Shown: piece by piece, positions 1 through 64,000 of the stretch | How positions within the stretch are numbered: position 1 is the first letter of the stretch | Layout: each line of letters starts with the position of its first letter | Source: Ramlibacter pinisoli | GTDB lineage: Bacteria; Pseudomonadota; Gammaproteobacteria; Burkholderiales; Burkholderiaceae_C | Length of the DNA stretch: 64,000 nucleotides | Reading direction: 5' to 3' | Assembly: GCF_009758015.1 (NCBI RefSeq) | Contig: NZ_WSEL01000003.1 | Span: 2,384,981 to 2,448,980, forward strand | Notes under the pieces: model-generated | Seen by the model: only the letters and a program-made list of their open reading frames with translations | What the model was told of the DNA's origin: nothing | The model's database searches: none | Translations under genes and position numbers: made by a program

Positions 1-1008
1 TCCAACCGCCAGATCAACGAGACGGTGCTGCGCGGCTTCAGCGAGCAGCAGGTGTTCCGCATCGACCACTACCTGGGCAAGCCGTCGGTGCAGAACCTGT
101 TCGCGCTGCGCTTCGGAAACTCGCTGTTCGAGCCCCTCTGGCGGCGCGAGCACATCTCCAACATCCAGGTCACGATCGCCGAGGACCTGGGCGTCGAAAA
201 GCGCGGGGCCTTCTACGAAAGCACCGGCGCGCTGCGCGACATGGTGCAGAACCACGCCCTGCAGCTGGTGTGCGCGCTGGCCATGGAGCCGCCCATCAGC
301 GCCGACGCCGACGCCCTGCGCGACGAGAAGCTCAAGGTGCTGCGCTCGCTGCGCCCGTGGACGACCGAGGCGATCGGGCAGTTCGCCGTGCGCGGCCAGT
401 ACGGGCCCGGCACGGTGGGCGGCGAACCGGTGCCCGGCTACCGCAGCGAGCCCGGCGTGGGCGCGGAGAGCACCACCGAGACCTTCGTCGCGCTGCGCGC
501 GGTGATCGCCAACTGGCGCTGGGCCGGCGTGCCGTTCTACATCCGCACCGGCAAGCGGCTGGCGGCGCGCGACGCCCACATCGTGGTCAATTTCCGGCCG
601 GCGCCGCACGCCATCTTCCGCACCCCGCTGGGCGAGGCCAACCGGCTGGTCATCACCCTGCAGCCGCGCGACGGCCTGCAGCTGCACCTGCTGGCGCAGG
701 GCCAGGAGAACCGCCGCCAGGGCCAGTCGCTCACGCCGGTGCACCTGGACCTGGACTTCGACAAGCGCTTCGGCTCCGAGCGGGTCGGCGCCTACGAACG
801 GCTGCTGCTCGACGTCATCGACGGCCGGCTCAACCTGTTCGTGCGCAGCGACGAGCAGGAGGCGGCCTGGCGCTGGGTCGAGCCGCTGCTGGACGCCTGG
901 CAGGGCAACGACAACGGCCTGCGGCCCTACACGGCCGGCAGCTGGGGCCCCAGCGCCGCCTCGGCCATGATCGCGCGCGACGGCTTCTGCTGGAGCGAGG
1001 AATGCTAG
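1..1008 (+). CDS. zwf: Glucose-6-phosphate 1-dehydrogenase, 5' end cut off
   Basis: This is the 3' part of zwf, which oxidises glucose 6-phosphate to 6-phosphoglucono-lactone with reduction of NADP in the pentose phosphate and Entner-Doudoroff routes. The reading frame is open from base 1, giving 335 residues against roughly 490 for the family, so about the first 155 residues lie outside the window. The active-site block RIDHYLGK is near the start of the visible part (bases 58-81), followed by the conserved LRFGNSLFEPLW segment and the C-terminal EAWRWVEPLL-type region. It ends with TAG and converges on the ABC-transporter operon 25 bases away. Identification is firm; the start cannot be seen. 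Confidence 0.96.
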   Translation, partial: SNRQINETVLRGFSEQQVFRIDHYLGKPSVQNLFALRFGNSLFEPLWRREHISNIQVTIAEDLGVEKRGAFYESTGALRDMVQNHALQLVCALAMEPPISADADALRDEKLKVLRSLRPWTTEAIGQFAVRGQYGPGTVGGEPVPGYRSEPGVGAESTTETFVALRAVIANWRWAGVPFYIRTGKRLAARDAHIVVNFRPAPHAIFRTPLGEANRLVITLQPRDGLQLHLLAQGQENRRQGQSLTPVHLDLDFDKRFGSERVGAYERLLLDVIDGRLNLFVRSDEQEAAWRWVEPLLDAWQGNDNGLRPYTAGSWGPSAASAMIARDGFCWSEEC

Positions 1009-1033
1009 GCCGCGGCCGGCCCGCGCCGCCGCG

Positions 1034-2098
1034 CTAGATCCGGCCCTCTTGCACCGCGTGGCAGGCCACGCGGATGCCACCGATCGACAGCAGCGCCGGC
1101 CGCTCGGCGCGGCAGCGCTCGTTGGCATGCGGGCAGCGCGGGTTGAAGGCGCAACCGGGCGGCGGGTTGAGCGGATTGGGCACCTCGCCCTGCACCGGCG
1201 TGCGGGCCCGGCCGGTGTCGTGCATCTTCGGGATCGCGTCCAGCAGCATGCGCGTGTACGGATGGCGCGGGTTGCCGAACAGCTGGTGCTTGCCCGCCAC
1301 CTCGACCAGCCGCCCCAGGTACATGACGCCGACCCGGTCGCTGACGTGGCGCACCACCGCCAGGTTGTGCGAGATGAACAGGTACGTGAGGCCGTGCCGG
1401 CGCTGCAGGTCCTTCATGATGTTCAGGACCTGGGCCTGCACGCTGACGTCGAGCGCCGAGGTGGGCTCGTCGCAGACCAGGAAGTCCGGCTGCGTGGCCA
1501 GCGCGCGCGCGATGGAGATGCGCTGGCGCTGGCCGCCGGAGAACTGGTGCGGGTACTTGACCATGTCCAGCGGCGACAGCCCGACGCTCTGCAGCAGCTG
1601 GCCGACCCGCTCGTCCAGCTCGCCCTGCCCGGCCAGCAGGCCGTGCTCGCGCAGCGGCTCGGCCACGATGTCACGGACCTTCCAGCGCGGGTTGAGGCTG
1701 GCGTAGGGGTCCTGGAAGATCATCTGGATGCGCCGCCGCAAGTGCCGCCCCTGGCCGGTGCGGAAGGCCGCGTGCGCGTCCTGGCCGTCGAAGGTGAAGC
1801 CGCCGCGGGTGGGCTCGTACAGCCCGACCAGCAGCCGCGCCACCGTGCTCTTGCCGCAGCCGGACTCGCCCACCAGGGCCAGGGTCTGGCCGCGCTCGAT
1901 CTCGAAGCTGACGCCGTCGACGGCGTGCAGCAGCTGGCGCGGCTTGCGTTCCAGCACCCGGTTGAGCCAGGGGGCGGAGACGTCGAAGGTCTTGGCCAGG
2001 TCGTGCGCCTGCACCAGCGCCGAGGAGGCCGCGGACGCGGCCGGCGGCGTGCTGCCGGTGGCCGGCGCCGGCGCGGGCTGCACGAGCGCCGTGCTCAT
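1034..2098 (-). CDS. Peptide ABC transporter ATP-binding protein, DppF/OppF type
   Basis: This is a 354-residue cytoplasmic ATPase that would power import through the permeases of the same operon. Visible motifs are Walker [10 protein letters not shown], the Q-loop region [10 protein letters not shown], the signature SGGQRQR and Walker [12 protein letters not shown]. The C-terminal oligopeptide/dipeptide extension contains [10 protein letters not shown]. The start chosen is the ATG at 2098, giving a 4-base ATGA overlap with the upstream ATPase gene; the open frame continues upstream, but only as a shadow of that gene. An Ala/Pro-rich stretch of about 30 residues precedes the ABC domain. It is the last gene of the operon. 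The transported substrate cannot be read from the ATPase itself. Confidence 0.93.
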
Positions 2099-3072
2099 GC
2101 AGCCACCCCCGCGTGGGCATCGTGCAGCCAGCAGGCGGCGCGCGTCGCGCCGGCCGCCAGCAGCTCGGGCCGCTCGCGCGTGCAGCGCTCGAAGGCGCGC
2201 GGGCAGCGCGGGTTGTAGGGACAGCCGGGCGGGATGGCGTTGAGCCGCGGCATGGCGCCATCGATCTGGTTCAGGCGCTCGCGCTCGCTGTCCATGTCGG
2301 GGATGGAGGCCATCAGCCCCATGGTGTAGGGATGGGCCGGCTGGTGGATGACCTCGTGCACCGGCCCGATCTCGGCGATGCGGCCGGCGTACATGACGGC
2401 GACGCGGTCGCAGGTCTCGGCGATGACACCCATGTCGTGCGTGATGAGCATCACCGCCGCCCCCCGGTCGCGGCAGATGCGCTTGAGCAGCTGGATGATC
2501 TGCGCCTGGATGGAGACGTCGAGCGCGGTGGTGGGCTCGTCGGCGACGATGAGTTTCGGCTCGGCCGCCAGCGCCAGGGCGATCACCACCCGCTGGCGCA
2601 TGCCGCCGGAGAACTGGTGCGGGAAGTGGTCGATGCGCTCGGCCGCGGCCGGGATGCCGGTGTCGTCGAGCAGCCCGATGGCGCGCCGCCGCGCCTCGGC
2701 GCCGTCGACCGGCAGGTGGGCCTGGATGGTCTCGACCAGCTGGCGGCCGATGGTGTACAGCGGGTTCAGCGAGGTCAGCGGGTCCTGGAAGATGGCGCCG
2801 ATCTTGCGGCCGCGGATGTGCCGCATCTGCTCGTGGCGCAGGTTGTCGATGCGCTGGCCGTCCAGCAGGATGCGGCCCGAGGCCACCCGCCCGGGCGGCT
2901 CGAGCAGGCCGATGATGGAGGCGCCGGTCAGGCTCTTGCCGGCCCCGGACTCGCCCACCACGCCCAGGATCTCGCCCGGTGCGATGGAAAACGAGATGTC
3001 GTCCAGCGCGCGCAGCGTGCCGCGGCGGCCGGGAAATTCGACGACGAGGTTCTGGACGTCCAGCAGCGACAT
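2095..3072 (-). CDS. Peptide ABC transporter ATP-binding protein, DppD/OppD type
   Basis: This is a 325-residue ATPase, expected to pair with the downstream DppF-like subunit as a heterodimer at the inner face of the membrane. It shows Walker A GESGAGKS, signature SGGMRQR, Walker [13 protein letters not shown], the H-loop in LITHDMGV, and the C-terminal family extension with [10 protein letters not shown]. The ATG at 3072 shares one base with the stop of the upstream permease (TGATG) and its own stop overlaps the next start (ATGA), so the three genes are probably translationally coupled. Length and domain order are normal for the family. Confidence 0.94.
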
Positions 3073-3983
3073 CAGCGCAGCCTCGGGTTGAGCGCGTCGC
3101 GCAGCCAGTCACCCAGCAGGTTCACCGACAGCGCGATCAGGATGAGCATGAGGCCGGGGAAGATGGTGATCCACCACTCGCCGGAGAACAGGTAGTCGTT
3201 GCCGACGCGGATCAGCGTGCCCAGCGACGGCGAGGTGGGCGGCACCCCCACCCCCAGGAACGACAGCGTGGCCTCGGTGATGATGGCCGTGGCCACGTGG
3301 ATGGTGGCCAGCACCAGCACCGGGCCGGTGACGTTGGGCAGCACGTGGCGCAGCATGATGTGGATCGGCGCCACGCCGGTGACGCGGGCGGCCTGCACGT
3401 ATTCTTTGTTGCGCTCGACCATGGTGGAGCCGCGCACCGTCCGTGCGTACTGCACCCAGCCGGTCAGCGTGATGGCGATGATCAGCACGCCGAACGCCAC
3501 GGAGGTGTGGGCGTTCGGGAACAGGGCGCGGCCGACGCCGGCGATCAGCAGCGCGACCAGGATGGCGGGAAAGCTGAGCATCACGTCGCACAGCCGCATC
3601 AGGACGCTGTCGATCCAGCCGCCCTTGAAGCCGGCCAGCAGCCCGAGCGCGACGCCGATGACGGTGGACAGCAGCACCGAGGCCAGGCCCACGATCAGCG
3701 AGATGCGGGCCCCGAACATCAGCACCGACAGGATGTCGCGGCCCTGGTCGTCGGTGCCCAGCAGGTACTTGGTGCTGCCCTCCGGGGCCCAGGCCGGCGG
3801 CAGGCGGGCGTCGGACAGCACCAGCGTGGTGAGGTCGAACGGGTTGTGCGGCGCCACGAAATCGGCGAAAACGGCGCAGAAGGCGCAGACGAAGGCGATC
3901 GCCGCCGCCACCATCGCCATGGGCGAGGTGCGGAAGCTGTAGCCGATGTCGCTGTCGAACCAGCGGGCGAGGGTCTGTCGCAT
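3072..3983 (-). CDS. Peptide ABC transporter permease, DppC type
   Basis: This is a 303-residue inner-membrane permease. An N-terminal cytoplasmic stretch is followed by a first membrane segment (about residues 22-42), a periplasmic loop containing [13 protein letters not shown], and the five-helix transport domain. The EAA-type coupling loop that contacts the ATPases is seen in [20 protein letters not shown], and the protein ends with the [16 protein letters not shown] tail typical of DppC. It should dimerise with the DppB-type permease encoded at 6877-7857, although two genes separate them. It overlaps the next ATPase gene by one base. Fifty-nine bases separate it from the upstream receptor gene. 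Confidence 0.93.
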
Positions 3984-4042
3984 GGGGGTGGGGCGCCACG
4001 CCGCGGTCCCTGCTCGGGGCCGCAGCGTGTCGCGTCAGCCGG

Positions 4043-5617
4043 TCACTTCTTGATGGAGATCCACTTGAAGGGCATGTAGTTGTCGGCCCGCTGGGTGAGG
4101 GTCACCTTGCGCGACGTGCCCCAGGCCAGCGCCTGCTGGTGCAGCGGCAGGTGGCCGATGTCGGCCGTGTGCAGCTCGAAGGCCTCCTTGATCATGGCCG
4201 AGCGCTTGGGCTGGTTGACCTCGGACTGGATGGTGCGGATCAGCTGGTCGACCTTGGGATTGCAGTAGGCGCCCAGGTTGAACTGGCCGGCGCCCTTGTC
4301 GTCCGGGCAGGCCATCAGCGCATTCAGGGCGTCATGCGCGTCGTAGGTGCTGGGCGTCCAGCCGAGCAGGTAGAAGCTGGTGTCGCGGCGCAGGATCTTG
4401 GGGAAGTAGGTGCCCTTGGTCTCGGCGGCCAGGTTGATCTTGACGCCGATGCGCGCCAGGTTGGCGGCGACGGTCTGGCAGATCCGCGCGTCGTTGACGT
4501 AGCGGTCGTTCGGGCAGTTCATCGTGACCTCGAAGCCGCTCGGGTAGCCGGCCTCGGCCAGCAGCTTCTTGGCGCCGTCGGCGTCGAAGGGCAGGCGCTT
4601 GTTCAGCTCGGGTACGAAACCGTTGACGCCCGGGCCGACCATGAGGGCGGTGGGCTTGGCGGCGCCGCGCATCACCGTCTTCTGGATGCCGTCGACGTCG
4701 ATGGCCTGGTAGAAGGCCTGGCGCACGCGCTTGTCCTTGAACGGGTTCTTGCCCTTGACGCTGGAATACAGCAGTTCGTCGCGCTTCTGGTCCATGCCCA
4801 GGAAGATGGTGCGCAGCTCGGGGCCCTGCAGCACCTGCGCCGCCGGCGAGGCGTTGATGCGCTCGATGTCCTGCACCGGCACCGGCTCCATCACGTCGAT
4901 CTCGCCGGACAGCAGCGCGGCCACGCGGGTGGCGTCGTTGCCGATCGGCGTGTAGATCACCTCCTGGGCATTGCCGTCGATGGTGCCCCAGTAGTTGCCG
5001 TTGCGCACGAAGGTCGTGCGCACGTTGGGCTGGCGCTCGCGCAGGCGGAACGGGCCGGTGCCGTTGGCGCGGAACGAGGCGGCGTTCTCGATGCCCTTGC
5101 GGCGGTCGACCGGGCGCGTGGCCTGGTTGGTCTCGCACCACTTCTTGCTCAGGATGTAGGTGGTGGTGAGCTGGTTGGGCAGGATGGGGAACGGCGCCTT
5201 GGTCTCGATGTCGACCGTGAGGTCGTTGACCTTGCGAACTTCCTTGATGTCGTTGACGTTGCTCTTGAGGTCGGAGCCTTCGCCGGCGACGCGCTGGAAC
5301 GAGAAGATGACGTCGTCGGCCGTGAACGGCGTGCCGTCGTGGAACTGGACGCCCTTGCGCAGCTCGAAGCGCCACACGGTGGGCGAGGTCTGCTTCCAGG
5401 ACGTGGCCAGCGCCGGCGCCAGGCTCAGGTCCTTGGCACGGCCGACCAGCGGCTCGTAGACGTTGCCGGTGACCGACAGCTGGAGCGACTCGTTGAGCGA
5501 GTGCGGGTCCATCGACAATGCGTCGCCCTGGTTGGCGACGCGCACGGTCTGCGCCGAGGCGCCCGTGGCCAGCGCCAGCAGCAGCGCGGTGGACAGCAGG
5601 GAGGTCTTCATCTTCAT
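4043..5617 (-). CDS. Periplasmic substrate-binding protein of peptide ABC transporter (family 5), copy 1
   Basis: This is a 524-residue solute receptor of the DppA/OppA family (SBP_bac_5). A Sec signal peptide covers about residues 1-22 and ends GASA before QTVRVANQGD. The mature part has the family signature region around PALATSWKQTSPTVWRFEL and the typical KGVQFHDGTPFTADDV segment. It sits between the amidohydrolase and the DppC gene. A second, clearly related receptor is encoded at 7982-9562 in the same operon; both share blocks such as KKLLAEAGYP and SSVKGKNP, so one probably arose by duplication, with room for different substrate preferences. Bound ligand is unknown: peptides, N-acyl amino acids or opines are all possible for the family. 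Confidence 0.92.
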   Translation of the reverse strand: MKMKTSLLSTALLLALATGASAQTVRVANQGDALSMDPHSLNESLQLSVTGNVYEPLVGRAKDLSLAPALATSWKQTSPTVWRFELRKGVQFHDGTPFTADDVIFSFQRVAGEGSDLKSNVNDIKEVRKVNDLTVDIETKAPFPILPNQLTTTYILSKKWCETNQATRPVDRRKGIENAASFRANGTGPFRLRERQPNVRTTFVRNGNYWGTIDGNAQEVIYTPIGNDATRVAALLSGEIDVMEPVPVQDIERINASPAAQVLQGPELRTIFLGMDQKRDELLYSSVKGKNPFKDKRVRQAFYQAIDVDGIQKTVMRGAAKPTALMVGPGVNGFVPELNKRLPFDADGAKKLLAEAGYPSGFEVTMNCPNDRYVNDARICQTVAANLARIGVKINLAAETKGTYFPKILRRDTSFYLLGWTPSTYDAHDALNALMACPDDKGAGQFNLGAYCNPKVDQLIRTIQSEVNQPKRSAMIKEAFELHTADIGHLPLHQQALAWGTSRKVTLTQRADNYMPFKWISIKK

Positions 5618-5650
5618 TGTCAGCTCCTTCGGAACGGGTGAGCGGCGGGA

Positions 5651-6877
5651 TCAGGCCGGATGCATCGGCAGGGATTGTTCGACCAGCCCGGCATGCAGTG
5701 CCGAGCCCAGGGGCAGGATGTCGTCGTTGAAGTCGTAGCGCGCGTTGTGCAGCATGCAGCTGCCCTCGCCGCCCTGCCCGATGCGCAGGTAGGCGCCCGG
5801 CTTGACCTGCAGCATGAACGAGAAGTCCTCGGCGCCCATGCTGGGCTCGAGGTCGCGCACCACGTGGTCGGCGCCGACCAGCGATTCGGCCACGTGGGCG
5901 GCGAACAGGGCCTCGCGCGCGCTGTTGGTGGTGGCCGGGTACACGCGCTCGTACTTGACCGAGGCGGTGGCGCCGAACCCCAGCGCGATCGCGCTGCACA
6001 GCTCGGTGAGGCGGCGCTCGACCAGCTCCTGCACCTCGGAGGTGAAGGTGCGCACCGTGCCCACCAGCAGGGCCTTGCCGGGGATGACGCTCATCGCGTG
6101 CACGTCGCCGGCCTGCAAGGCGCACAGGCTGATGACCGCGCCGTCGACGGGGCGGACGTTGCGCGAGACGATGCTCTGCACGCCGGTGATGATGTGGCCG
6201 GCGACCAGCACCGGGTCGACCGCCAGGTAGGCGTGGGCGCCGTGGCCGCCCTTGCCGGTGATCTCGATCGTGATCTTGTCGGCGGCCGCCATCATCGGGC
6301 CGGGGTTCAGGCCGATGGTGCCGGGCCGCAGCCCGGGCCAGTTGTGCATGCCGTACACCGCCTCGACCGGGAAGCGGTCGAACAGGCCGTCCTCGATCAT
6401 GGCGCGCGCGCCGGCGAAGCCTTCCTCGCCGGGCTGGAAGATCACGACAGCGGTGCCGTCGAAGTTGCGCGTCTCGGCCAGGTAGCGCGCCGCCCCCACC
6501 AGCATGGCGGTGTGGCCGTCGTGGCCGCAGCCGTGCATCATGCCGGCGCGGGTGGAGCGCCAGGCGAACTCGTTGCTCTCGGCCATGGTCAGCGCGTCCA
6601 TGTCGGCGCGCAGGCCGACCATGCGGCCGCTGCCGTTGCGGCGGCCGTGGATGACGCCCACCAGCCCGGTCTTGCCGATGCCGGTGTGGACCTCGTCGAC
6701 GCCGCAGACCTTCAGCGCCTCGCGCACCCGCGCCGCCGTGTACACCTCCTCGAATCCCAGCTCGGGGTGGGCATGCAGGTCGCGGCGGAACGCCGTGAGT
6801 TCGGGGTGGAACTGCGCGATGCGCGCGAATGCCCGGCCGTTGGCCCGGAAGCGCAGGTTGGGAACGGTGCCGAGCAT
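5651..6877 (-). CDS. M20-family amidohydrolase (hippurate hydrolase/aminoacylase-like)
   Basis: This is a 408-residue cytoplasmic metallo-hydrolase of the M20D group, which cleaves N-acyl or aminoacyl amide bonds. Metal-binding and catalytic blocks are visible: LHAHPELGFEE near residue 34, HGCGHDGHTAML, QPGEEGFAGARAM, GMHNWPGL and MGAEDFSFML near the C-terminus. There is no signal peptide. The ATG at 6877 shares a base with the stop of the permease (TGATG), which fixes the start and points to coupled translation. Its place between permease and receptor genes suggests that it hydrolyses the imported substrate, for example an N-acyl amino acid or aromatic amide. That role is inference from context. 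Confidence 0.9.
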   Translation of the reverse strand: MLGTVPNLRFRANGRAFARIAQFHPELTAFRRDLHAHPELGFEEVYTAARVREALKVCGVDEVHTGIGKTGLVGVIHGRRNGSGRMVGLRADMDALTMAESNEFAWRSTRAGMMHGCGHDGHTAMLVGAARYLAETRNFDGTAVVIFQPGEEGFAGARAMIEDGLFDRFPVEAVYGMHNWPGLRPGTIGLNPGPMMAAADKITIEITGKGGHGAHAYLAVDPVLVAGHIITGVQSIVSRNVRPVDGAVISLCALQAGDVHAMSVIPGKALLVGTVRTFTSEVQELVERRLTELCSAIALGFGATASVKYERVYPATTNSAREALFAAHVAESLVGADHVVRDLEPSMGAEDFSFMLQVKPGAYLRIGQGGEGSCMLHNARYDFNDDILPLGSALHAGLVEQSLPMHPA

Positions 6878-7857
6878 CAGTGCCCCCGGCCGCCGCCCAC
6901 GCGCAGGCGCGGATCGACGGCGAAATACAGCAGGTCGACCACCAGGTTGATGACGACGAAGATCAGCGCGATCAGGCACAGGTACGCCGCCATGACAGGG
7001 ATGTCGGCGAAGGTGACGGCCTGGATGAACAGCAGCCCCATGCCGGGCCACTGGAACACCGTCTCGGTGATGATGGCGAAGGCGATCAGGCCGCCCAGCT
7101 GCAGGCCGGTGATGGTCATGACCGGCACCAGCGTGTTCTTCAGCGCGTGGCCGAAGTGGATGGCGCGGTCGGACAGGCCGCGGGCGCGCGCGAACTTCAC
7201 GTAGTCGGTGCGCAGCACCTCCAGCATCTCGGCCCGCACCAGCCGCATGATGAGGGTGAGCTGGAAGATCGCCAGCGTGATGGCCGGCAGCGTGATGTGG
7301 TGCCAGCCCTTGGCCTTGAGCAGGCCCGTGGTCCACCAGCCCAGCTGCACGGTCTCGCCGCGGCCGAAGCTGGGGAACCAGCCCAGGTGCACGGCGAACA
7401 CCAGGATCAGCAGGATGCCGATCAGGAAGGTGGGCAGCGACACCCCGAGCAGCGACAGCGTCATGAACACCTGGCTCATGACCGTGCCGCGCCGCAGCGC
7501 CGCGTACACCCCCATCGGGATGCCGATCGCCAGCGCGAGGAAGGCGGCCACGAACGCGAGCTCCAGGGTGGCCGGGAAGCGTTCGGCGATGAGGCGCGAC
7601 ACCTTGGCGCCCTGGCGCAGGCTGAGGCCGAACTCGCCCTGCACCGCGTTGACCAGGAAGTGCCAGAACTGCACGAAGAACGGCTGGTCGAGGCCGAGGT
7701 CGGAGCGCAGCTGGCGGATGTCCTCCGGCTTGGCATCCTGGCCGAGCAGGAACACCACCGGATCCCCGACGTACTGGAACAGCAGGAACGCGATGAAGGC
7801 CACGGCGACCATGACGACCACGGCCTGCAGCAGGCGGCGAAGAATGAAGGCGAACAT
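6877..7857 (-). CDS. Peptide ABC transporter permease, DppB type
   Basis: This is a 326-residue inner-membrane permease that starts directly with a membrane helix (FILRRLLQAVVVMVAVAFIAF), as DppB/OppB proteins do. The EAA-like coupling loop reads FARARGLSDRAIHFGHALKN, and the end has the family pattern FVVINLVVDLLYFAVDPRLR. Its partner is the DppC-type permease at 3072-3983. One base overlaps with the amidohydrolase gene. Upstream, 124 bases containing a stable hairpin separate it from the first receptor gene. Length and topology are normal. Confidence 0.94.
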   Translation of the reverse strand: MFAFILRRLLQAVVVMVAVAFIAFLLFQYVGDPVVFLLGQDAKPEDIRQLRSDLGLDQPFFVQFWHFLVNAVQGEFGLSLRQGAKVSRLIAERFPATLELAFVAAFLALAIGIPMGVYAALRRGTVMSQVFMTLSLLGVSLPTFLIGILLILVFAVHLGWFPSFGRGETVQLGWWTTGLLKAKGWHHITLPAITLAIFQLTLIMRLVRAEMLEVLRTDYVKFARARGLSDRAIHFGHALKNTLVPVMTITGLQLGGLIAFAIITETVFQWPGMGLLFIQAVTFADIPVMAAYLCLIALIFVVINLVVDLLYFAVDPRLRVGGGRGH

Positions 7858-7929
7858 CGGACCGGCGGAATGCGGGTGGCGATGCTAGCAGAGCAAGCAA
7901 CGGGCCAGCCCCGGTAGAAACGCGCGTCT

Positions 7930-7960
7930 GCGTCCCCGGCGCGACCGCGCGAAGGGACGC
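7930..7960 (-). other. Stem-loop between receptor gene and dppB-type gene
   Basis: A perfect 7-bp outer stem (GCGTCCC pairing with GGGACGC) encloses a GC-rich inner part that can also pair. It lies in the 124-base gap after the first receptor gene. No T-run follows on the minus strand, so it is not an intrinsic terminator. Such intercistronic hairpins can protect the 3' end of the upstream message and so raise receptor level over permease; this role is inference. Confidence 0.4.
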
Positions 7961-7981
7961 TCGCGACCGGGTTTCGTGACG

Positions 7982-9562
7982 TCAGTTCACCTTGATGAGG
8001 CGCCAGTCGAGCCGGTTGTCGGCGCGATGTGTGGCATCGATGGTCTTCTTCATCGCCCAGGGAATGATCTGGTTGTGCAGCGGGATGTGCGACACCGTGT
8101 CGTTGCTCAGCTGCAGGCCTTCGGTGAGCAGGCGGTTGCGCACCGGCAGGTCGGTCTCGACCTTGATGCGGTCGACGACGTAGTCCATCCGCTGGTTGCT
8201 GTACCGGCCGACGTTGTAGTTGCCGTCGCCGCCCTGGCCCACCGTGCGCGTGAGCGACTGCAGGCTGTACAGCGAATCGAAGGTCGGCACGCCCCAGCCG
8301 AGCATGTAGATGCTGGCCTCGTAGCGCTGGATCATCGGGAAATAGGTCACCAGCGGCAGGGTGCGCAGCTTGGCGCGCACGCCGATGCGCGACCACATGG
8401 CCGTGACCGCCTGGCAGATCTCCTCGTCGTTGATGTAGCGGTTGTTCGGGCAGGCGAAGTCGACCTCGAAGCCCTGCGGGTAACCGGCCTCGGCCAGCAG
8501 CTTCTTGGCGCCGTCGGGGTCGTAGGGCAGGCGCTTGTGCACGGCCTCGGTCCAGCCGGCCACCTGCGGCGCGACGATGGTGCCGGTGGGCTGCGACAGG
8601 CCGCGCATGGTGACGCGGTGCAGGCTGTCGCTGTCGATGGACTGGTACAGCGCCTTGCGCACCCGCAGGTCCTTCAACGGGTTCTTGCCCTTGACGCTGG
8701 AGCCCGGCAGCTCGTCGCGCGACTGGTCCATGCCGAAGAAGATGGTGCGGTTCTCGACGCCGTCGATCACCTTGAGCGCCTGGCTGGAGCGCAGGCGCGC
8801 CAGGTCCTGCGGGCTCGGGTCGAGGATGAAATCGACCTCCCCGGACAGCAGCGCCGCCACCCGGGTGGCCTCCGACTTGATCGGCGTGTACACGATCTCG
8901 GTGACGTTGCTGTCGGTGCGGCCCCAGTAGTTCGGGTTCTTCACCAGCACCAGGCGCTGGTCGGGCTGCCACTCCTTGACGGTGAACTGGCCGGTGCCCA
9001 AGGCATTGCGGTGGGCGAAGGTCTCATCCTTGGTGCGGATGTCCTTGGGGTCGACCGAGCGGTTCTTCTCCGCCCAGGCCTTGCTCATGATGCGCAGCTC
9101 GGTCAGCTGGTTCAGCAGCACCGGGTTGGGCCCCTTCATCAGGAAGTCGACCGTGTCGTCGCTGACCTTCACCACCCGGTCGATGCCCTGCGTATAGACC
9201 TGGTAGTTGGAGGACTTGGACATCGCACGCGTGATGGAGAACACCACGTCGTCCGCCGTCAGGGGCGAGCCGTCGCTGAACTTCACGCCCGGGCGCAGCG
9301 TGAACCGGACCTGGGTCGGCGTGATCTCGCGCCAGCTGGTGGCCAGTTGCGGCTCCGGCTTGAAGGTCTGGCTGTTGTAGTAGACCAGCGAGTCGTAGAT
9401 GGCGGCGTGGACTCCGTTGCCGAGCGCGTTGTTCTGCGAGTGGATGTCGAGCGTCGGGATGTCGCTCGCGCTGGACCAGCGGAACGTCTTGGCGTGCAGC
9501 GCCGGAGCGCCGGCCAGCGCCGCGATCGCGGCGGCGCACACGAGTGCGGATTTCATCCCCAT
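7982..9562 (-). CDS. Periplasmic substrate-binding protein of peptide ABC transporter (family 5), copy 2
   Basis: This is a 526-residue receptor of the DppA/OppA type and the first transport gene of the operon. The signal peptide spans about residues 1-25 (GMKSALVCAAAIAALAGAP, then ALHA before KTFRWSSASD). The family blocks PQLATSWREITPTQVRFTL and PGVKFSDGSPLTADDV are present. The start was set at the ATG at 9562, three bases after an AGGTG ribosome site; an ATG six bases further in (9556) has a more usual spacing and is equally possible. It resembles the receptor at 4043-5617 along its whole length. The 124-base gap to the permease gene holds a hairpin. Confidence 0.91.
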   Translation of the reverse strand: MGMKSALVCAAAIAALAGAPALHAKTFRWSSASDIPTLDIHSQNNALGNGVHAAIYDSLVYYNSQTFKPEPQLATSWREITPTQVRFTLRPGVKFSDGSPLTADDVVFSITRAMSKSSNYQVYTQGIDRVVKVSDDTVDFLMKGPNPVLLNQLTELRIMSKAWAEKNRSVDPKDIRTKDETFAHRNALGTGQFTVKEWQPDQRLVLVKNPNYWGRTDSNVTEIVYTPIKSEATRVAALLSGEVDFILDPSPQDLARLRSSQALKVIDGVENRTIFFGMDQSRDELPGSSVKGKNPLKDLRVRKALYQSIDSDSLHRVTMRGLSQPTGTIVAPQVAGWTEAVHKRLPYDPDGAKKLLAEAGYPQGFEVDFACPNNRYINDEEICQAVTAMWSRIGVRAKLRTLPLVTYFPMIQRYEASIYMLGWGVPTFDSLYSLQSLTRTVGQGGDGNYNVGRYSNQRMDYVVDRIKVETDLPVRNRLLTEGLQLSNDTVSHIPLHNQIIPWAMKKTIDATHRADNRLDWRLIKVN

Positions 9563-9643
9563 GATCACCTCGTCTTGTCGTGGAAGGGCGGCGGCCCCCA
9601 GGCCGCCGGGAACGACTCTGCGGTGCGGGATGGTCGGCGTCAA

Positions 9644-9660
9644 ACCGGGATTTCCCCGGT
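9644..9660 (-). terminator. Weak terminator-like hairpin after DUF3047 gene
   Basis: On the minus strand a 6-bp stem ACCGGG/CCCGGT with a GAAAT loop is followed by only two to three T residues. It lies between the DUF3047 gene and the receptor gene, both on the minus strand, so it may be a partial terminator or an mRNA end stabiliser. Support is weak. Confidence 0.3.
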
Positions 9661-9672
9661 CCGGCGTCGCGA

Positions 9673-10449
9673 TCAGGGCGTGGCGGCCAGGGCACCGAAC
9701 CGCACCGGCCCGTACCAGGCCTTGGCGAGCGAGCGGGTGTTGTCGCTGTCGGTCATGATGGCCACGCCGATCAGCGCGCCGGGCGGTTCGCCGAACGCGC
9801 GCTCGTAGTCGGCCCGGATGTCCCGCTCGTACTCGAGCCAGCGGTTCAGCTTGTTCGGTCCCGACTCCAGCACCAGCTTGCGGATGCGCTCGGTGCGCGG
9901 GCTGCGGATGACGGTCCCCGGCGCGCGCTGGTTGCACCACACGTACATCAGCGTCGCATAGGGCATCTCCTCGCCGGTGAGCGTGCGCATCAGCTCGGAC
10001 AGCATGGCGTCCTTGGCCGACAGGCGCGAGCGGTCACCGTCGAAGGCGAGCATCACCCGCACCGGGGAATCGTCGGCATCGCGCGTGGCCAGGTCGGCCT
10101 CGGCGATGAGCTCGGGGACCTTCCAGGAAAAGCGCAGGCTGCCCAGTTCGGCCGGCTCGATCCGCACCTTGTGGCGCACGGTGCTGGCCGCCGCATCGGC
10201 CGTCGCGGCCAGGGTGTCGCGGCCGTCCTGGCGCACGGACTCGAATTGCACGTCTCGCTTGCCGGGGAAACTCTGGTGCAACCAGCCTTCGGTCCCGGTG
10301 CCCGCCGGCAGCCGCGAGGCTTGCGCCCAGGCACTGGCGCCGATCGGTGCCGGCTCGGCGGGCGTGGTCATGCATCCGGACAGCGGCCCGCACAGGGCCA
10401 CGAGCAGGGACAGGGTGAGGGAAGGGGACAGGCAGGCAGGCAGGCGCAT
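9673..10449 (-). CDS. DUF3047 lipoprotein
   Basis: This is a 258-residue protein of the uncharacterised DUF3047 family. The N-terminus is a lipoprotein signal, with lipobox LSGC placing the acylated cysteine at residue 26, followed by MTTPAEP, so it is predicted to be anchored to a membrane on the periplasmic side. The conserved core appears in LRFSWKVPELI, ATLMYVWC and IRADYERAFGEPP. Molecular function is unknown. It lies just upstream of the peptide-transport operon on the same strand, with a 110-base gap and a weak hairpin between them, so co-transcription is possible but not shown. Confidence 0.85.
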   Translation of the reverse strand: MRLPACLSPSLTLSLLVALCGPLSGCMTTPAEPAPIGASAWAQASRLPAGTGTEGWLHQSFPGKRDVQFESVRQDGRDTLAATADAAASTVRHKVRIEPAELGSLRFSWKVPELIAEADLATRDADDSPVRVMLAFDGDRSRLSAKDAMLSELMRTLTGEEMPYATLMYVWCNQRAPGTVIRSPRTERIRKLVLESGPNKLNRWLEYERDIRADYERAFGEPPGALIGVAIMTDSDNTRSLAKAWYGPVRFGALAATP

Positions 10450-10486
10450 CGGTCTTCGGCGTTCATCACAACGACGCCGTTCAATG

Positions 10487-10513
10487 AAAAAAAGCCGCCC
10501 GAAGGCGGCTTTT
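10487..10513 (-). terminator. Intrinsic terminator of the porin gene
   Basis: On the minus strand the stem GCCGCC-TTCG-GGCGGC has a stable UUCG tetraloop and is followed by a run of seven T. It begins about 40 bases after the porin stop. On the plus strand the stem is followed by TTTT, so weak bidirectional activity is possible. Confidence 0.9.
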
Positions 10514-10553
10514 GGATTCTTCCTGTCGGAAGCCCGGTGACCCGGGCTCCAGA

Positions 10554-11726
10554 TTAGAAGACGTGACGCAGGCCCAGGTACACCAGGCTCTGGTCGGCGC
10601 CGGCGCCGATGGCGGCAGCACCCGAGTTGCCCAGGCTGTTGTTCGTGTACAGCTGGTACACGGCGGCCGACTCGTTGTCCAGCTTGGTGTAGCTCACGCC
10701 CAGCGAGGTGCGCTTGGACAGGGGGTAGTTGTAGCCCAGCGAGAACATCTTGGCGCCGGTGTTGGCAGCGGTGCCGCCAACGCCCAGCTTGACGTCGCCA
10801 GCGCGGGCGTACATACCGATCAGCTGGCCGGTGCCCAGCGGCACGGTGACCGGCAGGATCCAGACGCTACGCTGGGCGGTGCCGACGCCGGCCACCGAGG
10901 GGGAGGCGGCAGCGGTCAGGTCACGCAGCTCGGAACGGTCGTAGGTCAGGCCGACCTTGGCCACGCCGAAGTCCCAGCCAGCGCCCAGGGTGTAGGCGCG
11001 CTGCGAAGCGGCGGTGCCGGTGGCGGCGTTGTCGCCGGTCGTGGCAACCGTGCCGCCGGTGGCGGTGTGACGGTAGTACGAGAAGCGAACAGCCAGGGGG
11101 CCCTGGTCGTAGTTCAGGCCCAGCTGGGCGGCGCTACCACGCGAGGTGGTGGCCGTCACGGCGCGCTCGGAACCGTAGGGGTTGAAGCTGTACGACACTT
11201 GGCCGGTGAAGCCAGCCAGGTTCGGCGTGACGTAGCGCAGGGTGTTCTGCGAACGCGAGGTCACGGCGATCGAACGGCCCGTGCCGCCCGAACCGTTCAC
11301 GAAGCCTTGCAGGCCGCAGCTGGATGCTTGCAGAGCGATGGCGGTGCCGTTGCCGGCGATGTCATCGTTCACGCTCGTGCAGTAGTGGGTGTCCATCTGA
11401 CCAGCTTGGAACGCACCCCAGCCGCCACGCAGGCCGACGAAGGTGTTGCCGCTGTTCACGCGGGTGGCGCCGGCGGTGCCGTCGTCCATGCGGAAGCGGG
11501 TGTCGAGCTGGAAGAAGGCAGCCAGGCCGCCACCCAGGTCTTCCGTGCCGCTGATCAGCATGCGCGAAGAACCGTCGATCAGGGCGGTGTTGCTACCGGT
11601 GCCCGTGCCGGAGAACGAAGTGCGGCCAACGCCTTCCTTCAGGATACCGCCGAGGGTGACGGACGACTGAGCAGAGGCAGCGCCGGCGGCAGCCAGCACG
11701 GCCAGAGCGATCAGGGACTTTTTCAT
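10554..11726 (-). CDS. Outer-membrane porin, Burkholderia/Neisseria general-porin family
   Basis: This is a 390-residue beta-barrel porin that should form trimeric general diffusion channels. The signal peptide MKKSLIALAVLAAAGAASA is cut before QSSVTLGG. The L3-type region with the conserved FVGLRGGWGAFQAGQMDT segment and the terminal phenylalanine (LGLRHVF) required for barrel assembly are present. The start at 11726 is supported by GGAGA eight bases upstream; an upstream in-frame extension to 11786 would add residues ahead of a perfect signal peptide and was rejected. It is transcribed alone and ends in a strong terminator. Codon use is visibly more uniform than in neighbouring genes, fitting high expression. 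Confidence 0.95.
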   Translation of the reverse strand: MKKSLIALAVLAAAGAASAQSSVTLGGILKEGVGRTSFSGTGTGSNTALIDGSSRMLISGTEDLGGGLAAFFQLDTRFRMDDGTAGATRVNSGNTFVGLRGGWGAFQAGQMDTHYCTSVNDDIAGNGTAIALQASSCGLQGFVNGSGGTGRSIAVTSRSQNTLRYVTPNLAGFTGQVSYSFNPYGSERAVTATTSRGSAAQLGLNYDQGPLAVRFSYYRHTATGGTVATTGDNAATGTAASQRAYTLGAGWDFGVAKVGLTYDRSELRDLTAAASPSVAGVGTAQRSVWILPVTVPLGTGQLIGMYARAGDVKLGVGGTAANTGAKMFSLGYNYPLSKRTSLGVSYTKLDNESAAVYQLYTNNSLGNSGAAAIGAGADQSLVYLGLRHVF

Positions 11727-11811
11727 GCAAGTTTCTCCAAGGTTAAACATAGGGCTCCGGTTCGAAGGGCTCACGAATGCAGGCACTCACATGCTCCCGC
11801 CGGATCCCCGG

Positions 11812-11868
11812 GCCAACCTCCTTTTGGAAGGTTGGCGCTATTGCACCAGAGGGCCATTCGTGACGCAA
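11812..11868 (-). promoter_or_regulatory. Possible porin promoter and 5' hairpin
   Basis: On the minus strand a candidate -35 TTGCGT (11863-11868) and -10 TGCAAT (11840-11845) are 17 bases apart, each matching the sigma-70 consensus only partly. Just downstream lies an 8-bp inverted repeat GCCAACCT/AGGTTGGC (11812-11836) that would form a hairpin at or near the 5' end of the porin message. Such a structure could stabilise the mRNA. The promoter call is weak; the inverted repeat is plain in the sequence. Confidence 0.35.
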
Positions 11869-12012
11869 AGTATTTAGCCGCTGCCAAGCCGTTTCGTTGC
11901 ACGGGGGCAACAAGGTCCCTCAGGCACAGTGGAAACTGCGCAACAGGGGCCCGCCGGGGCTGCCGCGGCGCGGCCCGCGCCCGGTCGAGCGCCGGCGTCC
12001 TAAACTCGGTCC

Positions 12013-12630
12013 ATGGACAGATTGCTGGGAGCCGCCGATGCCGCGCTGCGGACCTTGTTTGCCAAGCCGCGGGCGCTGCGCGACTGCCCGGTCGTGCCGG
12101 CCGAACCGTCGAACCTGACGGCCGACGAGCGACGCCACGCCGGGGCCCTGATGCGGGTCAACCACGTGGGCGAGATCTGCGCCCAGGCCCTCTACGCGTC
12201 CCAGGCGGTGGCCACCCGCGACCCGCTGCTGCGCGAGCAGTTCGAGCAGGCCGCGCGCGAGGAAACCGATCACCTGGCGTGGACCCAGGCCCGACTCGAC
12301 GAGCTGGACGCCCGGCCCTCGCTGCTCAACCCGCTGTGGTACGCGGGCGCCTTCACGCTGGGCCTGCTGGCGGGGCGGCTGGGCGATCGGGTCAGCCTCG
12401 GCTTCGTGGTGGAGACCGAGCGGCAGGTCGAAAGCCACCTCGACAGCCACCTGCGCCGGCTGCCCGCCGGTGACCACGCCTCCCGTGCCATCGTGGCGCA
12501 GATGAAGGCGGACGAGGCCGCACATGCGCAGCAGGCCCTCGACCGGGGCGCCCTGGAATTGCCGGCGCCGGTCAGGGGCCTGATGCGCGCCGCGGCCCGC
12601 GTCATGACCACCACCGCGCACTACATCTAG
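12013..12630 (+). CDS. coq7: 2-polyprenyl-3-methyl-6-methoxy-1,4-benzoquinone monooxygenase (Coq7)
   Basis: This 205-residue membrane-associated di-iron hydroxylase performs the C6 hydroxylation of demethoxyubiquinone in ubiquinone synthesis, the job done by UbiF in enterics. The duplicated iron-ligand pattern of the family is visible: EICAQALY and EETDHL in the first half, [10 protein letters not shown] and DEAAHA in the second. Hydrophobic residues around [15 protein letters not shown] fit the monotopic membrane contact. It stands alone and converges on the OsmC-like gene 24 bases away. Length is normal for the bacterial form. Confidence 0.95.
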
Positions 12631-12654
12631 AGGAGCCGCCTTGGCGGCCGGCCA

Positions 12655-13104
12655 CTAGGCCTCGCGCACCTCGAAACTGGTGGTGATCTCGGCCGTCTTG
12701 GCCAGCATGATGGTCGCCGAGCAGTACTTGTCGTGGCTCATCTGCACGGCGCGCTCCACCGCCACGGCCGGGATGCCCCGGCCGGTCACGGTGAAGTGCA
12801 GGTGGATCTTGGTGAACACCTTGGGATCGACCGGGGCCCGCTCGGACGTGAGCTTGACCGTGCAGCCGGTGACGGCGTGCCGGCCGCGCTTGAGGATCAG
12901 GACGACGTCGTAGGCGGTGCAGCCGCCGGTGCCGGCCAGGACGGTCTCCATCGGGCGCGGCGCGAGGTTGCGGCCGCCGTTCTCGGGACGCGCCTCGTCC
13001 GGCGCCCCATCCATGGTGAGCACATGCCCACTTCCCGTTTCAGCCACGAACCCCATGGGGGACTGCGTGCCCGCCGCCCCGGTCCAACTCACTGTGCATT
13101 CCAT
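12655..13104 (-). CDS. OsmC-family peroxiredoxin-like protein
   Basis: This is a 149-residue OsmC/YhfA-type protein. The family reduces organic hydroperoxides with two cysteines; here the pair is in GTGGCTAYDV and SHDKYCSATIM, and the conserved block NLAPRPMETVLAGTGGC is intact. The start at 13104 (MECTVSW) is the first ATG of the frame that gives a normal N-terminus, and the upstream region carries a perfect palindrome (13173-13189) that could regulate it. It converges with coq7 and diverges from the small transcribed unit leading to ilvA. The substrate is not known. Confidence 0.9.
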   Translation of the reverse strand: MECTVSWTGAAGTQSPMGFVAETGSGHVLTMDGAPDEARPENGGRNLAPRPMETVLAGTGGCTAYDVVLILKRGRHAVTGCTVKLTSERAPVDPKVFTKIHLHFTVTGRGIPAVAVERAVQMSHDKYCSATIMLAKTAEITTSFEVREA

Positions 13105-13172
13105 GTCTAGCCCCGCCCGTGAGGCCGAGCCCGAGCTCAGCCGTGAAGTTTTCGACGCACCTGCCGTCCGGC

Positions 13173-13204
13173 TTGCTGCGACGCAGCAAATCTGACGCTA
13201 TACT
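13173..13204 (+). promoter_or_regulatory. Palindromic operator next to a TATACT -10 box
   Basis: TTGCTGCG-A-CGCAGCAA (13173-13189) is a perfect 8-bp inverted repeat around one base. Nine bases later comes TATACT (13199-13204), a five-of-six sigma-70 -10 box on the plus strand. No good -35 exists at 16-18 bases; TTGCTG at 20 bases is the nearest match, which fits a promoter needing an activator or under repression. The core CTGC-N3-GCAG resembles sites described for PhaR-type polyhydroxyalkanoate regulators, but this match is only by eye. It could also act on the divergent OsmC gene. Confidence 0.5.
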
Positions 13205-13210
13205 CGTTTC

Positions 13211-13303
13211 GCAGCATAACGAACCCGTTGTGCACCGTTTGTCTCCTCCACCTTCTCCTTTGGTGGACTTAGCCCCCGGACCGCAAGGTCCAGGGGCTTT
13301 TTT
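13211..13303 (+). ncRNA. Candidate small RNA with anti-Shine-Dalgarno loop, or ilvA leader
   Basis: A -10 box at 13199-13204 predicts a start near 13211 and a strong intrinsic terminator ends at 13303, giving about 93 nt. Inside, TCCACC (13247-13252) pairs with GGTGGA (13262-13267) and exposes the loop TTCTCCTTT, complementary to AAAGGAG ribosome sites; GTCTCC just before it is similar. Two stem-loops with a CU-rich loop and a terminator are a known trans-acting small-RNA design in proteobacteria. Alternatively the segment is the leader of ilvA, since a short Leu-rich reading frame starting TTG at 13228 ends immediately before the terminator. Neither has been shown. Confidence 0.45.
13271..13303 (+). 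terminator. Intrinsic terminator upstream of ilvA
   Basis: AGCCCC-C-GGACC, a GCAA tetraloop, GGTCC-A-GGGGCT, then six T. The stem has 11 pairs with one C/A mismatch. It is oriented on the plus strand and lies 57 bases before ilvA, with no conventional gene upstream on that strand, which implies a separately transcribed small unit or an attenuator. Confidence 0.9.
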
Positions 13304-13360
13304 CTGCGCCCGGACGGGCTCGCGGGGCGGCCGAAAACCCGCCACTTATCATCCCGTGCG

Positions 13361-14905
13361 ATGACCAAGCACCTGAAGCCGGCCGATTACCTGAAGAAGA
13401 TCCTGACGGCGCGGGTCTACGACGTGGCCGTGGAATCGGCGCTGGAACCGGCCAAGGCCCTCAGCCGGCGCCTTCACAACAAGGTGCTGCTCAAGCGGGA
13501 AGACCAGCAGCCGGTGTTCAGTTTCAAGCTGCGCGGCGCGTACAACAAGATGGCGCAGCTGGAGCCGCAGGCGCTCAAGCAGGGCGTGATCTGCGCCTCG
13601 GCCGGCAACCATGCCCAGGGCGTCGCGATGGCGGCGCACCGGCTGGGCACCCGCGCGCTGGTGGTGATGCCGGTCACCACCCCGAACCTGAAGGTCGACG
13701 CCGTCAAGGCGCTCGGCGGCGAGGTGGTCCTGCACGGCGACAGCTACTCCGATGCCTACGGGCACGCCGTCGCGCTGTGCGAGCAGCAGGGCCTGACCTT
13801 CATCCACCCGTTCGACGACCCCGACGTCATCGCCGGCCAGGGCACGATCGCGATGGAGATCCTGCGCCAGCACCAGGGGCCGCTGGATGCGGTGTTCGTC
13901 GCCATCGGCGGCGGCGGCCTGGTCTCGGGCGTGGCCAACTACATCAAGGCCGTGCGTCCCGAGATCAAGGTGATCGGCGTCCAGATGAACGACTCCGACG
14001 CCATGCAGCAGTCGGTGGCGGCGCACAAGCGCGTCACGCTGGCCGACGTCGGCCTGTTCTCGGACGGCACCGCCGTCAAGCTGGTGGGCGAGGAGACGTT
14101 CCGTATCGCCCGCGAGCTGGTCGACGAGTACGTGGTGGTGGACACCGATGCCGTGTGCGCCGCCATCAAGGACGTGTTCGTCGACACGCGCAGCATCGTC
14201 GAGCCCGCCGGTGCCATGGCGGTGGCCGCCATCAAGCAGTACGTCGCCAGCAACAAGACGCGCGGGCAGACCTATGCCGCCATCCTGTGCGGCGCCAACA
14301 TGAACTTCGACCGCCTGCGCTTCGTCGCCGAACGGGCCGAGGTCGGCGAGGAGCGCGAGGCCCTGCTGGCGGTCACCATCCCCGAGGAGCGCGGCAGCTT
14401 CAAGCGCTTCTGCGAACTGATCGGCACCCTGCCCGGCGGCGTGCGCAACGTCACCGAATTCAACTACCGCATCAGCGACGCAGCGCAGGCCCACGTGTTC
14501 GTCGGCCTGACCACCAGCGGCAAGGGCGAGTCGGCCCGCATCGCCGCCAACTTCACCCGGCACGGCTTCGAGGCGCTGGACCTCACGCACGACGAACTGG
14601 CCAAGGAGCACCTGCGCCACATGGTCGGCGGCCATTCCGGCCTGGCGCGCGACGAGCGCCTGCTGCGGTTCGTGTTCCCGGAGCGTCCCGGCGCGCTGAT
14701 GAAGTTCCTCTCGCACATGCGGCCGAGCTGGAACATCTCGCTCTTCCACTACCGCAACCAGGGCGCCGACTACGGCCGCATCCTGGTCGGCATCCAGGTG
14801 CCGGCCAGCGACGGCGCCGCCTTCCAGTCGTTCCTCGACACGCTGGGCTATCCCTACGTCGAGGAAACCGCCAACCCGGCCTACCGCCTGTTCCTGCGCA
14901 GCTGA
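13361..14905 (+). CDS. ilvA: Threonine ammonia-lyase, biosynthetic
   Basis: This 514-residue PLP enzyme deaminates threonine to 2-oxobutanoate, the first committed step to isoleucine. The PLP lysine is K56 in FSFKLRGAYNKM. The phosphate-binding ASAGNHAQG and GGGGLVSG loops are present, and two ACT-like regulatory domains fill about residues 325-514, as expected for the long, isoleucine-inhibited form. The stop TGA shares a base with the start of cobS. A terminator 57 bases upstream and a Leu-rich short frame before it raise the possibility of attenuation. Confidence 0.97.
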   Translation: MTKHLKPADYLKKILTARVYDVAVESALEPAKALSRRLHNKVLLKREDQQPVFSFKLRGAYNKMAQLEPQALKQGVICASAGNHAQGVAMAAHRLGTRALVVMPVTTPNLKVDAVKALGGEVVLHGDSYSDAYGHAVALCEQQGLTFIHPFDDPDVIAGQGTIAMEILRQHQGPLDAVFVAIGGGGLVSGVANYIKAVRPEIKVIGVQMNDSDAMQQSVAAHKRVTLADVGLFSDGTAVKLVGEETFRIARELVDEYVVVDTDAVCAAIKDVFVDTRSIVEPAGAMAVAAIKQYVASNKTRGQTYAAILCGANMNFDRLRFVAERAEVGEEREALLAVTIPEERGSFKRFCELIGTLPGGVRNVTEFNYRISDAAQAHVFVGLTTSGKGESARIAANFTRHGFEALDLTHDELAKEHLRHMVGGHSGLARDERLLRFVFPERPGALMKFLSHMRPSWNISLFHYRNQGADYGRILVGIQVPASDGAAFQSFLDTLGYPYVEETANPAYRLFLRS

Positions 14906-15732
14906 TGGGCTGGACCGCACGGACGACCGGGTTCCTGCGGCACTACCTGTTGGCGGTGCAGTTCTTCACCCGCCTGCCGGTGACCGGCGGCCTGGCGCGC
15001 TGGGTGGGCTTCAGCCCCGCCATGCTGCGCGCCAGCGCGGCGCATTTCCCCGGCGTCGGCTGGCTGGTCGGGGTGGCGGCCTGCCTGGCCTTCGCGGTCA
15101 CCGCGCTGGCCCTGCCCGTCTCGCCCTACACCCCGCTGGCGGCAGCCGTGGCCTCGACCGCCTGCACCGTGTGGCTCACCGGCGCGTTCCACGAGGACGG
15201 ACTGGCCGATCTGGCCGATGGCCTGGGCGGCAGTGCCGAGCGGGAGCGGGCGCTGGCCATCATGAAGGACTCGCGCATCGGCGCCTACGGCGCCATCGCC
15301 CTCCTGCTGGCGCTGCTGCTGAAGGTCGCGCTGCTGGCCGTGCTGGCCTCGGTGGCTCCGCTGGCGGTGCTCGCCGCCCTGCTCGCCGCGCATGCCGTGT
15401 CGCGCTTCTGGCCCCTGGTCCTGATCCGCACCATGGCCTATGTCGGCGACGCCGACGGCTCCAAGAGCAAGCCGCTGGCCGAGCGCATCACGACGGCGGC
15501 GGTGTGGACCGGCGCTGCCTGGAGCAGCGTGCCCCTGGTGCTGGCCGGCCTGGCCCTGGGCGCGCCGTTTGCGCTCGCCGGCCTCGCGGCCAGCGCACTC
15601 GCCGCGGCGTGGATGCGGCGCCTGCTGGCGCGCCGACTGGCCGGCTTCACCGGTGATGCGCTCGGCGCCACCCAGCAACTGGGTGAGCTCGCGTTCTATG
15701 GCGGCGCCGCCGTCGCGCTGGCATGGGCGTGA
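14905..15732 (+). CDS. cobS: Adenosylcobinamide-GDP ribazoletransferase
   Basis: This 275-residue integral membrane enzyme joins adenosylcobinamide-GDP and alpha-ribazole, the last or next-to-last step in assembling cobalamin. The signature FHEDGLADLADGLGG is intact near residue 95, followed by KDSRIGAYG, and several hydrophobic helices cover the rest. The ATG at 14905 overlaps the ilvA stop (TGATG), so it appears translationally coupled to ilvA, and its own 3' end overlaps the next gene by 10 bases. No other corrin-synthesis genes are in the window. Confidence 0.94.
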   Translation: MGWTARTTGFLRHYLLAVQFFTRLPVTGGLARWVGFSPAMLRASAAHFPGVGWLVGVAACLAFAVTALALPVSPYTPLAAAVASTACTVWLTGAFHEDGLADLADGLGGSAERERALAIMKDSRIGAYGAIALLLALLLKVALLAVLASVAPLAVLAALLAAHAVSRFWPLVLIRTMAYVGDADGSKSKPLAERITTAAVWTGAAWSSVPLVLAGLALGAPFALAGLAASALAAAWMRRLLARRLAGFTGDALGATQQLGELAFYGGAAVALAWA

Positions 15733-16280
15733 CGCTCTGGCTGGTGCGCCACGCCGTCACCCTGGCGGCACCCGGCCTGTGCTACGGACGACTGGACCTG
15801 CCGGCCGCCGGGCCAGCCACGCGCGCCGCGGCCCAGGCGCTGGCGCGCGCACTGCCGCCTGCAACCCCGCTGCGCCGCTCGCCGGCGCAGCGCTGCCGCC
15901 AGCTGGCCGAGGCGCTCGCCGAGCTGCGCCCCGACCTGCCCGCGGCGATCGTCGACGAGCGGCTGCACGAGATGGACTTCGGCGCCTGGGAAGGCCGTCC
16001 CTGGGAGGCCATCGGCGCGCCGGCCCTGGCGGCCTGGACCGCGGATTTCGCCTGCCATGCACCGGGTGGCGGCGAGACGGTGCAGGCCCTGCTCGCCCGC
16101 GTCGGCCGGGCCCTGGCCGATGCCCGGGCCGCGCGGCAGCCCGGCGCCTGGATCACGCACGCCGGTGTGATCCGTGCCTGCCGGCTGATTGCCCGCGGTG
16201 TCGACCGTGTCGAATTGGCGGCCGACTGGCCGCGCGAACCGGTGCCGTTCGGCAGCTGGGAAACGATCGACCTGGCCTGA
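15723..16280 (+). CDS. cobC: Histidine phosphatase, probable alpha-ribazole phosphatase (CobC)
   Basis: This is a 185-residue histidine-phosphatase-fold enzyme. The catalytic RH motif is in LWLVRHAVT at residues 4-12, and the second conserved part is EMDFGAWEGRPW with the distal histidine in WITHAGVIRA. The family includes alpha-ribazole-5'-phosphate phosphatase, which acts beside CobS in nucleotide-loop assembly, and the 10-base overlap with cobS supports that role. From sequence alone a general phosphoglycerate-mutase-like phosphatase cannot be excluded. The 3' end converges on gspC. Confidence 0.88.
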   Translation: MGVTLWLVRHAVTLAAPGLCYGRLDLPAAGPATRAAAQALARALPPATPLRRSPAQRCRQLAEALAELRPDLPAAIVDERLHEMDFGAWEGRPWEAIGAPALAAWTADFACHAPGGGETVQALLARVGRALADARAARQPGAWITHAGVIRACRLIARGVDRVELAADWPREPVPFGSWETIDLA

Positions 16281-16292
16281 ACGGCCGGGTGC

Positions 16293-16760
16293 TCACTGCG
16301 CTTGCGGTGCCTTCGGCAGTTCGAGCGTGACGACGGCCGGGCCGTCGCTGCTGGCAGCCAGCACCGCCCGCCGCGGTTCGACCGACTTGAGTACCAGGCC
16401 TTCGTCGATCGCGCTGCCGACCCGGTACGGCTTGGCGGGCCGGCCGTCGACGGCGATCAGGGCGGCGCCCTGGTGGGAGCGTGCGGCCACCACCCCGATG
16501 AGGTTGAACCGGCTCGACACGGCAGGTGCAGCCGGCGCGGGACCGGCGGTGGTGGGGCCGGGGGCGACCTGGCCCAGCAGGCGGCCGACCGCCGCCGGGT
16601 CGACCGGCGCGGGGCCGCGAACTCCGGCGACCGGACCGGCTCCAACGGCGGGCGAAGAGCCGAGCTTCAGGCCCCAGTAGGCGATGCTGGCCGCGGCCAA
16701 TGCCCAGAGCAGGAACGTCACGCCCCGCAAGGTCCAGCTTCCGGCCCTATTGCTCACCAT
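16293..16760 (-). CDS. gspC: Type II secretion protein GspC, short form
   Basis: This is a 155-residue inner-membrane component that links the inner-membrane platform to the secretin. There is one N-terminal membrane helix (VTFLLWALAAASIAYWGLKL) followed by a Pro/Ala linker and the periplasmic homology region around RFNLIGVVAARSHQGAALIAV. The protein stops after this domain, so the C-terminal PDZ or coiled-coil part of longer GspC proteins is missing; short forms are common in betaproteobacteria. It is the only gene of the cluster on the minus strand and is divergent from gspG, with just 21 bases between start codons, so the promoters must overlap. Confidence 0.9.
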   Translation of the reverse strand: MVSNRAGSWTLRGVTFLLWALAAASIAYWGLKLGSSPAVGAGPVAGVRGPAPVDPAAVGRLLGQVAPGPTTAGPAPAAPAVSSRFNLIGVVAARSHQGAALIAVDGRPAKPYRVGSAIDEGLVLKSVEPRRAVLAASSDGPAVVTLELPKAPQAQ

Positions 16761-16781
16761 GCGCCGATTATCATTGATGCA

Positions 16782-17240
16782 ATGTCCACGACGACCCTCC
16801 TGAACCCGCTGCGCCGTGCGCCGCGGCGCCTGGCCCAGGCCGGCTTCACCCTGATCGAACTGATGGTGGTGCTGGTCATCATCGGCGTGCTGGCGGCCCT
16901 CATCGTGCCCAATGTGCTGGACCGTGCCGACGATGCGCGCGTCACCGCGGCCAAGACGGACGTCAACAACCTCATGCAGGCGCTCAAGCTCTACCGCCTG
17001 GACAACCAGCGCTACCCGACGGCCGAACAGGGGCTGCAGGCGCTGGTGGCACGCCCCACGGCGGCACCGGCTCCGATGAACTGGAAGCAGTACCTCGAGC
17101 GCCTCCCGAACGACCCCTGGGGCCGTCCCTACCAGTACCTCAACCCGGGCGTGAGAGGCGAGATCGATGTCATGTCGTACGGCGCCGACGGCCAGCCGGG
17201 CGGCGAAGGCAAGAATGCCGACGTCGGCTCCTGGCAGTAG
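16782..17240 (+). CDS. gspG: Type II secretion major pseudopilin GspG
   Basis: This is the main subunit of the secretion pseudopilus, 152 residues. Prepilin peptidase should cut after G21 in AGFTLIELMVV, leaving Phe at +1 and Glu at +5. The 20-residue leader before it is longer than usual; a shorter start is not available. The C-terminal segment YGADGQPGGEGKNADVGSW is the family's calcium-binding loop. The gene overlaps gspH by 26 bases and opens the run gspG-H-I-J-K-L-M-N-D-E. Confidence 0.97.
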   Translation: MSTTTLLNPLRRAPRRLAQAGFTLIELMVVLVIIGVLAALIVPNVLDRADDARVTAAKTDVNNLMQALKLYRLDNQRYPTAEQGLQALVARPTAAPAPMNWKQYLERLPNDPWGRPYQYLNPGVRGEIDVMSYGADGQPGGEGKNADVGSWQ

Positions 17241-17691
17241 TCCGATCGGCTCTCCCCTCGCACGCCGGCGCCACGCCGGCTTCACGCTGATCGAACTGCT
17301 GGTGGTGGTCGCGATCATCGCGTTCGCCAGTGCCGGCGTCGCCTTCGCGCTGCGCGACAGCGCCTCCACCCAGCTCGAGCGCGAAGCGCAACGGCTCTCG
17401 GCCCTGTTCGAATCGGCGCGCGCGCAATCGCGCAGCAGCGGCATTCCGGTGGTCTGGCATCCGGTGCAGGGCGGGTTCCGGTTCGAGGGGTTGCCGCGCG
17501 GCGCGCTGCCCGAGCGCTGGCTGAGCGACGCGACCGTGGTGGCGGGCGACGCCCGCGTGGTGCTCGGCCCCGAGCCCATCATCGCCCGCCAGGAGCTGGT
17601 GCTGGGGTCCACCGCCGTGCCGCAACGCACGCTGCGCATCGCCACCGACGGCCTGCGCCCGTTCACGGTCGGCAACGAGGTGGCGCCATGA
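17215..17691 (+). CDS. gspH: Type II secretion minor pseudopilin GspH
   Basis: This is a 158-residue minor pseudopilin of the tip complex. The prepilin site is AGFTLIELLVV, with cleavage after G22 in this model. The start is uncertain: the ATG at 17215 lies inside gspG and gives a 22-residue leader, while a GTG/TTG start nearer the pilin motif is not evident. The rest is a Gly/Val-rich beta-sheet domain with RTLRIATDGLRPFTV at the end. The stop overlaps gspI by 4 bases. Confidence 0.88.
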   Translation: MPTSAPGSSPIGSPLARRRHAGFTLIELLVVVAIIAFASAGVAFALRDSASTQLEREAQRLSALFESARAQSRSSGIPVVWHPVQGGFRFEGLPRGALPERWLSDATVVAGDARVVLGPEPIIARQELVLGSTAVPQRTLRIATDGLRPFTVGNEVAP

Positions 17692-18074
17692 CGACCAGGG
17701 CCTGTCCGCGCCGGCGCCGCGCCCGCCTGGTCGGCTTCACGCTGATCGAAGTCCTGGTGGCGCTGGCCATCGTCGCCATCGCGCTCACCGCCGGCCTGCA
17801 GGCCACGACCTCGCTCACCAACAACGCCCTGCGGCAATCGAGCGTGCTGCTTGCGCAGTTGTGCGCGGAGAACGCCCTCACGAAGATCCGGCTGGCACGC
17901 CAGATGCCCGGTGTCGGCGAGAACCGCAGCGGCTGCCGCCAGGGCAACGTCGACTTCGAGGTGGCCGTCACGGTGGCGGCGACGCCGAACCCGAACTTCC
18001 TGCGCGTCGACGCCCAGGTCTTCGAGGCCGCGGCGCCGGTGCTGCGGCTGTCCACGGTCTTGGGGAGGTACTGA
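17688..18074 (+). CDS. gspI: Type II secretion minor pseudopilin GspI
   Basis: This is a 128-residue minor pseudopilin, part of the GspI-J-K tip complex that starts pseudopilus assembly. An Arg-rich leader precedes the prepilin motif VGFTLIEVLVALAIVAIAL; cleavage follows G16 and Glu is at +5. The conserved ALTAGLQATTSL helix and the short C-terminal domain ending LSTVLGRY fit the family. It overlaps gspH by ATGA and is directly followed by gspJ. Confidence 0.93.
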   Translation: MTTRACPRRRRARLVGFTLIEVLVALAIVAIALTAGLQATTSLTNNALRQSSVLLAQLCAENALTKIRLARQMPGVGENRSGCRQGNVDFEVAVTVAATPNPNFLRVDAQVFEAAAPVLRLSTVLGRY

Positions 18075-18075
18075 G

Positions 18076-18783
18076 GTGGCACGCAGGGCCCGGGGCTTCA
18101 CGCTGGTCGAACTGCTGGTGGCGCTGTTCGCGCTCGCCCTCATGGCCGTGCTCAGCTGGCGCGGGCTGGACGGCATGGCGCGGGCCCAGGAACAGACCCG
18201 GGTGCGGGCCGACGAGGTGCAGGTCCTGCAGACCGGCCTGGCGCAATGGGGCGCCGACCTGGACGCCCTGGTCGAGTTGCCGCCGTCCAACGCGATCGAC
18301 TGGAACGGCCGCGTGCTGCGCCTGACGCGCAGCGCGCCGGGCACGCCCACCGACGGCGTGGTGGTGGTCGGCTGGAGCCGGCGGATCGACCGCGGCGTCG
18401 CCCGCTGGATGCGCTGGCAGTCGCCGCCGGTGACCACCCGTGGCCAGCTCGACGAAGCCTGGCGGCGCGCCGATGCCTGGGCGCAGAACAACGCCGCCAT
18501 CCCTGGCGCCAGCGAAGTGGCGGTCACCGGCCTGCAGGACTGGCAGGTGTTCTATTACCGCAGCGACGCCTGGACCAACCCGCTGTCGAGTGACCAGACC
18601 CAGTCGTCGACCACCACTCCGGCACCGGGGGCCGGCGCCACCACGCCGCCGGCGGGCACGCGGACGGCCACCGTCCCGGATGGCGTGCGCATCGTGCTGC
18701 TGCTGCCGCCCGGCCAGGCGATCACCGGCGAGCTGACGCGCGACTGGGTGCGGCCCACCGTCGGCGGGGGCAAGTCGTCATGA
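18076..18783 (+). CDS. gspJ: Type II secretion minor pseudopilin GspJ
   Basis: This is a 235-residue minor pseudopilin. The start is the GTG at 18076, one base after the gspI stop, preceded by a GGGAGG ribosome site; no ATG is available before the pilin motif. The leader is seven residues, with cleavage after G7 in RGFTLVELLVALFALALMA. The conserved WRGLDGMARAQ and DWQVFYYRS blocks are present, with a low-complexity Thr/Pro/Ala stretch (TTTPAPGAGATTPPAGT) in the middle of the C-terminal domain. The end overlaps gspK by ATGA. Confidence 0.92.
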   Translation: MARRARGFTLVELLVALFALALMAVLSWRGLDGMARAQEQTRVRADEVQVLQTGLAQWGADLDALVELPPSNAIDWNGRVLRLTRSAPGTPTDGVVVVGWSRRIDRGVARWMRWQSPPVTTRGQLDEAWRRADAWAQNNAAIPGASEVAVTGLQDWQVFYYRSDAWTNPLSSDQTQSSTTTPAPGAGATTPPAGTRTATVPDGVRIVLLLPPGQAITGELTRDWVRPTVGGGKSS

Positions 18784-19763
18784 CCCGGCCCCGGCAGACC
18801 GGTGCCGCCCTGCTGGCGGCCATGCTGACGGTCACTCTGGTGGCCACGCTGGCATCGGCGGCACTATGGCAGCAATGGCGCGGCGTCGAGGTGGAGGCGT
18901 CCGAGCGCATGCGGCTGCAGGCCGCCTGGGTGCTCACCGGGGCCCAGGACTGGGGCCGGCTCATCCTGCGCGAGGATGCGCGCAACGGGGGAGCAGACCA
19001 CCTGAACGAGCCCTGGGCGGTGCCGCTGCAGGAGGCCCGCCTGTCGACCTTCCTGGCGGCCGACCGCGGGGCCGCCGATGCGACCGGCGACAACGACAAC
19101 GTCTTCCTGTCGGGCCAGATCATCGACATGCAGGGCCGCCTGAACCTCAACAACCTGGTGGAAGCCGGCAAGATCTCCGAGGTGGGCCTGCGCAGCTTCC
19201 AGCGCCTGTTCGAGCTGCTGGGCCTGCCGCAGGCCGAACTCAACCGCCTGGCCGAGAACCTGCGCTTCGCCTCCGATATCAATATCGACAACCAGTCGGC
19301 GGCGCAGGCGCCCCTGATGCCGCAACGGGTTGAACAGCTGGCCTGGCTGGGGCTGTCGCCGGCCACCATCGCGGCGCTGACACCGCACGTGGCCCCCTTC
19401 GTCGCCCTGCTGCCCCGCTACCAGGTGAACATCAACACGGCCAGCGCCGAGGTGATCTATGCCGCCATCAACGGCATCACCCTGGCCGACGCCCAGGAGC
19501 TGGTGGCCCGCCGGGCCGTTTCGCCCTACACCAACCTGTCGGACGCCAGCCGGCTGATGCCCCAGTACGCAGCCGCCTTCACGGAGGGGACGGTCGGGGT
19601 GAACTCGCGCTACTTCGAGGTGCGCGGCCGCCTGCGGCTGGACCGGCTGATCGTCGAGGAGAGGTCGCTGGTGCGGCGCGACGGCCTCGAGGTCCGCACC
19701 CTCGCGCGCGAACGGGCGGCGGTCGATCCCGCGCTCGTGATGCAGGCCGGCACCAGTCGGTAA
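18780..19763 (+). CDS. gspK: Type II secretion minor pseudopilin GspK
   Basis: This is a 327-residue tip pseudopilin, the largest of the set. The N-terminal helix TGAALLAAMLTVTLVATLAS lacks Glu at +5, as usual in GspK. A large alpha-domain follows, with LSGQIIDMQGRLNLNNLV and the helix-hairpin-helix-like VNINTASAEVIYAAI motif typical of the family. It overlaps gspJ by four bases; 57 bases separate its stop from the gspL start used here. Confidence 0.94.
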   Translation: MTRPRQTGAALLAAMLTVTLVATLASAALWQQWRGVEVEASERMRLQAAWVLTGAQDWGRLILREDARNGGADHLNEPWAVPLQEARLSTFLAADRGAADATGDNDNVFLSGQIIDMQGRLNLNNLVEAGKISEVGLRSFQRLFELLGLPQAELNRLAENLRFASDINIDNQSAAQAPLMPQRVEQLAWLGLSPATIAALTPHVAPFVALLPRYQVNINTASAEVIYAAINGITLADAQELVARRAVSPYTNLSDASRLMPQYAAAFTEGTVGVNSRYFEVRGRLRLDRLIVEERSLVRRDGLEVRTLARERAAVDPALVMQAGTSR

Positions 19764-19820
19764 AAAGGCCGCGTCTGGCTCGGCTGCAGAGTTGGCCGGC
19801 TCCCTACAATGGCCCTTCCC

Positions 19821-21032
19821 ATGAGTTCGATCTACGTCCTGCTTCCCCCCACGCCCGTCACGGCGCAGGCCGAGTTCGAGTATCTGGTCTCGTCGGACGG
19901 CCAGACGGTGTCGGTCCATGCACAGGCCGTGCCGGCCCTGCTGCCTCTGCCGGCCGGTGCCGGCAGCGAGGTGGTGGCGATCGCACCGGCCGCGGCGTTG
20001 TCCTGGCACCAGGTCACGCTGCCGCGCGGCGCCGGTCCGCGGTCGCCGCGGCTGCGCGCCGTCCTCGAGGGCCTGCTGGAGGAGCGCCTGCTGGACGACC
20101 CCGACCAGCTGCACTTCGCCGTCCAGCCCCAGGCGGCCGCCGAGGCCCCCGCCTGGGTCGTCGCGTGCGATCGCGCCTGGCTGCGCAGCGCCTTGCAGGT
20201 GCTCGAGATGGCGGGGCGCCCGGCGGCGCGCGTCGTGCCCGAGTTCGCGCCCGAAGGCGAACCGGCCCTGTACGCACTGGACGACCCCGACCTGCCGCAG
20301 CTGGCCTATGCCGGCGCCGACGGCGTGCTGCTGCTGCCGCTGGCCAGCAGTTCCCTGGCGTTGTTGCCGCCTGATTTGCCGGCGGCCACCCCCGTGGTGG
20401 CCGAACCGGCGGTCGCCTCGCTGGCCGAGCAGGTACTGCAACGCCCGCCCCAGCTGCAGCCCACCGCGGCCCGTCTGCTGGCCGCGGCCCGCACCCGCTG
20501 GGACCTGGCCCAGTTCGAATTCGCCAGTTCCGGGCGCGCCCGGACCATGAAGAAGCTCTCGACCGGCTGGGCCGACCTGCTGCGGGCGCCGCAGTGGCGG
20601 CCCGCGCGCTGGGCGGCGGCGGTGCTGGTCGCCGCCCAGCTGCTGGGCCTCAACGCCTGGGCCTGGAAGGAGCGCTCGGCGCTCGCCGCCAAGCGCGAAG
20701 CCGCCCGCACGGTCCTCACCGACACCTTCCCCCAGGTGCGGGCGGTCGTCGATGCGCCGGTGCAGATGGACCGCGAGGTCGCCGCGCTGCGCCAGGTGAC
20801 CGGCGGCATGTCGTCGCGCGACCTGGAGGCGCAGCTGGGCGCGCTGGCGGCGGCGGCGCCGCCGGGCCGCGCCGCCACGGCGCTGGAATTCAACGGGTCC
20901 GAGCTGCGCGTGCGCGGCCTGGCCGCCTCCGAAGCCGAGGCCCGGCCGGTGCTCCAGGCCCTGCGCAGCCAGGGCTACGCCGGCACGCTGCAAGGTGACA
21001 CGCTGGTCGTGCGCGCCGAGGGGCAGCCATGA
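19821..21032 (+). CDS. gspL: Type II secretion inner-membrane protein GspL
   Basis: This is a bitopic inner-membrane protein that links the ATPase GspE to the platform, 403 residues here. An N-terminal actin-like cytoplasmic domain (residues 1-240) is followed by a membrane segment near WAAAVLVAAQLLGLNAWAW and a small periplasmic ferredoxin-like domain. The start at 19821 (MSSIYVLLPP) matches the usual GspL N-terminus; another ATG at 19809 would add four residues, and neither has a clear ribosome site. The end overlaps gspM by ATGA. Confidence 0.92.
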   Translation: MSSIYVLLPPTPVTAQAEFEYLVSSDGQTVSVHAQAVPALLPLPAGAGSEVVAIAPAAALSWHQVTLPRGAGPRSPRLRAVLEGLLEERLLDDPDQLHFAVQPQAAAEAPAWVVACDRAWLRSALQVLEMAGRPAARVVPEFAPEGEPALYALDDPDLPQLAYAGADGVLLLPLASSSLALLPPDLPAATPVVAEPAVASLAEQVLQRPPQLQPTAARLLAAARTRWDLAQFEFASSGRARTMKKLSTGWADLLRAPQWRPARWAAAVLVAAQLLGLNAWAWKERSALAAKREAARTVLTDTFPQVRAVVDAPVQMDREVAALRQVTGGMSSRDLEAQLGALAAAAPPGRAATALEFNGSELRVRGLAASEAEARPVLQALRSQGYAGTLQGDTLVVRAEGQP

Positions 21033-21511
21033 AGCTCCCGCCCAAATGGACGGCCGCCTGGCAGACCCTGGCGCCGCGCGAGAAGATCCTGGCCGGCGCC
21101 GCGGCGGCGCTGGTGGTGCTGGCCCTGCTGTGGTGGCTGGCCGTGGGGCCGGCCCTGGCGGTGGTGCGCACGGCCGAGAGCCAGCACCAGGCGCTCGATG
21201 CACAGCTGGGCCGCATGCAGGGGTTGCAGCAGCAGGCCAAGGCCCTGCAGGCCCAGCCCAAGCAAGGCTACGACGAATCGCTCAAGCAGCTGGAGGCGGC
21301 GGTGCGCCAGCGCCTGGGCACCAGCGCCCGCATGACGGTCAGCGGCGAGCGCGTCACCATCACGCTCACCGCCGCGCCGGCCGATGCGCTGGCCACCTGG
21401 CTGACGCAAGCTCGCATCAACGCCCGCGCCCTGCCGAGTGAAGCTCGCCTGAGCCGCGGCGCCTCGGGCGGCTGGGACGGCACCGTCGTCGTCACCCTGC
21501 CGAGTCGGTGA
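21029..21511 (+). CDS. gspM: Type II secretion inner-membrane protein GspM
   Basis: This is a 160-residue partner of GspL in the inner-membrane platform. A short cytoplasmic tail with WQTLAPREKILAGAAAALV leads into one membrane helix (about residues 25-45), then a coiled region around ESQHQALDAQLGRMQGLQQQ and a small periplasmic ferredoxin-like domain. It overlaps gspL by four bases and gspN by GTGA. Length is normal. Confidence 0.93.
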   Translation: MKLPPKWTAAWQTLAPREKILAGAAAALVVLALLWWLAVGPALAVVRTAESQHQALDAQLGRMQGLQQQAKALQAQPKQGYDESLKQLEAAVRQRLGTSARMTVSGERVTITLTAAPADALATWLTQARINARALPSEARLSRGASGGWDGTVVVTLPSR

Positions 21512-22326
21512 GGCGGGAGCAACCGGTGCGCCGCACGCCGTCTCCCCTGTCCCGCATCCCGCCCGGGCCGTGGGCCTGGGCCGTGGCCGGTGCGGCCCTC
21601 GGCTTCGCGCTGACGCTGGTCTTGTCCATGCCGGCCCGCTGGCTGGCCGACAGCCTCAGCGAGGCGACGGCCGGCCGGGTGCGCCTGCACGACCCCCGCG
21701 GCACGGTGTGGAACGGCTCGGCGCAACTGGTGCTGGCTGGCGGGGCCGGCAGCAACGACGCCGCCGTCCTGCCTTCCCGGCTGACGTGGACCCTGCGGCC
21801 CGCCGTCACGGGCGTGCGCGCGACGCTGCGCTCGGATTGCTGCATCACCACCCCGATCGCCGTGCTCGCCCGTCCCGGCTGGCGCGGCGCCGCGGTGCGC
21901 GTGGGCGATGGCGTGTCGCAGTGGCCGGCCGCCCTGCTCAGCGGCCTGGGCACGCCCTGGAACACGCTCGAGCTGGACGGCAACCTGGTGCTGCGCACGA
22001 AGGACCTGGCGCTGCGCTGGACCGAGGGCCGGTTCACCGTCGCCGGCAGCGCCGAGCTGACGGCCGAGCGCCTCGGCTCGCGGCTGTCGACGCTGCGTCC
22101 CATGGGCACCTACCGCCTCACGCTGTCGGGCGGCGCCGTGCCATCCCTGCAGCTGGCCACGGTCGAGGGCGCGCTGCAGCTGTCCGGCAGCGGCCAATGG
22201 GTCGGCGACCGGCTGCGCTTCACCGGCGAGGCCACCGCCGCGCCGGAGCGTGGCGCGGCGCTTGCCAACCTCCTGAACATCATCGGCCGACCTGCCGGCA
22301 CCCGCTCCATCATCTCCATAGGCTGA
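21508..22326 (+). CDS. gspN: Type II secretion protein GspN
   Basis: This is a 272-residue accessory protein of the secretion system with one N-terminal membrane helix (WAWAVAGAALGFALTLVLSM) and a periplasmic domain. The conserved stretch LHDPRGTVWNGSAQLVL is characteristic. It starts with GTG at 21508, overlapping the gspM stop. GspN is absent from many systems and its exact role is unclear; it may help assembly of the envelope part. It precedes gspD by five bases. Confidence 0.9.
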   Translation: MRREQPVRRTPSPLSRIPPGPWAWAVAGAALGFALTLVLSMPARWLADSLSEATAGRVRLHDPRGTVWNGSAQLVLAGGAGSNDAAVLPSRLTWTLRPAVTGVRATLRSDCCITTPIAVLARPGWRGAAVRVGDGVSQWPAALLSGLGTPWNTLELDGNLVLRTKDLALRWTEGRFTVAGSAELTAERLGSRLSTLRPMGTYRLTLSGGAVPSLQLATVEGALQLSGSGQWVGDRLRFTGEATAAPERGAALANLLNIIGRPAGTRSIISIG

Positions 22327-22331
22327 TCGTC

Positions 22332-24527
22332 ATGACTCTCCGTCGCTCTCTCGTGACCCTCGCCGCCGGCCTGCTGGTCGCCGGCGCCAGTGGCACCCAC
22401 GCGCAGCGGGCCAGCGAGCCGGTGACGCTGAACTTCGCCAACGCCGAGATCGAGGCCGTGGCCCGCACCATGGCCGCCATCACCGGCCGCAACATCGTGG
22501 TCGACCCGCGCGTGAAGGGCACCATCTCGCTGTCCACCGAACGCCCGGTGCCGCCGCAGCAGGCCTTCAACCAGTTCGTCTCGACGCTGCGCCTGTCGGG
22601 CTTCACCGTGGTCGATGCGGCCGGCCTGCTGAAGGTGGTGCCGGAGGCCGACGCCAAGCTGCAGGGCGGCACGGTGTCGGTCGGCTCGCCGCCGGGCGGC
22701 GCGCAGATCGTGACGCAGATCTTCCGGCTCAACTACGAGACGGCCAACAACCTGGTGCCCATCCTGCGGCCGCTGATCAGCCCGAACAACACGATCAACG
22801 TCAATCCCGGCAACAACTCGCTGGTGATCACCGACTACGCCGACAACCTGCAGCGCATGGGCCGCATCATCGCGGCGCTGGACGTCTCCAATGCCACCGA
22901 GGTCGAGGTGCTGCCGCTGAAGAACGCCCTCGCGTCCGACCTGGCGCCAATGGTGCAACGCCTGGTCGAGGCCAGCGGCTCGCCGGCCGCGGCGGCGCAG
23001 GGCCAGGCCGACACCTCGTTCCGCACCACGGTGCTGGCCGAGCCGCGCACCAACACGCTGATCGTGCGCGCCTCCAACGCAGCCCGCATGAACCTGGTGC
23101 GCACCCTGGTCGACCGCCTCGACCAGCCGCGCGACGTGAACCCCGCCGGCAACATCTACGTCGTCTACCTGAAGAACGCCGAGGCCACCCGGCTGGCCAC
23201 CACGCTGCGTGCGGCGATGGCCGCCATGGGCACCGGCACCGGCGCCCTCTCGGTGCAGGGCGGCACCATCCCGACGGCGGCGGCGGTGCAGCCGCAGCAG
23301 ATCGGCGGCACGCTCGGCAGCACCCTGAGCGGCCCGGCCACCACCGCCGCCCAGCCCACGGCCCAGCCGTCCACCGGCGGCCAGATCCAGGCCGACCCCG
23401 CCACCAACTCGCTGATCATCACGGCGCCGGAGCCGCAGTACCGCCAGCTGCGCGCGGTCATCGACCGGCTGGACGCGCGCCGGGCCCAGGTCTTCGTCGA
23501 GAGCCTGATCGCCGAGGTCAACGCCGACAAGGCCGCCGAGTTCGGCGTGCAGTGGCAGAACATCTTCGGCGACAGCAGCAGCAGCCGGATCGGCGTGCTG
23601 GGCACCAACTTCAGCGTCGGCGGCACCAACATCATCAGCCTGCAGCGCGGCGCCGCCGACGGCACCGTGGCGCCGTCCACCGGCATCAACCTCGGCATCG
23701 TCAAGAACATCAACGGCACCTTCTACCTGGGTGCGCTGGCGCGCTTCCTGGAATCCAACGCCGACGGCAACATCCTCTCCACCCCCAACCTGCTGACGCT
23801 GGACAACGAGGAAGCGCGCATCGTCATCGGCCAGAACGTGCCGTTCATCACCGGCCAGTTCACCAACACCGGCGCCGCCGCCGGCTCGGTCAACCCGTTC
23901 CAGACCATCGAGCGCAAGGACGTCGGCCTGACGCTGCGGGTGCGGCCGCAGATCAGCGAGAACGGCACGGTGCGCATGCAGATCTTCCAGGAGGTCTCGA
24001 GCGTGCTGGCCACCTCCGTCAACTCGCCCACCGGCCTCATCACCAACAAGCGTTCGATCGAATCCAACGTGCTGGTCGAGGACGGCGCCGTGGTGGTGCT
24101 GGGCGGCCTGCTGCAGGACGAATACGCGGGCAGCGTGGAGAAGGTGCCCGGCCTGGGCGACGTGCCGGTGTTCGGGAACCTGTTCAAGAGCGAGGCGCGC
24201 AGCCGCAAGAAGACCAACCTGATGGTGTTCATGCGTCCGGTGGTGGTGCGCGATGCCGCCCAGACCGACGAGCTGTCGCTCGACCGCTACGACCTCATGC
24301 GCCTGAAGCAGGACAGCGTGCAGCCGCGCTCCAGCGTGGTGGTGCCGATCAACGAGGGGCCGATGCTGCCGGTGCCGGGAACCCGCACCACCCCGGGCGG
24401 GTCCATGCCGATGTCGCCCACCGCTCCGGTGCCGCCAGCCGCGCCCGCCCCCGCGGTGCCTGCGCCGGCCGCACCGGTGGCACCGGCCGCGCCACCGGCC
24501 CCCGCCCAGACCGCGCCCGTGCGCTGA
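22332..24527 (+). CDS. gspD: Type II secretion outer-membrane secretin GspD
   Basis: This is a 731-residue secretin forming the outer-membrane gate. The signal peptide ends near residue 24 (GASGTHAQ). The N0 domain starts at VTLNFANAEIEAVARTMA; N1-N3 repeats follow (FRLNYETANNLVPILRPL, EVLPLKNALASDLAPMV, VVYLKNAEATRLATTL). The secretin core contains VPFITGQFTN, VGLTLRVRPQI and VLVEDGAVVVLGGLLQDEY. Inserted between N3 repeats is a Thr/Pro/Gln-rich linker, and the C-terminus has an unusual tail of about 35 Ala/Pro residues. No pilotin gene is nearby. Start ATG 22332 follows gspN by five bases. Confidence 0.97.
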   Translation: MTLRRSLVTLAAGLLVAGASGTHAQRASEPVTLNFANAEIEAVARTMAAITGRNIVVDPRVKGTISLSTERPVPPQQAFNQFVSTLRLSGFTVVDAAGLLKVVPEADAKLQGGTVSVGSPPGGAQIVTQIFRLNYETANNLVPILRPLISPNNTINVNPGNNSLVITDYADNLQRMGRIIAALDVSNATEVEVLPLKNALASDLAPMVQRLVEASGSPAAAAQGQADTSFRTTVLAEPRTNTLIVRASNAARMNLVRTLVDRLDQPRDVNPAGNIYVVYLKNAEATRLATTLRAAMAAMGTGTGALSVQGGTIPTAAAVQPQQIGGTLGSTLSGPATTAAQPTAQPSTGGQIQADPATNSLIITAPEPQYRQLRAVIDRLDARRAQVFVESLIAEVNADKAAEFGVQWQNIFGDSSSSRIGVLGTNFSVGGTNIISLQRGAADGTVAPSTGINLGIVKNINGTFYLGALARFLESNADGNILSTPNLLTLDNEEARIVIGQNVPFITGQFTNTGAAAGSVNPFQTIERKDVGLTLRVRPQISENGTVRMQIFQEVSSVLATSVNSPTGLITNKRSIESNVLVEDGAVVVLGGLLQDEYAGSVEKVPGLGDVPVFGNLFKSEARSRKKTNLMVFMRPVVVRDAAQTDELSLDRYDLMRLKQDSVQPRSSVVVPINEGPMLPVPGTRTTPGGSMPMSPTAPVPPAAPAPAVPAPAAPVAPAAPPAPAQTAPVR

Positions 24528-24538
24528 TTGCCCACCTG

Positions 24539-25933
24539 ATGCCCACCCGCTACCCCCTGCCCTACAGCTTCGCCCGCAGCCACCAGTTGCTGGTGGAGGA
24601 CGACGGCAGCACGCCCACCCTGTGGCACGCCGGCTCGCCGGCGCCGGGCGCGTGGAGCGAGGTCATGCGCAAGTTCCAGGTGCGGGCGCTGCAGCAGCTC
24701 GACCCGGCCGCCCTGGCCCAGCGCATCAGCGCCGCCTATGCGCAGGGCGAATCGAGCGCGGCCACGGTGGTCAGCGAGGTGCAGAACGCGGCCGACCTGT
24801 CGCGCATGATGCAGGAGCTGCCGGCGGTCGAGGATCTGCTGGAGACCAGCGACGACGCGCCCATCATCCGGATGCTCAACGCGCTGCTCACCCAGGCGGC
24901 ACGCGACGGCGCCAGCGACATCCACATCGAGCCCTACGAGCGCCACTCCTCGGTGCGGTTCCGGGTCGACGGCACGCTGCGCGAAGTGGTGCAGCCCAAT
25001 CGCGCGCTGCATGCGGCCCTGATCTCGCGGCTGAAGATCATGGCCGACCTCGACATCGCGGAGAAGCGCCTGCCGCAGGACGGCCGCATCTCGCTGCGCA
25101 TCGGCACCCGCGCGGTCGACGTGCGCGTGTCCACCCTGCCCAGCGCGCACGGCGAGCGGGCGGTCCTGCGCCTGCTGGACAAGAGCGAGAGCAAGCTCAG
25201 CCTCGAGTCGGTGGGCATGACCGGCGACACCCTGCGCCGCTTCCTCGGCCTGATCTCGCAGCCGCACGGCATCATCCTCGTGACCGGGCCCACCGGCTCG
25301 GGAAAGACCACCACGCTGTACGCCGCGCTGTCGCGCCTGGACGCGAGCAGCAGCAACATCATGACGGTCGAGGATCCGATCGAGTACGAGTTGCCCGGCG
25401 TCGGCCAGACCCAGGTCAACTCGCGCATCGAGCTCGACTTCGCCAAGGCCCTGCGCGCCATCCTGCGCCAGGACCCCGACATCATCATGATCGGCGAGAT
25501 CCGCGACTACGAGACCGCCCAGATCGCGATCCAGGCCTCGCTCACCGGCCACCTGGTGCTGGCCACGCTGCACACCAACGACGCCGCCAGCGCGGTCACC
25601 CGCCTGACCGACATGGGGGTCGAGCCCTTCCTGCTCAGCTCCTCCCTGCTGGGCGTGCTGGCCCAGCGGCTGGTGCGCAAGCTCTGTCCCGTGTGCCACG
25701 GCAGCGGCTGCGCCGCCTGCGGCACCACCGGCTACCAGGGCCGCACGGGGGTGTTCGAGCTGATGACCGCCAGCGACGCGATCCGCGCTCAGATCCACGG
25801 CCGGTCGTCCGAGGCCGAGATCCGCGAGGCCGCCCTGGCCGCCGGCATGACCCTGATGCGCGACGACGGCGAGCGGCTGGTGCGCGAGGGCATCACCTCG
25901 CGCGAGGAACTGCTGCGCGTCACGCGCGACTAG
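24539..25933 (+). CDS. gspE: Type II secretion ATPase GspE
   Basis: This 464-residue cytoplasmic hexameric ATPase drives pseudopilus assembly. Walker A is GPTGSGKTTTLY, the Asp box is in MTVEDPIEYELPGVGQTQVN, Walker B is IIMIGEIRD and the His box is LATLHTNDAASAV. A tetracysteine zinc site is seen in CPVCHGSGCAAC (C-X2-C-X4-C-X2-C). The N1E domain is short. In many clusters gspF follows; here the next genes are on the other strand and gspF is absent. The 3' end overlaps a small minus-strand gene by 14 bases. Confidence 0.96.
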   Translation: MPTRYPLPYSFARSHQLLVEDDGSTPTLWHAGSPAPGAWSEVMRKFQVRALQQLDPAALAQRISAAYAQGESSAATVVSEVQNAADLSRMMQELPAVEDLLETSDDAPIIRMLNALLTQAARDGASDIHIEPYERHSSVRFRVDGTLREVVQPNRALHAALISRLKIMADLDIAEKRLPQDGRISLRIGTRAVDVRVSTLPSAHGERAVLRLLDKSESKLSLESVGMTGDTLRRFLGLISQPHGIILVTGPTGSGKTTTLYAALSRLDASSSNIMTVEDPIEYELPGVGQTQVNSRIELDFAKALRAILRQDPDIIMIGEIRDYETAQIAIQASLTGHLVLATLHTNDAASAVTRLTDMGVEPFLLSSSLLGVLAQRLVRKLCPVCHGSGCAACGTTGYQGRTGVFELMTASDAIRAQIHGRSSEAEIREAALAAGMTLMRDDGERLVREGITSREELLRVTRD

Positions 25934-26102
25934 CGCCGCCCACCCGTTCCGGCACACCCGGCTTGCCGGGCAGTTCCACCGGCACCTGGTCGCGCCCGCC
26001 CTCCGAGGGCGGCATCCTGGGCTTCTCGTCCCCCGGCTGCGGGTCGGGGTTGTTCACCGGCGGCACGGACTCCGGCGCCGGGACGTCGTGCAGGCGCTGC
26101 AT
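25920..26102 (-). CDS. Small Pro-rich hypothetical protein (60 aa)
   Basis: This is a 60-residue unrecognised protein with no membrane segment and many Pro, Glu and Asp residues (PPVNNPDPQPGDEKPRMPP). The evidence for it is a strong ribosome site, GGAGGTGAG directly before the ATG at 26102, and its position one base after the stop of the 77-residue gene upstream (TGAGATG). Its 3' end overlaps the last codons of gspE on the other strand. The composition suggests a disordered protein. Function unknown. Confidence 0.5.
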   Translation of the reverse strand: MQRLHDVPAPESVPPVNNPDPQPGDEKPRMPPSEGGRDQVPVELPGKPGVPERVGGASRA

Positions 26103-26103
26103 C

Positions 26104-26337
26104 TCACCTCCGCTCGCCCTGGTCGGTGATGCCCGGGCCGCTGTCGACCACGGGATCCTCGTCCTCGTCCTCGATGTCGGCCGCCATGATCTGCGGCCGC
26201 TCGGGCAGGCCGGGGCGTTGCGAGATGTCCGGCTTGGGGGCCTCCACGCGGCGGCCGCCCGGCACGGCCTGCGGAATGACTTGCGCTTCGGACCGGCGCT
26301 CCATGTCGAGCGGGTCGGGGGTGGTGTCGGTGGGCAT
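26104..26337 (-). CDS. Small acidic hypothetical protein (77 aa)
   Basis: This is a 77-residue unrecognised protein with a GGAGGA ribosome site six bases before the ATG at 26337. It is hydrophilic, with an Arg/Pro-rich middle (PGGRRVEAPKPDISQRPGLP) and an acidic C-terminal run (ADIEDEDEDPVVDSG). No signal or membrane segment is visible. It forms a two-gene unit with the 60-residue gene downstream. Nothing in the neighbourhood tells what it does; the strong ribosome sites of both genes argue that they are real. Confidence 0.55.
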   Translation of the reverse strand: MPTDTTPDPLDMERRSEAQVIPQAVPGGRRVEAPKPDISQRPGLPERPQIMAADIEDEDEDPVVDSGPGITDQGERR

Positions 26338-26448
26338 GACAGATCCTCCTGCTGCATCGGATGGGCTCATGCTGCGCCGCGGCCGCGCCGCCGGCACTCG
26401 GCCGGCGCCGAACCTGGCTGTCGGTGCAGGACGACAAGCCCGGCGGTG

Positions 26449-27162
26449 TCAGCAGCCCAGCCGGTCGGCCAGCGCCAGCAGGCTGGCGCAATGCAGGTCA
26501 TTGCCGGGCCGGGGCGCCACCTCCTTGGGGTGGCCGGCGCCAAACTCGAGCGGTCGCTCGATGTAGGCCGTGCGCAGGCCGCAGGCGCGGGCGCCGGCCA
26601 GGTCGTCGTGGTGGGCCGCGACCAGCATCACCTGGGCAGGCGCCAGATCAAACACGTTCGCCACGCCGAGGTAGGTGGCCGGGTCGGGCTTGTAGGCGCG
26701 GAAGACCTCGGCCGACAGCACGCAATCCCAGGGCAGGCCGGCGCGCTTGGCCATGTTGGTCAGCAGGCCGAGGTTGCCGTTGGACAGCGTGCACAGCGTG
26801 TAGCGGGCCTTCAGCCGCGTGAGCCCCGCCACGCTGTCGGGCCACGGATCGAGGCGGTGCCACACGCGGTTGAGATGGCGGCGCGCCGCTTCGTCGAGGT
26901 GGGCCAGGCCGAACGGCGGCAGGATCTGGTCGAGGATGAGGCGGTGCAGCTCGTCGATGCGCGTCCAGCCCAGCTCGCCGCTGCGCACCCGCGCCATGGC
27001 CGGCTGGTAACCGGCCCGCCAGGCGCGCGCGAACGCATCGCCGTCCACCTCGGGGTACAGCTCCTGCAGTTCGCGCACGATGCTGCCGTGCCAGTCGACC
27101 ACGGTGCCGAAGATGTCGAAGGCCAGCACCTGCACGCCAGCCAGATCCGCAGGAGCGGCCAT
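26449..27162 (-). CDS. HAD-family hydrolase, haloacid dehalogenase type II-like
   Basis: This is a 237-residue HAD-superfamily enzyme. The nucleophile is D16 in FDIFGTVVDWHGS, motif II is the Ser/Thr in LCTLSNGNLGL, and the Lys/Asp block is YKPDPATYLGVANV followed by MLVAAHHDDLAGA. This pattern matches type II haloacid dehalogenases, which hydrolyse 2-haloalkanoates, but related phosphatases look similar, so the substrate is open. The gene follows the TctC-like receptor gene after two bases and is probably the last gene of a three-gene operon with the FAD enzyme. Confidence 0.88.
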   Translation of the reverse strand: MAAPADLAGVQVLAFDIFGTVVDWHGSIVRELQELYPEVDGDAFARAWRAGYQPAMARVRSGELGWTRIDELHRLILDQILPPFGLAHLDEAARRHLNRVWHRLDPWPDSVAGLTRLKARYTLCTLSNGNLGLLTNMAKRAGLPWDCVLSAEVFRAYKPDPATYLGVANVFDLAPAQVMLVAAHHDDLAGARACGLRTAYIERPLEFGAGHPKEVAPRPGNDLHCASLLALADRLGC

Positions 27163-27164
27163 GG

Positions 27165-28151
27165 TCAGTCCACCTTCACGTTGGCGGCCTTGATCACCCG
27201 GCCCCACTTCGGGACCTCGGCCTCGACCAGTGCACGGAACTGCTCGGGCGTGCTGCCGCCGACGATGAAGCCCTGGCCGCCGAAGAACTCCTTGATGTCG
27301 GGCGCCTCCATCGCCTTGACCACCTCGGCGTTCAGGCGGGCCAGCACCTCGCGCGGCAGGCCGGCCGGCGCGAACACGCCCTGCCACGAGGTGGCCTCGA
27401 AGCGCTCCAGGCCGGGCACGCCGCTCTCGGCAAGGGTCGGCACCTCCGGCAGCAACGGATGCCGCCGCGTCGAGGTCACGGCGATCGGCGTCACCTTGCC
27501 GGCCCTGATCTGCGGCAGCAGCACCAGGAAGTCGCCGAACATCGACTGCAACGTGCCGCCGAGCAGGTCGTTCATGGCCGGCGCGCTGCCCTTGTAGGGC
27601 ACGTGGGTCAGGCCGGCGCCGGTGGCCAGGTCGAACATCTCGCCGGTCAGGTGCATCGAGGTGCCGTTGCCCGGCGTGCCGTAGGTCATGGGCGGCCTCG
27701 CGGCCTTGGCCGCCGCCACGTAGTCGCGCACCGTCCGGATCGGGCTGCCGCTGCCGACCGCCAGCACCAGCGGCGCCGAGACGACCAGGCTCACCGGCGT
27801 GAAGTCGCGCAGGGTGTCGTACGGCATCCGGGGATACAGGCTGGCGGCGATGGCATTGCTGCCGGTCACGCCCATCAGCAGCGTGTGGCCGTCGGCGGGC
27901 GCCTTGGCCACGGCATCGGCGCCAGTGGTGCCGCCGGCACCGGGCCGGTTCTCCACCACCACCGGCTGGCCCAGCGCCACGGCCAGCTTCTCGCCCAGGC
28001 GGCGCGCCAGCAGGTCCGTGCTGCCGCCGGGCGGGAACGGCACCACGATGCGGATCGGGCGGGACGGAAAGGCCTGCGCCAGCGCCACGCCGGGCAGCAG
28101 CGCGGCGGCCAGCAGGCCGGCCAGACGGCGACGGGACAGCGAGAGGGTCAT
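27165..28151 (-). CDS. Bug/TctC-family periplasmic solute-binding protein
   Basis: This is a 328-residue receptor of the tripartite tricarboxylate transporter type, hugely expanded in Burkholderiales. A twin-Arg-like start (SRRRLAGLLAAALLPGVALA) forms the signal peptide, cut near residue 26 before FPSRPIRIVVPFPPGG, the family hallmark. VVVENRPGAGGTTGADAVAK and MTYGTPGNGTSMHL are further signatures. No TctA/TctB membrane genes are nearby, so it is an orphan receptor, as most Bug proteins are. It lies between the FAD oxidoreductase and the HAD hydrolase genes; ligand unknown, perhaps a carboxylate handled by those enzymes. Confidence 0.93.
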   Translation of the reverse strand: MTLSLSRRRLAGLLAAALLPGVALAQAFPSRPIRIVVPFPPGGSTDLLARRLGEKLAVALGQPVVVENRPGAGGTTGADAVAKAPADGHTLLMGVTGSNAIAASLYPRMPYDTLRDFTPVSLVVSAPLVLAVGSGSPIRTVRDYVAAAKAARPPMTYGTPGNGTSMHLTGEMFDLATGAGLTHVPYKGSAPAMNDLLGGTLQSMFGDFLVLLPQIRAGKVTPIAVTSTRRHPLLPEVPTLAESGVPGLERFEATSWQGVFAPAGLPREVLARLNAEVVKAMEAPDIKEFFGGQGFIVGGSTPEQFRALVEAEVPKWGRVIKAANVKVD

Positions 28152-28202
28152 GCGGTGGGCCTTCGAGGAAGTCGGTTGGGCTGGGGGAGGTAGGAAGCGT
28201 GC

Positions 28203-29438
28203 TCAGAAGCGGTCGGGCGCGAAGGGCCGCAGGTCCACCTGCGGCGTCCGTCCCGCCACGAGATGGGCGACCTCGCGGCCGGTGCTGGCGCCGGCGCACA
28301 TGCCGACATGGCCGTGGCCGAACGCGAGCCAGGCGTTGGCCAGGCGCGGCGCGCGGCCGATCACCGGCAGGCTGTCGGGCAGGCAGGGCCGGTGGCCCAT
28401 CCAGCGCGTGTAGCGCGAGCTGTCGAGGTGGGGAAACATCTCGCGGCCCTTGGCCAGCAGCACGTCGGCGCGGCGCTCGTTGGGGGGCGGCCGCAGGCCC
28501 GCGAACTCGACGCTGCCGGCCAGGCGCAGCCCCATCGCCATCGGGTTGACCATCAGGTTGTACTCGGGCGCCATCACGGTGTGGCGCAGGCCCAGGTTGC
28601 TGCTCTGCACCGTGACGTGGTAGCCGCGCTGGGTCTCCAGCGGGATGCGCAGGCCCAGCGCCTGCGCCAGCGGGCGCGACCAGGCGCCGGCGGCCACCAC
28701 CACGCCGTCGCACTCGATCCGCTGGCCCGAGGCGAGCCGGACGCCGCGCACGCGGTCGCCGTGCTGCTCGAAGCCCGCCGCCGCCTCCTGGACCAGCCGC
28801 GCGCCATCGGCGATGCACTGGCGGTGCAGCGCCTTCACCAGCGCCTCGGGATCGAGCGTCGAGCCGTTGTCGGGCGCCAGGATGCCGAAGCGGAACCGGC
28901 CCCGCAGGTCCGGCTCGAGCTGCGCGAGCTCCTGCTCGCCGACGTCGCGCAGGTCCACGCCCAGCCGCCGCCGCAGGTCCATGCCCCATTGCCAGCGGCG
29001 CGCGCTGGCGCTGGAGCCGTACACGTACAGGCAGCCGCTGCGGCGCACCAGCGCGGTGGCGCCGGCACGTTCGAGCAGCGGCGCATAGCTGTCGAAGATC
29101 GGCGCCAGCAGCCCGCGCAGGGCGCCGGCGATGCGCACGACCTCGGCGCGGCTGGAATGGCGCAGGAAGCGCAGCAGCCACGGCAGCACGGTCGGCAGGT
29201 AGGACGGCCGGATCGCCAACGGACCATCGGGGTCGCGCAGCCAGCCCGGCACCTGCTTCCACATGCCCGGCATGCCGACCGGCAGGCAGGCGCTGGGCGA
29301 CAGGGAGCCGGCGTTGCCGAACGAACAGGCCTCGCCCGGCGGCACCGGCGAGACGAAGGTGACCTGGTGACCGTCGCGCTGCAGCCAGGCCCCGGTGCAG
29401 GTGCCCACGATGCCGGTGCCGAGCACGACCAGATGCAT
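28203..29438 (-). CDS. FAD-dependent D-amino-acid dehydrogenase-like oxidoreductase
   Basis: This is a 411-residue DAO-fold flavoprotein. The FAD-binding GTGIVGTCTGAWLQRDG begins at residue 7, a second nucleotide-contact region is GVVVAAGAWSRPLAQALG, and the C-terminal GHGHVGMCAGASTGREVA closes the flavin site. The overall pattern matches DadA-type enzymes that oxidise D-amino acids and feed electrons to the respiratory chain; other amine substrates are possible. The start is the ATG at 29438. It leads a minus-strand operon with the TctC-like and HAD genes and is divergent from the 29553 gene. Confidence 0.88.
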   Translation of the reverse strand: MHLVVLGTGIVGTCTGAWLQRDGHQVTFVSPVPPGEACSFGNAGSLSPSACLPVGMPGMWKQVPGWLRDPDGPLAIRPSYLPTVLPWLLRFLRHSSRAEVVRIAGALRGLLAPIFDSYAPLLERAGATALVRRSGCLYVYGSSASARRWQWGMDLRRRLGVDLRDVGEQELAQLEPDLRGRFRFGILAPDNGSTLDPEALVKALHRQCIADGARLVQEAAAGFEQHGDRVRGVRLASGQRIECDGVVVAAGAWSRPLAQALGLRIPLETQRGYHVTVQSSNLGLRHTVMAPEYNLMVNPMAMGLRLAGSVEFAGLRPPPNERRADVLLAKGREMFPHLDSSRYTRWMGHRPCLPDSLPVIGRAPRLANAWLAFGHGHVGMCAGASTGREVAHLVAGRTPQVDLRPFAPDRF

Positions 29439-29552
29439 GCGGGACAGTGTAGCGAGGGGCGCCGGGACGGCGCCGCCGGCGCGCCCTGGGCAATGAAGGC
29501 ACGCGGCAGCGGGCGGACCCGGTGTCACGGTGACACTGCACAATCGCCCGCC

Positions 29553-30254
29553 ATGCTTGGTCGCCGCTTCCTCCTGCCCCTCCTGCTCGCGTTCGGCGCC
29601 GTTGCCCTGCCACCGGCCCGGGCCGCACGGCCCATGATCACCGACGACGCCCGGCTGGTGGATGCCAAGTCCTGCCAGGTGGAGAGCTGGGTGCGCAGCA
29701 ACCGCGACAACAGCACCGAGTTCTGGGCCCTGCCCTCGTGCAACTTCACCGGCAACCTCGAGCTCACGCTGGGCGGCGCCCGGACCCGCGAGGCGGGCCG
29801 GACGCAGACCACCGACGTGCAGGCGCAGGCCAAGACGCTGCTGCGGCGCCTGGAGACCAACGGCTGGGGAATCGGCCTGGCCGCCGGCACCATCGGCCAC
29901 CCGGATGGCCGCAGCCGCGACTTCTATGGCTACGTGCCGGCCAGCTTCTCCTACCGCGACGACCGCATCGTGCTGCACACCAATGTCGGCGCGCTGCGCG
30001 TCGGCGAGGAGCGCCGCACGCACCTGACCTGGGGCCTGGCCACCGAAGCCCAGCTGGCCAGCAACACCTGGCTGATCGCCGAGATGTTCCGCCAAGGCGA
30101 GGGCGCGCCCTTCCACCAGCTCGGACTGCGCCACTGGATCGTGCCGAACCGGCTGCAGGTCGATGCGACCTACGGCAACCGCAATGGCAGCGCGGGCGAG
30201 GAACGCTGGGTCTCGATCGGGCTGCGGGTGCTCACGCCGGCCTTCCTGCCCTGA
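29553..30254 (+). CDS. Predicted exported protein, function unknown
   Basis: This is a 233-residue protein with a signal peptide (about residues 1-25, LLPLLLAFGAVALPPARA) before ARPMITDDARLVDAKSC. The mature part has alternating hydrophobic and polar residues (VESWVRSNRDNSTEFWALP, LNLELTL-like strands) and ends in Pro, without a terminal Phe; it looks like a beta-rich envelope protein. I do not recognise a named family. It is transcribed away from the FAD oxidoreductase gene and followed after 143 bases by a lipoprotein gene on the same strand. Confidence 0.7.
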   Translation: MLGRRFLLPLLLAFGAVALPPARAARPMITDDARLVDAKSCQVESWVRSNRDNSTEFWALPSCNFTGNLELTLGGARTREAGRTQTTDVQAQAKTLLRRLETNGWGIGLAAGTIGHPDGRSRDFYGYVPASFSYRDDRIVLHTNVGALRVGEERRTHLTWGLATEAQLASNTWLIAEMFRQGEGAPFHQLGLRHWIVPNRLQVDATYGNRNGSAGEERWVSIGLRVLTPAFLP

Positions 30255-30397
30255 GGGCGCGCCGGCCCGCGGCCACGCCGGCTGCCGGGGTGGAATCGGC
30301 ACTGCCGAGTACATGTCCTGCACGGAGCGGTCATGGTTGCATTCGCCGGCCCAGAGCCTAGAGTAGGCGCCCCGACAGCACCGCCAAGGAGCCGATC

Positions 30398-30868
30398 GTG
30401 CGCACCTTCCTGACCACCCTCCTCGCGCTGCTGCTCTGCGCCTGCGCGGCCTTGCCGCACCAGGAGCCGCTGCAGGTCACCGTGGCCGGCATCGAATCGC
30501 TCCCCGGCGAAGGCTTGGAACTGCGCATGGAGGTCAAGCTGCGGGTGCAGAACCCCAACGAAACGCCGGTCGACTACGACGGCGTCTACGTCAAGCTCGA
30601 CGTGCTGAACAAGACCTTCGCCACCGGCGTCAGCGACGTGCGCGGCACCGTGCCGCGCTATGGCGAGGCGGTCATCAGCGTGCCGGTGACGGTGTCGGCC
30701 CTGCGGGTGGCCATGGGTGCACTGGGCTTCGTGACCGGCCCGCGCATCGAGAAGGTGAACTACACGCTGCAAGGCAAGCTGGACAGCCCGGGCATCGGTT
30801 CGAACAGCTTCACCATGAACGGCGAGATGGCCATCCCCGTGATGACGGGAGGATCGGCCCTGCAGTGA
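30398..30868 (+). CDS. LEA14-like (LEA type 2) lipoprotein
   Basis: This is a 156-residue protein with a lipoprotein-type N-terminus; the lipid-bearing cysteine is probably C15 in LLLCACAALP. The mature domain matches the LEA type 2/water-stress fold, with LRMEVKLRVQNPNETPVDYDGV and a Gly-rich end. The family is linked to desiccation or envelope stress but its action is not defined. The start is GTG at 30398 with an AAGGAG site. It converges on the cupin gene ten bases away. Confidence 0.83.
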   Translation: MRTFLTTLLALLLCACAALPHQEPLQVTVAGIESLPGEGLELRMEVKLRVQNPNETPVDYDGVYVKLDVLNKTFATGVSDVRGTVPRYGEAVISVPVTVSALRVAMGALGFVTGPRIEKVNYTLQGKLDSPGIGSNSFTMNGEMAIPVMTGGSALQ

Positions 30869-30877
30869 GCACCGGGT

Positions 30878-31300
30878 TCAGGGCGCCCTGGACACCGGAT
30901 CCAGGAACGGCGTGTCGACGTCGCTGACGTAGAAGATCACCACCTCGAGCGGCTCCGTCGCGCTGCGGTTGAAGCCGGTCATCCTGACGTGCGCCGGTTC
31001 CACGTAGGCCGTGCCGGCATCCACGCGCACCGTCGGCCGGCCTTCCAGTTCGAGCGTGAACTGGCCGCTGAGCACGTAGACGGTGACCGGCGCGCGGTGG
31101 CTGTGGAACACCGTGCGGTCGCCAGGCTGGAACTTCGCCTTGAGCACGCGCACCTGCTGCCGTTCGCCGCGCGGCATCTGCTCCACGGTCTGGGCCAACA
31201 CCAGGTCGGGGCGGGCCATGCCCGGCTGCTGAGCGGTTGCCGTGAGCCAGCAGCCCAGCAGGAACAGCGATGCGCTGGCGCGCAGGACGACGGGGTGCAT
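30878..31300 (-). CDS. Exported cupin-domain protein
   Basis: This is a 140-residue protein with a signal peptide (residues 1-23, SASLFLLGCWLTATA) and a single small cupin barrel. Metal-ligand motifs can be seen in HSHRAPVTVYVLSG, where two His precede the strand, and later in VEPAHVRMTGFNR. Many such proteins bind metals or small ligands in the periplasm; no reaction can be assigned. A GGAG site is seven bases before the ATG at 31300. It is divergent from the LysR gene, a common arrangement in which the regulator controls the neighbour. Confidence 0.82.
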   Translation of the reverse strand: MHPVVLRASASLFLLGCWLTATAQQPGMARPDLVLAQTVEQMPRGERQQVRVLKAKFQPGDRTVFHSHRAPVTVYVLSGQFTLELEGRPTVRVDAGTAYVEPAHVRMTGFNRSATEPLEVVIFYVSDVDTPFLDPVSRAP

Positions 31301-31401
31301 GGCGAACTCCTGGAGGGGACCTGGGCCCAGTCTAGGGACGCAAGCCCGCCGGCAACAGCCGCGCGTTTGCATAATGGGGCCGCACTTCTGCGGGGGCCCG
31401 C

Positions 31402-32295
31402 ATGTTCGACTGGGACGACCTGAAGCCGCTGCTGGCGGTGGCCCGGCACGGCAGCACGACGGCCGCCGCGCGCGCCCTGGGCGTCGACCAGTCGACCGTG
31501 CAGCGCCGGCTGGTGGAACTGGAGCGGCGCATCGGCCAGCCGCTGGTGCAGCGCAGCCCGAGCGGCTACCGCCTCACCGCCTATGGCGCCGAACTGCTCC
31601 CCCTGGCAGAAGCCGTCGAGCAGCAGGTGGCCCGCCTGGAAGACAAGATCCGCCGCTCCGCGCGCGAAGTCAACGGCCTGCTGCGGCTCACCTGCCCCGA
31701 GCCGCTGGTGCCGCGCATCACGCGCTCGCCGCTGCTGGACCACTTGCATGCGCGCCATCCCGGGCTGCGGCTGGAGTTCATCACCACCGACCACTATGTC
31801 GACCTGACACGCGGCGAAGCCGACGTGGCGCTGCGTTCCGGCGACACCGTCGACAACCAGCTCGTCGGCCGCAAGGTGGGGCAGTCCCTGTGGGCGGTCT
31901 ACGCCGGGCGCGGCTATCTCGGCCCGCGGGCGGCGCCGGCCTCGCTCGCGGCGGCGGCCGGGCTCGACTGGGTGGCGCTGGACGCGACCATGCCGAAGCA
32001 TCGCTCCACCCAGTGGATGCGGCAGGCGGCCCCGGACGCCCGGATCGCGGCCACCAGCGGCAGCGTCCTGGGCCTGGTGCATGCCGCCAAGGCCGGCGTC
32101 GGCCTGGCCGCCCTGCCCACCGCGCTCGGCGATGCCGAGCCGGACCTGGTGCGCCTGTTCGGGCCGGTGCCCGAGCTCACGCGCATCTGGCGCCTCCTGA
32201 CCACCCGGGCGCTGCGCCGCACGCCGCGGGTCGCGTCGTTCTTCGACTTCATGGTGCAGGAGACGGCGACCTTGCGGCCGATCCTGACCGGCTAG
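31402..32295 (+). CDS. LysR-family transcriptional regulator
   Basis: This is a 297-residue regulator. The winged helix-turn-helix is at residues 1-60 (LAVARHGSTTAAARALGVDQSTVQRRLVELERR), followed by a linker helix and a periplasmic-binding-like effector domain starting near LLRLTCPEPLVPR. The inducer is unknown. It is read away from the cupin gene; the 101-base gap must hold both promoters and contains CATAAT (31370-31375), a plausible -10 for the LysR gene itself. Autoregulation and control of the cupin gene would be typical. Confidence 0.92.
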   Translation: MFDWDDLKPLLAVARHGSTTAAARALGVDQSTVQRRLVELERRIGQPLVQRSPSGYRLTAYGAELLPLAEAVEQQVARLEDKIRRSAREVNGLLRLTCPEPLVPRITRSPLLDHLHARHPGLRLEFITTDHYVDLTRGEADVALRSGDTVDNQLVGRKVGQSLWAVYAGRGYLGPRAAPASLAAAAGLDWVALDATMPKHRSTQWMRQAAPDARIAATSGSVLGLVHAAKAGVGLAALPTALGDAEPDLVRLFGPVPELTRIWRLLTTRALRRTPRVASFFDFMVQETATLRPILTG

Positions 32296-32298
32296 CGG

Positions 32299-33321
32299 TC
32301 ACGCCCGCCACACCCGGTAGTTCGACAGCTGCAGGTTGCCGATGCCCTCGACCGGCTCGACGCCCAGCTCGATGCTGACCAGGACCTCGGTGCCGGTCAC
32401 CCATGGCGCGCCGCTGGGATCCGTGCGCGTCGACAGGTGCTGCAGGAACAGGCCGAGGTTCAGCGTGCCGGCGCGCAGCGGCGCATCGGGCTCGAACACC
32501 ACGAGGTCCCAGCCGCGGTTCAGCAGGTTGCGCACGAAGTACAGGTGCCAGAGGCGGCCGTCGATCACCGCATCGTGCGAGTACCAGGAGCGGTCGCGGC
32601 TGCCGTGGGCGCCGTAGCCGCCCCAGTAGTCGAGCGGGATCATGATCTCGTGGGTGATCGGCGCGGCGTCGAAGTCGCTCGCCTGGACCGGGCTATCCTG
32701 CAGCCAGAGGTCGAACGTGAGCTGGCCGCGGCCGCTCGGCGCCACCAGGTGGGCGTAGTCGAACGAGGCGAACATGTCCGGCCAGGCACCCGGCGCTCCC
32801 GCCGGCGGCGTGACCGGCAGGAACGAGCCCGGCGTGGTGCCCGAGGGCCGGGCCGTCGACACCGTGTTGTCCGGCAGCACCACGTTAAAGCCGCCCGGTC
32901 GCGGCCCGTCGCTGGCGAGCCCCGGCTTGCTGCCGAAGATGGCGGACGGATAGGCCTTGACCTCGGTGATGCCGATCGGCCACTTCCACCCCGAGCGCCA
33001 GGCAACCTCGCCGTTGGGACCGAGCGTGGCCGAGCGGGCGTAGTCGGACTCGAACTCGGTCCCGCCCGGGCCGGTGTAGGTCCCGCGCCGCAGGCCCACG
33101 GCATTCCACGCGTCGTCGCCGATCCAGTAGGCCGGCGCGCTGCCGACCTGCAGCAGGTCCGGCAGGCTGGTGCCCTGCACGCCGCGCAGCGCGGCGCCAC
33201 CAGTGGGGCGGCCCGCGCCGGCCCCGCCCGCACCGCCGCCACCGCCGCTGCTGCCGCCGCCACAGCCGGCCAGCGCGCCGGCGCCCAGCACGGAAAGGAC
33301 GGATCGCCTGGTCATGTGCAT
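32299..33321 (-). CDS. GH12-like lipoprotein (possible beta-glucanase)
   Basis: This is a 340-residue protein with a twin-arginine-like lipoprotein signal (TRRSVLSVLGAGALAGC, cysteine at 20) followed by a Gly-rich linker. The C-terminal two thirds recall glycoside hydrolase family 12: THEIMIPLDYWGGYG contains the E-I-M-I nucleophile motif, and SIELGVEPVEGIGNL resembles the acid/base region with a Glu. That would make it a surface-anchored endoglucanase or xyloglucanase. The match is by motif only and several usual tryptophans are missing, so activity is uncertain. The start at 33321 has a GGAGA site. It converges with the LysR gene three bases away. Confidence 0.6.
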   Translation of the reverse strand: MHMTRRSVLSVLGAGALAGCGGGSSGGGGGAGGAGAGRPTGGAALRGVQGTSLPDLLQVGSAPAYWIGDDAWNAVGLRRGTYTGPGGTEFESDYARSATLGPNGEVAWRSGWKWPIGITEVKAYPSAIFGSKPGLASDGPRPGGFNVVLPDNTVSTARPSGTTPGSFLPVTPPAGAPGAWPDMFASFDYAHLVAPSGRGQLTFDLWLQDSPVQASDFDAAPITHEIMIPLDYWGGYGAHGSRDRSWYSHDAVIDGRLWHLYFVRNLLNRGWDLVVFEPDAPLRAGTLNLGLFLQHLSTRTDPSGAPWVTGTEVLVSIELGVEPVEGIGNLQLSNYRVWRA

Positions 33322-33618
33322 GAGGTCTCCCCGCCGCGGCAGGGGCCGGCCGTGCCGGCCCCAGGTCGCTGCCTCGCGCGCCGCGGCCCCGTCCGCGCCT
33401 GCCATCCGCACCGGATCGGCCCGCCGTCACGCCAACGCGAGCATGGCCACTGCAGCCGGACGGGAGAAGTGGACCTTTGTCCAATGGGTGGGCCGGCGCA
33501 GCTGGGCCGGCGCAGCTGGGCCGGCGCAGCCGGGCCGAAGTCGTCCTCCACCACGGTGCCACAGGGCGGCGCAGGTGGACCGGCTGGCGGGTGACTGAGG
33601 GCGCGCCCCGCCCGCGGC
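33322..33618. other. Intergenic region with tandem repeat
   Basis: There is no gene in this 297-base stretch between two minus-strand genes. It contains the 14-bp tandem repeat listed separately, a GC-rich segment next to the GH12-like gene, and presumably that gene's promoter; I see no convincing promoter boxes or terminator. Confidence 0.6.
33489..33537. repeat. 14-bp tandem repeat, three copies plus a partial
   Basis: The unit TGGGCCGGCGCAGC occurs three times without change (33489-33530) and is followed by half a copy (CGGGCCG). It is outside any gene. Perfect copies suggest recent slippage, so copy number may vary between strains. Confidence 0.85.
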
Positions 33619-34134
33619 TCAGGGGAAGGCCGGGATGTCCGGTTCGGTGCCCTCGAGGTGTGCCTCCGGGTGCAGCGCCCGCAGGCGGGCCTCGATGGCC
33701 TCGACGTTCCACATGGGCACGTCCACCATCAGCAGGATCTGCCCCTCCTCGATCTGCGGCGTGAAGCGCGCCAGCCGCTTGCTCGGCGTGGAGATGCCGA
33801 GCATGGTCGACGCCCAGGTGCCGAACAGGGCACCGGCGACGGCCAGCGCCGGGGCCAGCATCCACTGCGGCTGGTCGCCGACGATCGGATAGAACACCGC
33901 GACCAGCCCGCCGACCAAGGCGCCCGTCGCGGCGCCGAGGATCAGTCCCACCTCGGCCGACCGGACGATGTCGGACGTCTGCAGCACGTTCGCGGCGTGC
34001 AGGCCCCGCATGTCGCTGCCCTCGCGGCCGACGAAATGCATGCGGTTGTAGGGAATGCGCGCCAGCAGGAGGTCGTCCATCGTGCGCCGGGCGCTCTCGA
34101 CATCGGGCAGGAGCCAGTAGATTCGACTGTGCAT
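33619..34134 (-). CDS. Membrane protein with glycine-rich hairpin, function unknown
   Basis: This is a 171-residue protein with a soluble N-terminal domain (residues 1-60, SRIYWLLPDVESARRTMDDL), two close hydrophobic Gly/Ala-rich segments (AEVGLILGAATGALVGGLVA and LAPALAVAGALFGTWA) and a C-terminal soluble domain. The layout recalls DUF1269-type or heat-induced YflT-like stress proteins; this is a shape-based guess. It is immediately upstream of, and on the same strand as, the oxidase genes' end (32 bases from the subunit IV gene), so it could be the distal gene of that operon. Confidence 0.7.
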   Translation of the reverse strand: MHSRIYWLLPDVESARRTMDDLLLARIPYNRMHFVGREGSDMRGLHAANVLQTSDIVRSAEVGLILGAATGALVGGLVAVFYPIVGDQPQWMLAPALAVAGALFGTWASTMLGISTPSKRLARFTPQIEEGQILLMVDVPMWNVEAIEARLRALHPEAHLEGTEPDIPAFP

Positions 34135-34166
34135 GTCATCTCCTTCGGGGTGATCCCCTCAACCGT

Positions 34167-34559
34167 TCAATGCGTCGCTGCGGGCTGCTCCGCCACGGGG
34201 GCAAAGAACGTGCCCCGGGTCAGGAACGTGTAGTCGGCCTCGAGCGCGCCGATCCCCAGCAGCGTGATCAACAGGAGCGGCGGCACCAGGATGGCGTAGA
34301 CCAGGGCCAGCCGCTCCCACAGCATGTGCATGAAGACCGACACGATCAGGCCGGCCTTCAGCAGCATGAACAGGATGATCAGCGTCCATCGCAGCAGGCC
34401 CTGGAAGTGGAAGTAGTCGACCAGGTAGGACGCCAGGCTGAGCAGGAACAACAGGCCCCAGATCTTGAAGTAGATGCCCAGCGGGTGCTGCTGCCCGTGC
34501 GCCTGCGGCGCCGGCGGCTCGCCGGTGGGTGGCGCGTGGGTCAGGTCGGCGTCGGCCAT
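34167..34559 (-). CDS. Cytochrome c oxidase subunit IV family protein
   Basis: This is a 130-residue protein with a hydrophilic, Pro-rich N-terminus followed by three membrane helices (IWGLLFLLSLASYLVDYF, WTLIILFMLLKAGLIVSVFM, LVYAILVPPLLLITLLGIG). It matches the small CyoD/CtaF-type fourth subunit of bacterial haem-copper oxidases, which helps stability or assembly. It follows the subunit III gene with 15 bases between. The length is normal. Confidence 0.86.
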   Translation of the reverse strand: MADADLTHAPPTGEPPAPQAHGQQHPLGIYFKIWGLLFLLSLASYLVDYFHFQGLLRWTLIILFMLLKAGLIVSVFMHMLWERLALVYAILVPPLLLITLLGIGALEADYTFLTRGTFFAPVAEQPAATH

Positions 34560-34574
34560 GAGCAGCTCCTCGGG

Positions 34575-35294
34575 TTACCAGAGATAGAAGAACGCGAAGA
34601 TGAAGACCCACACCAGGTCCACGAAGTGCCAGTACAGGCCCAGGATCTCGACGATTTCGTAGTTGCCCCGCCGGCCGGTCAGGAACCCGGGCCGCTGCCG
34701 GTCGAGATCGCCGCGCAGCACCTTCACCGCCACGATCACCAGGAAGATCACGCCGATGCTGACGTGGGTGCCGTGGAAGCCGGTGATCATGAAGAACGAG
34801 GAGCCGAACTGGGCCGCGCCCCACGGATTGCCCCAGGGGCGAACACCCTCGTGGATCAGCTTGGACCACTCGAACGCCTGCATGCCGACGAAGGTGGCGC
34901 CCAGGGCGGCCGTGGCCAGCAGCAGGCCGGCGGTGACTCGGCGGTCGCGCCGGTAGCCGTAGTTCACCGCCAGGGCCATGGTCCCGCTGCTGCTGATCAG
35001 CACGAAGGTCATGATCGCGATCAGCAGCAGCGGCACATCCCGCCCGAACATGGTCAGCGAGAACACCTCGCTCGGATTGGGCCAGGGCACGGTGGTCGAG
35101 ATGCGGACCGCCATGTACGAGATCAGGAAGCTGCCGAAGATGAAGGTGTCGCTGAGCAGGAAGATCCACATCATCGGCTTGCCCCACGGCACGTCCTTGA
35201 ACACCCGCTGGTCCGAGGACACGTCCGCGACCGCGCTGCGCCAGCCGCCGGGAGGCATCAGGTCGGTCACGCCGTTGGCTTCGTGCATCTTCAT
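34575..35294 (-). CDS. Cytochrome c oxidase subunit III
   Basis: This is a 239-residue haem-copper oxidase subunit III with several membrane helices; conserved pieces are WIFLLSDTFIFGSF, AFEWSKLI, FFMITGFHGTHVSIGVIFL and the C-terminal EILGLYWHFVDLVWVFIF. The start at 35294 (MKMHEAN) is the first usable ATG after the upstream gene's stop; the open frame extends far upstream only as a shadow of that gene. It is the second subunit III-family gene in a row, and the better match to canonical CtaE. Confidence 0.92.
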   Translation of the reverse strand: MKMHEANGVTDLMPPGGWRSAVADVSSDQRVFKDVPWGKPMMWIFLLSDTFIFGSFLISYMAVRISTTVPWPNPSEVFSLTMFGRDVPLLLIAIMTFVLISSSGTMALAVNYGYRRDRRVTAGLLLATAALGATFVGMQAFEWSKLIHEGVRPWGNPWGAAQFGSSFFMITGFHGTHVSIGVIFLVIVAVKVLRGDLDRQRPGFLTGRRGNYEIVEILGLYWHFVDLVWVFIFAFFYLW

Positions 35295-35296
35295 GA

Positions 35297-35998
35297 TCAG
35301 AGAGGCTCCGATGTGCAGATCGCCAGCCCGAGTTCGTTGGACACGAGCAGCGCATACAGCACCACCCAGACGACCAGGAGGTAGTGCCAGTAGGTCGCGC
35401 ACAACCCGACGAGCAGCCGGAGGGCAGCCGGGTCCGCGCCACGCCAAGCCCTCATCGCCGCACGGCCCCAGGCCACCAGGCCGCCGAGCACGTGCAGGCC
35501 GTGCGCCGCCGTGAGCAGGTAGAAGAAGGCGGCTGCGGCACTGCTGGTGAGGAAGAACCCGGCGTCGTTCAGCTGCTTCCAGACCACCAGCTGCCCCAGC
35601 AAAAAGCCCAGTGTCAGCAGGCCGCTGACCAGCAGGCGCCGCTGCACGTCGCCGAGGTCGGCGCGCCGTGCGGCATGGACCGTCCATTCCATGGCCAGGC
35701 TCGCGCCGACCAGCAGCGCGGTGTTCAGGACGAGAAGCCGCGGCCGCGGCAGCGGGCTCCAGTCCGCCAGCGCGCCCAGGCGCATCGCATAGGCGCTGGC
35801 AAACAGCGCGAACAGCGAGGTCGCGACGGCGAGGAAGACCCACAGTGCCGTGCGGATCGCCGACGGCGGCACCGCGTCGCCGGCAGCCTCGGGCACCAGG
35901 GCCTGCGCCTGCCACGGCTGCACGTGGATGGTCTGCCGGAACAGCCACCCCACGATGACGGCCATCAGCAGCGACAGGGACACCAGGCCGATGGTCAT
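35297..35998 (-). CDS. Second cytochrome c oxidase subunit III-family protein
   Basis: This is a 233-residue membrane protein of the same COX3 fold, more divergent. It has an extra N-terminal membrane helix (LVSLSLLMAVIVGWLF), then the family pattern with GLHVLGGLVAWGRA and CATYWHYLLVVWVVLYALL. Two adjacent subunit III-like genes occur in some betaproteobacterial caa3-type clusters; here both may sit in one complex, or one may be an assembly subunit. It follows the subunit I gene with one base between stop and start. Confidence 0.88.
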   Translation of the reverse strand: MTIGLVSLSLLMAVIVGWLFRQTIHVQPWQAQALVPEAAGDAVPPSAIRTALWVFLAVATSLFALFASAYAMRLGALADWSPLPRPRLLVLNTALLVGASLAMEWTVHAARRADLGDVQRRLLVSGLLTLGFLLGQLVVWKQLNDAGFFLTSSAAAAFFYLLTAAHGLHVLGGLVAWGRAAMRAWRGADPAALRLLVGLCATYWHYLLVVWVVLYALLVSNELGLAICTSEPL

Positions 35999-35999
35999 G

Positions 36000-37802
36000 T
36001 CACTCGCCTCCTGCCGGCTGCGCGCGCCCGGCCCAGGCTTCGGCCGCGACCTGCGCGGGCGGGACGTTCTGCGGGATGTAGTCGGTCTGCAGGCCCGGGA
36101 CGCCGTAGTCGTAGGCCCAGCGATAGACGACCGGCAGCTCCTTGCCGAAATTCCCGTGCTTGGGCGGCGTCTGCGGCGTCTGCCACTCCAGCGTGGTGGC
36201 CTCCCAGGGGTTGCCGCCGGCCGGCCGGCCGCGGAAGTAGCTGGCGATGAGGTTGTAGAGGAACACCATCTGCGCCGCGCCGACCACGAAGGCGGCGATG
36301 GAGATCCCCGCGTTCAGGGCATGGGCCGAGTCGGGAATGAAGTTGGTGCCGGTGATGGCGTAGTAGCGGCGCGGAACACCCAGAAAGCCCAGGTAGTGCA
36401 TCGGGTAGAAGATCGTGTACGTGCCGATGAACGTGACCCAGAAGTGCAGCTTGCCCAGCGTGTCGTCCAGCATGCGGCCGGTGACCTTGGGGTACCAGTG
36501 GTAGATGGCGCCGAACACCACCAGGATGGGTGCGATCCCCATCACCATGTGGAAGTGGGCGACAACGAACATCGTGTCCGACAGCGGCAGGTCCACCACC
36601 ACGTTGCCCAGGAACAGGCCGGTCAGGCCGCCGTTGACGAAGGTGAAGATGAACGCGATGGCGAACAGCATCGGCACCGTCAGCCGGATGTTGCCGCGCC
36701 ACAGCGTCAGGACCCAGTTGTAGACCTTGATGGCGGTGGGGACCGCGATGACCAGCGTGGTGGTGGCGAAGAAGAAGCCGAAGTACGGGTTCATGCCACT
36801 GACGTACATGTGGTGCGCCCACACGACGAAGCTCAGGCCGCCGATGATCAGGATGGCCCAGACCATCATGCGGTAGCCGAAGATGTTCTTGCGCGCATGG
36901 GTGCTGATCAGGTCCGAGACGATGCCAAAGGCGGGCAGCGCCACGATGTAGACCTCGGGGTGGCCGAAGAACCAGAACAGGTGCTGGAACAGCAGCGGAT
37001 TGCCGCCCGAATAGCTCAGCTGCTGTCCCTTGGACACCAGGGCCGGCATGAAGAAGCTGGTGCCCAGCGCCTGGTCCAGCAGCATCATGATGGCGCTGAC
37101 GAACAGGGCCGGGAACGCCAGCAGCGCCAGGATGGTGGCCATGAAGATGCCCCACACGGTGAGCGGCAGGCGCATCAGCGTCATGCCGCGCGTGCGCGCC
37201 TGCAGCACGGTCACCACGTAGTTCAGGCCGCCCATGGTGAAGCCGATGACGAAGATGCCCAGCGACACCAGCATGAGGATGATCCCCCAGCGAGCGCCCG
37301 GCGTGCCGTCCAGGATCGCCTGCGGCGGGTACAGGGTCCAGCCGGCGCCCGTGGGCCCGCCCGGCACGAACAGGCTGGCGACCAGCAGCAGCACCGCGAG
37401 CAGGTAGAGCCAGTAGCTGACCATGTTCACGTACGGGAACACCATGTCGCGGGCCCCGACCATCAGCGGGATCAGGTAGTTGCCGAAGCCGCCGAGGAAC
37501 AGGGCCGTCAGCAGGTAGATCACCATGATCATCCCGTGCATGCTCACCAGCTGCAGGTAGACGCCGGGATCGATGAAGGCGAAGCGGCCCGGGAACCCGA
37601 GCTGCAGCCGCATCAGCCACGAGAACACCAGCGCCACCAGCCCGATCGCCATCGCCGTCACCGCGTACTGGATCGCGATCACCTTGGCGTCCTGGCTCCA
37701 GATGTACTTGCCGATGAACGTCTTCGGGTGGTGCAGCTCGACCTCGGCGACCTCCGCCGGCGGCGCGAAGTCCGATTCGTCGTGTGCAATGTGCGTGGCC
37801 AT
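36000..37802 (-). CDS. ctaD: Cytochrome c oxidase subunit I
   Basis: This is the 600-residue catalytic subunit of a haem-copper oxidase, with about twelve to fourteen membrane helices. Haem and copper ligands are visible: MHGMIMVIYLL (low-spin haem His), WFFGHPEVYI (CuB His and the cross-linked Tyr), WAHHMYVSG (two CuB His) and VVAHFHMVMG (haem ligands). It reduces oxygen and pumps protons in the inner membrane. The start is the ATG at 37802; an upstream extension runs inside subunit II and was rejected. The operon order is subunit II, I, III, III-like, IV. Confidence 0.96.
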   Translation of the reverse strand: MATHIAHDESDFAPPAEVAEVELHHPKTFIGKYIWSQDAKVIAIQYAVTAMAIGLVALVFSWLMRLQLGFPGRFAFIDPGVYLQLVSMHGMIMVIYLLTALFLGGFGNYLIPLMVGARDMVFPYVNMVSYWLYLLAVLLLVASLFVPGGPTGAGWTLYPPQAILDGTPGARWGIILMLVSLGIFVIGFTMGGLNYVVTVLQARTRGMTLMRLPLTVWGIFMATILALLAFPALFVSAIMMLLDQALGTSFFMPALVSKGQQLSYSGGNPLLFQHLFWFFGHPEVYIVALPAFGIVSDLISTHARKNIFGYRMMVWAILIIGGLSFVVWAHHMYVSGMNPYFGFFFATTTLVIAVPTAIKVYNWVLTLWRGNIRLTVPMLFAIAFIFTFVNGGLTGLFLGNVVVDLPLSDTMFVVAHFHMVMGIAPILVVFGAIYHWYPKVTGRMLDDTLGKLHFWVTFIGTYTIFYPMHYLGFLGVPRRYYAITGTNFIPDSAHALNAGISIAAFVVGAAQMVFLYNLIASYFRGRPAGGNPWEATTLEWQTPQTPPKHGNFGKELPVVYRWAYDYGVPGLQTDYIPQNVPPAQVAAEAWAGRAQPAGGE

Positions 37803-37813
37803 GGAGCCCCCGG

Positions 37814-39166
37814 TCACCGTGTGTTGATGTAGGCCAGCACGTCGCCGGCCGCTGCATCGTCGGCCAGCATCCCGGCGACCAGCGCCATCTGCGCGCCGTA
37901 CACGTCCTGCGGATGCGCGCCGCGAACCCCCTCGCGGAAGTTCTTCAGCTGCCGGGCCATGTACCAGTCGCTCATCCCCTGCAACCGGGGTGCCTGGGTC
38001 GCCGCCACGCCCTGGCCCTCGGCACCGTGGCAGGCCGCGCAGGTGGCGTAGCGCCGGCGGCCGGTGTCCACGTCGCCCTTGATCGTCGCGGCCACCCGCG
38101 CGTCGGGCAGGGTCCCGATGTAGGCCACGACGTCGGCGATGGCGGTGTCGTCCGCGAGCGTGGCCGCCATCGGCGCCATCATCTTGCCGAACACGTCCTT
38201 GTCGTGCGTGCCGCGGGCGCCCAGCTTGAACTGCCTGAGTTGCCGCTCCAGGTACCAAGCGCCCTGGCCACCCAGCTTGGGCGCATTCATGGCCAGGTTG
38301 CCCTCGCCGCCGGCGCCATGGCAGGCGGCGCAGGTCGCGTACAGGGCCTTGCCGGCCACGGCATTGCCCGGTGCCCGGCTGGCCGCCTGGGCGAAGGTGG
38401 GCAGGCGCTCGAGCCAGGCCTGGTAGGCGCCGGGCTCGTCGACCACGATCCGGCCGCGCATCGAGAAGTGGCCGACGCCGCACAGCTCCTCGCAGAGCAG
38501 GTCGAACGATCCGGTGCGCGTGGGCGTGAACCAGGAGTACGTCACCAGGCCCGGCACCATGTCCATCTTGACGCGCAGCTGGGCCACGGCGAAGTCGTGC
38601 AGCACGTCCTTGGAGCGCAGCAACAGCTTGACCGGCTTGCCCACCGGCAGGCGCAGCTCGGGGGTCTGCGCCAGCACGTCGTCCTGCCCGTGGGGATCGG
38701 CCGGGTTGATTCCGAACGGGTTGGCGTCGCTCACGAAACGGGGATGGACCGTTCCCAGCTTGCCGTCCTTGCCGGGCAGGCGGTAGCTCCAGTTCCACTG
38801 CTGGGCCACGACCTCCACCACCATGGCTTCGTGCGGCACCTCGATGACCTGGGCCCAGACCAGCAGGCCCGGGGCCAGCATGGCGGCCACGCCGACGGTG
38901 GTCACGACCATCAGCCATCCCTCGAGCCGCTTGTTCTCGGGCTGGTAGCTGGCACGCCCGCCCGGGCGGTGGCGGTAGCGGATCAGCGCCCAGGCCATGA
39001 ACCCGGCGACGGCGACGAACACGATCCCGGTCACCCAGAAGGTGATGGAGATCGTGGTGTCGATGGCATGCCAGTTGGAAGCGATTGGCGTGAAGTACCA
39101 GGGACTCAGGAAGTGGAAGAGGACCGAGCCGAGTGCCAGGAGGATCAGGACAATCGCGATGCCCAT
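37814..39166 (-). CDS. ctaC: Cytochrome c oxidase subunit II with two cytochrome c domains
   Basis: This is a 450-residue electron-entry subunit. Two N-terminal membrane helices (residues 5-25 and 42-65, plus a third hydrophobic part near GWLMVVTTVGVAAML) precede the CuA domain, whose site is CEELCGVGHFSM. Fused behind it are two class I cytochrome c domains, each with CAACH (near residues 285 and 372), and later Met residues as axial ligands. A caa3-type subunit II usually has one such domain; two are less common. It probably accepts electrons directly or wires them from a soluble cytochrome. Confidence 0.93.
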   Translation of the reverse strand: MGIAIVLILLALGSVLFHFLSPWYFTPIASNWHAIDTTISITFWVTGIVFVAVAGFMAWALIRYRHRPGGRASYQPENKRLEGWLMVVTTVGVAAMLAPGLLVWAQVIEVPHEAMVVEVVAQQWNWSYRLPGKDGKLGTVHPRFVSDANPFGINPADPHGQDDVLAQTPELRLPVGKPVKLLLRSKDVLHDFAVAQLRVKMDMVPGLVTYSWFTPTRTGSFDLLCEELCGVGHFSMRGRIVVDEPGAYQAWLERLPTFAQAASRAPGNAVAGKALYATCAACHGAGGEGNLAMNAPKLGGQGAWYLERQLRQFKLGARGTHDKDVFGKMMAPMAATLADDTAIADVVAYIGTLPDARVAATIKGDVDTGRRRYATCAACHGAEGQGVAATQAPRLQGMSDWYMARQLKNFREGVRGAHPQDVYGAQMALVAGMLADDAAAGDVLAYINTR

Positions 39167-39168
39167 GG

Positions 39169-39669
39169 CTACTCCCCGGCCGTTCTCTTGAGCCTGGTGT
39201 AGAGGTACGCCGCCGCGACGCCGAAGACAGCGTGCGCCGCCAGGGTGTCAATGCCACGCAGGGCCGTCAGCCAGGGAAAGAGTGCGACCAGGAGATGGAA
39301 ATTGATCAGGTAGAGCGCGAAGCCCATCAACGCGCCGGCCAGCATCGCCCGGCCCGGCGTGGAATCGAGCTTGGCCTGCACCAGCAGTGCCGCCATCACC
39401 ATGCCGAAGACGGTGCCCAGGAGGTAGTGGATACCCAGCGAGGTGGCGACCACGCCCAGTCGGAACTCGTAGCTGGACGGCTGATCGGCGCCGGTCAGGA
39501 TCGGCGCGATCATGTGCGAGGTTCGCCATGGGCCGTCCGGGTTGAAGAGGGCCGACCAGACCAGGTCCAGCACCATCAGCACCGCGCCCGCCGCGAATCC
39601 GGACACCGCCGCCGCCGGCCAGTCCATCGCGCGCCACTTCCAAGTACCCGACCCCATGAGCGTTTCCAT
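39169..39669 (-). CDS. Predicted four-helix membrane protein in oxidase operon
   Basis: This is a 166-residue inner-membrane protein of unknown function. Four hydrophobic segments are visible: VSGFAAGAVLMVLDLVWSALF, SLGIHYLLGTVFGMVMAAL, AMLAGALMGFALYLINFHL and LAAHAVFGVAAAYLYT. Conserved His and Asp in the helices (IHYLLG, NFHLLV) could be functional but no family is recognised. The ATG at 39669 has an AGGAG site seven bases upstream. It is the first gene of the oxidase run, two bases before subunit II, so it probably helps assemble or supports that oxidase. Confidence 0.75.
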   Translation of the reverse strand: METLMGSGTWKWRAMDWPAAAVSGFAAGAVLMVLDLVWSALFNPDGPWRTSHMIAPILTGADQPSSYEFRLGVVATSLGIHYLLGTVFGMVMAALLVQAKLDSTPGRAMLAGALMGFALYLINFHLLVALFPWLTALRGIDTLAAHAVFGVAAAYLYTRLKRTAGE

Positions 39670-39964
39670 GGTGAGCTCCTGTCGTGCGCGGCGCAGTCCC
39701 GCCCTGCCAGTCCATGCGGTCCGGATGGCCGCTCGCTCGGCACGTGGCCGAGGAGCGCCGACCTGTCGACGCATGCCGCCTCACATCTTGCCGAGGCTTT
39801 GCCGCAAATGACTTTTTTCTACACCCGAGCGCCCAGCATTACAAGCAAGGCACGCGTTTCTTGTTCGTCCGAAGCTGATGCGCGGGTATGCATTCGCAAC
39901 AGCAGAGCTTGTACCGTTCCAAGGTCCTGAGGCTGCTGTCGCCCGGTTTCCGACCGTGAAGCCA
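39670..39964 (-). promoter_or_regulatory. Upstream region of the oxidase operon
   Basis: These 295 bases hold no gene. They must contain the promoter of the oxidase operon on the minus strand. The region is less GC-rich than the genes around it and has an A/T-rich patch at 39810-39822, but I find no convincing sigma-70, sigma-54 or FNR-type site. Confidence 0.4.
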
Positions 39965-39999
39965 AGAAAAAAGCCCCTGATCGTTTCCGATCAGGGGCT
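39965..39999 (-). terminator. Intrinsic terminator after tRNA-Gly
   Basis: On the minus strand AGCCCCTGATCG and CGATCAGGGGCT pair perfectly over 12 bp around a GAAA loop and are followed by TTTTTTC. It starts 5 bases after the tRNA-Gly CCA end. Confidence 0.93.
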
Positions 40000-40004
40000 G
40001 CGAC

Positions 40005-40080
40005 TGGAGCGGGAGAAGAGTCTCGAACTCTCGACCTCAACCTTGGCAAGGTTGCGCTCTACCAACTGAGCTACTCCCGC
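40005..40080 (-). tRNA. tRNA-Gly (anticodon GCC)
   Basis: The 76 bases fold into a full cloverleaf: acceptor GCGGGAG/CTCCCGC, anticodon loop TTGCCAA giving GCC, T-loop TTCGAGA, and an encoded CCA. It reads minus strand and ends at a strong terminator. A second terminator hairpin lies immediately upstream, and before the island arrived it would have been the next gene after tRNA-Phe. Confidence 0.96.
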
Positions 40081-40088
40081 GGATGCCG

Positions 40089-40120
40089 AAGAAAAAGCCC
40101 CTGATCTTGCGATCAAGGGC
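40089..40120 (-). terminator. Original terminator of tRNA-Phe, now next to attL
   Basis: On the minus strand GCCCTTGATC-GCAA-GATCAGGGGC is followed by TTTTTC. It sits 13 bases from the 48-bp tRNA-Phe repeat, where the 3' end of an uninterrupted tRNA-Phe would have been. It closely resembles the tRNA-Gly terminator (AAGAAAAAGCCCCTGATC shared), so one may be a copy of the other. Confidence 0.85.
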
Positions 40121-40133
40121 TTCGCCTTGGAAT

Positions 40134-40181
40134 CTGGTGGCCTGGGGCGGAATCGAACCACCGACACGCGGATTTTCAATC
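40134..40181. repeat. attL: 48-bp copy of the tRNA-Phe 3' half
   Basis: This block is identical over 48 bases to 45225-45272, the 3' half of the intact tRNA-Phe gene from the anticodon loop to one base past CCA. Beyond 40181 the similarity stops abruptly, and no tRNA 5' half follows. This is the standard scar of site-specific integration into a tRNA gene. Confidence 0.95.
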
Positions 40182-40395
40182 TGCCGCGAATCGCCTTGTG
40201 CTTCAAGCACTTAGCTCGGTTGTCCACCTACAAAAACCGGGTCGAATGATACCACTGCTAAGAGGGCGCTTCCTCTGCTTTGTAGAAGTCGGAGAGTTGT
40301 CCACGGCGGCGGGCGGCGCTTGCGACGAACCGACCGACGCGGTGGGCAACTCGGCGGAGGGGTCGCCATGTTCCCTCGACTGCTATGCTGGCGGG

Positions 40396-40776
40396 ATGGC
40401 AAAGACGAAGCCGAAGCGCCCGCCCGTACGACTGCTGGAGCCTCCCGAAGTCGAGCGCGCGATGGAGCGCTTCCGGGATGCGGTGCAACGATTCGACGGT
40501 TCATTTGACGAGTTGGAGTCGGCCATTGGCATGTATGTCCTCGGCCACTACGTAGGCTGGCGCGTGTTGGTGCTGATGCACAGCAAGGCGACGATTCGCA
40601 AGTACGAACAGATTCTCGGCATCGTGGTGCGCGAGGAGTTCCCCGAAACAGGCCCGGAATCTGATCGTTCAATTGCGTACACCGCCGCTCAGGCGCTTTC
40701 CAACTTCTGGAAGATCGTCTCTGGAGAAGCCAAGCTCGACGTACCCAGGGACGAGCGCAAGCACTTCACGTCGTAG
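40396..40776 (+). CDS. Hypothetical protein of the island (126 aa)
   Basis: This is a 126-residue soluble protein beginning with a Lys/Arg/Pro-rich tail (AKTKPKRPPVRLLEPPEV), then mostly helical sequence (AMERFRDAVQRFDGSFDELE, YEQILGIVVREEF). No family recognised. The ATG at 40396 was chosen because the open frame upstream runs into the attL border; there is no strong ribosome site. It is read toward the replication gene and may be a regulator or accessory replication protein, which is speculation. Confidence 0.6.
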   Translation: MAKTKPKRPPVRLLEPPEVERAMERFRDAVQRFDGSFDELESAIGMYVLGHYVGWRVLVLMHSKATIRKYEQILGIVVREEFPETGPESDRSIAYTAAQALSNFWKIVSGEAKLDVPRDERKHFTS

Positions 40777-40804
40777 CTCCGCAACAAGGGACAATCAAGT
40801 TCCC

Positions 40805-40844
40805 TTGACAGGCATCTCACGTTCCCTCCATAGTCGGAGGGAAC
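40805..40844 (+). promoter_or_regulatory. Promoter and inverted-repeat operator before rep
   Basis: A perfect -35 TTGACA (40805-40810) lies 18 bases before CATAGT (40829-40834), a four-of-six -10. Overlapping the -10 is a perfect 9-bp inverted repeat, GTTCCCTCC-N6-GGAGGGAAC (40821-40844), whose right arm is also the ribosome site of the gene starting at 40845. TTCCCT is present once more at 40800-40805. It may be an operator, an RBS-masking hairpin, or part of a replication origin. Confidence 0.6.
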
Positions 40845-41670
40845 ATGAAACGCCCTTCATCTTCCTTTGGCAACCTGGCTGCGTGCGGGCATCAGCCGGA
40901 GGGGGCCCCGCTGTGCGGGGTGACTCCGGCTGATGTTCCGCGCGCGGGGCTTGTCTCATCTAAAACAAGTGGGACACCACCAATAGAAGTCAGCTTCGAC
41001 GTCGGCGAGGTGCAGCGTCGACGGCTGGGTCGATTGAAGCGCACAGTTTGGGCGTGCTCCAACTGGCACCTGCTCACCGTACCGAAGGGCCACAGGGAAC
41101 GCGTGTGGTTCGTCACCCTCACATATCGACGCGTTGGGGACTGGCTTCCAAGGCACGGTGCCAGCGGCAAGCTGTGATCTTCAAGTACGTCTGGGTGGCG
41201 GAGCTGCAGAAGCGCGGCGCGATCCCCATTACCACCTTGCGATCTGGCTCCCTGTCCGCCTCCAGCTGCCGAAGTTCGACGGGCGCGGCTGGTGGCCGCA
41301 CGGCATGACTCAAACGGTCATCGGGCGTGCTCCGGTGGGCTACCTCATGAAATACCTGTCGAAAACCGGTCCGTTGCAGGCCTTTCCGAAAGGAGCGCGA
41401 ATCCATGGCTATGGGGGACTCACAACGCAGGCCCGGTCGGTCTGCACCTGGCTCAATTGGCCCCAATGGTGTAAGCAGCGATTTGGAGTTGGCCAACTCT
41501 GCTCGGTCGCCGGTCGTCGTGTGGTGCGGGAGACAGGTGAAGTTCTCGAGCCCATGTACACGCGAGTTGTCGTCCCTGCCGGCATGCGCCTGTACCCCAA
41601 TGGCCCTCTACCTGATCGATGGGCGGACGGGCCTTATTCGCTCCTTGAAATCGGCAATTGTGTTCAGTGA
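40845..41670 (+). pseudogene. Broken rolling-circle (HUH) replication initiator gene
   Basis: Three consecutive reading frames together spell one protein. Frame one (40845-41177) ends with VWFVTLTYRRVGDWLPRH, the first conserved block of HUH Rep proteins. Frame two supplies VIFKYVWVAELQKRGAI (about 41173-41223). Frame three carries HYHLAIWLP, the metal-binding H-X-H motif (from 41228), then GRGWWPHGMT and VGYLMKYLSKTG with the Tyr/Lys region, and runs to a stop at 41670. Two separate frameshifts therefore interrupt it, the first probably with a short deletion. Related proteins start rolling-circle replication of filamentous phages and small plasmids. Sequencing error at two places is the alternative. 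Confidence 0.75.
40890..40935 (+). repeat. Large two-part hairpin inside the rep region
   Basis: CATCAGCCGGAG pairs perfectly with CTCCGGCTGATG (12 bp), and within it CCCCGC pairs with GCGGGG around TGT. No T-run follows, so it is not a terminator. It lies within the 5' part of the rep frame. Long hairpins of this kind are common at origins of single-strand DNA replication. Confidence 0.7.
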
Positions 41671-41676
41671 CCTGCC

Positions 41677-41913
41677 ATGGGTTACGCCGGAACCACCCCC
41701 TTCCTCCTGACGCCTGAAGAGGTGCAGGACATCACAGGCTTCAAGCTAAGCCGTCTTCAAGTTGACTGGCTCAGTCGCCGGGGCTGGCGGTTTGAGGTCA
41801 ATGCTATCGGCCGCCCCGTGGTGGCCCGCAAGTACGCCGAGAAGATGCTCGGCTGCGCTGATGAGGAGGCAGTAGTCCTGCGCCCCAATTTCGGCGCTCT
41901 GAGGGCCGCCTGA
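41677..41913 (+). CDS. DUF4224 domain protein, probable excisionase-like partner of the integrase
   Basis: This is a 78-residue protein matching the DUF4224 pattern, with FLLTPEEVQDITGFKLSRLQVDWLSRRGW and a C-terminal VARKYAEKML helix, a small helix-turn-helix-like fold. Such genes very often sit directly before tyrosine integrase genes of phages and islands and are assumed to direct integration/excision or regulate it. Here the stop and the integrase start share a base (TGATG), so the two are translated together. Confidence 0.85.
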   Translation: MGYAGTTPFLLTPEEVQDITGFKLSRLQVDWLSRRGWRFEVNAIGRPVVARKYAEKMLGCADEEAVVLRPNFGALRAA

Positions 41914-42890
41914 TGGGCCGCCGGCGGCAATCCAATCACGACGACCCTCCGCGCTTCCACAAGAAGGGTAATACGTACTACCACGTGAGCGGCTCCGGGC
42001 CGCGTGTTTGGCGCAAGCTCTCTGCAGATCGCGCCGAGGCGCTACGACTGTGGGCCCAGCTGGAGGGCGTGAAAGAGGACGACTCCAGCCGCCTGTTCTC
42101 GGTTATTGCCAAGCGGTACGTTCGCGAGGTCTACCCAACCAAGGCCGTTCGCACGCGAAAGGACAACGACAAGGAACTGGCGCAGTTGCTGCGCGTGTTC
42201 GGCCACATGCCAATTGATGCCGTGCTGCCCATGCACATCCGCCAATACATGGACATTCGCGGTGAGGCCGCCAAGGTCCGGGCCAATCGGGAGAAGGCAC
42301 TGTTCTCGCACATCTTCAACAAGGCCCGTGAATGGGGCTACACGGCGGCGCAGAACCCTTGCCAAGGCGTCAAGGGCTTCCGCGAGACAGGGCGCGACCG
42401 CTACGTGACCGATGCCGAGTTCGCCCAGGTCAAAGCGCTGGCTCACCACACGGTGGCGGATGCGATGGACCTCGCGCTGCTCACCGGCCAACGTCCCGCT
42501 GACGTACTTAAGCTGAAGCGCACTGACATTCGCGATGGAGCCCTTTGGGTGGTCCAAAACAAGACCGGCGCTCGCATTGGCATCGAGGTAACCGGCGAGT
42601 TGGCCGCCACGTTGGAGCGCATCAACCTGCGACCCCGCCGCGCAATCAGCGCGTACCTAATTCAGGACGAGGTCGGCCAGCCACTCACCCAAGGCTCCTT
42701 GCGCTCACGGTTCGACAAGGCAAGGCAAGCCGCGGGCGTCAGCTTCCAGTTCCGCGATCTGAGGGCCAAGGCTGCGACTGATACCGGTGACCTGGCGCAC
42801 TCACAAAAGCTGCTCGCGCATCGAAACCGGGACATGACAGAGCACTACGTTCGCGCCCGGCTTGGCGAGCGCGTTAAGCCGCTTCGCTAG
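41913..42890 (+). CDS. Tyrosine site-specific integrase
   Basis: This is a 325-residue phage-type integrase. An N-terminal DNA-arm region (residues 1-60) and SAM-like core-binding domain (65-165) precede the catalytic domain. The catalytic residues are in LALLTGQRPADVLKL (Arg), NKTGARIGIEV (Lys), FQFRDLRAKAATD (Arg, with Arg in place of the first His), LLAHRNRDMTEHYVR (His and the Tyr nucleophile). No frameshift is seen, so it should be active. It is expected to recombine the 48-bp tRNA-Phe sites at the element's ends. It is in the interior, not at the att border, with the acyltransferase gene convergent to it. Confidence 0.94.
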   Translation: MGRRRQSNHDDPPRFHKKGNTYYHVSGSGPRVWRKLSADRAEALRLWAQLEGVKEDDSSRLFSVIAKRYVREVYPTKAVRTRKDNDKELAQLLRVFGHMPIDAVLPMHIRQYMDIRGEAAKVRANREKALFSHIFNKAREWGYTAAQNPCQGVKGFRETGRDRYVTDAEFAQVKALAHHTVADAMDLALLTGQRPADVLKLKRTDIRDGALWVVQNKTGARIGIEVTGELAATLERINLRPRRAISAYLIQDEVGQPLTQGSLRSRFDKARQAAGVSFQFRDLRAKAATDTGDLAHSQKLLAHRNRDMTEHYVRARLGERVKPLR

Positions 42891-42938
42891 CCAAGTACAA
42901 GGTCCGCCGCCAATAGCAGACACTCAGCAAATCGGCGA

Positions 42939-45011
42939 CTACCTCGTTCCTAGGTTACCAATCCGCCCCATCAGCTCTCTTGCAACAGCTTCGGCACCCC
43001 GCCAGTTCAGGTGGTCATCGTCAAGGTACAAGGGTTTGCCATCTGCATCAAAGGGCGAACATCGCACCGAATCGCAGAACCGGGGCAGCGGATCGAATTC
43101 GATAACTGCTGGGCGCGTGGCAAGCACCCGGCTGACGACGTCCCGGTAGCTCTTTTGCCGGAATTCGACCTCGGCGCGGCTGATGTCGCAAGGCTTGGGA
43201 GTGAACTGCCTAAAGCCCGTCAAACAACTACGCGGCTGGAATCCGAACTCTGGCACCTGGTGCACGAACACGACGCGCTTGCCGGCCCGCTCCAGTTCAT
43301 CCAACGTGCGGTTCAGTCCCCGCTCGAAGGCCTGCGCGGACGTCCCTTCCTCATCGGCATAACTATGCCGCCAGCGATTCTCGATCCAGGTGCGCTCGGC
43401 GTTGCCGAATCCCGTGCCCTCCGTCCACAGGGCATGGCGGCCGACCAGCATGACCCATCGAACGTCGGCACGCGCCAGTGCTTCCTGCAGAGCCGGCGTG
43501 ACGATGTCCCGGCAATGCTGGGACGCACCTGTCCCTGGCCAATACGCTTCCACGTCGAGGAGAGGGCCGCATCCCCCCTGCCCGATGGTCGTCAGATTGA
43601 ACGGAAGTTCATCCGCTTCGGCCATCCGGCGAAAACCAACCGCCAGGGCGTCCATGTGGCTGTCGCCCACCATGAACAGCGTCGCCGCGTGCCGATTGGG
43701 GGAGTCGTAGCACCCCGAGCGCGCGTAGGGGTGGGCGGCGCGGCAATATATATCGTCGACGACACGGGGCGTCTTCAGGTCGCCCAACGCGTCGTGCAGT
43801 GCCTGCTTACGGAACTCAAAGCCGTCGTAGCGTGCGGTGAGCCAGCCCACCGTGCAGACTATGGCCATCGCTGGTAGCAGCACGAGGGCGGCGGCGCGGG
43901 GCCGGTGGTGCCGCCTCAGAGGTAACTCGACAAACTGGTAAGTGCCGGCGGCCAGCAGCACGGCAACGCCTACCGCTGCCGCGCGAATCCACGCGGAGGG
44001 CTCGCGCCCTTCTGCGATGTGCAGGAGCGACAGCAACGGCCAATGCCACAGGTAGAGCGAATAACTGGCAAGGCCCAGCGCGACCAACCAGGCGTGCGAC
44101 AGGATGCGGCGATTGACCCAAGCTCGGGAGCCGGCATAGATCATTAGGCTGGTACCAACCACCGGCAGCAGGCCGCCCGGCGCCGGCACAGCGGAAACCT
44201 TGTTTAGCGAGATGACGCCGGCGGCGACGAGAGCCAAGCCAACCGTGGCTGCGACGTTTGCACGAGCCTTCGCGAACGTCGGGAGTCGAACACCGATCGC
44301 GCGCGCCCAGCTTGGCGCCGGCTGCCCGGCCACCATGGCCAGCAAGGCACCGCATAGCAACTGCCAGCCCCTGGCTTGCGTCGAAAAATAGCGCGCGCTG
44401 CCCTCCTGGTCGGCCACGAGAGCCACCGCGAAGGAGCAGGCGCCCAGCACCGCAATGGCCACAACCAGCGCCATCCGGCGGCGTGCCGCGAACCAGAGGA
44501 GCAGCGGCCACACCAAGTAGAACTGCTCCTCGACTGCCAGGCTCCACAGGTGCAGCAAAGGCTTCATCTCGATTGCCGAATCGAAGTAGCCGGCTTCCTT
44601 CATGGCAGTGAAGTTCGCGACGAACGCCGCACCACCCTGCACGTATCGCCCGAGATGCGAATATTCATCTGGCAATAGCACGAACCAGCCACTCGCCCAG
44701 CACGCCACCAGCACCAGCAGGAGCGGAGGGAAAATGCGCCGGACCCGGCGAGCATAGAAATCCGTGAGACTGAATCGATCCAGCGCGAGCTCGCCGAGGA
44801 CGATGCCAGTGATCAGGTATCCCGAGATGACGAAGAAGACATCGACGCCGGTGAAGCCACCGGGCAGCCACTGCGGAAACGCGTGGTAAACAACGACGGC
44901 TAGGACAGCCAGCGCCCGCAGCCCGTCGATGTCGGGCCGATACCCGTGAGGGCCCGGTGCTTTCTTGTTTTGCAAATGACGCGAGAAGTCTACGGCTGCG
45001 ATTAGAGCCAA
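42939..45011 (-). CDS. Acyltransferase-3/SGNH fusion, O-antigen-acetylase-like
   Basis: This is a 690-residue membrane enzyme. An acyltransferase-3 domain of about ten helices (residues 20-370) begins GYRPDIDGLRALAVLAVVVYH and contains FFVISGYLITG and LWSLAVEEQFYLVWPL. A periplasmic SGNH domain (about 430-685) has the catalytic Ser in MVGDSHMDAL and Asp/His in DDDHLNWRGAEAV. Such proteins O-acetylate lipopolysaccharide or other surface glycans. The start is uncertain: TTG at 45011 gives the longest reasonable N-terminus and no ATG precedes the domain. It is carried on the island and is its only evident cargo. Confidence 0.9.
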   Translation of the reverse strand: MALIAAVDFSRHLQNKKAPGPHGYRPDIDGLRALAVLAVVVYHAFPQWLPGGFTGVDVFFVISGYLITGIVLGELALDRFSLTDFYARRVRRIFPPLLLVLVACWASGWFVLLPDEYSHLGRYVQGGAAFVANFTAMKEAGYFDSAIEMKPLLHLWSLAVEEQFYLVWPLLLWFAARRRMALVVAIAVLGACSFAVALVADQEGSARYFSTQARGWQLLCGALLAMVAGQPAPSWARAIGVRLPTFAKARANVAATVGLALVAAGVISLNKVSAVPAPGGLLPVVGTSLMIYAGSRAWVNRRILSHAWLVALGLASYSLYLWHWPLLSLLHIAEGREPSAWIRAAAVGVAVLLAAGTYQFVELPLRRHHRPRAAALVLLPAMAIVCTVGWLTARYDGFEFRKQALHDALGDLKTPRVVDDIYCRAAHPYARSGCYDSPNRHAATLFMVGDSHMDALAVGFRRMAEADELPFNLTTIGQGGCGPLLDVEAYWPGTGASQHCRDIVTPALQEALARADVRWVMLVGRHALWTEGTGFGNAERTWIENRWRHSYADEEGTSAQAFERGLNRTLDELERAGKRVVFVHQVPEFGFQPRSCLTGFRQFTPKPCDISRAEVEFRQKSYRDVVSRVLATRPAVIEFDPLPRFCDSVRCSPFDADGKPLYLDDDHLNWRGAEAVARELMGRIGNLGTR

Positions 45012-45180
45012 GCGTTGCCGGCGAACTCCGCTAGATGCTCATTCCAGGCCGCCCGGAAAGATGGCCATGCCTGGAGAAATACCGGCATCACCTGGTCGTG
45101 CTCAATCTGCAGAGTCGCAAGTCCGCTCCTGGCCGGAAGCAGGCATTCGCAAGGAATTGTAGAAAACCAGACCGAATTGT

Positions 45181-45216
45181 AGAAACGCCCCAGAACCCGA
45201 ATCGGGCGCTGGGGCG
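45181..45216 (-). terminator. Terminator-like hairpin supplied by the island after tRNA-Phe
   Basis: On the minus strand CGCCCCAG pairs with CTGGGGCG over 8 bp, with a second small CCCGATTCGGG stem inside, followed by TTTCT. It begins nine bases after the tRNA-Phe repeat, where the original terminator would have been, so the element carries its own replacement. Confidence 0.65.
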
Positions 45217-45224
45217 CATGAAGA

Positions 45225-45272
45225 CTGGTGGCCTGGGGCGGAATCGAACCACCGACACGCGGATTTTCAATC
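45225..45272. repeat. attR: 48-bp repeat within the intact tRNA-Phe
   Basis: This is the second copy of the 48-bp repeat at 40134-40181, identical throughout. The tRNA 5' half continues from 45273, so the crossover lies somewhere in the block that begins in the anticodon stem/loop. Confidence 0.95.
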
Positions 45273-45301
45273 CGCTGCTCTACCAACTGAGCTACCGGGC
45301 C
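45226..45301 (-). tRNA. tRNA-Phe (anticodon GAA), element insertion site
   Basis: The 76 bases fold as tRNA-Phe: D-arm AGCTCAGTTGGTAGAGC, anticodon loop with GAA, T-arm GGTGG-TTCGATT-CCGCC and encoded CCA. The acceptor reads GGCCCGG against CCAGGCC, so base pair 5-68 is C opposite A, a mismatch. The 3' half comes from the integrated element. The gene still looks functional apart from that mismatch. Confidence 0.93.
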
Positions 45302-45312
45302 GTGAGCCCGCA

Positions 45313-45318
45313 AGTATA
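45313..45318 (-). promoter_or_regulatory. -10 box of tRNA-Phe
   Basis: TATACT on the minus strand ends 11 bases before the mature tRNA 5' end, followed by a GC-rich discriminator (GCGGGC) as usual for stable-RNA promoters. The -35 would lie in the 3' end of ntrX and is not well conserved. Confidence 0.55.
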
Positions 45319-45320
45319 CC

Positions 45321-46040
45321 CTAGCCGGGTGTGCGCTTGCCGCGCGAAAGGTCCACACCGAGCTGCTTGAGCTTGCGGTACAGGTGGGTGCGCTCCAGGC
45401 CGGTCTTCTCGGCCACGCGGGTCATCGAGCCGCCTTCCTTGGCGAGGTGGAACTCGAAGTAGCTCTTCTCGAATTCGTCGCGCGCATCGCGCAGCGGCTT
45501 GTCCAGCTCGAAGGTCTGGCGCGCCTGCGGTCCCATCTCCACCGGCGCCGGCAGGGTCTGGCCGCCGGTCATGGCGGCTTCGACGGTGAGTTCGGTCATC
45601 ACCGGCACGCTGGGCATCAGGTAGCCGGGAAGGGGCTTGCGCTGGCCGACCAGGGCGGCCGGCGGGGTGGGAGCCGACTCGCGCTGCAGGCCGGCCTCCA
45701 CGGCCTTGAGCAGCTTCTGCAGCGTGATCGGCTTCTCGAGGAACGACTGCGCGCCGATCTTGGTGGCCTCGACGGCAGTCTCGATGGTGGCATGGCCGCT
45801 CATCATGATGACCGGCATGGTCAGCAGGCCGGCGCTCGACCACTCCTTGAGCAGCGTCACGCCGTCGGTGTCGGGCATCCAGATGTCCAGCAGCACGAGG
45901 TCGGGTCGCGCTTTCGCGCGGGCGGTGCGGGCCTGGGCGGCGTTCTGCGCCAGCTCGACGTTGTGGCCTTCGTCGTTGAGGATTTCCGAGAGCAGGTCCC
46001 GGATGCCCAGTTCGTCGTCGACCACGAGGATGTTTGCCAT
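45321..46040 (-). CDS. ntrX: NtrX-type response regulator lacking the AAA+ domain
   Basis: This is a 239-residue regulator paired with the sensor kinase gene upstream. A receiver domain (residues 1-120) has the phosphoryl site D52 in LVLLDIWMPDTDG and Lys in FLEKPITLQK. The C-terminus is a Fis-type helix-turn-helix (SMTRVAEKTGLERTHLYRKL). Between them there are only about 65 linker residues, so the sigma-54-activating AAA+ domain of classical NtrX is missing. It may therefore act without sigma-54. It follows ntrY with 38 bases between and ends beside the tRNA-Phe promoter. Confidence 0.92.
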   Translation of the reverse strand: MANILVVDDELGIRDLLSEILNDEGHNVELAQNAAQARTARAKARPDLVLLDIWMPDTDGVTLLKEWSSAGLLTMPVIMMSGHATIETAVEATKIGAQSFLEKPITLQKLLKAVEAGLQRESAPTPPAALVGQRKPLPGYLMPSVPVMTELTVEAAMTGGQTLPAPVEMGPQARQTFELDKPLRDARDEFEKSYFEFHLAKEGGSMTRVAEKTGLERTHLYRKLKQLGVDLSRGKRTPG

Positions 46041-46078
46041 GGATGGATGTGTGCTCCGCTGCCTGCCGGAAAGTGTTG

Positions 46079-48367
46079 TCAAGCCGCAACTGCGAATGAT
46101 AGCGAGACTTGTGCCCCGGCAACCACCCCGTCGTCGAGCCGGTTTTTGACGTCGATGCGGGCGCCGTGCTCGTCCGCGATCTTCTTGACCACCGCCAGGC
46201 CGAGCCCGGTGCCCTTGTCCTTGGTGGTGACGTAGGGTTCGAACGCCCGCTTGAGGATGTGCTCCGGGAAACCGCTGCCGGTGTCCTGCACCACCAGCCG
46301 GACGCGCCGGCTGGTCTCGCTCCACTGGGTGCGGATGACGACCTCGCGCCGGGCCGCGCCCTCGGTGGCGTCCTGCGCGTTCTGCACCAGGTTGTGGACC
46401 ACCTGGCGCAGCTGCTGGGCGTCGCCCAGGATGGTCGGGCAGTGCGGGTCGAGGTCGGCCCGTACCGGCACGTGCGAGCCGTGCGCCGTCTCGCCGTCGC
46501 GCGCATAGAGGTTCAGCACGTCGGTCACCAGCGCGTTCAGGTCGATCGGCTTGAGTTCCGCGGCCGGCAGCCGGGCGTAGTCGCGGAACTCGTTGACCAG
46601 CCGCTTCATCGCGTCGACCTGGTCGACGATGGTCTGCACCGACTTGCGCAGCACCGCCTGGTCGGGCTCGGCCAGGCGGTTGCCCAGCTTGTGGGCCAGG
46701 CGCTCGGCCGAGAGCTGGATCGGGGTGAGCGGGTTCTTGATCTCGTGCGCCAGCCGCCGTGCGACCTCGCCCCAGGCCTGCACCCGCTGCGCCGACACCA
46801 CCTCGGAGATGTCGTCGAACACCAGCAGCCGCGCGATCTGCCCCGGCACCACCGACGGCATCTCGGCGCCGCGGGCCACCAGCGTGAGCGCGTTGTTCGG
46901 TGCCGGCAGCCCGGGCAGGCTCGCGTTCAGCTCGAACGATTGCTGCCAGTGGTCCAGGCCGTGCTGCAGGCGCTCGGTCATGTAGTCGTCGAACTGCGAC
47001 TGCACCGCGGCACCGAACGCCTCCACCCCTTCCACCGAGGCCAGCGGCTGCCCCTCGTGGGCCGCCAGCGGCACGCGCAGGATGCGGGTGGCGCCCGGGT
47101 TGGACGACTGGATGCGGCCCTGTTCGTCGAGCACGATCACGCCAGCCGTGAGGTTGTCCAGGATGGCCTGCAGGTTGGCGCGGGCCGCGTTCACCTGGCC
47201 CATGCTCTGCTCCACCGCCCCCCGCGCATCGGCGAGCTGCTGCGTCATCTCGGCGAACGAACGCGTCAGCCCGCCCAGTTCGTCCTTGCCCTGCAGCACC
47301 GGCTTGGGCGACAGGTCGCCGGCCGCGACCTCGCGCACGCCGGCGGCCAGCAGCAGCAGCGGGCGCGCCAACTGGTTGCCCAGCAGCACGGCCAGGAAAA
47401 TGGCGCCGAACACCGACAGGAACAGGCTCAGGGTCAGGGTGCCGATGTACATGCGGCGCAGCCCCTGGCGCGCCAGCGCGCGCTCCTGGTACTCGCGGTA
47501 GGCCTCCTGCACGGCGATGGCGTTGGCCACCAGGGTCGGCGACAGGCTCTGGGTGACCTGCAGCACGCGCGGCTCGGCCAGCAGGCCCAGGCCCGGCCCC
47601 GGCACCACCGCCAGCGCCTTGATGCGGCCCTGGCTCACGGCCGCCAGGGTGGGCTCGTCCAGGCCCTCGACCACGGCGAGCTGGCGCTGGGCCCGCACGG
47701 CGCGGATCTGCTGCGGGCTGGGCCGCTCGGGATTGAGCAGGAACCGCGACTGGCCGGCGCTGGCCAGCAGCTGGCCGTTGGCGCCCCACAGGATGACGTC
47801 ATTGGCCGAGAGCTGCTCGCGCATGCGGTCCAGCGCCAGCCCGGCCGAGGTGTCCTGCGTCTCGGCCAGCTGGTTGGCCGCCGCCCGCGTCTTGTTGGCC
47901 AGGTCGTTGGCCAGCGTGTCGAGGGTCGAGCGGCCCAGGCTCAGGCCGGCATCCAGCGCGCCCTCGACCTTGACGTCGAACCAGCTCTCGATCGAGCGCG
48001 AGACAAACTGGTAGGACACCACGTAGATCAGCAGCCCGGGGACGAAGCCCACGAGGGCGAAGATGGCGGCGAGCTTGACCAGCAGGCGGCTGCCGAACTT
48101 GCCGCGCCGCAGCCGCGACACCAGCCGCACCACCACCCAGCCGATCACCAGCGCCAGCAGGCCGGCGATGACCATGTTGAGGGCGAACAGGCGCCCGTAG
48201 TTGCGCTCGTACAGCTCGCGGTTGCCGGTGGCCTGCGTCAGCAGGAACATCAGCACGATGCCGATGCCCACCATCACCGCCGCGCCGACCGCCAGGGCCC
48301 AGCGCACGGCGCGCGAACTGCCGAAGGTGGGCTTCGGCGCCAGCGCGGAGGGGGCCTGCGTGCTCAC
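46079..48367 (-). CDS. ntrY: NtrY-type sensor histidine kinase
   Basis: This is a 762-residue membrane kinase. Three or four N-terminal membrane helices (around 23-45, 63-85, 99-120 and 305-330) enclose a periplasmic part with SWFDVKVEGALDAGLSLG. HAMP and PAS regions follow (ARANLQAILDNLTAGVIVLDE). The phosphorylated His is in RLAHEIKNPLTPIQLSAERL and the ATP-binding G-boxes in DTGSGFPEHIL and GTGLGLAVVKKI. It would phosphorylate the NtrX-like regulator. In the family it responds to nitrogen or redox state; the signal here is unknown. Its start overlaps the DUF4390 gene by ATGA. Confidence 0.94.
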   Translation of the reverse strand: MSTQAPSALAPKPTFGSSRAVRWALAVGAAVMVGIGIVLMFLLTQATGNRELYERNYGRLFALNMVIAGLLALVIGWVVVRLVSRLRRGKFGSRLLVKLAAIFALVGFVPGLLIYVVSYQFVSRSIESWFDVKVEGALDAGLSLGRSTLDTLANDLANKTRAAANQLAETQDTSAGLALDRMREQLSANDVILWGANGQLLASAGQSRFLLNPERPSPQQIRAVRAQRQLAVVEGLDEPTLAAVSQGRIKALAVVPGPGLGLLAEPRVLQVTQSLSPTLVANAIAVQEAYREYQERALARQGLRRMYIGTLTLSLFLSVFGAIFLAVLLGNQLARPLLLLAAGVREVAAGDLSPKPVLQGKDELGGLTRSFAEMTQQLADARGAVEQSMGQVNAARANLQAILDNLTAGVIVLDEQGRIQSSNPGATRILRVPLAAHEGQPLASVEGVEAFGAAVQSQFDDYMTERLQHGLDHWQQSFELNASLPGLPAPNNALTLVARGAEMPSVVPGQIARLLVFDDISEVVSAQRVQAWGEVARRLAHEIKNPLTPIQLSAERLAHKLGNRLAEPDQAVLRKSVQTIVDQVDAMKRLVNEFRDYARLPAAELKPIDLNALVTDVLNLYARDGETAHGSHVPVRADLDPHCPTILGDAQQLRQVVHNLVQNAQDATEGAARREVVIRTQWSETSRRVRLVVQDTGSGFPEHILKRAFEPYVTTKDKGTGLGLAVVKKIADEHGARIDVKNRLDDGVVAGAQVSLSFAVAA

Positions 48368-48975
48368 CGCCCGTTCTCGACCGCGATGCGCTGCGTGCGC
48401 GCGGCGCCCACGTTCCAGTCGGCCTGACCGACCACGCCGATCTGGAACGGCCGCGGCAGCTGCGACACGTCGAGGCGGAAACGGAAGTCCAGGCTGTAGC
48501 GCGCGTCGGGCTCCAGGTCGGACAGTTCCGCGATCTTCCAGCGGGCGAAGGACTGCACCGCGCGCAGGGCCTCCTCCCGGGTGTCGAAGCTCTGCCCCAG
48601 GGCCAGGCCCGAGTTGCCGATCGCCGTGGGCGAGACCTGCAGCCGCCAGCGCCGGGTCAGGGGCTGGTAGGACAGGCGCATGTGGCGCTGCGAGAAGGCC
48701 ACCTGCTTGTCGTACCAGTACCAGCGGTCGCGCAGCAGCGTGGCCTCGGCCACGAAGAACATCGGGATGCCCTTCTGCAGCGCGTCCTCGACCGCCGGCG
48801 GCAGCTCGAACGCCACGCTGGCGTTGAGCAGCACGCCGTCCTCGCTGCGCTCCAGCCGCATCTGCGTGACCTCGGCGTCGGCGTGCACCGGGCCGGCCAC
48901 GGCCAGCAGCACCAGCAGCGCGGCCAGCAGCCGCAGGGCGGCCTCAAGCGGGCGCCGGGCGGCCGCCAGCCGCAT
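48364..48975 (-). CDS. DUF4390 exported protein
   Basis: This is a 203-residue protein of the uncharacterised DUF4390 family. The signal peptide covers about 1-29 (LEAALRLLAALLVLLAVAGP). The conserved core is MFFVAEATLLRDRWYWYDK, QRHMRLSYQPLTRRWRL and ARWKIAELSDL. The start at 48975 (MRLAAARRP) gives a clean signal peptide; an ATG at 48993 would add six residues. The 5' end overlaps rsmB and the 3' end overlaps ntrY, so it belongs to the rsmB-DUF4390-ntrY-ntrX run. Possibly it is an envelope partner of the NtrY sensor, which is inference from position. Confidence 0.85.
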   Translation of the reverse strand: MRLAAARRPLEAALRLLAALLVLLAVAGPVHADAEVTQMRLERSEDGVLLNASVAFELPPAVEDALQKGIPMFFVAEATLLRDRWYWYDKQVAFSQRHMRLSYQPLTRRWRLQVSPTAIGNSGLALGQSFDTREEALRAVQSFARWKIAELSDLEPDARYSLDFRFRLDVSQLPRPFQIGVVGQADWNVGAARTQRIAVENGR

Positions 48976-50287
48976 CGCGGGCCAGCAACGCATAGAAAAA
49001 ACCGTCGTGATCACTCCCGGGATTGTCCCGGACGCCCCCCACGTTGGCGCCATCCTGGGGCAGCAAATGACCGGGGGCGGGTTGCAAAACGGCCTCTGTG
49101 TTGTGCGCAACAAACGATCGGATCCGACGTTCGCCTTCCTCGCGAAACACCGAGCAGGTGCAGTACAGCAGGCGGCCGCCGGGCGCCACCAGCGGCCACA
49201 GCGCCTGCAGCAGGCGTTCCTGCTGGGCGGCCAGCTGCGGCAGGTCGGTCGGGCGGCGCAGCCAGCGCACGTCCGGATGGCGGCGCACGATGCCCGAGGC
49301 GGTGCACGGCGCGTCCAGCAGCACGGCATCGAACGGCTGGCCGTCCCACCAGGACGGCACGGCCGCGGCATCGGCCACCACCAGCCGGGCCTGCAGCCCG
49401 AGCCGCTCCAGCGTCTGCTCGATGCGCTGGCCGCGCTGCGGGTCGACCTCGATGGCGACCACGTCGGCGTCGGCCCGCTCGAGCAGGTGGGCGGTCTTGC
49501 CGCCCGGCGCGGCACAGGCATCGAGCACGCGCAGCCGGCGCCCGGGCGGCGCCACCAGGCCGTCGAGCAGCAGCGGCGCGGCCAGCTGGGCGGCGGCATC
49601 CTGCACCGACAGCAGGCCCTGGTCGAAGCCCGGGATGGCGTGCACGTCGCGCGGGCGGTCCAGGACCATCCCGTCCTCGCCCACCGGCTGCGCGCCGATG
49701 CCGTTGTCGGCCAGCCGACGCAGCATGTCGTCGCGGGTGGCACGGCGGCGGTTGACGCGCAGCGTCATCGGCGCCGCCCGATTGCTGGCCGCCAGGATCG
49801 CTTCCCAGTCGTGCGGATGGTCCTGCCGCAGGCGCTCGATCCACCAGCGCGGATGGTTCCAGCGCGCCACCGGGTCGTCGTCGGTGGCCGCCACCAGGGC
49901 GTCGCGCTCGCGCAGGAAGCGCCGCAGGCAGGCATTGAGGAAGGCGGCCTGGGCGGCGGTGGCGGGCGCGCGCTTGGCCGCCTCGACCGCCTGGTCGACC
50001 AGCGTGAACGGGGTGTAGGGCGCCTCGTCGACGCGCCAGCACAGCGCCAGCGCGGTGCACAGCAGGGCGTCCGCGGCCGGCGGCGGCGCGCGCCGGGCCA
50101 GCTGGCGCCGCAGCGCTTCGGCCCGCCCGAGCTGGCGCAGCGCCTGGTAGGCGAGCGCCTGGGCCGCGGCACGCAGCTCCGGCGCGGCGCGCGCGATGGC
50201 CGGGGTGGCGGACTCGCCGCCGCGCACCGCCGCCAGAACGGAAGCGGCAGCCTGAAGCTGCCGCCAGAGGGGAAGTGCGGTGACCAA
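48944..50287 (-). CDS. rsmB: 16S rRNA (cytosine-967 C5)-methyltransferase
   Basis: This 447-residue enzyme methylates C967 of 16S rRNA using S-adenosylmethionine. A NusB-like RNA-binding domain (about residues 1-150, LRAAAQALAYQALRQLGRA) precedes the methyltransferase domain with LRVLDACAAPGGKTAHLL (SAM site), LLDAPCTASGIVRRHPD (first catalytic Cys) and LYCTCSVFREEGE (second Cys). The start chosen is TTG at 50287, which gives the normal N-terminus; there is no ATG and no clear ribosome site. The upstream gene stops nine bases before, and the 3' end overlaps the DUF4390 gene. Confidence 0.92.
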   Translation of the reverse strand: MVTALPLWRQLQAAASVLAAVRGGESATPAIARAAPELRAAAQALAYQALRQLGRAEALRRQLARRAPPPAADALLCTALALCWRVDEAPYTPFTLVDQAVEAAKRAPATAAQAAFLNACLRRFLRERDALVAATDDDPVARWNHPRWWIERLRQDHPHDWEAILAASNRAAPMTLRVNRRRATRDDMLRRLADNGIGAQPVGEDGMVLDRPRDVHAIPGFDQGLLSVQDAAAQLAAPLLLDGLVAPPGRRLRVLDACAAPGGKTAHLLERADADVVAIEVDPQRGQRIEQTLERLGLQARLVVADAAAVPSWWDGQPFDAVLLDAPCTASGIVRRHPDVRWLRRPTDLPQLAAQQERLLQALWPLVAPGGRLLYCTCSVFREEGERRIRSFVAHNTEAVLQPAPGHLLPQDGANVGGVRDNPGSDHDGFFYALLARDAAGGRPAPA

Positions 50288-50295
50288 CGCGGCGT

Positions 50296-50952
50296 TCAGG
50301 TGCCCGGCTGCTTGGTCACGCGCAGGTAGGGCTTGACGGCCTTCCATCCCTGCGGGAACAGCTTCTTGGCGTCGTCGTCGGAGACCGAGCCGGCGATGAT
50401 GACGTCCTCGCCCTGCTTCCAGTTGGCCGGCGTCGCCACCTTGTACTTGGCCGTCAGCTGCATGGAGTCGAGCACGCGCAGGATCTCGTCGAAGTTGCGC
50501 CCGGTGGTCATCGGGTAGGTGAGCATCAGCTTGATCTTCTTGTCGGGGCCGACGATGAAGACCGAGCGCACCGTCTGGTTGGTCGCCGCCGTGCGGCCGT
50601 CGGTGGTGGTGTCCTCGGCCGGCAGCATGTTGTACAGCTTGGAGACCGTGAGGTCGCCGTCGGCGACGATGGGGTAGTTGACCTTGGCGCCCTGCGTCTC
50701 CTCGATGTCGCCCAGCCAGCGGCTGTGGCTGTCGACCGGGTCGACCGACAGGCCGATGAGCTTGGCGCCGCGCTTGGTGAACTCGGGCTCGATGCGCGCC
50801 ATGTAGCCCAGCTCGGTGGTGCAGACCGGCGTGAAGTCCTTGGGATGCGAGAACAGGATCGCCCAGCTGTCGCCGATCCACTGGTGGAAGTCGATCTTGC
50901 CTTGCGTCGTGTCGGCGCTGAAATTCGGGGCGGTGTCGTTGATGCGCAGCAC
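50296..50952 (-). CDS. 1-Cys peroxiredoxin (Prx6 type)
   Basis: This is a 218-residue cytoplasmic thiol peroxidase reducing hydrogen peroxide and organic peroxides. The peroxidatic cysteine is C44 in KDFTPVCTTE, and no other cysteine is present in the protein, so it is a 1-Cys enzyme that needs an external reductant. The long C-terminal part with MTTGRNFDEILRVLDSMQL is typical of the Prx6 subfamily. The start is GTG at 50952 with GGAG six bases upstream. It lies eight bases before rsmB. Confidence 0.93.
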   Translation of the reverse strand: MLRINDTAPNFSADTTQGKIDFHQWIGDSWAILFSHPKDFTPVCTTELGYMARIEPEFTKRGAKLIGLSVDPVDSHSRWLGDIEETQGAKVNYPIVADGDLTVSKLYNMLPAEDTTTDGRTAATNQTVRSVFIVGPDKKIKLMLTYPMTTGRNFDEILRVLDSMQLTAKYKVATPANWKQGEDVIIAGSVSDDDAKKLFPQGWKAVKPYLRVTKQPGT

Positions 50953-51014
50953 GTCAATCTCCTGGGGATGATTCGACAAGGGGCAACGATCATGCGCCGC
51001 CACGCCAGAGCCTG

Positions 51015-51599
51015 TCAAACGGCGGGGCCTTTGGGTGGCGGCAGCGGCGCGATGCCCAGGCCGGGCCGGAAGCCGAACAGCCAGGCGAGCAGCAGCGCCG
51101 GAAACTGGCGGATGGCGGCGTTGTAGTGCGCCACGGCGCGGCTGAAGCGGTCGGCGGCGGCGATGCATTGCAGCGTGACGTGGGTGCGCGCCGCGATCAG
51201 CGCGTCGGGCAGCCGGGGCCCGGCGAGGTCGTGCGCGTCGTCGCGCTCGGCCCGCTCCCACGCGTCGGCAAACACCGCCTGCGCGGCGTCCAGCGCGGCG
51301 ATGCGCCCGGGCTCCAGGGGCTTCTGGCGGGCGGCCGCGAGGCTGGCCGCCAGCTGCGCCGCCGACGCCTGCAGGCCGCCCCAGAACGACGGCCCTTCCC
51401 CCATGAACAGGGACGCCGGCGGCTCCTGGCCGGCCGGCAGCAGCTCATCGACCAGCTGCACCTGGCGGGTGAGCTCGGCATCCAGCACGGCGAAGGCGGC
51501 GTTGGCCTCGCCGCGCAGGCGCACCAGCCGGTTGTAGGCGCCGACGGTCCAGAACAGCAGGACGGCGGCGGCGATCCAGGGGGCAAGCGAGGACGTCAT
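51015..51599 (-). CDS. LemA-like membrane protein
   Basis: This is a 194-residue protein with one N-terminal membrane helix (APWIAAAVLLFWTVGAYN) followed by a helical domain: NRLVRLRGEANAAFAVLDAEL is the LemA family start, and AVAHYNAAIRQFPALLLAWLFGF the conserved end. LemA proteins are envelope-associated with poorly known function. It sits between the peroxiredoxin gene and the rpoC terminator, with its start only eight bases from that hairpin, so a promoter of its own is likely. Confidence 0.85.
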   Translation of the reverse strand: MTSSLAPWIAAAVLLFWTVGAYNRLVRLRGEANAAFAVLDAELTRQVQLVDELLPAGQEPPASLFMGEGPSFWGGLQASAAQLAASLAAARQKPLEPGRIAALDAAQAVFADAWERAERDDAHDLAGPRLPDALIAARTHVTLQCIAAADRFSRAVAHYNAAIRQFPALLLAWLFGFRPGLGIAPLPPPKGPAV

Positions 51600-51606
51600 G
51601 GCATGT

Positions 51607-51644
51607 GAAAACGCCCCGCCCCCGGGGAACCGGGAGCGGGGCGC
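51607..51644 (-). terminator. Terminator of the rplKAJL-rpoBC operon
   Basis: On the minus strand CGCCCCGC pairs with GCGGGGCG, with a further CCGG/CCGG inner pairing, followed by TTTTC. It begins 22 bases after the rpoC stop. Confidence 0.88.
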
Positions 51645-51666
51645 CTAGTTTAGTGAAGCGCGGCGG

Positions 51667-55893
<4,227 letters not shown>

Positions 55894-55912
55894 TGACTCA
55901 ATCCCTTCCTAA

Positions 55913-60025
<4,113 letters not shown>

Positions 60026-60308
60026 GAGATCTCCGGGCTATGAGCTCTTGCGCAACTGACGCGCCGCACCCCGGGCGCGAGGGGCGGCGTTGCTTGGCGG
60101 GTTGGCCACTACCAACCATGGCGGACGGCCGTGCATTGCACACGGCCCGAACCAAGGTCTCTTCTGCAGTCGGGTCAGAAGACACTCGAAAACACTGGGG
60201 GGAACCGCGTATTGTCCCAGTGCTTTCGGGTGCTTTCAGGGCACGCCGCTAGAAGCACCAAAGGCTGGAGGCCCTTTCGGGCACTCCAGCCTCCGTGCGA
60301 AGGAAGGC
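60026..60308 (-). promoter_or_regulatory. rplL-rpoB intergenic region with attenuator-like hairpin
   Basis: This 283-base gap holds no gene. At 60258-60297 GGCTGGAG and CTCCAGCC pair around a GGGC-rich inner stem with a GAAA loop, followed by TTTGG on the minus strand. With so few T residues it is a partial terminator, as the attenuator between rplL and rpoB is known to be in enterics. It would set a lower RNA-polymerase than ribosomal-protein output. The rest shows TGCTTTC repeats (near 60220-60240). Confidence 0.65.
60258..60297 (-). terminator. Partial terminator between rplL and rpoB
   Basis: An 8-bp GGCTGGAG/CTCCAGCC stem with inner GCCC/GGGC pairs and a GAAA loop, then three T. Only a weak T-run, so read-through into rpoB is expected. 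Confidence 0.65.
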
Positions 60309-60689
60309 TTACTTGAGCTCGACCTTGGCGCCGGCGTCTTCCAGCTTCTTCTTGGCCGCCTCGGCGTCGGCCTTGGCGATGGCCTCCTTGACGGCCTTGG
60401 GAGCGCCGTCGACCAGGTCCTTGGCTTCCTTCAGGCCCAGGCCGGTGATCTCGCGCACGGCCTTGATGACCGACACCTTGTTGGCGCCGGCTTCCAGCAG
60501 CATCACGGTGAACTCGGTCTTCTCTTCTGCGGCCGGGGCGGCGGCGCCACCGGCACCACCGGCGGCCGGGGCGGCCATGGCGGCGGCGGACACGCCGAAC
60601 TTCTCTTCGATCGCCTTGACCAGCTCGTTGAGTTCCATGACCGACATGCTGTCCAGCGCGGTCAGGAATGCGTCTTTGTCGAATGCCAT
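60309..60689 (-). CDS. rplL: Ribosomal protein bL12 (L7/L12)
   Basis: This 126-residue acidic stalk protein of the 50S subunit binds translation factors. The N-terminal dimerisation domain ([18 protein letters not shown]) is linked by an Ala/Gly hinge ([18 protein letters not shown]) to the C-terminal domain with [20 protein letters not shown]. It follows rplJ after 36 bases and is expressed in excess over the other proteins. Confidence 0.98.
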
Positions 60690-60725
60690 TTTTGATTTCC
60701 TAAGGTTGGGTTGACAGGCCGGCGC

Positions 60726-61238
60726 TCAAGCGGCGGCTGCTTCGGTCGTTGCTTCGCCTTTTTTGGCCGCCAGCGCACCCAGCACCACGGCGGTGCGGGA
60801 GATCGGCGACATCAACAGCCCGCACAGCTGGGCCAGCAGCACTTCCCGGGTCGGGATGCTGGCCAGCTGCTTCACGCCGTTGACGTCCAGGGCCTTGCCG
60901 CCGTAGGCGCCGCCGCGGATGACCAGCTTGTCGTTGGTCTTCGCGAAATCGGCCACCACCTTGGCGGCGGCCACAGCGTCCACGGAGAAGCCGTAGATCA
61001 GCGGACCGGTCATCTGGTCGCCGACCACTTCGAAGGCGCTGCCGGCCACAGCACGGCGGGCCAGGGTGTTCTTCAGAACACTCAGGCTGACGCCCTTGCT
61101 GCGCGCGTCGTTGCGCAGTTTCGTCATGTCGGCGACCGTGATGCCGCGGTATTCCGCCATCACCAGCGTTTGAGCTTTAGCGGCGAGCCCGGTCACTTCT
61201 TCGATGACCGCTTGCTTCTCACTGCGATTCAGACTCAA
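60726..61238 (-). CDS. rplJ: Ribosomal protein uL10
   Basis: This 170-residue stalk base protein binds 23S rRNA and carries L7/L12 dimers. The family block [18 protein letters not shown] and [12 protein letters not shown] are visible, and the C-terminal hydrophobic helix (residues 130-160) binds L7/L12. Known autoregulation acts on its own leader, which here is the structured 244-base gap after rplA. Confidence 0.97.
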
Positions 61239-61482
61239 GGTCTACTCCTTCCAATGTGCCGTCGGGTCTGCACCCTGCGGCACGCCTAGTTGCAGCGACC
61301 AACCTCGAGGAAACCTGGGTTCCATCTCGGCGGGATCGCCATCTGCGCTGGCGCCGGCCTTGCGGCCGCAATTAAGCGCATCGCTGCGCGCCAGCGGTCT
61401 CGGATGGCCTGGCGGCCCGGTTCGCACCGGCCCGCCAGCCCACCACACCGGCCCACCCTTGCGGGGCGGGCCGGAATCTCTC
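61239..61482 (-). promoter_or_regulatory. Structured leader of rplJ-rplL
   Basis: This 244-base gap between rplA and rplJ contains several strong stems. The clearest, 61409-61438, pairs CTGGCGG-CCGGT with ACCGG-CCGCCAG around a GNRA-type GCGA loop on the minus strand. Binding of L10(L12)4 to the rplJ leader is the known control in many bacteria; whether this specific stem is the site is not shown. Confidence 0.5.
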
Positions 61483-62184
61483 TCAGCCCTGCGCGACGAG
61501 CGACTGCAGGTCGACCCGGACGCCCACGCCCATGGTCGAGGACACGGCCACCTTGCGCAGGTAGACGCCCTTGCTCGAGGCCGGCTTGGCCTTGTTCAGC
61601 GCGTCGATCAGCGCCGCTAGGTTGCCCTGCAGCTTGTCGGCGTCGAACGAGCGGCGGCCGATCGTGCCGTGGATGATGCCGGCCTTGTCGACGCGGAACT
61701 GCACCTGGCCGGCCTTGGCGTTCTTCACCGCCGTGGCGACGTCCGGGGTCACGGTGCCGACCTTGGGGTTGGGCATCAGGCCGCGCGGGCCCAGGATCTG
61801 GCCCAGCGTGCCGACCACGCGCATCGCGTCGGGGGCGGCGATCACCACGTCGAACGGCATGTCGCCGGCCTTGACTCGAGCGGCCAGGTCGTCCATGCCG
61901 ACCACGTCGGCGCCGGCAGCCTTGGCTTCGTCGGCCTTGGCGCCCTGGGCGAACACGGCCACGCGCTTGGTCTTGCCGGTGCCGTTGGGCATGACGACGG
62001 CGCCACGCACCACCTGGTCGGACTTCTTGGCGTCGATGCCCAGCTGCACGGCCACGTCGATGGACTCATCGAACTTGGCGGTGGCGGCGTCCTTGACGAT
62101 GGTCAGCGCCTCGGACAGGGCGTACAGCTTGTTGCTGTCGACCTTGCCCTGCAGGGCTTTCTGCTTCTTGGTCAGCTTGGCCAT
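61483..62184 (-). CDS. rplA: Ribosomal protein uL1
   Basis: This 233-residue protein forms the L1 stalk near the ribosomal E site. The two-domain fold is seen in [20 protein letters not shown] and [15 protein letters not shown] (the rRNA-contact region). It also represses its own operon through a site in the L11 message in well-studied species. The start follows the rplK stop directly, so the two are translated together. Confidence 0.98.
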
Positions 62185-62616
62185 TTACACACCCTCCACG
62201 GTCACGCCCATCGACCGGGCGGAGCCGGCCAGGGTCTTGACGGCCGCATCGATGCTGGCCGCGTTCATGTCCTTCAGCTTGGTCTTGGCGATCTCCTCGA
62301 GCTGGGCCCGGGTGATCTTGCCGACCTTGTCGGTGTGCGGCTTGGCCGAGCCCTTGTCGAGCTTGATGGCCTTCTTGATCAAGGTGGTCGCCGGCGGCGT
62401 CTTGATGATGAAGGTGAAGCTCTTGTCGGCGTAGGCGGTGATCACCACCGGCAGTGGCAGGCCCGGCTCGACACCCTGGGTCTGGGCGTTGAACGCCTTG
62501 CAGAATTCCATGATGTTGAGGCCGCGCTGGCCCAGGGCCGGGCCGATGGGGGGCGACGGATTGGCCTTGCCAGCCGGCACTTGCAGCTTGACAAAACCGA
62601 CGATTTTCTTCGCCAT
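62185..62616 (-). CDS. rplK: Ribosomal protein uL11
   Basis: This 143-residue protein sits at the GTPase centre. The Pro-rich N-terminal domain begins [20 protein letters not shown], followed by [19 protein letters not shown] and a C-terminal rRNA-binding domain ending [13 protein letters not shown]. Normal length; one base before rplA. 155 bases without an obvious gene separate it from nusG. Confidence 0.98.
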
Positions 62617-62771
62617 GGTTCAGTACTCCTTGCGGGTGATGACGCTTCGGTCGATGGCGACCTCGGCTCCCCGGGGTTGACGGCTCGGACTTGCACTTGG
62701 CCTGTCGCCGAGCCTGGAGGGCGGCAGGCTGCAGGAGGCGGCGCCGCAGCGGCCCGCCCCCGTGGTTCCGG

Positions 62772-63368
62772 TCAGGTCTTCTCGACCTGCGAGAACTCGA
62801 GCTCGACCGGCGTGGCGCGGCCGAAGATGGTGACCGACACGCGGACCTTGCTCTTCTCGTAGTTGACTTCTTCGACCGTGCCGTTGAAGTCGGTAAACGG
62901 GCCGTCCTTGACGCGCACGTACTCGCCCACCACGAACTCGACCTTGTGGCGCGGCTTCTCGACGCCCTCTTCCATCTGGCCCAGGATCTTGGCGACCTCG
63001 TCCTCGGAGATCGGGGCCGGGCGGTTCTTGGCGCCGCCGACGAAGCCGGTGACCTTGTTGGTGTGCTTGACCAGGTGCCAGGTGTCATCGTTCATGATCA
63101 TCTGCACCAGCACGTAGCCCGGGTAGAAGCGGCGCTCGGAGGTGCGCTTCTGGCCGTTCTTGATCTCGACCACTTCCTCGGTGGGCACCAGGATCTCGCC
63201 GAACATGTCCTGCATGCCGGCGCGGGTGATGCGCTCGCGGATGTTGCGCTCGACGGCCTTTTCCATGCCCGAGTACGCGTGCACCACGTACCAGCGCAGG
63301 TCGGGGTTGACCGGCTTGGCGGGCGCCTGGTCGGCGGCGCCGCCCTGGGAGGTTTCGGTGTCGCTCAT
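62772..63368 (-). CDS. nusG: Transcription antitermination factor NusG
   Basis: This 198-residue factor binds RNA polymerase and Rho or S10. The NGN domain has [18 protein letters not shown] and the [14 protein letters not shown] region; the KOW domain is at the C-terminus ([19 protein letters not shown]). An extra 25-residue hydrophilic N-terminal tail ([17 protein letters not shown]) precedes the domain. It starts directly after secE, as usual. Confidence 0.98.
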
Positions 63369-63752
63369 TTAATGCTTCCAGCCCAGGATCAGGTCGTAGA
63401 AGACCCATTCCAGTGTCTTGTCGGTCAGGAACAGGAACAGGGCCATGATGACCACGAAGCCGAAGACGTAGGCGGTCATCTGGATGGCCTCCTTGCGGCT
63501 CGGCCAGACGACCTTCTTGACTTCCTTCCAGGCGTCGCGGCCGAAGCCGGCGAATTCCTTGCCCGGCTCGGACGACATGAACACCACGAACGCCGCGGCC
63601 AGACCCACCAGCAGCGCGCCCCACTGGGCGATGGCGCCCTGGCGGCCGAGCAGGTAGAAGCCCACGAGGGCGGCGATCACCAGTGCGATCGCGCCACCGA
63701 GCTTGGCCTTGTCGGCGCCGGTGCTGACGGTCTCAACTTGCGAAGTGGCCAT
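63369..63752 (-). CDS. secE: Preprotein translocase subunit SecE
   Basis: This is a 127-residue inner-membrane subunit of the SecYEG channel. Two N-terminal helices (IALVIAALVGFYLL and WGALLVGLAAAFVVFM) precede the conserved amphipathic segment FGRDAWKEVKKVVWPSRKE and the third, essential helix (TAYVFGFVVIMALFLF). This is the three-helix form. It lies between tRNA-Trp and nusG and abuts nusG. Confidence 0.96.
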   Translation of the reverse strand: MATSQVETVSTGADKAKLGGAIALVIAALVGFYLLGRQGAIAQWGALLVGLAAAFVVFMSSEPGKEFAGFGRDAWKEVKKVVWPSRKEAIQMTAYVFGFVVIMALFLFLTDKTLEWVFYDLILGWKH

Positions 63753-63800
63753 GACTGCCGTGTTCCTGCTTCCAAAAATGAACCGCCTTTACAGACGGTG

Positions 63801-63823
63801 AAGCCCGTCGCGCGGACGGGCTT
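63801..63823 (-). other. Hairpin between tRNA-Trp and secE
   Basis: AAGCCCGTC and GACGGGCTT pair perfectly over 9 bp around a 5-base loop. No T-run follows on the minus strand, so it may be an RNA-processing or weak terminator structure between tRNA and secE message. Confidence 0.45.
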
Positions 63824-63847
63824 GGTTCGGTCGGGCGCCACCTCAGG

Positions 63848-63923
63848 TGGCAGGGGCAGTAGGAATCGAACCTACAACCTTCGGTTTTGGAGACCGACGC
63901 TCTGCCAATTGAGCTATACCCCT
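63848..63923 (-). tRNA. tRNA-Trp (anticodon CCA)
   Basis: The 76-base cloverleaf has acceptor AGGGGTA/TGCCCCT, anticodon loop CTCCAAA with CCA, T-arm GTAGG-TTCGATT-CCTAC and encoded CCA. Its place between tuf and secE is the usual one in proteobacteria. Confidence 0.96.
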
Positions 63924-63929
63924 AGACCT

Positions 63930-64000
63930 TTACTCCATGATCTTGGCGACAACGCCGGAGCCGACGGTCTTGCCGCCTTCGCGGATGGCGAAGCGCAGGC
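63930..64000 (-). CDS. tuf: Elongation factor Tu, C-terminal end only
   Basis: The last 22 codons of a minus-strand gene, translating RFAIREGGKTVGSGVVAKIME then stop (TAA at 63930-63932), match the C-terminus of EF-Tu, which brings aminoacyl-tRNA to the ribosome. The rest is beyond the window. The tuf-tRNA-Trp-secE order supports the call. Confidence 0.95.
   Translation of the reverse strand, partial: LRFAIREGGKTVGSGVVAKIME

Follow-up and report, generated by a model that had tools for sequence, protein, structure and literature searches.

The window, as we call the whole 64,000-nucleotide stretch of the Ramlibacter pinisoli genome that was analysed, carries a small element in a tRNA-Phe gene. 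We favour reading this element, with some confidence, as a decayed, helper-dependent integrating rolling-circle element and probably a phage (inovirus) satellite. Judging from its relatives, it is one of a family of tiny islands, so far little described, in which a common integrase is combined with varied phage-type Reps and mostly differing cargo.

Results

Integration into tRNA-Phe

The earlier note had described a perfect 48-bp tRNA-Phe repeat around 5.1 kb, and this holds: the two copies (Table 1) are identical, and the proximal one is the 3' half of a tRNA-Phe(gaa) gene that was independently called. The repeat is accounted for by tRNA-targeted integration and not by chance. The note had also suggested looking in relatives for an empty tRNA-Phe/tRNA-Gly junction, and had staked its reading on such a site existing somewhere. 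The scan covered 30 loci, one from the window's own genome and 29 from congeners. In six of the 29 congener loci (L051, L052, L054, L059, L064 and L068) the gap between tRNA-Phe and tRNA-Gly is only 41-53 bp, and the window flanks, joined by script, align across the junction in all six at 85.7-91.2% identity; in the other 23, tRNA-Gly was not called inside the fetched flank. The features of a tRNA genomic island are thus present, namely an integrase gene adjoining a tRNA whose 3' end is duplicated and an empty site in relatives. The reading of the region as ordinary, vertically inherited chromosome with a tRNA repeat arisen by chance is refuted by these contiguous empty sites, and we give it practically no weight; the perfection of the repeat and the GC content of the element genes (59.6-64.0%, below the 67.3 and 71.9% of the flanks) also stand against it.

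Table 1. Features of the element and its integration site, in window coordinates
Feature	Position	Strand	Evidence or remark
tRNA-Gly(gcc)	40005-40080	-	outside distal att copy
Distal att copy	40134..40181	.	48 bp; displaced tRNA-Phe 3' half; identical to 45225-45272
Conserved hairpin, candidate single-strand cis signal	40294..40352	+	conservation and covariation
126-aa all-helical protein, family A2, probable regulator	40396..40776	+	homologues, AlphaFold
Rep N-terminal piece, gene broken	40845..41177	+	aligns to residues 27-102 of intact L024 Rep; no Pfam match
Rep C-terminal piece, gene broken	41134..41670	+	PF23343 E 2.1e-12, profile positions 48-98 only; corresponds to L024 Rep residues 136-276
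DUF4224 protein, probable excisionase	41677..41913	+	PF13986 E 7.5e-14; phrog_4764 excisionase E 1.3e-18
Tyrosine integrase, 325 aa	41913..42890	+	PF00589 (Phage_integrase) E 2.4e-13
Cargo AT3-SGNH O-acyltransferase, 690 aa	42939..45011	-	PF01757, PF19040; phrog_6705 O-antigen acetylase E 5.3e-147
Proximal att copy, within tRNA-Phe	45225..45272	.	repeat comparison and tRNA call
tRNA-Phe(gaa), target gene intact	45226..45301	-	ARAGORN; Rfam RF00005

Gene content

Family scans and the Rep alignment agree with the five genes first proposed (a hypothetical gene, a broken rep, DUF4224, a tyrosine integrase and an O-acyltransferase), and hence with a tRNA-Phe element that combines an HUH Rep, DUF4224 and integrase with one cargo gene. 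Virion genes had been reported absent, and the scans of the window genes likewise recognised no inovirus virion or secretion gene, coat proteins being too short and varied for such searches to exclude. Nor did they find capsid-redirecting, terminase or P4/PICI primase(-helicase) genes among the window genes. Hallmarks of pSAM2-like AICEs were missing too, with no Tra in the window-gene scans and RepSA in the relatives only below its cut-off.

The Rep is spread over three frames when compared with the intact Rep of relative L024. Between the two pieces in Table 1, of which only the second scores against PF23343, L024 residues 114-135 match a third frame at 41159-41224, and about 11 codons between the first two of the three aligned stretches are unmatched. 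By this alignment the gene is truly broken, and the element therefore probably no longer replicates by itself. The integrase and DUF4224 genes are intact. All 12 of 12 integrases that were aligned retain the R, RxxR and Y motifs of tyrosine integrases. When IMG/VR was scanned with the window integrase by a pattern-based method, a single relative emerged, at 33% identity, and the best match of this integrase among 198 phage records reached 41.5%.

For the 126-aa protein, homologue lengths make the start at 40396 more likely than that of the longer ORF. A search gave 129 database proteins at E <= 0.001, its own copy counted in, whereas at E 0.1 nothing in Pfam, PHROG or NCBIfam matches it. Its AlphaFold model (pLDDT 87.7) found nothing significant in fold searches, with best E values of 2.5 against the PDB and 0.88 against viral models; KorA chains match at E 4.6-9.1, no more than a faint pointer to a DNA-binding regulator. 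A homologue adjoins Zot in an inovirus prophage (L183).

The O-acyltransferase matches O-antigen acetylases of temperate phages, with 31-42% identity to phage acetylases. It is cargo particular to this element: the cargo ORFs found in eight of ten family members are mutually unmatched.

A conserved hairpin

The 126-aa gene is preceded by a strand-asymmetric hairpin, which the earlier note did not list. It is identical at 59 of 59 positions in L030, and has one change in L028 and two in L026. Covariation is strong: across 14 aligned variants all 195 of 195 cells are paired, and 6 of 14 pairs are changed on both sides. Rfam gave no match. The hairpin is absent from L024, L025 and L100, all of which have the 126-aa protein. 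A Variovorax plasmid of 1.84 kb, with a Rep of the PF02486 (Rep_trans) family, carries it too. It is further found next to IS21 and IS3 elements annotated on plasmids and, in genomes, next to rve-type transposase ORFs; in L255 an IS66 transposase ORF is about 1.5 kb away. Its presence near insertion sequences counts against an element-specific role. We considered a packaging signal common with inoviruses and found no support for it: there is no exact match in IMG/VR, named phages give only short, weak matches (best E 0.05), and 80 inovirus contigs give nothing significant, three of them matching at E 0.015-0.95, about the level of chance. That it might be a single-strand origin is a guess.

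A family of related elements

The earlier note had proposed a search for relatives of the integrase gene set at tRNA-Phe, and suspected a kind of small island that had perhaps been little described; the search returned a recurrent family, to be set beside the empty sites in congeners. Integrase relatives (best segment 61-84% identity) occur in 28 loci, 24 with the 48-bp core and 22 with a called tRNA-Phe. Ten elements of 4.0-7.6 kb with a window-type integrase carry both att copies at tRNA-Phe; L032 and L040, with two core copies each, were left out of this set since their integrase does not lie between the copies. Within each element the att copies are either identical or differ at one of 48 bases, and they match the tRNA variant of their own host. 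Four more Zot-less elements, with other integrases, lie in tRNA-Lys or tRNA-Phe. A wider order-level search of 399 genomes found a Rep match in 13, mostly weak.

The ten bounded elements differ in their Reps: six are inovirus-like PF23343, two (L022 and L023) filamentous G2P-type PF05144, one (L027) P2-like PF05840, and in one none was recognised. We rejected the idea that these Reps are non-homologous, since the L027 Rep weakly matches that of L024 (24% over 140 aa, E 3.5e-4); it also matches PF23343 itself. The PF23343 and PF05840 element Reps thus represent, as far as these matches go, separate families within a single HUH superfamily. Neither the L024 nor the L027 Rep is matched by the G2P-type Reps at E 0.1. 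L023 is an intact element with both boundaries, in the environmental isolate Acidovorax sp. Leaf191. A search of L027 for a P2-type cos or other common non-coding DNA gave nothing beyond short matches, all of them within Rep, integrase and att stretches. Where a cargo ORF is present, it lies between the integrase gene and the tRNA and differs from those of all the other elements; PADLOC marks one of these ORFs as a defence candidate (PDC-M35A/B).

Relationship to filamentous phages

The Reps of the nearest named phages, Xanthomonas Cf1c, phiLf, phiXv2 and XacF1, show 38% identity, and the ten named phage records with a Rep match comprise nine Xanthomonas phages and one 'Inoviridae sp.'. A microvirus origin of the Rep, an idea raised by homologues on 4-5 kb contigs, was rejected because the named phages are filamentous and because Zot was present in all 20 IMG/VR Rep relatives tested (drawn from 80 loci that were retained out of 128). 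For 19 of the 62 Reps at 60-90% identity, counted among the best 120 of 1011, the longest contig is 3.9-5.3 kb, a size that weakly fits free circles and that fragments may explain too.

In the Rep tree, the element Reps do not group together but occupy several positions among the Reps of Zot-bearing inoviruses, and those of the PF23343 family nest among inovirus Reps. The tree omits L028 and L220, which are too short; L219 is labelled an element solely because Zot and a tRNA were not seen. L214 bears the same label, but its contig stops at the point where Zot would be expected, and one of the five label changes counted is therefore probably false. The inovirus-type Rep is present in intact relatives and broken in the window copy, but L027 is different, and its P2-type Rep means that inoviruses cannot explain every family member. 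Of 21 inovirus control contigs, including the six that supplied queries, 20 have a Zot match; of 14 bounded elements, none has. No helper was identified: the window's own genome is without Zot, and Zot shows no enrichment among genomes that carry an element, where it occurs in 2 of 9, one of them barely above the cut-off, compared with 49 of 299 genomes sampled from the family. We counted both results against the satellite reading.

Discussion

We suggest that intact members of the family would excise as circles through the integrase and the DUF4224 excisionase, that the circles would replicate by the rolling-circle mode from a phage-type HUH Rep, and that they would re-enter tRNA genes after transfer as passengers of another element. 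The carrier would most likely be a filamentous phage, making the elements satellites. The slot between integrase and tRNA would deliver cargo, which may pay its way by altering the cell surface or blocking phages. The window copy probably persists as a resident O-acyltransferase gene, which may modify surface polysaccharide and alter phage adsorption. Only tentatively do we extend this to a broader proposal, in which these are minimal cargo-carrying phage satellites with one tRNA-targeting Int-DUF4224 chassis, whose initiator is exchanged among three HUH Rep families (filamentous PF23343 and PF05144, and P2-type PF05840), letting the element change helper phage, with the strand-specific hairpin as a single-strand cis signal in the PF23343 branch.

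The earlier note had named both a satellite and a plasmid-like island; through its Rep the element is tied to filamentous phages, and we regard the former only as the more probable of the two. As an integrative rolling-circle plasmid, the element would use its Rep to maintain a free circle and would spread by conjugative mobilisation or transformation and not in particles. We think this unlikely. It could draw on the hairpin of the Variovorax plasmid, the lack of Zot enrichment in host genomes and the want of a significant hairpin match in the 80 inovirus contigs, but the Rep of that plasmid has no match among the element Reps of families PF23343 and PF05840, and matches that of L023 only at E 0.03. 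The nesting of the PF23343 element Reps among inovirus Reps and the phage moron type of the cargo also speak against a plasmid, as does the absence of any relaxase family match among the ORFs scanned in the window and its relatives; some HUH Reps are able to act as relaxases.

It is more improbable still that the element is the remnant of an inovirus or other prophage whose structural genes were deleted. Such a history would suit a decayed Rep of inovirus kin and a 126-aa protein with a homologue beside Zot, but relatives whose Rep and integrase are intact and which have both att copies are likewise Zot-less, and the presence of three Rep families on one integrase chassis argues that the compact form is a recurring type and not one deletion. 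Among the integrase-relative loci we recognised no inovirus prophage with the same integrase at tRNA-Phe, Zot having been tested in the eight bounded by both copies.

If the satellite reading is correct, tRNA genes in Comamonadaceae and their kin are recurrent sites for satellites of only about 3-8 kb, which virus catalogues would miss for want of a viral hallmark gene. Such a satellite would change its helper by changing its initiator, and the elements would serve as small carriers of anti-phage and surface-modifying genes.

P4-like satellites and PICIs also have an integrase, act at chromosomal att sites and make no virion of their own. The window element differs from them in its HUH Rep initiator and in having no P4/PICI primase, capsid-redirecting or terminase gene. 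With inovirus prophages the family has in common the Rep family and, in L183, a homologue of the 126-aa protein, whereas window-type elements are without Zot. RS1 has an inovirus-type replication gene without virion genes, uses the host XerCD/dif system and carries an anti-repressor. According to the available part of one source, it is a satellite of the filamentous phage CTXphi of V. cholerae (PMC11389934). The window element, unlike RS1, has its own tyrosine integrase and DUF4224, a tRNA target and a cargo slot. A plasmid reported in 2024 with an inovirus helper, to go by the title of the report, is likewise a helper-using replicon, but autonomous where the window family is integrated. The Pseudomonas tmRNA islands I23, I44 and I55, as described in the accessible portion of their report, resemble the window family in having a tyrosine integrase and, at an RNA gene, direct repeats, together with an 'inovirus Gp2-like protein' and putative defence cargo (PMC12595487). 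They are larger than the window element, carry AlpA and YqaJ and are transduced by a jumbo phage (same portion of PMC12595487). For I55 that portion of the report states that helper-phage transfer was shown (PMC12595487).

Insertion at tRNA-Phe and gene content

The segment 40134-45272 is an insertion. The earlier note had read its ends as a perfect 48-bp direct repeat of the tRNA-Phe 3' half, and the repeat proved exact. The empty tRNA-Phe/tRNA-Gly junction that the note proposed to look for in relatives is present in 6 of 29 congener loci, with the two tRNA genes 41-53 bp apart; the insertion is evident because in all six the joined window flanks align straight through the junction (85.7-91.2% identity). 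A search with the tRNA-Phe flank covered 59 genomes of the genus, including the own genome; every one gave some match, in a few cases at other tRNA genes alone, and 30 loci, one from the own genome, were fetched for the junction scan. The GC content of the element genes (59.6-64.0%) is below that of the flanks (67.3 and 71.9%). Inserts with tRNA duplications of 35-45 bp about 2.1-6.8 kb away also follow tRNA-Phe in other congeners (loci L081, L082 and L083), that of L082 carrying a 30% homologue of the cargo of element L022, and the site looks like a hotspot. Copies of the tRNA-Phe 3' half, 45-50 bp long, are present in several congeners too, either on a different contig or a long way from the tRNA gene.

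Reading from the distal att copy, the element holds a hairpin, a candidate promoter-like stretch (noted in the sequences themselves) near the start codon of a gene for a 126-aa protein, a broken rep, a DUF4224 gene, an integrase gene and an O-acyltransferase gene. The note was right in calling rep broken: aligned to the intact 283-aa Rep of element L024, it falls into three pieces in three frames, and about 11 codons of the L024 Rep have no counterpart between the first two. Rep is intact in relatives. The integrase (Int) and DUF4224 frames are intact in the window, and the integrase catalytic motifs are kept in 12 of 12 aligned members. As the note had stated, no virion genes were recognised among the element's genes.

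Features of the window element and of related loci (L-numbers, loci from other genomes or records)
Feature	Location	Description
Distal att copy	40134-40181	
Hairpin	40294-40352	
Proximal att copy	45225-45272	inside tRNA-Phe(gaa)
Window cargo		O-acyltransferase, 690 aa; opposite strand to other genes, adjoining tRNA
L030 cargo pair	L030:10996-12083	trypsin-like protein and partner; PADLOC match to PDC-M35A/PDC-M35B
L028 cargo		DUF2335 protein
L022, L023, L026, L027, L100 cargo		proteins without Pfam family
126-aa homologue, prophage	L183:6283-6729	
Integrase pieces	L040:10001-10690	

A family of elements with differing Reps

In a scan of genome contigs, 28 loci matched the window integrase, at 61-84% identity in the best segment, and 24 of them have the 48-bp core with at most 5 mismatches; the other four lie at a contig edge (L029, L044), by tRNA-Met (L037) or by neither (L048). 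A tRNA-Phe gene was called in 22 of the 28, more than 5 kb distant in two (L039, L040). Both core copies with int between them occur in eight loci, which with the window and L100, from family genome G069, make ten elements of 4.0-7.6 kb. Within each element at most one of the 48 bases distinguishes the two att copies, and both carry the tRNA variant of the host, a pattern that site-specific recombination would produce. At least four loci (L041, L045, L046, L047) retain an integrase fragment alone near tRNA-Phe, so decay is not rare. The integrase pieces of L040 lie side by side in permuted order, as would result from a deletion that fused two elements. A literature search found no paper about this family and none under 'inovirus satellite', and DUF4224 with integrase led only to a Salmonella strain; since its coverage leaves out bioRxiv preprints altogether and subscription papers for the most part, we consider the family's novelty provisional.

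The shared chassis carries Reps of the inovirus-like PF23343 family (assigned by Pfam in the window, L024, L026 and L030, and through tblastn matches to the L024 Rep in L028 and L100), filamentous G2P Reps (PF05144; L022, L023) and a P2-type gpA (PF05840; L027), and no Rep was recognised in L033. A remote relationship links the P2-type Rep to the PF23343 Reps (E 3.5e-4); for the G2P Reps no match to either was obtained at E 0.1. Among the ten elements, the 126-aa protein was found only alongside the PF23343 type.

Mobility and filamentous phages

We suggest that Int with the DUF4224 protein would excise the element, that intact members would replicate by rolling circle, and that a helper would effect transfer. 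Among the matches listed (120 of 1011), 62 Rep homologues reach 60% identity or more, and for 19 of these the longest contig measures 3.9-5.3 kb, a size that would fit free circles, although many other contigs are plain fragments.

The intact Rep has as its nearest named phages Xanthomonas Cf1c, phiLf, phiXv2 and XacF1, at about 38%, and the inovirus secretion ATPase Zot was present in 20 of 20 IMG/VR loci tested from 80 with Rep relatives (19 above the family cut-off). A 126-aa homologue directly follows Zot in inovirus prophage L183, which has a G2P-type Rep. On a Rep tree of 56 rows, 12 of them from elements, the element labels require five changes, of which well-supported branches force four (0 of 500 shuffles as low); as row L214 was mislabelled, the safe reading of the tree is three or four separate placements. 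Zot itself matched none of 14 att-bounded elements, namely the ten of the family, L212, L213 and L216 at tRNA-Lys, and L223 at tRNA-Phe, the last four having other integrases; as a control, these queries detected Zot on 20 of 21 inovirus contigs, six of them the source of the queries. No Zot was found in the own genome either, nor was it enriched in the nine other element genomes (2/9 versus 49/299 in the overlapping family sample), and both results count against a filamentous helper. The tRNA-Lys elements (3.0-4.1 kb) form a parallel chassis: their Rep is PF23343-like, they encode a small protein that looks HTH-like by eye, and their integrase is a different one.

The hairpin

Over 59 bases the hairpin is identical to the window's in L030 and differs once in L028 and twice in L026, unlike their 126-aa proteins, which are only 44-52% identical to the window's. 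Across an alignment of 14 variants, 195 of 195 cells are paired, a T.G wobble and a G.G mismatch are invariant, and both sides changed in 6 of 14 pairs, a count reached by 1 of 500 shuffles; none of the 500 shuffles or of the slid controls attains the covariation score. It is strong in 7 of 14 loci examined that have the 126-aa protein (six of them being among the model's sequences), weak in L218, and absent from L024, L025 and L100 despite that protein. An Rfam search gave no match.

In 6 of 6 pairs tested, folding was better for the aligned strand than for its complement, an asymmetry that would suit a role in a single-stranded stage, perhaps as a second-strand origin, which we offer as a guess. 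That role fits poorly with the hairpin's neighbours, since it adjoins insertion sequences on plasmids and chromosomes, and these may have it as a common target or carry it as a part. With ≤3 mismatches the pattern occurs at 13 places in 10 of 299 family genomes, own included, where the reversed-pattern control showed none, and it is found on a 1.84-kb Variovorax plasmid too. In other Burkholderiales (L233-L235, L249-L252) it lies beside annotated IS21 and IS3 on plasmids and rve-type transposase ORFs in genomes.

Cargo

Between int and the tRNA, eight of the ten elements carry cargo (nine ORFs in total, with no match to one another at E 0.01); L024 and L033 have no cargo ORF there on that strand. 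By its sequence match, the L030 pair, on a 4.8-kb mobile element of a Ramlibacter MAG, is a candidate phage-defence pair. Two loci beyond the ten gave weak matches: a DUF4145 protein of L035 matches PD-T7-4, and L025 has a Nal1-like match that falls below its cut-off. Phage O-antigen acetylase genes alter receptor polysaccharide, and therefore changed phage adsorption is, by analogy, a likely benefit of the window O-acyltransferase, which is 31-42% identical to the O-antigen acetylases of Pseudomonas phages Fyn8, D3, PMG1 and D14O (the D14O match spanning 56% of the length).
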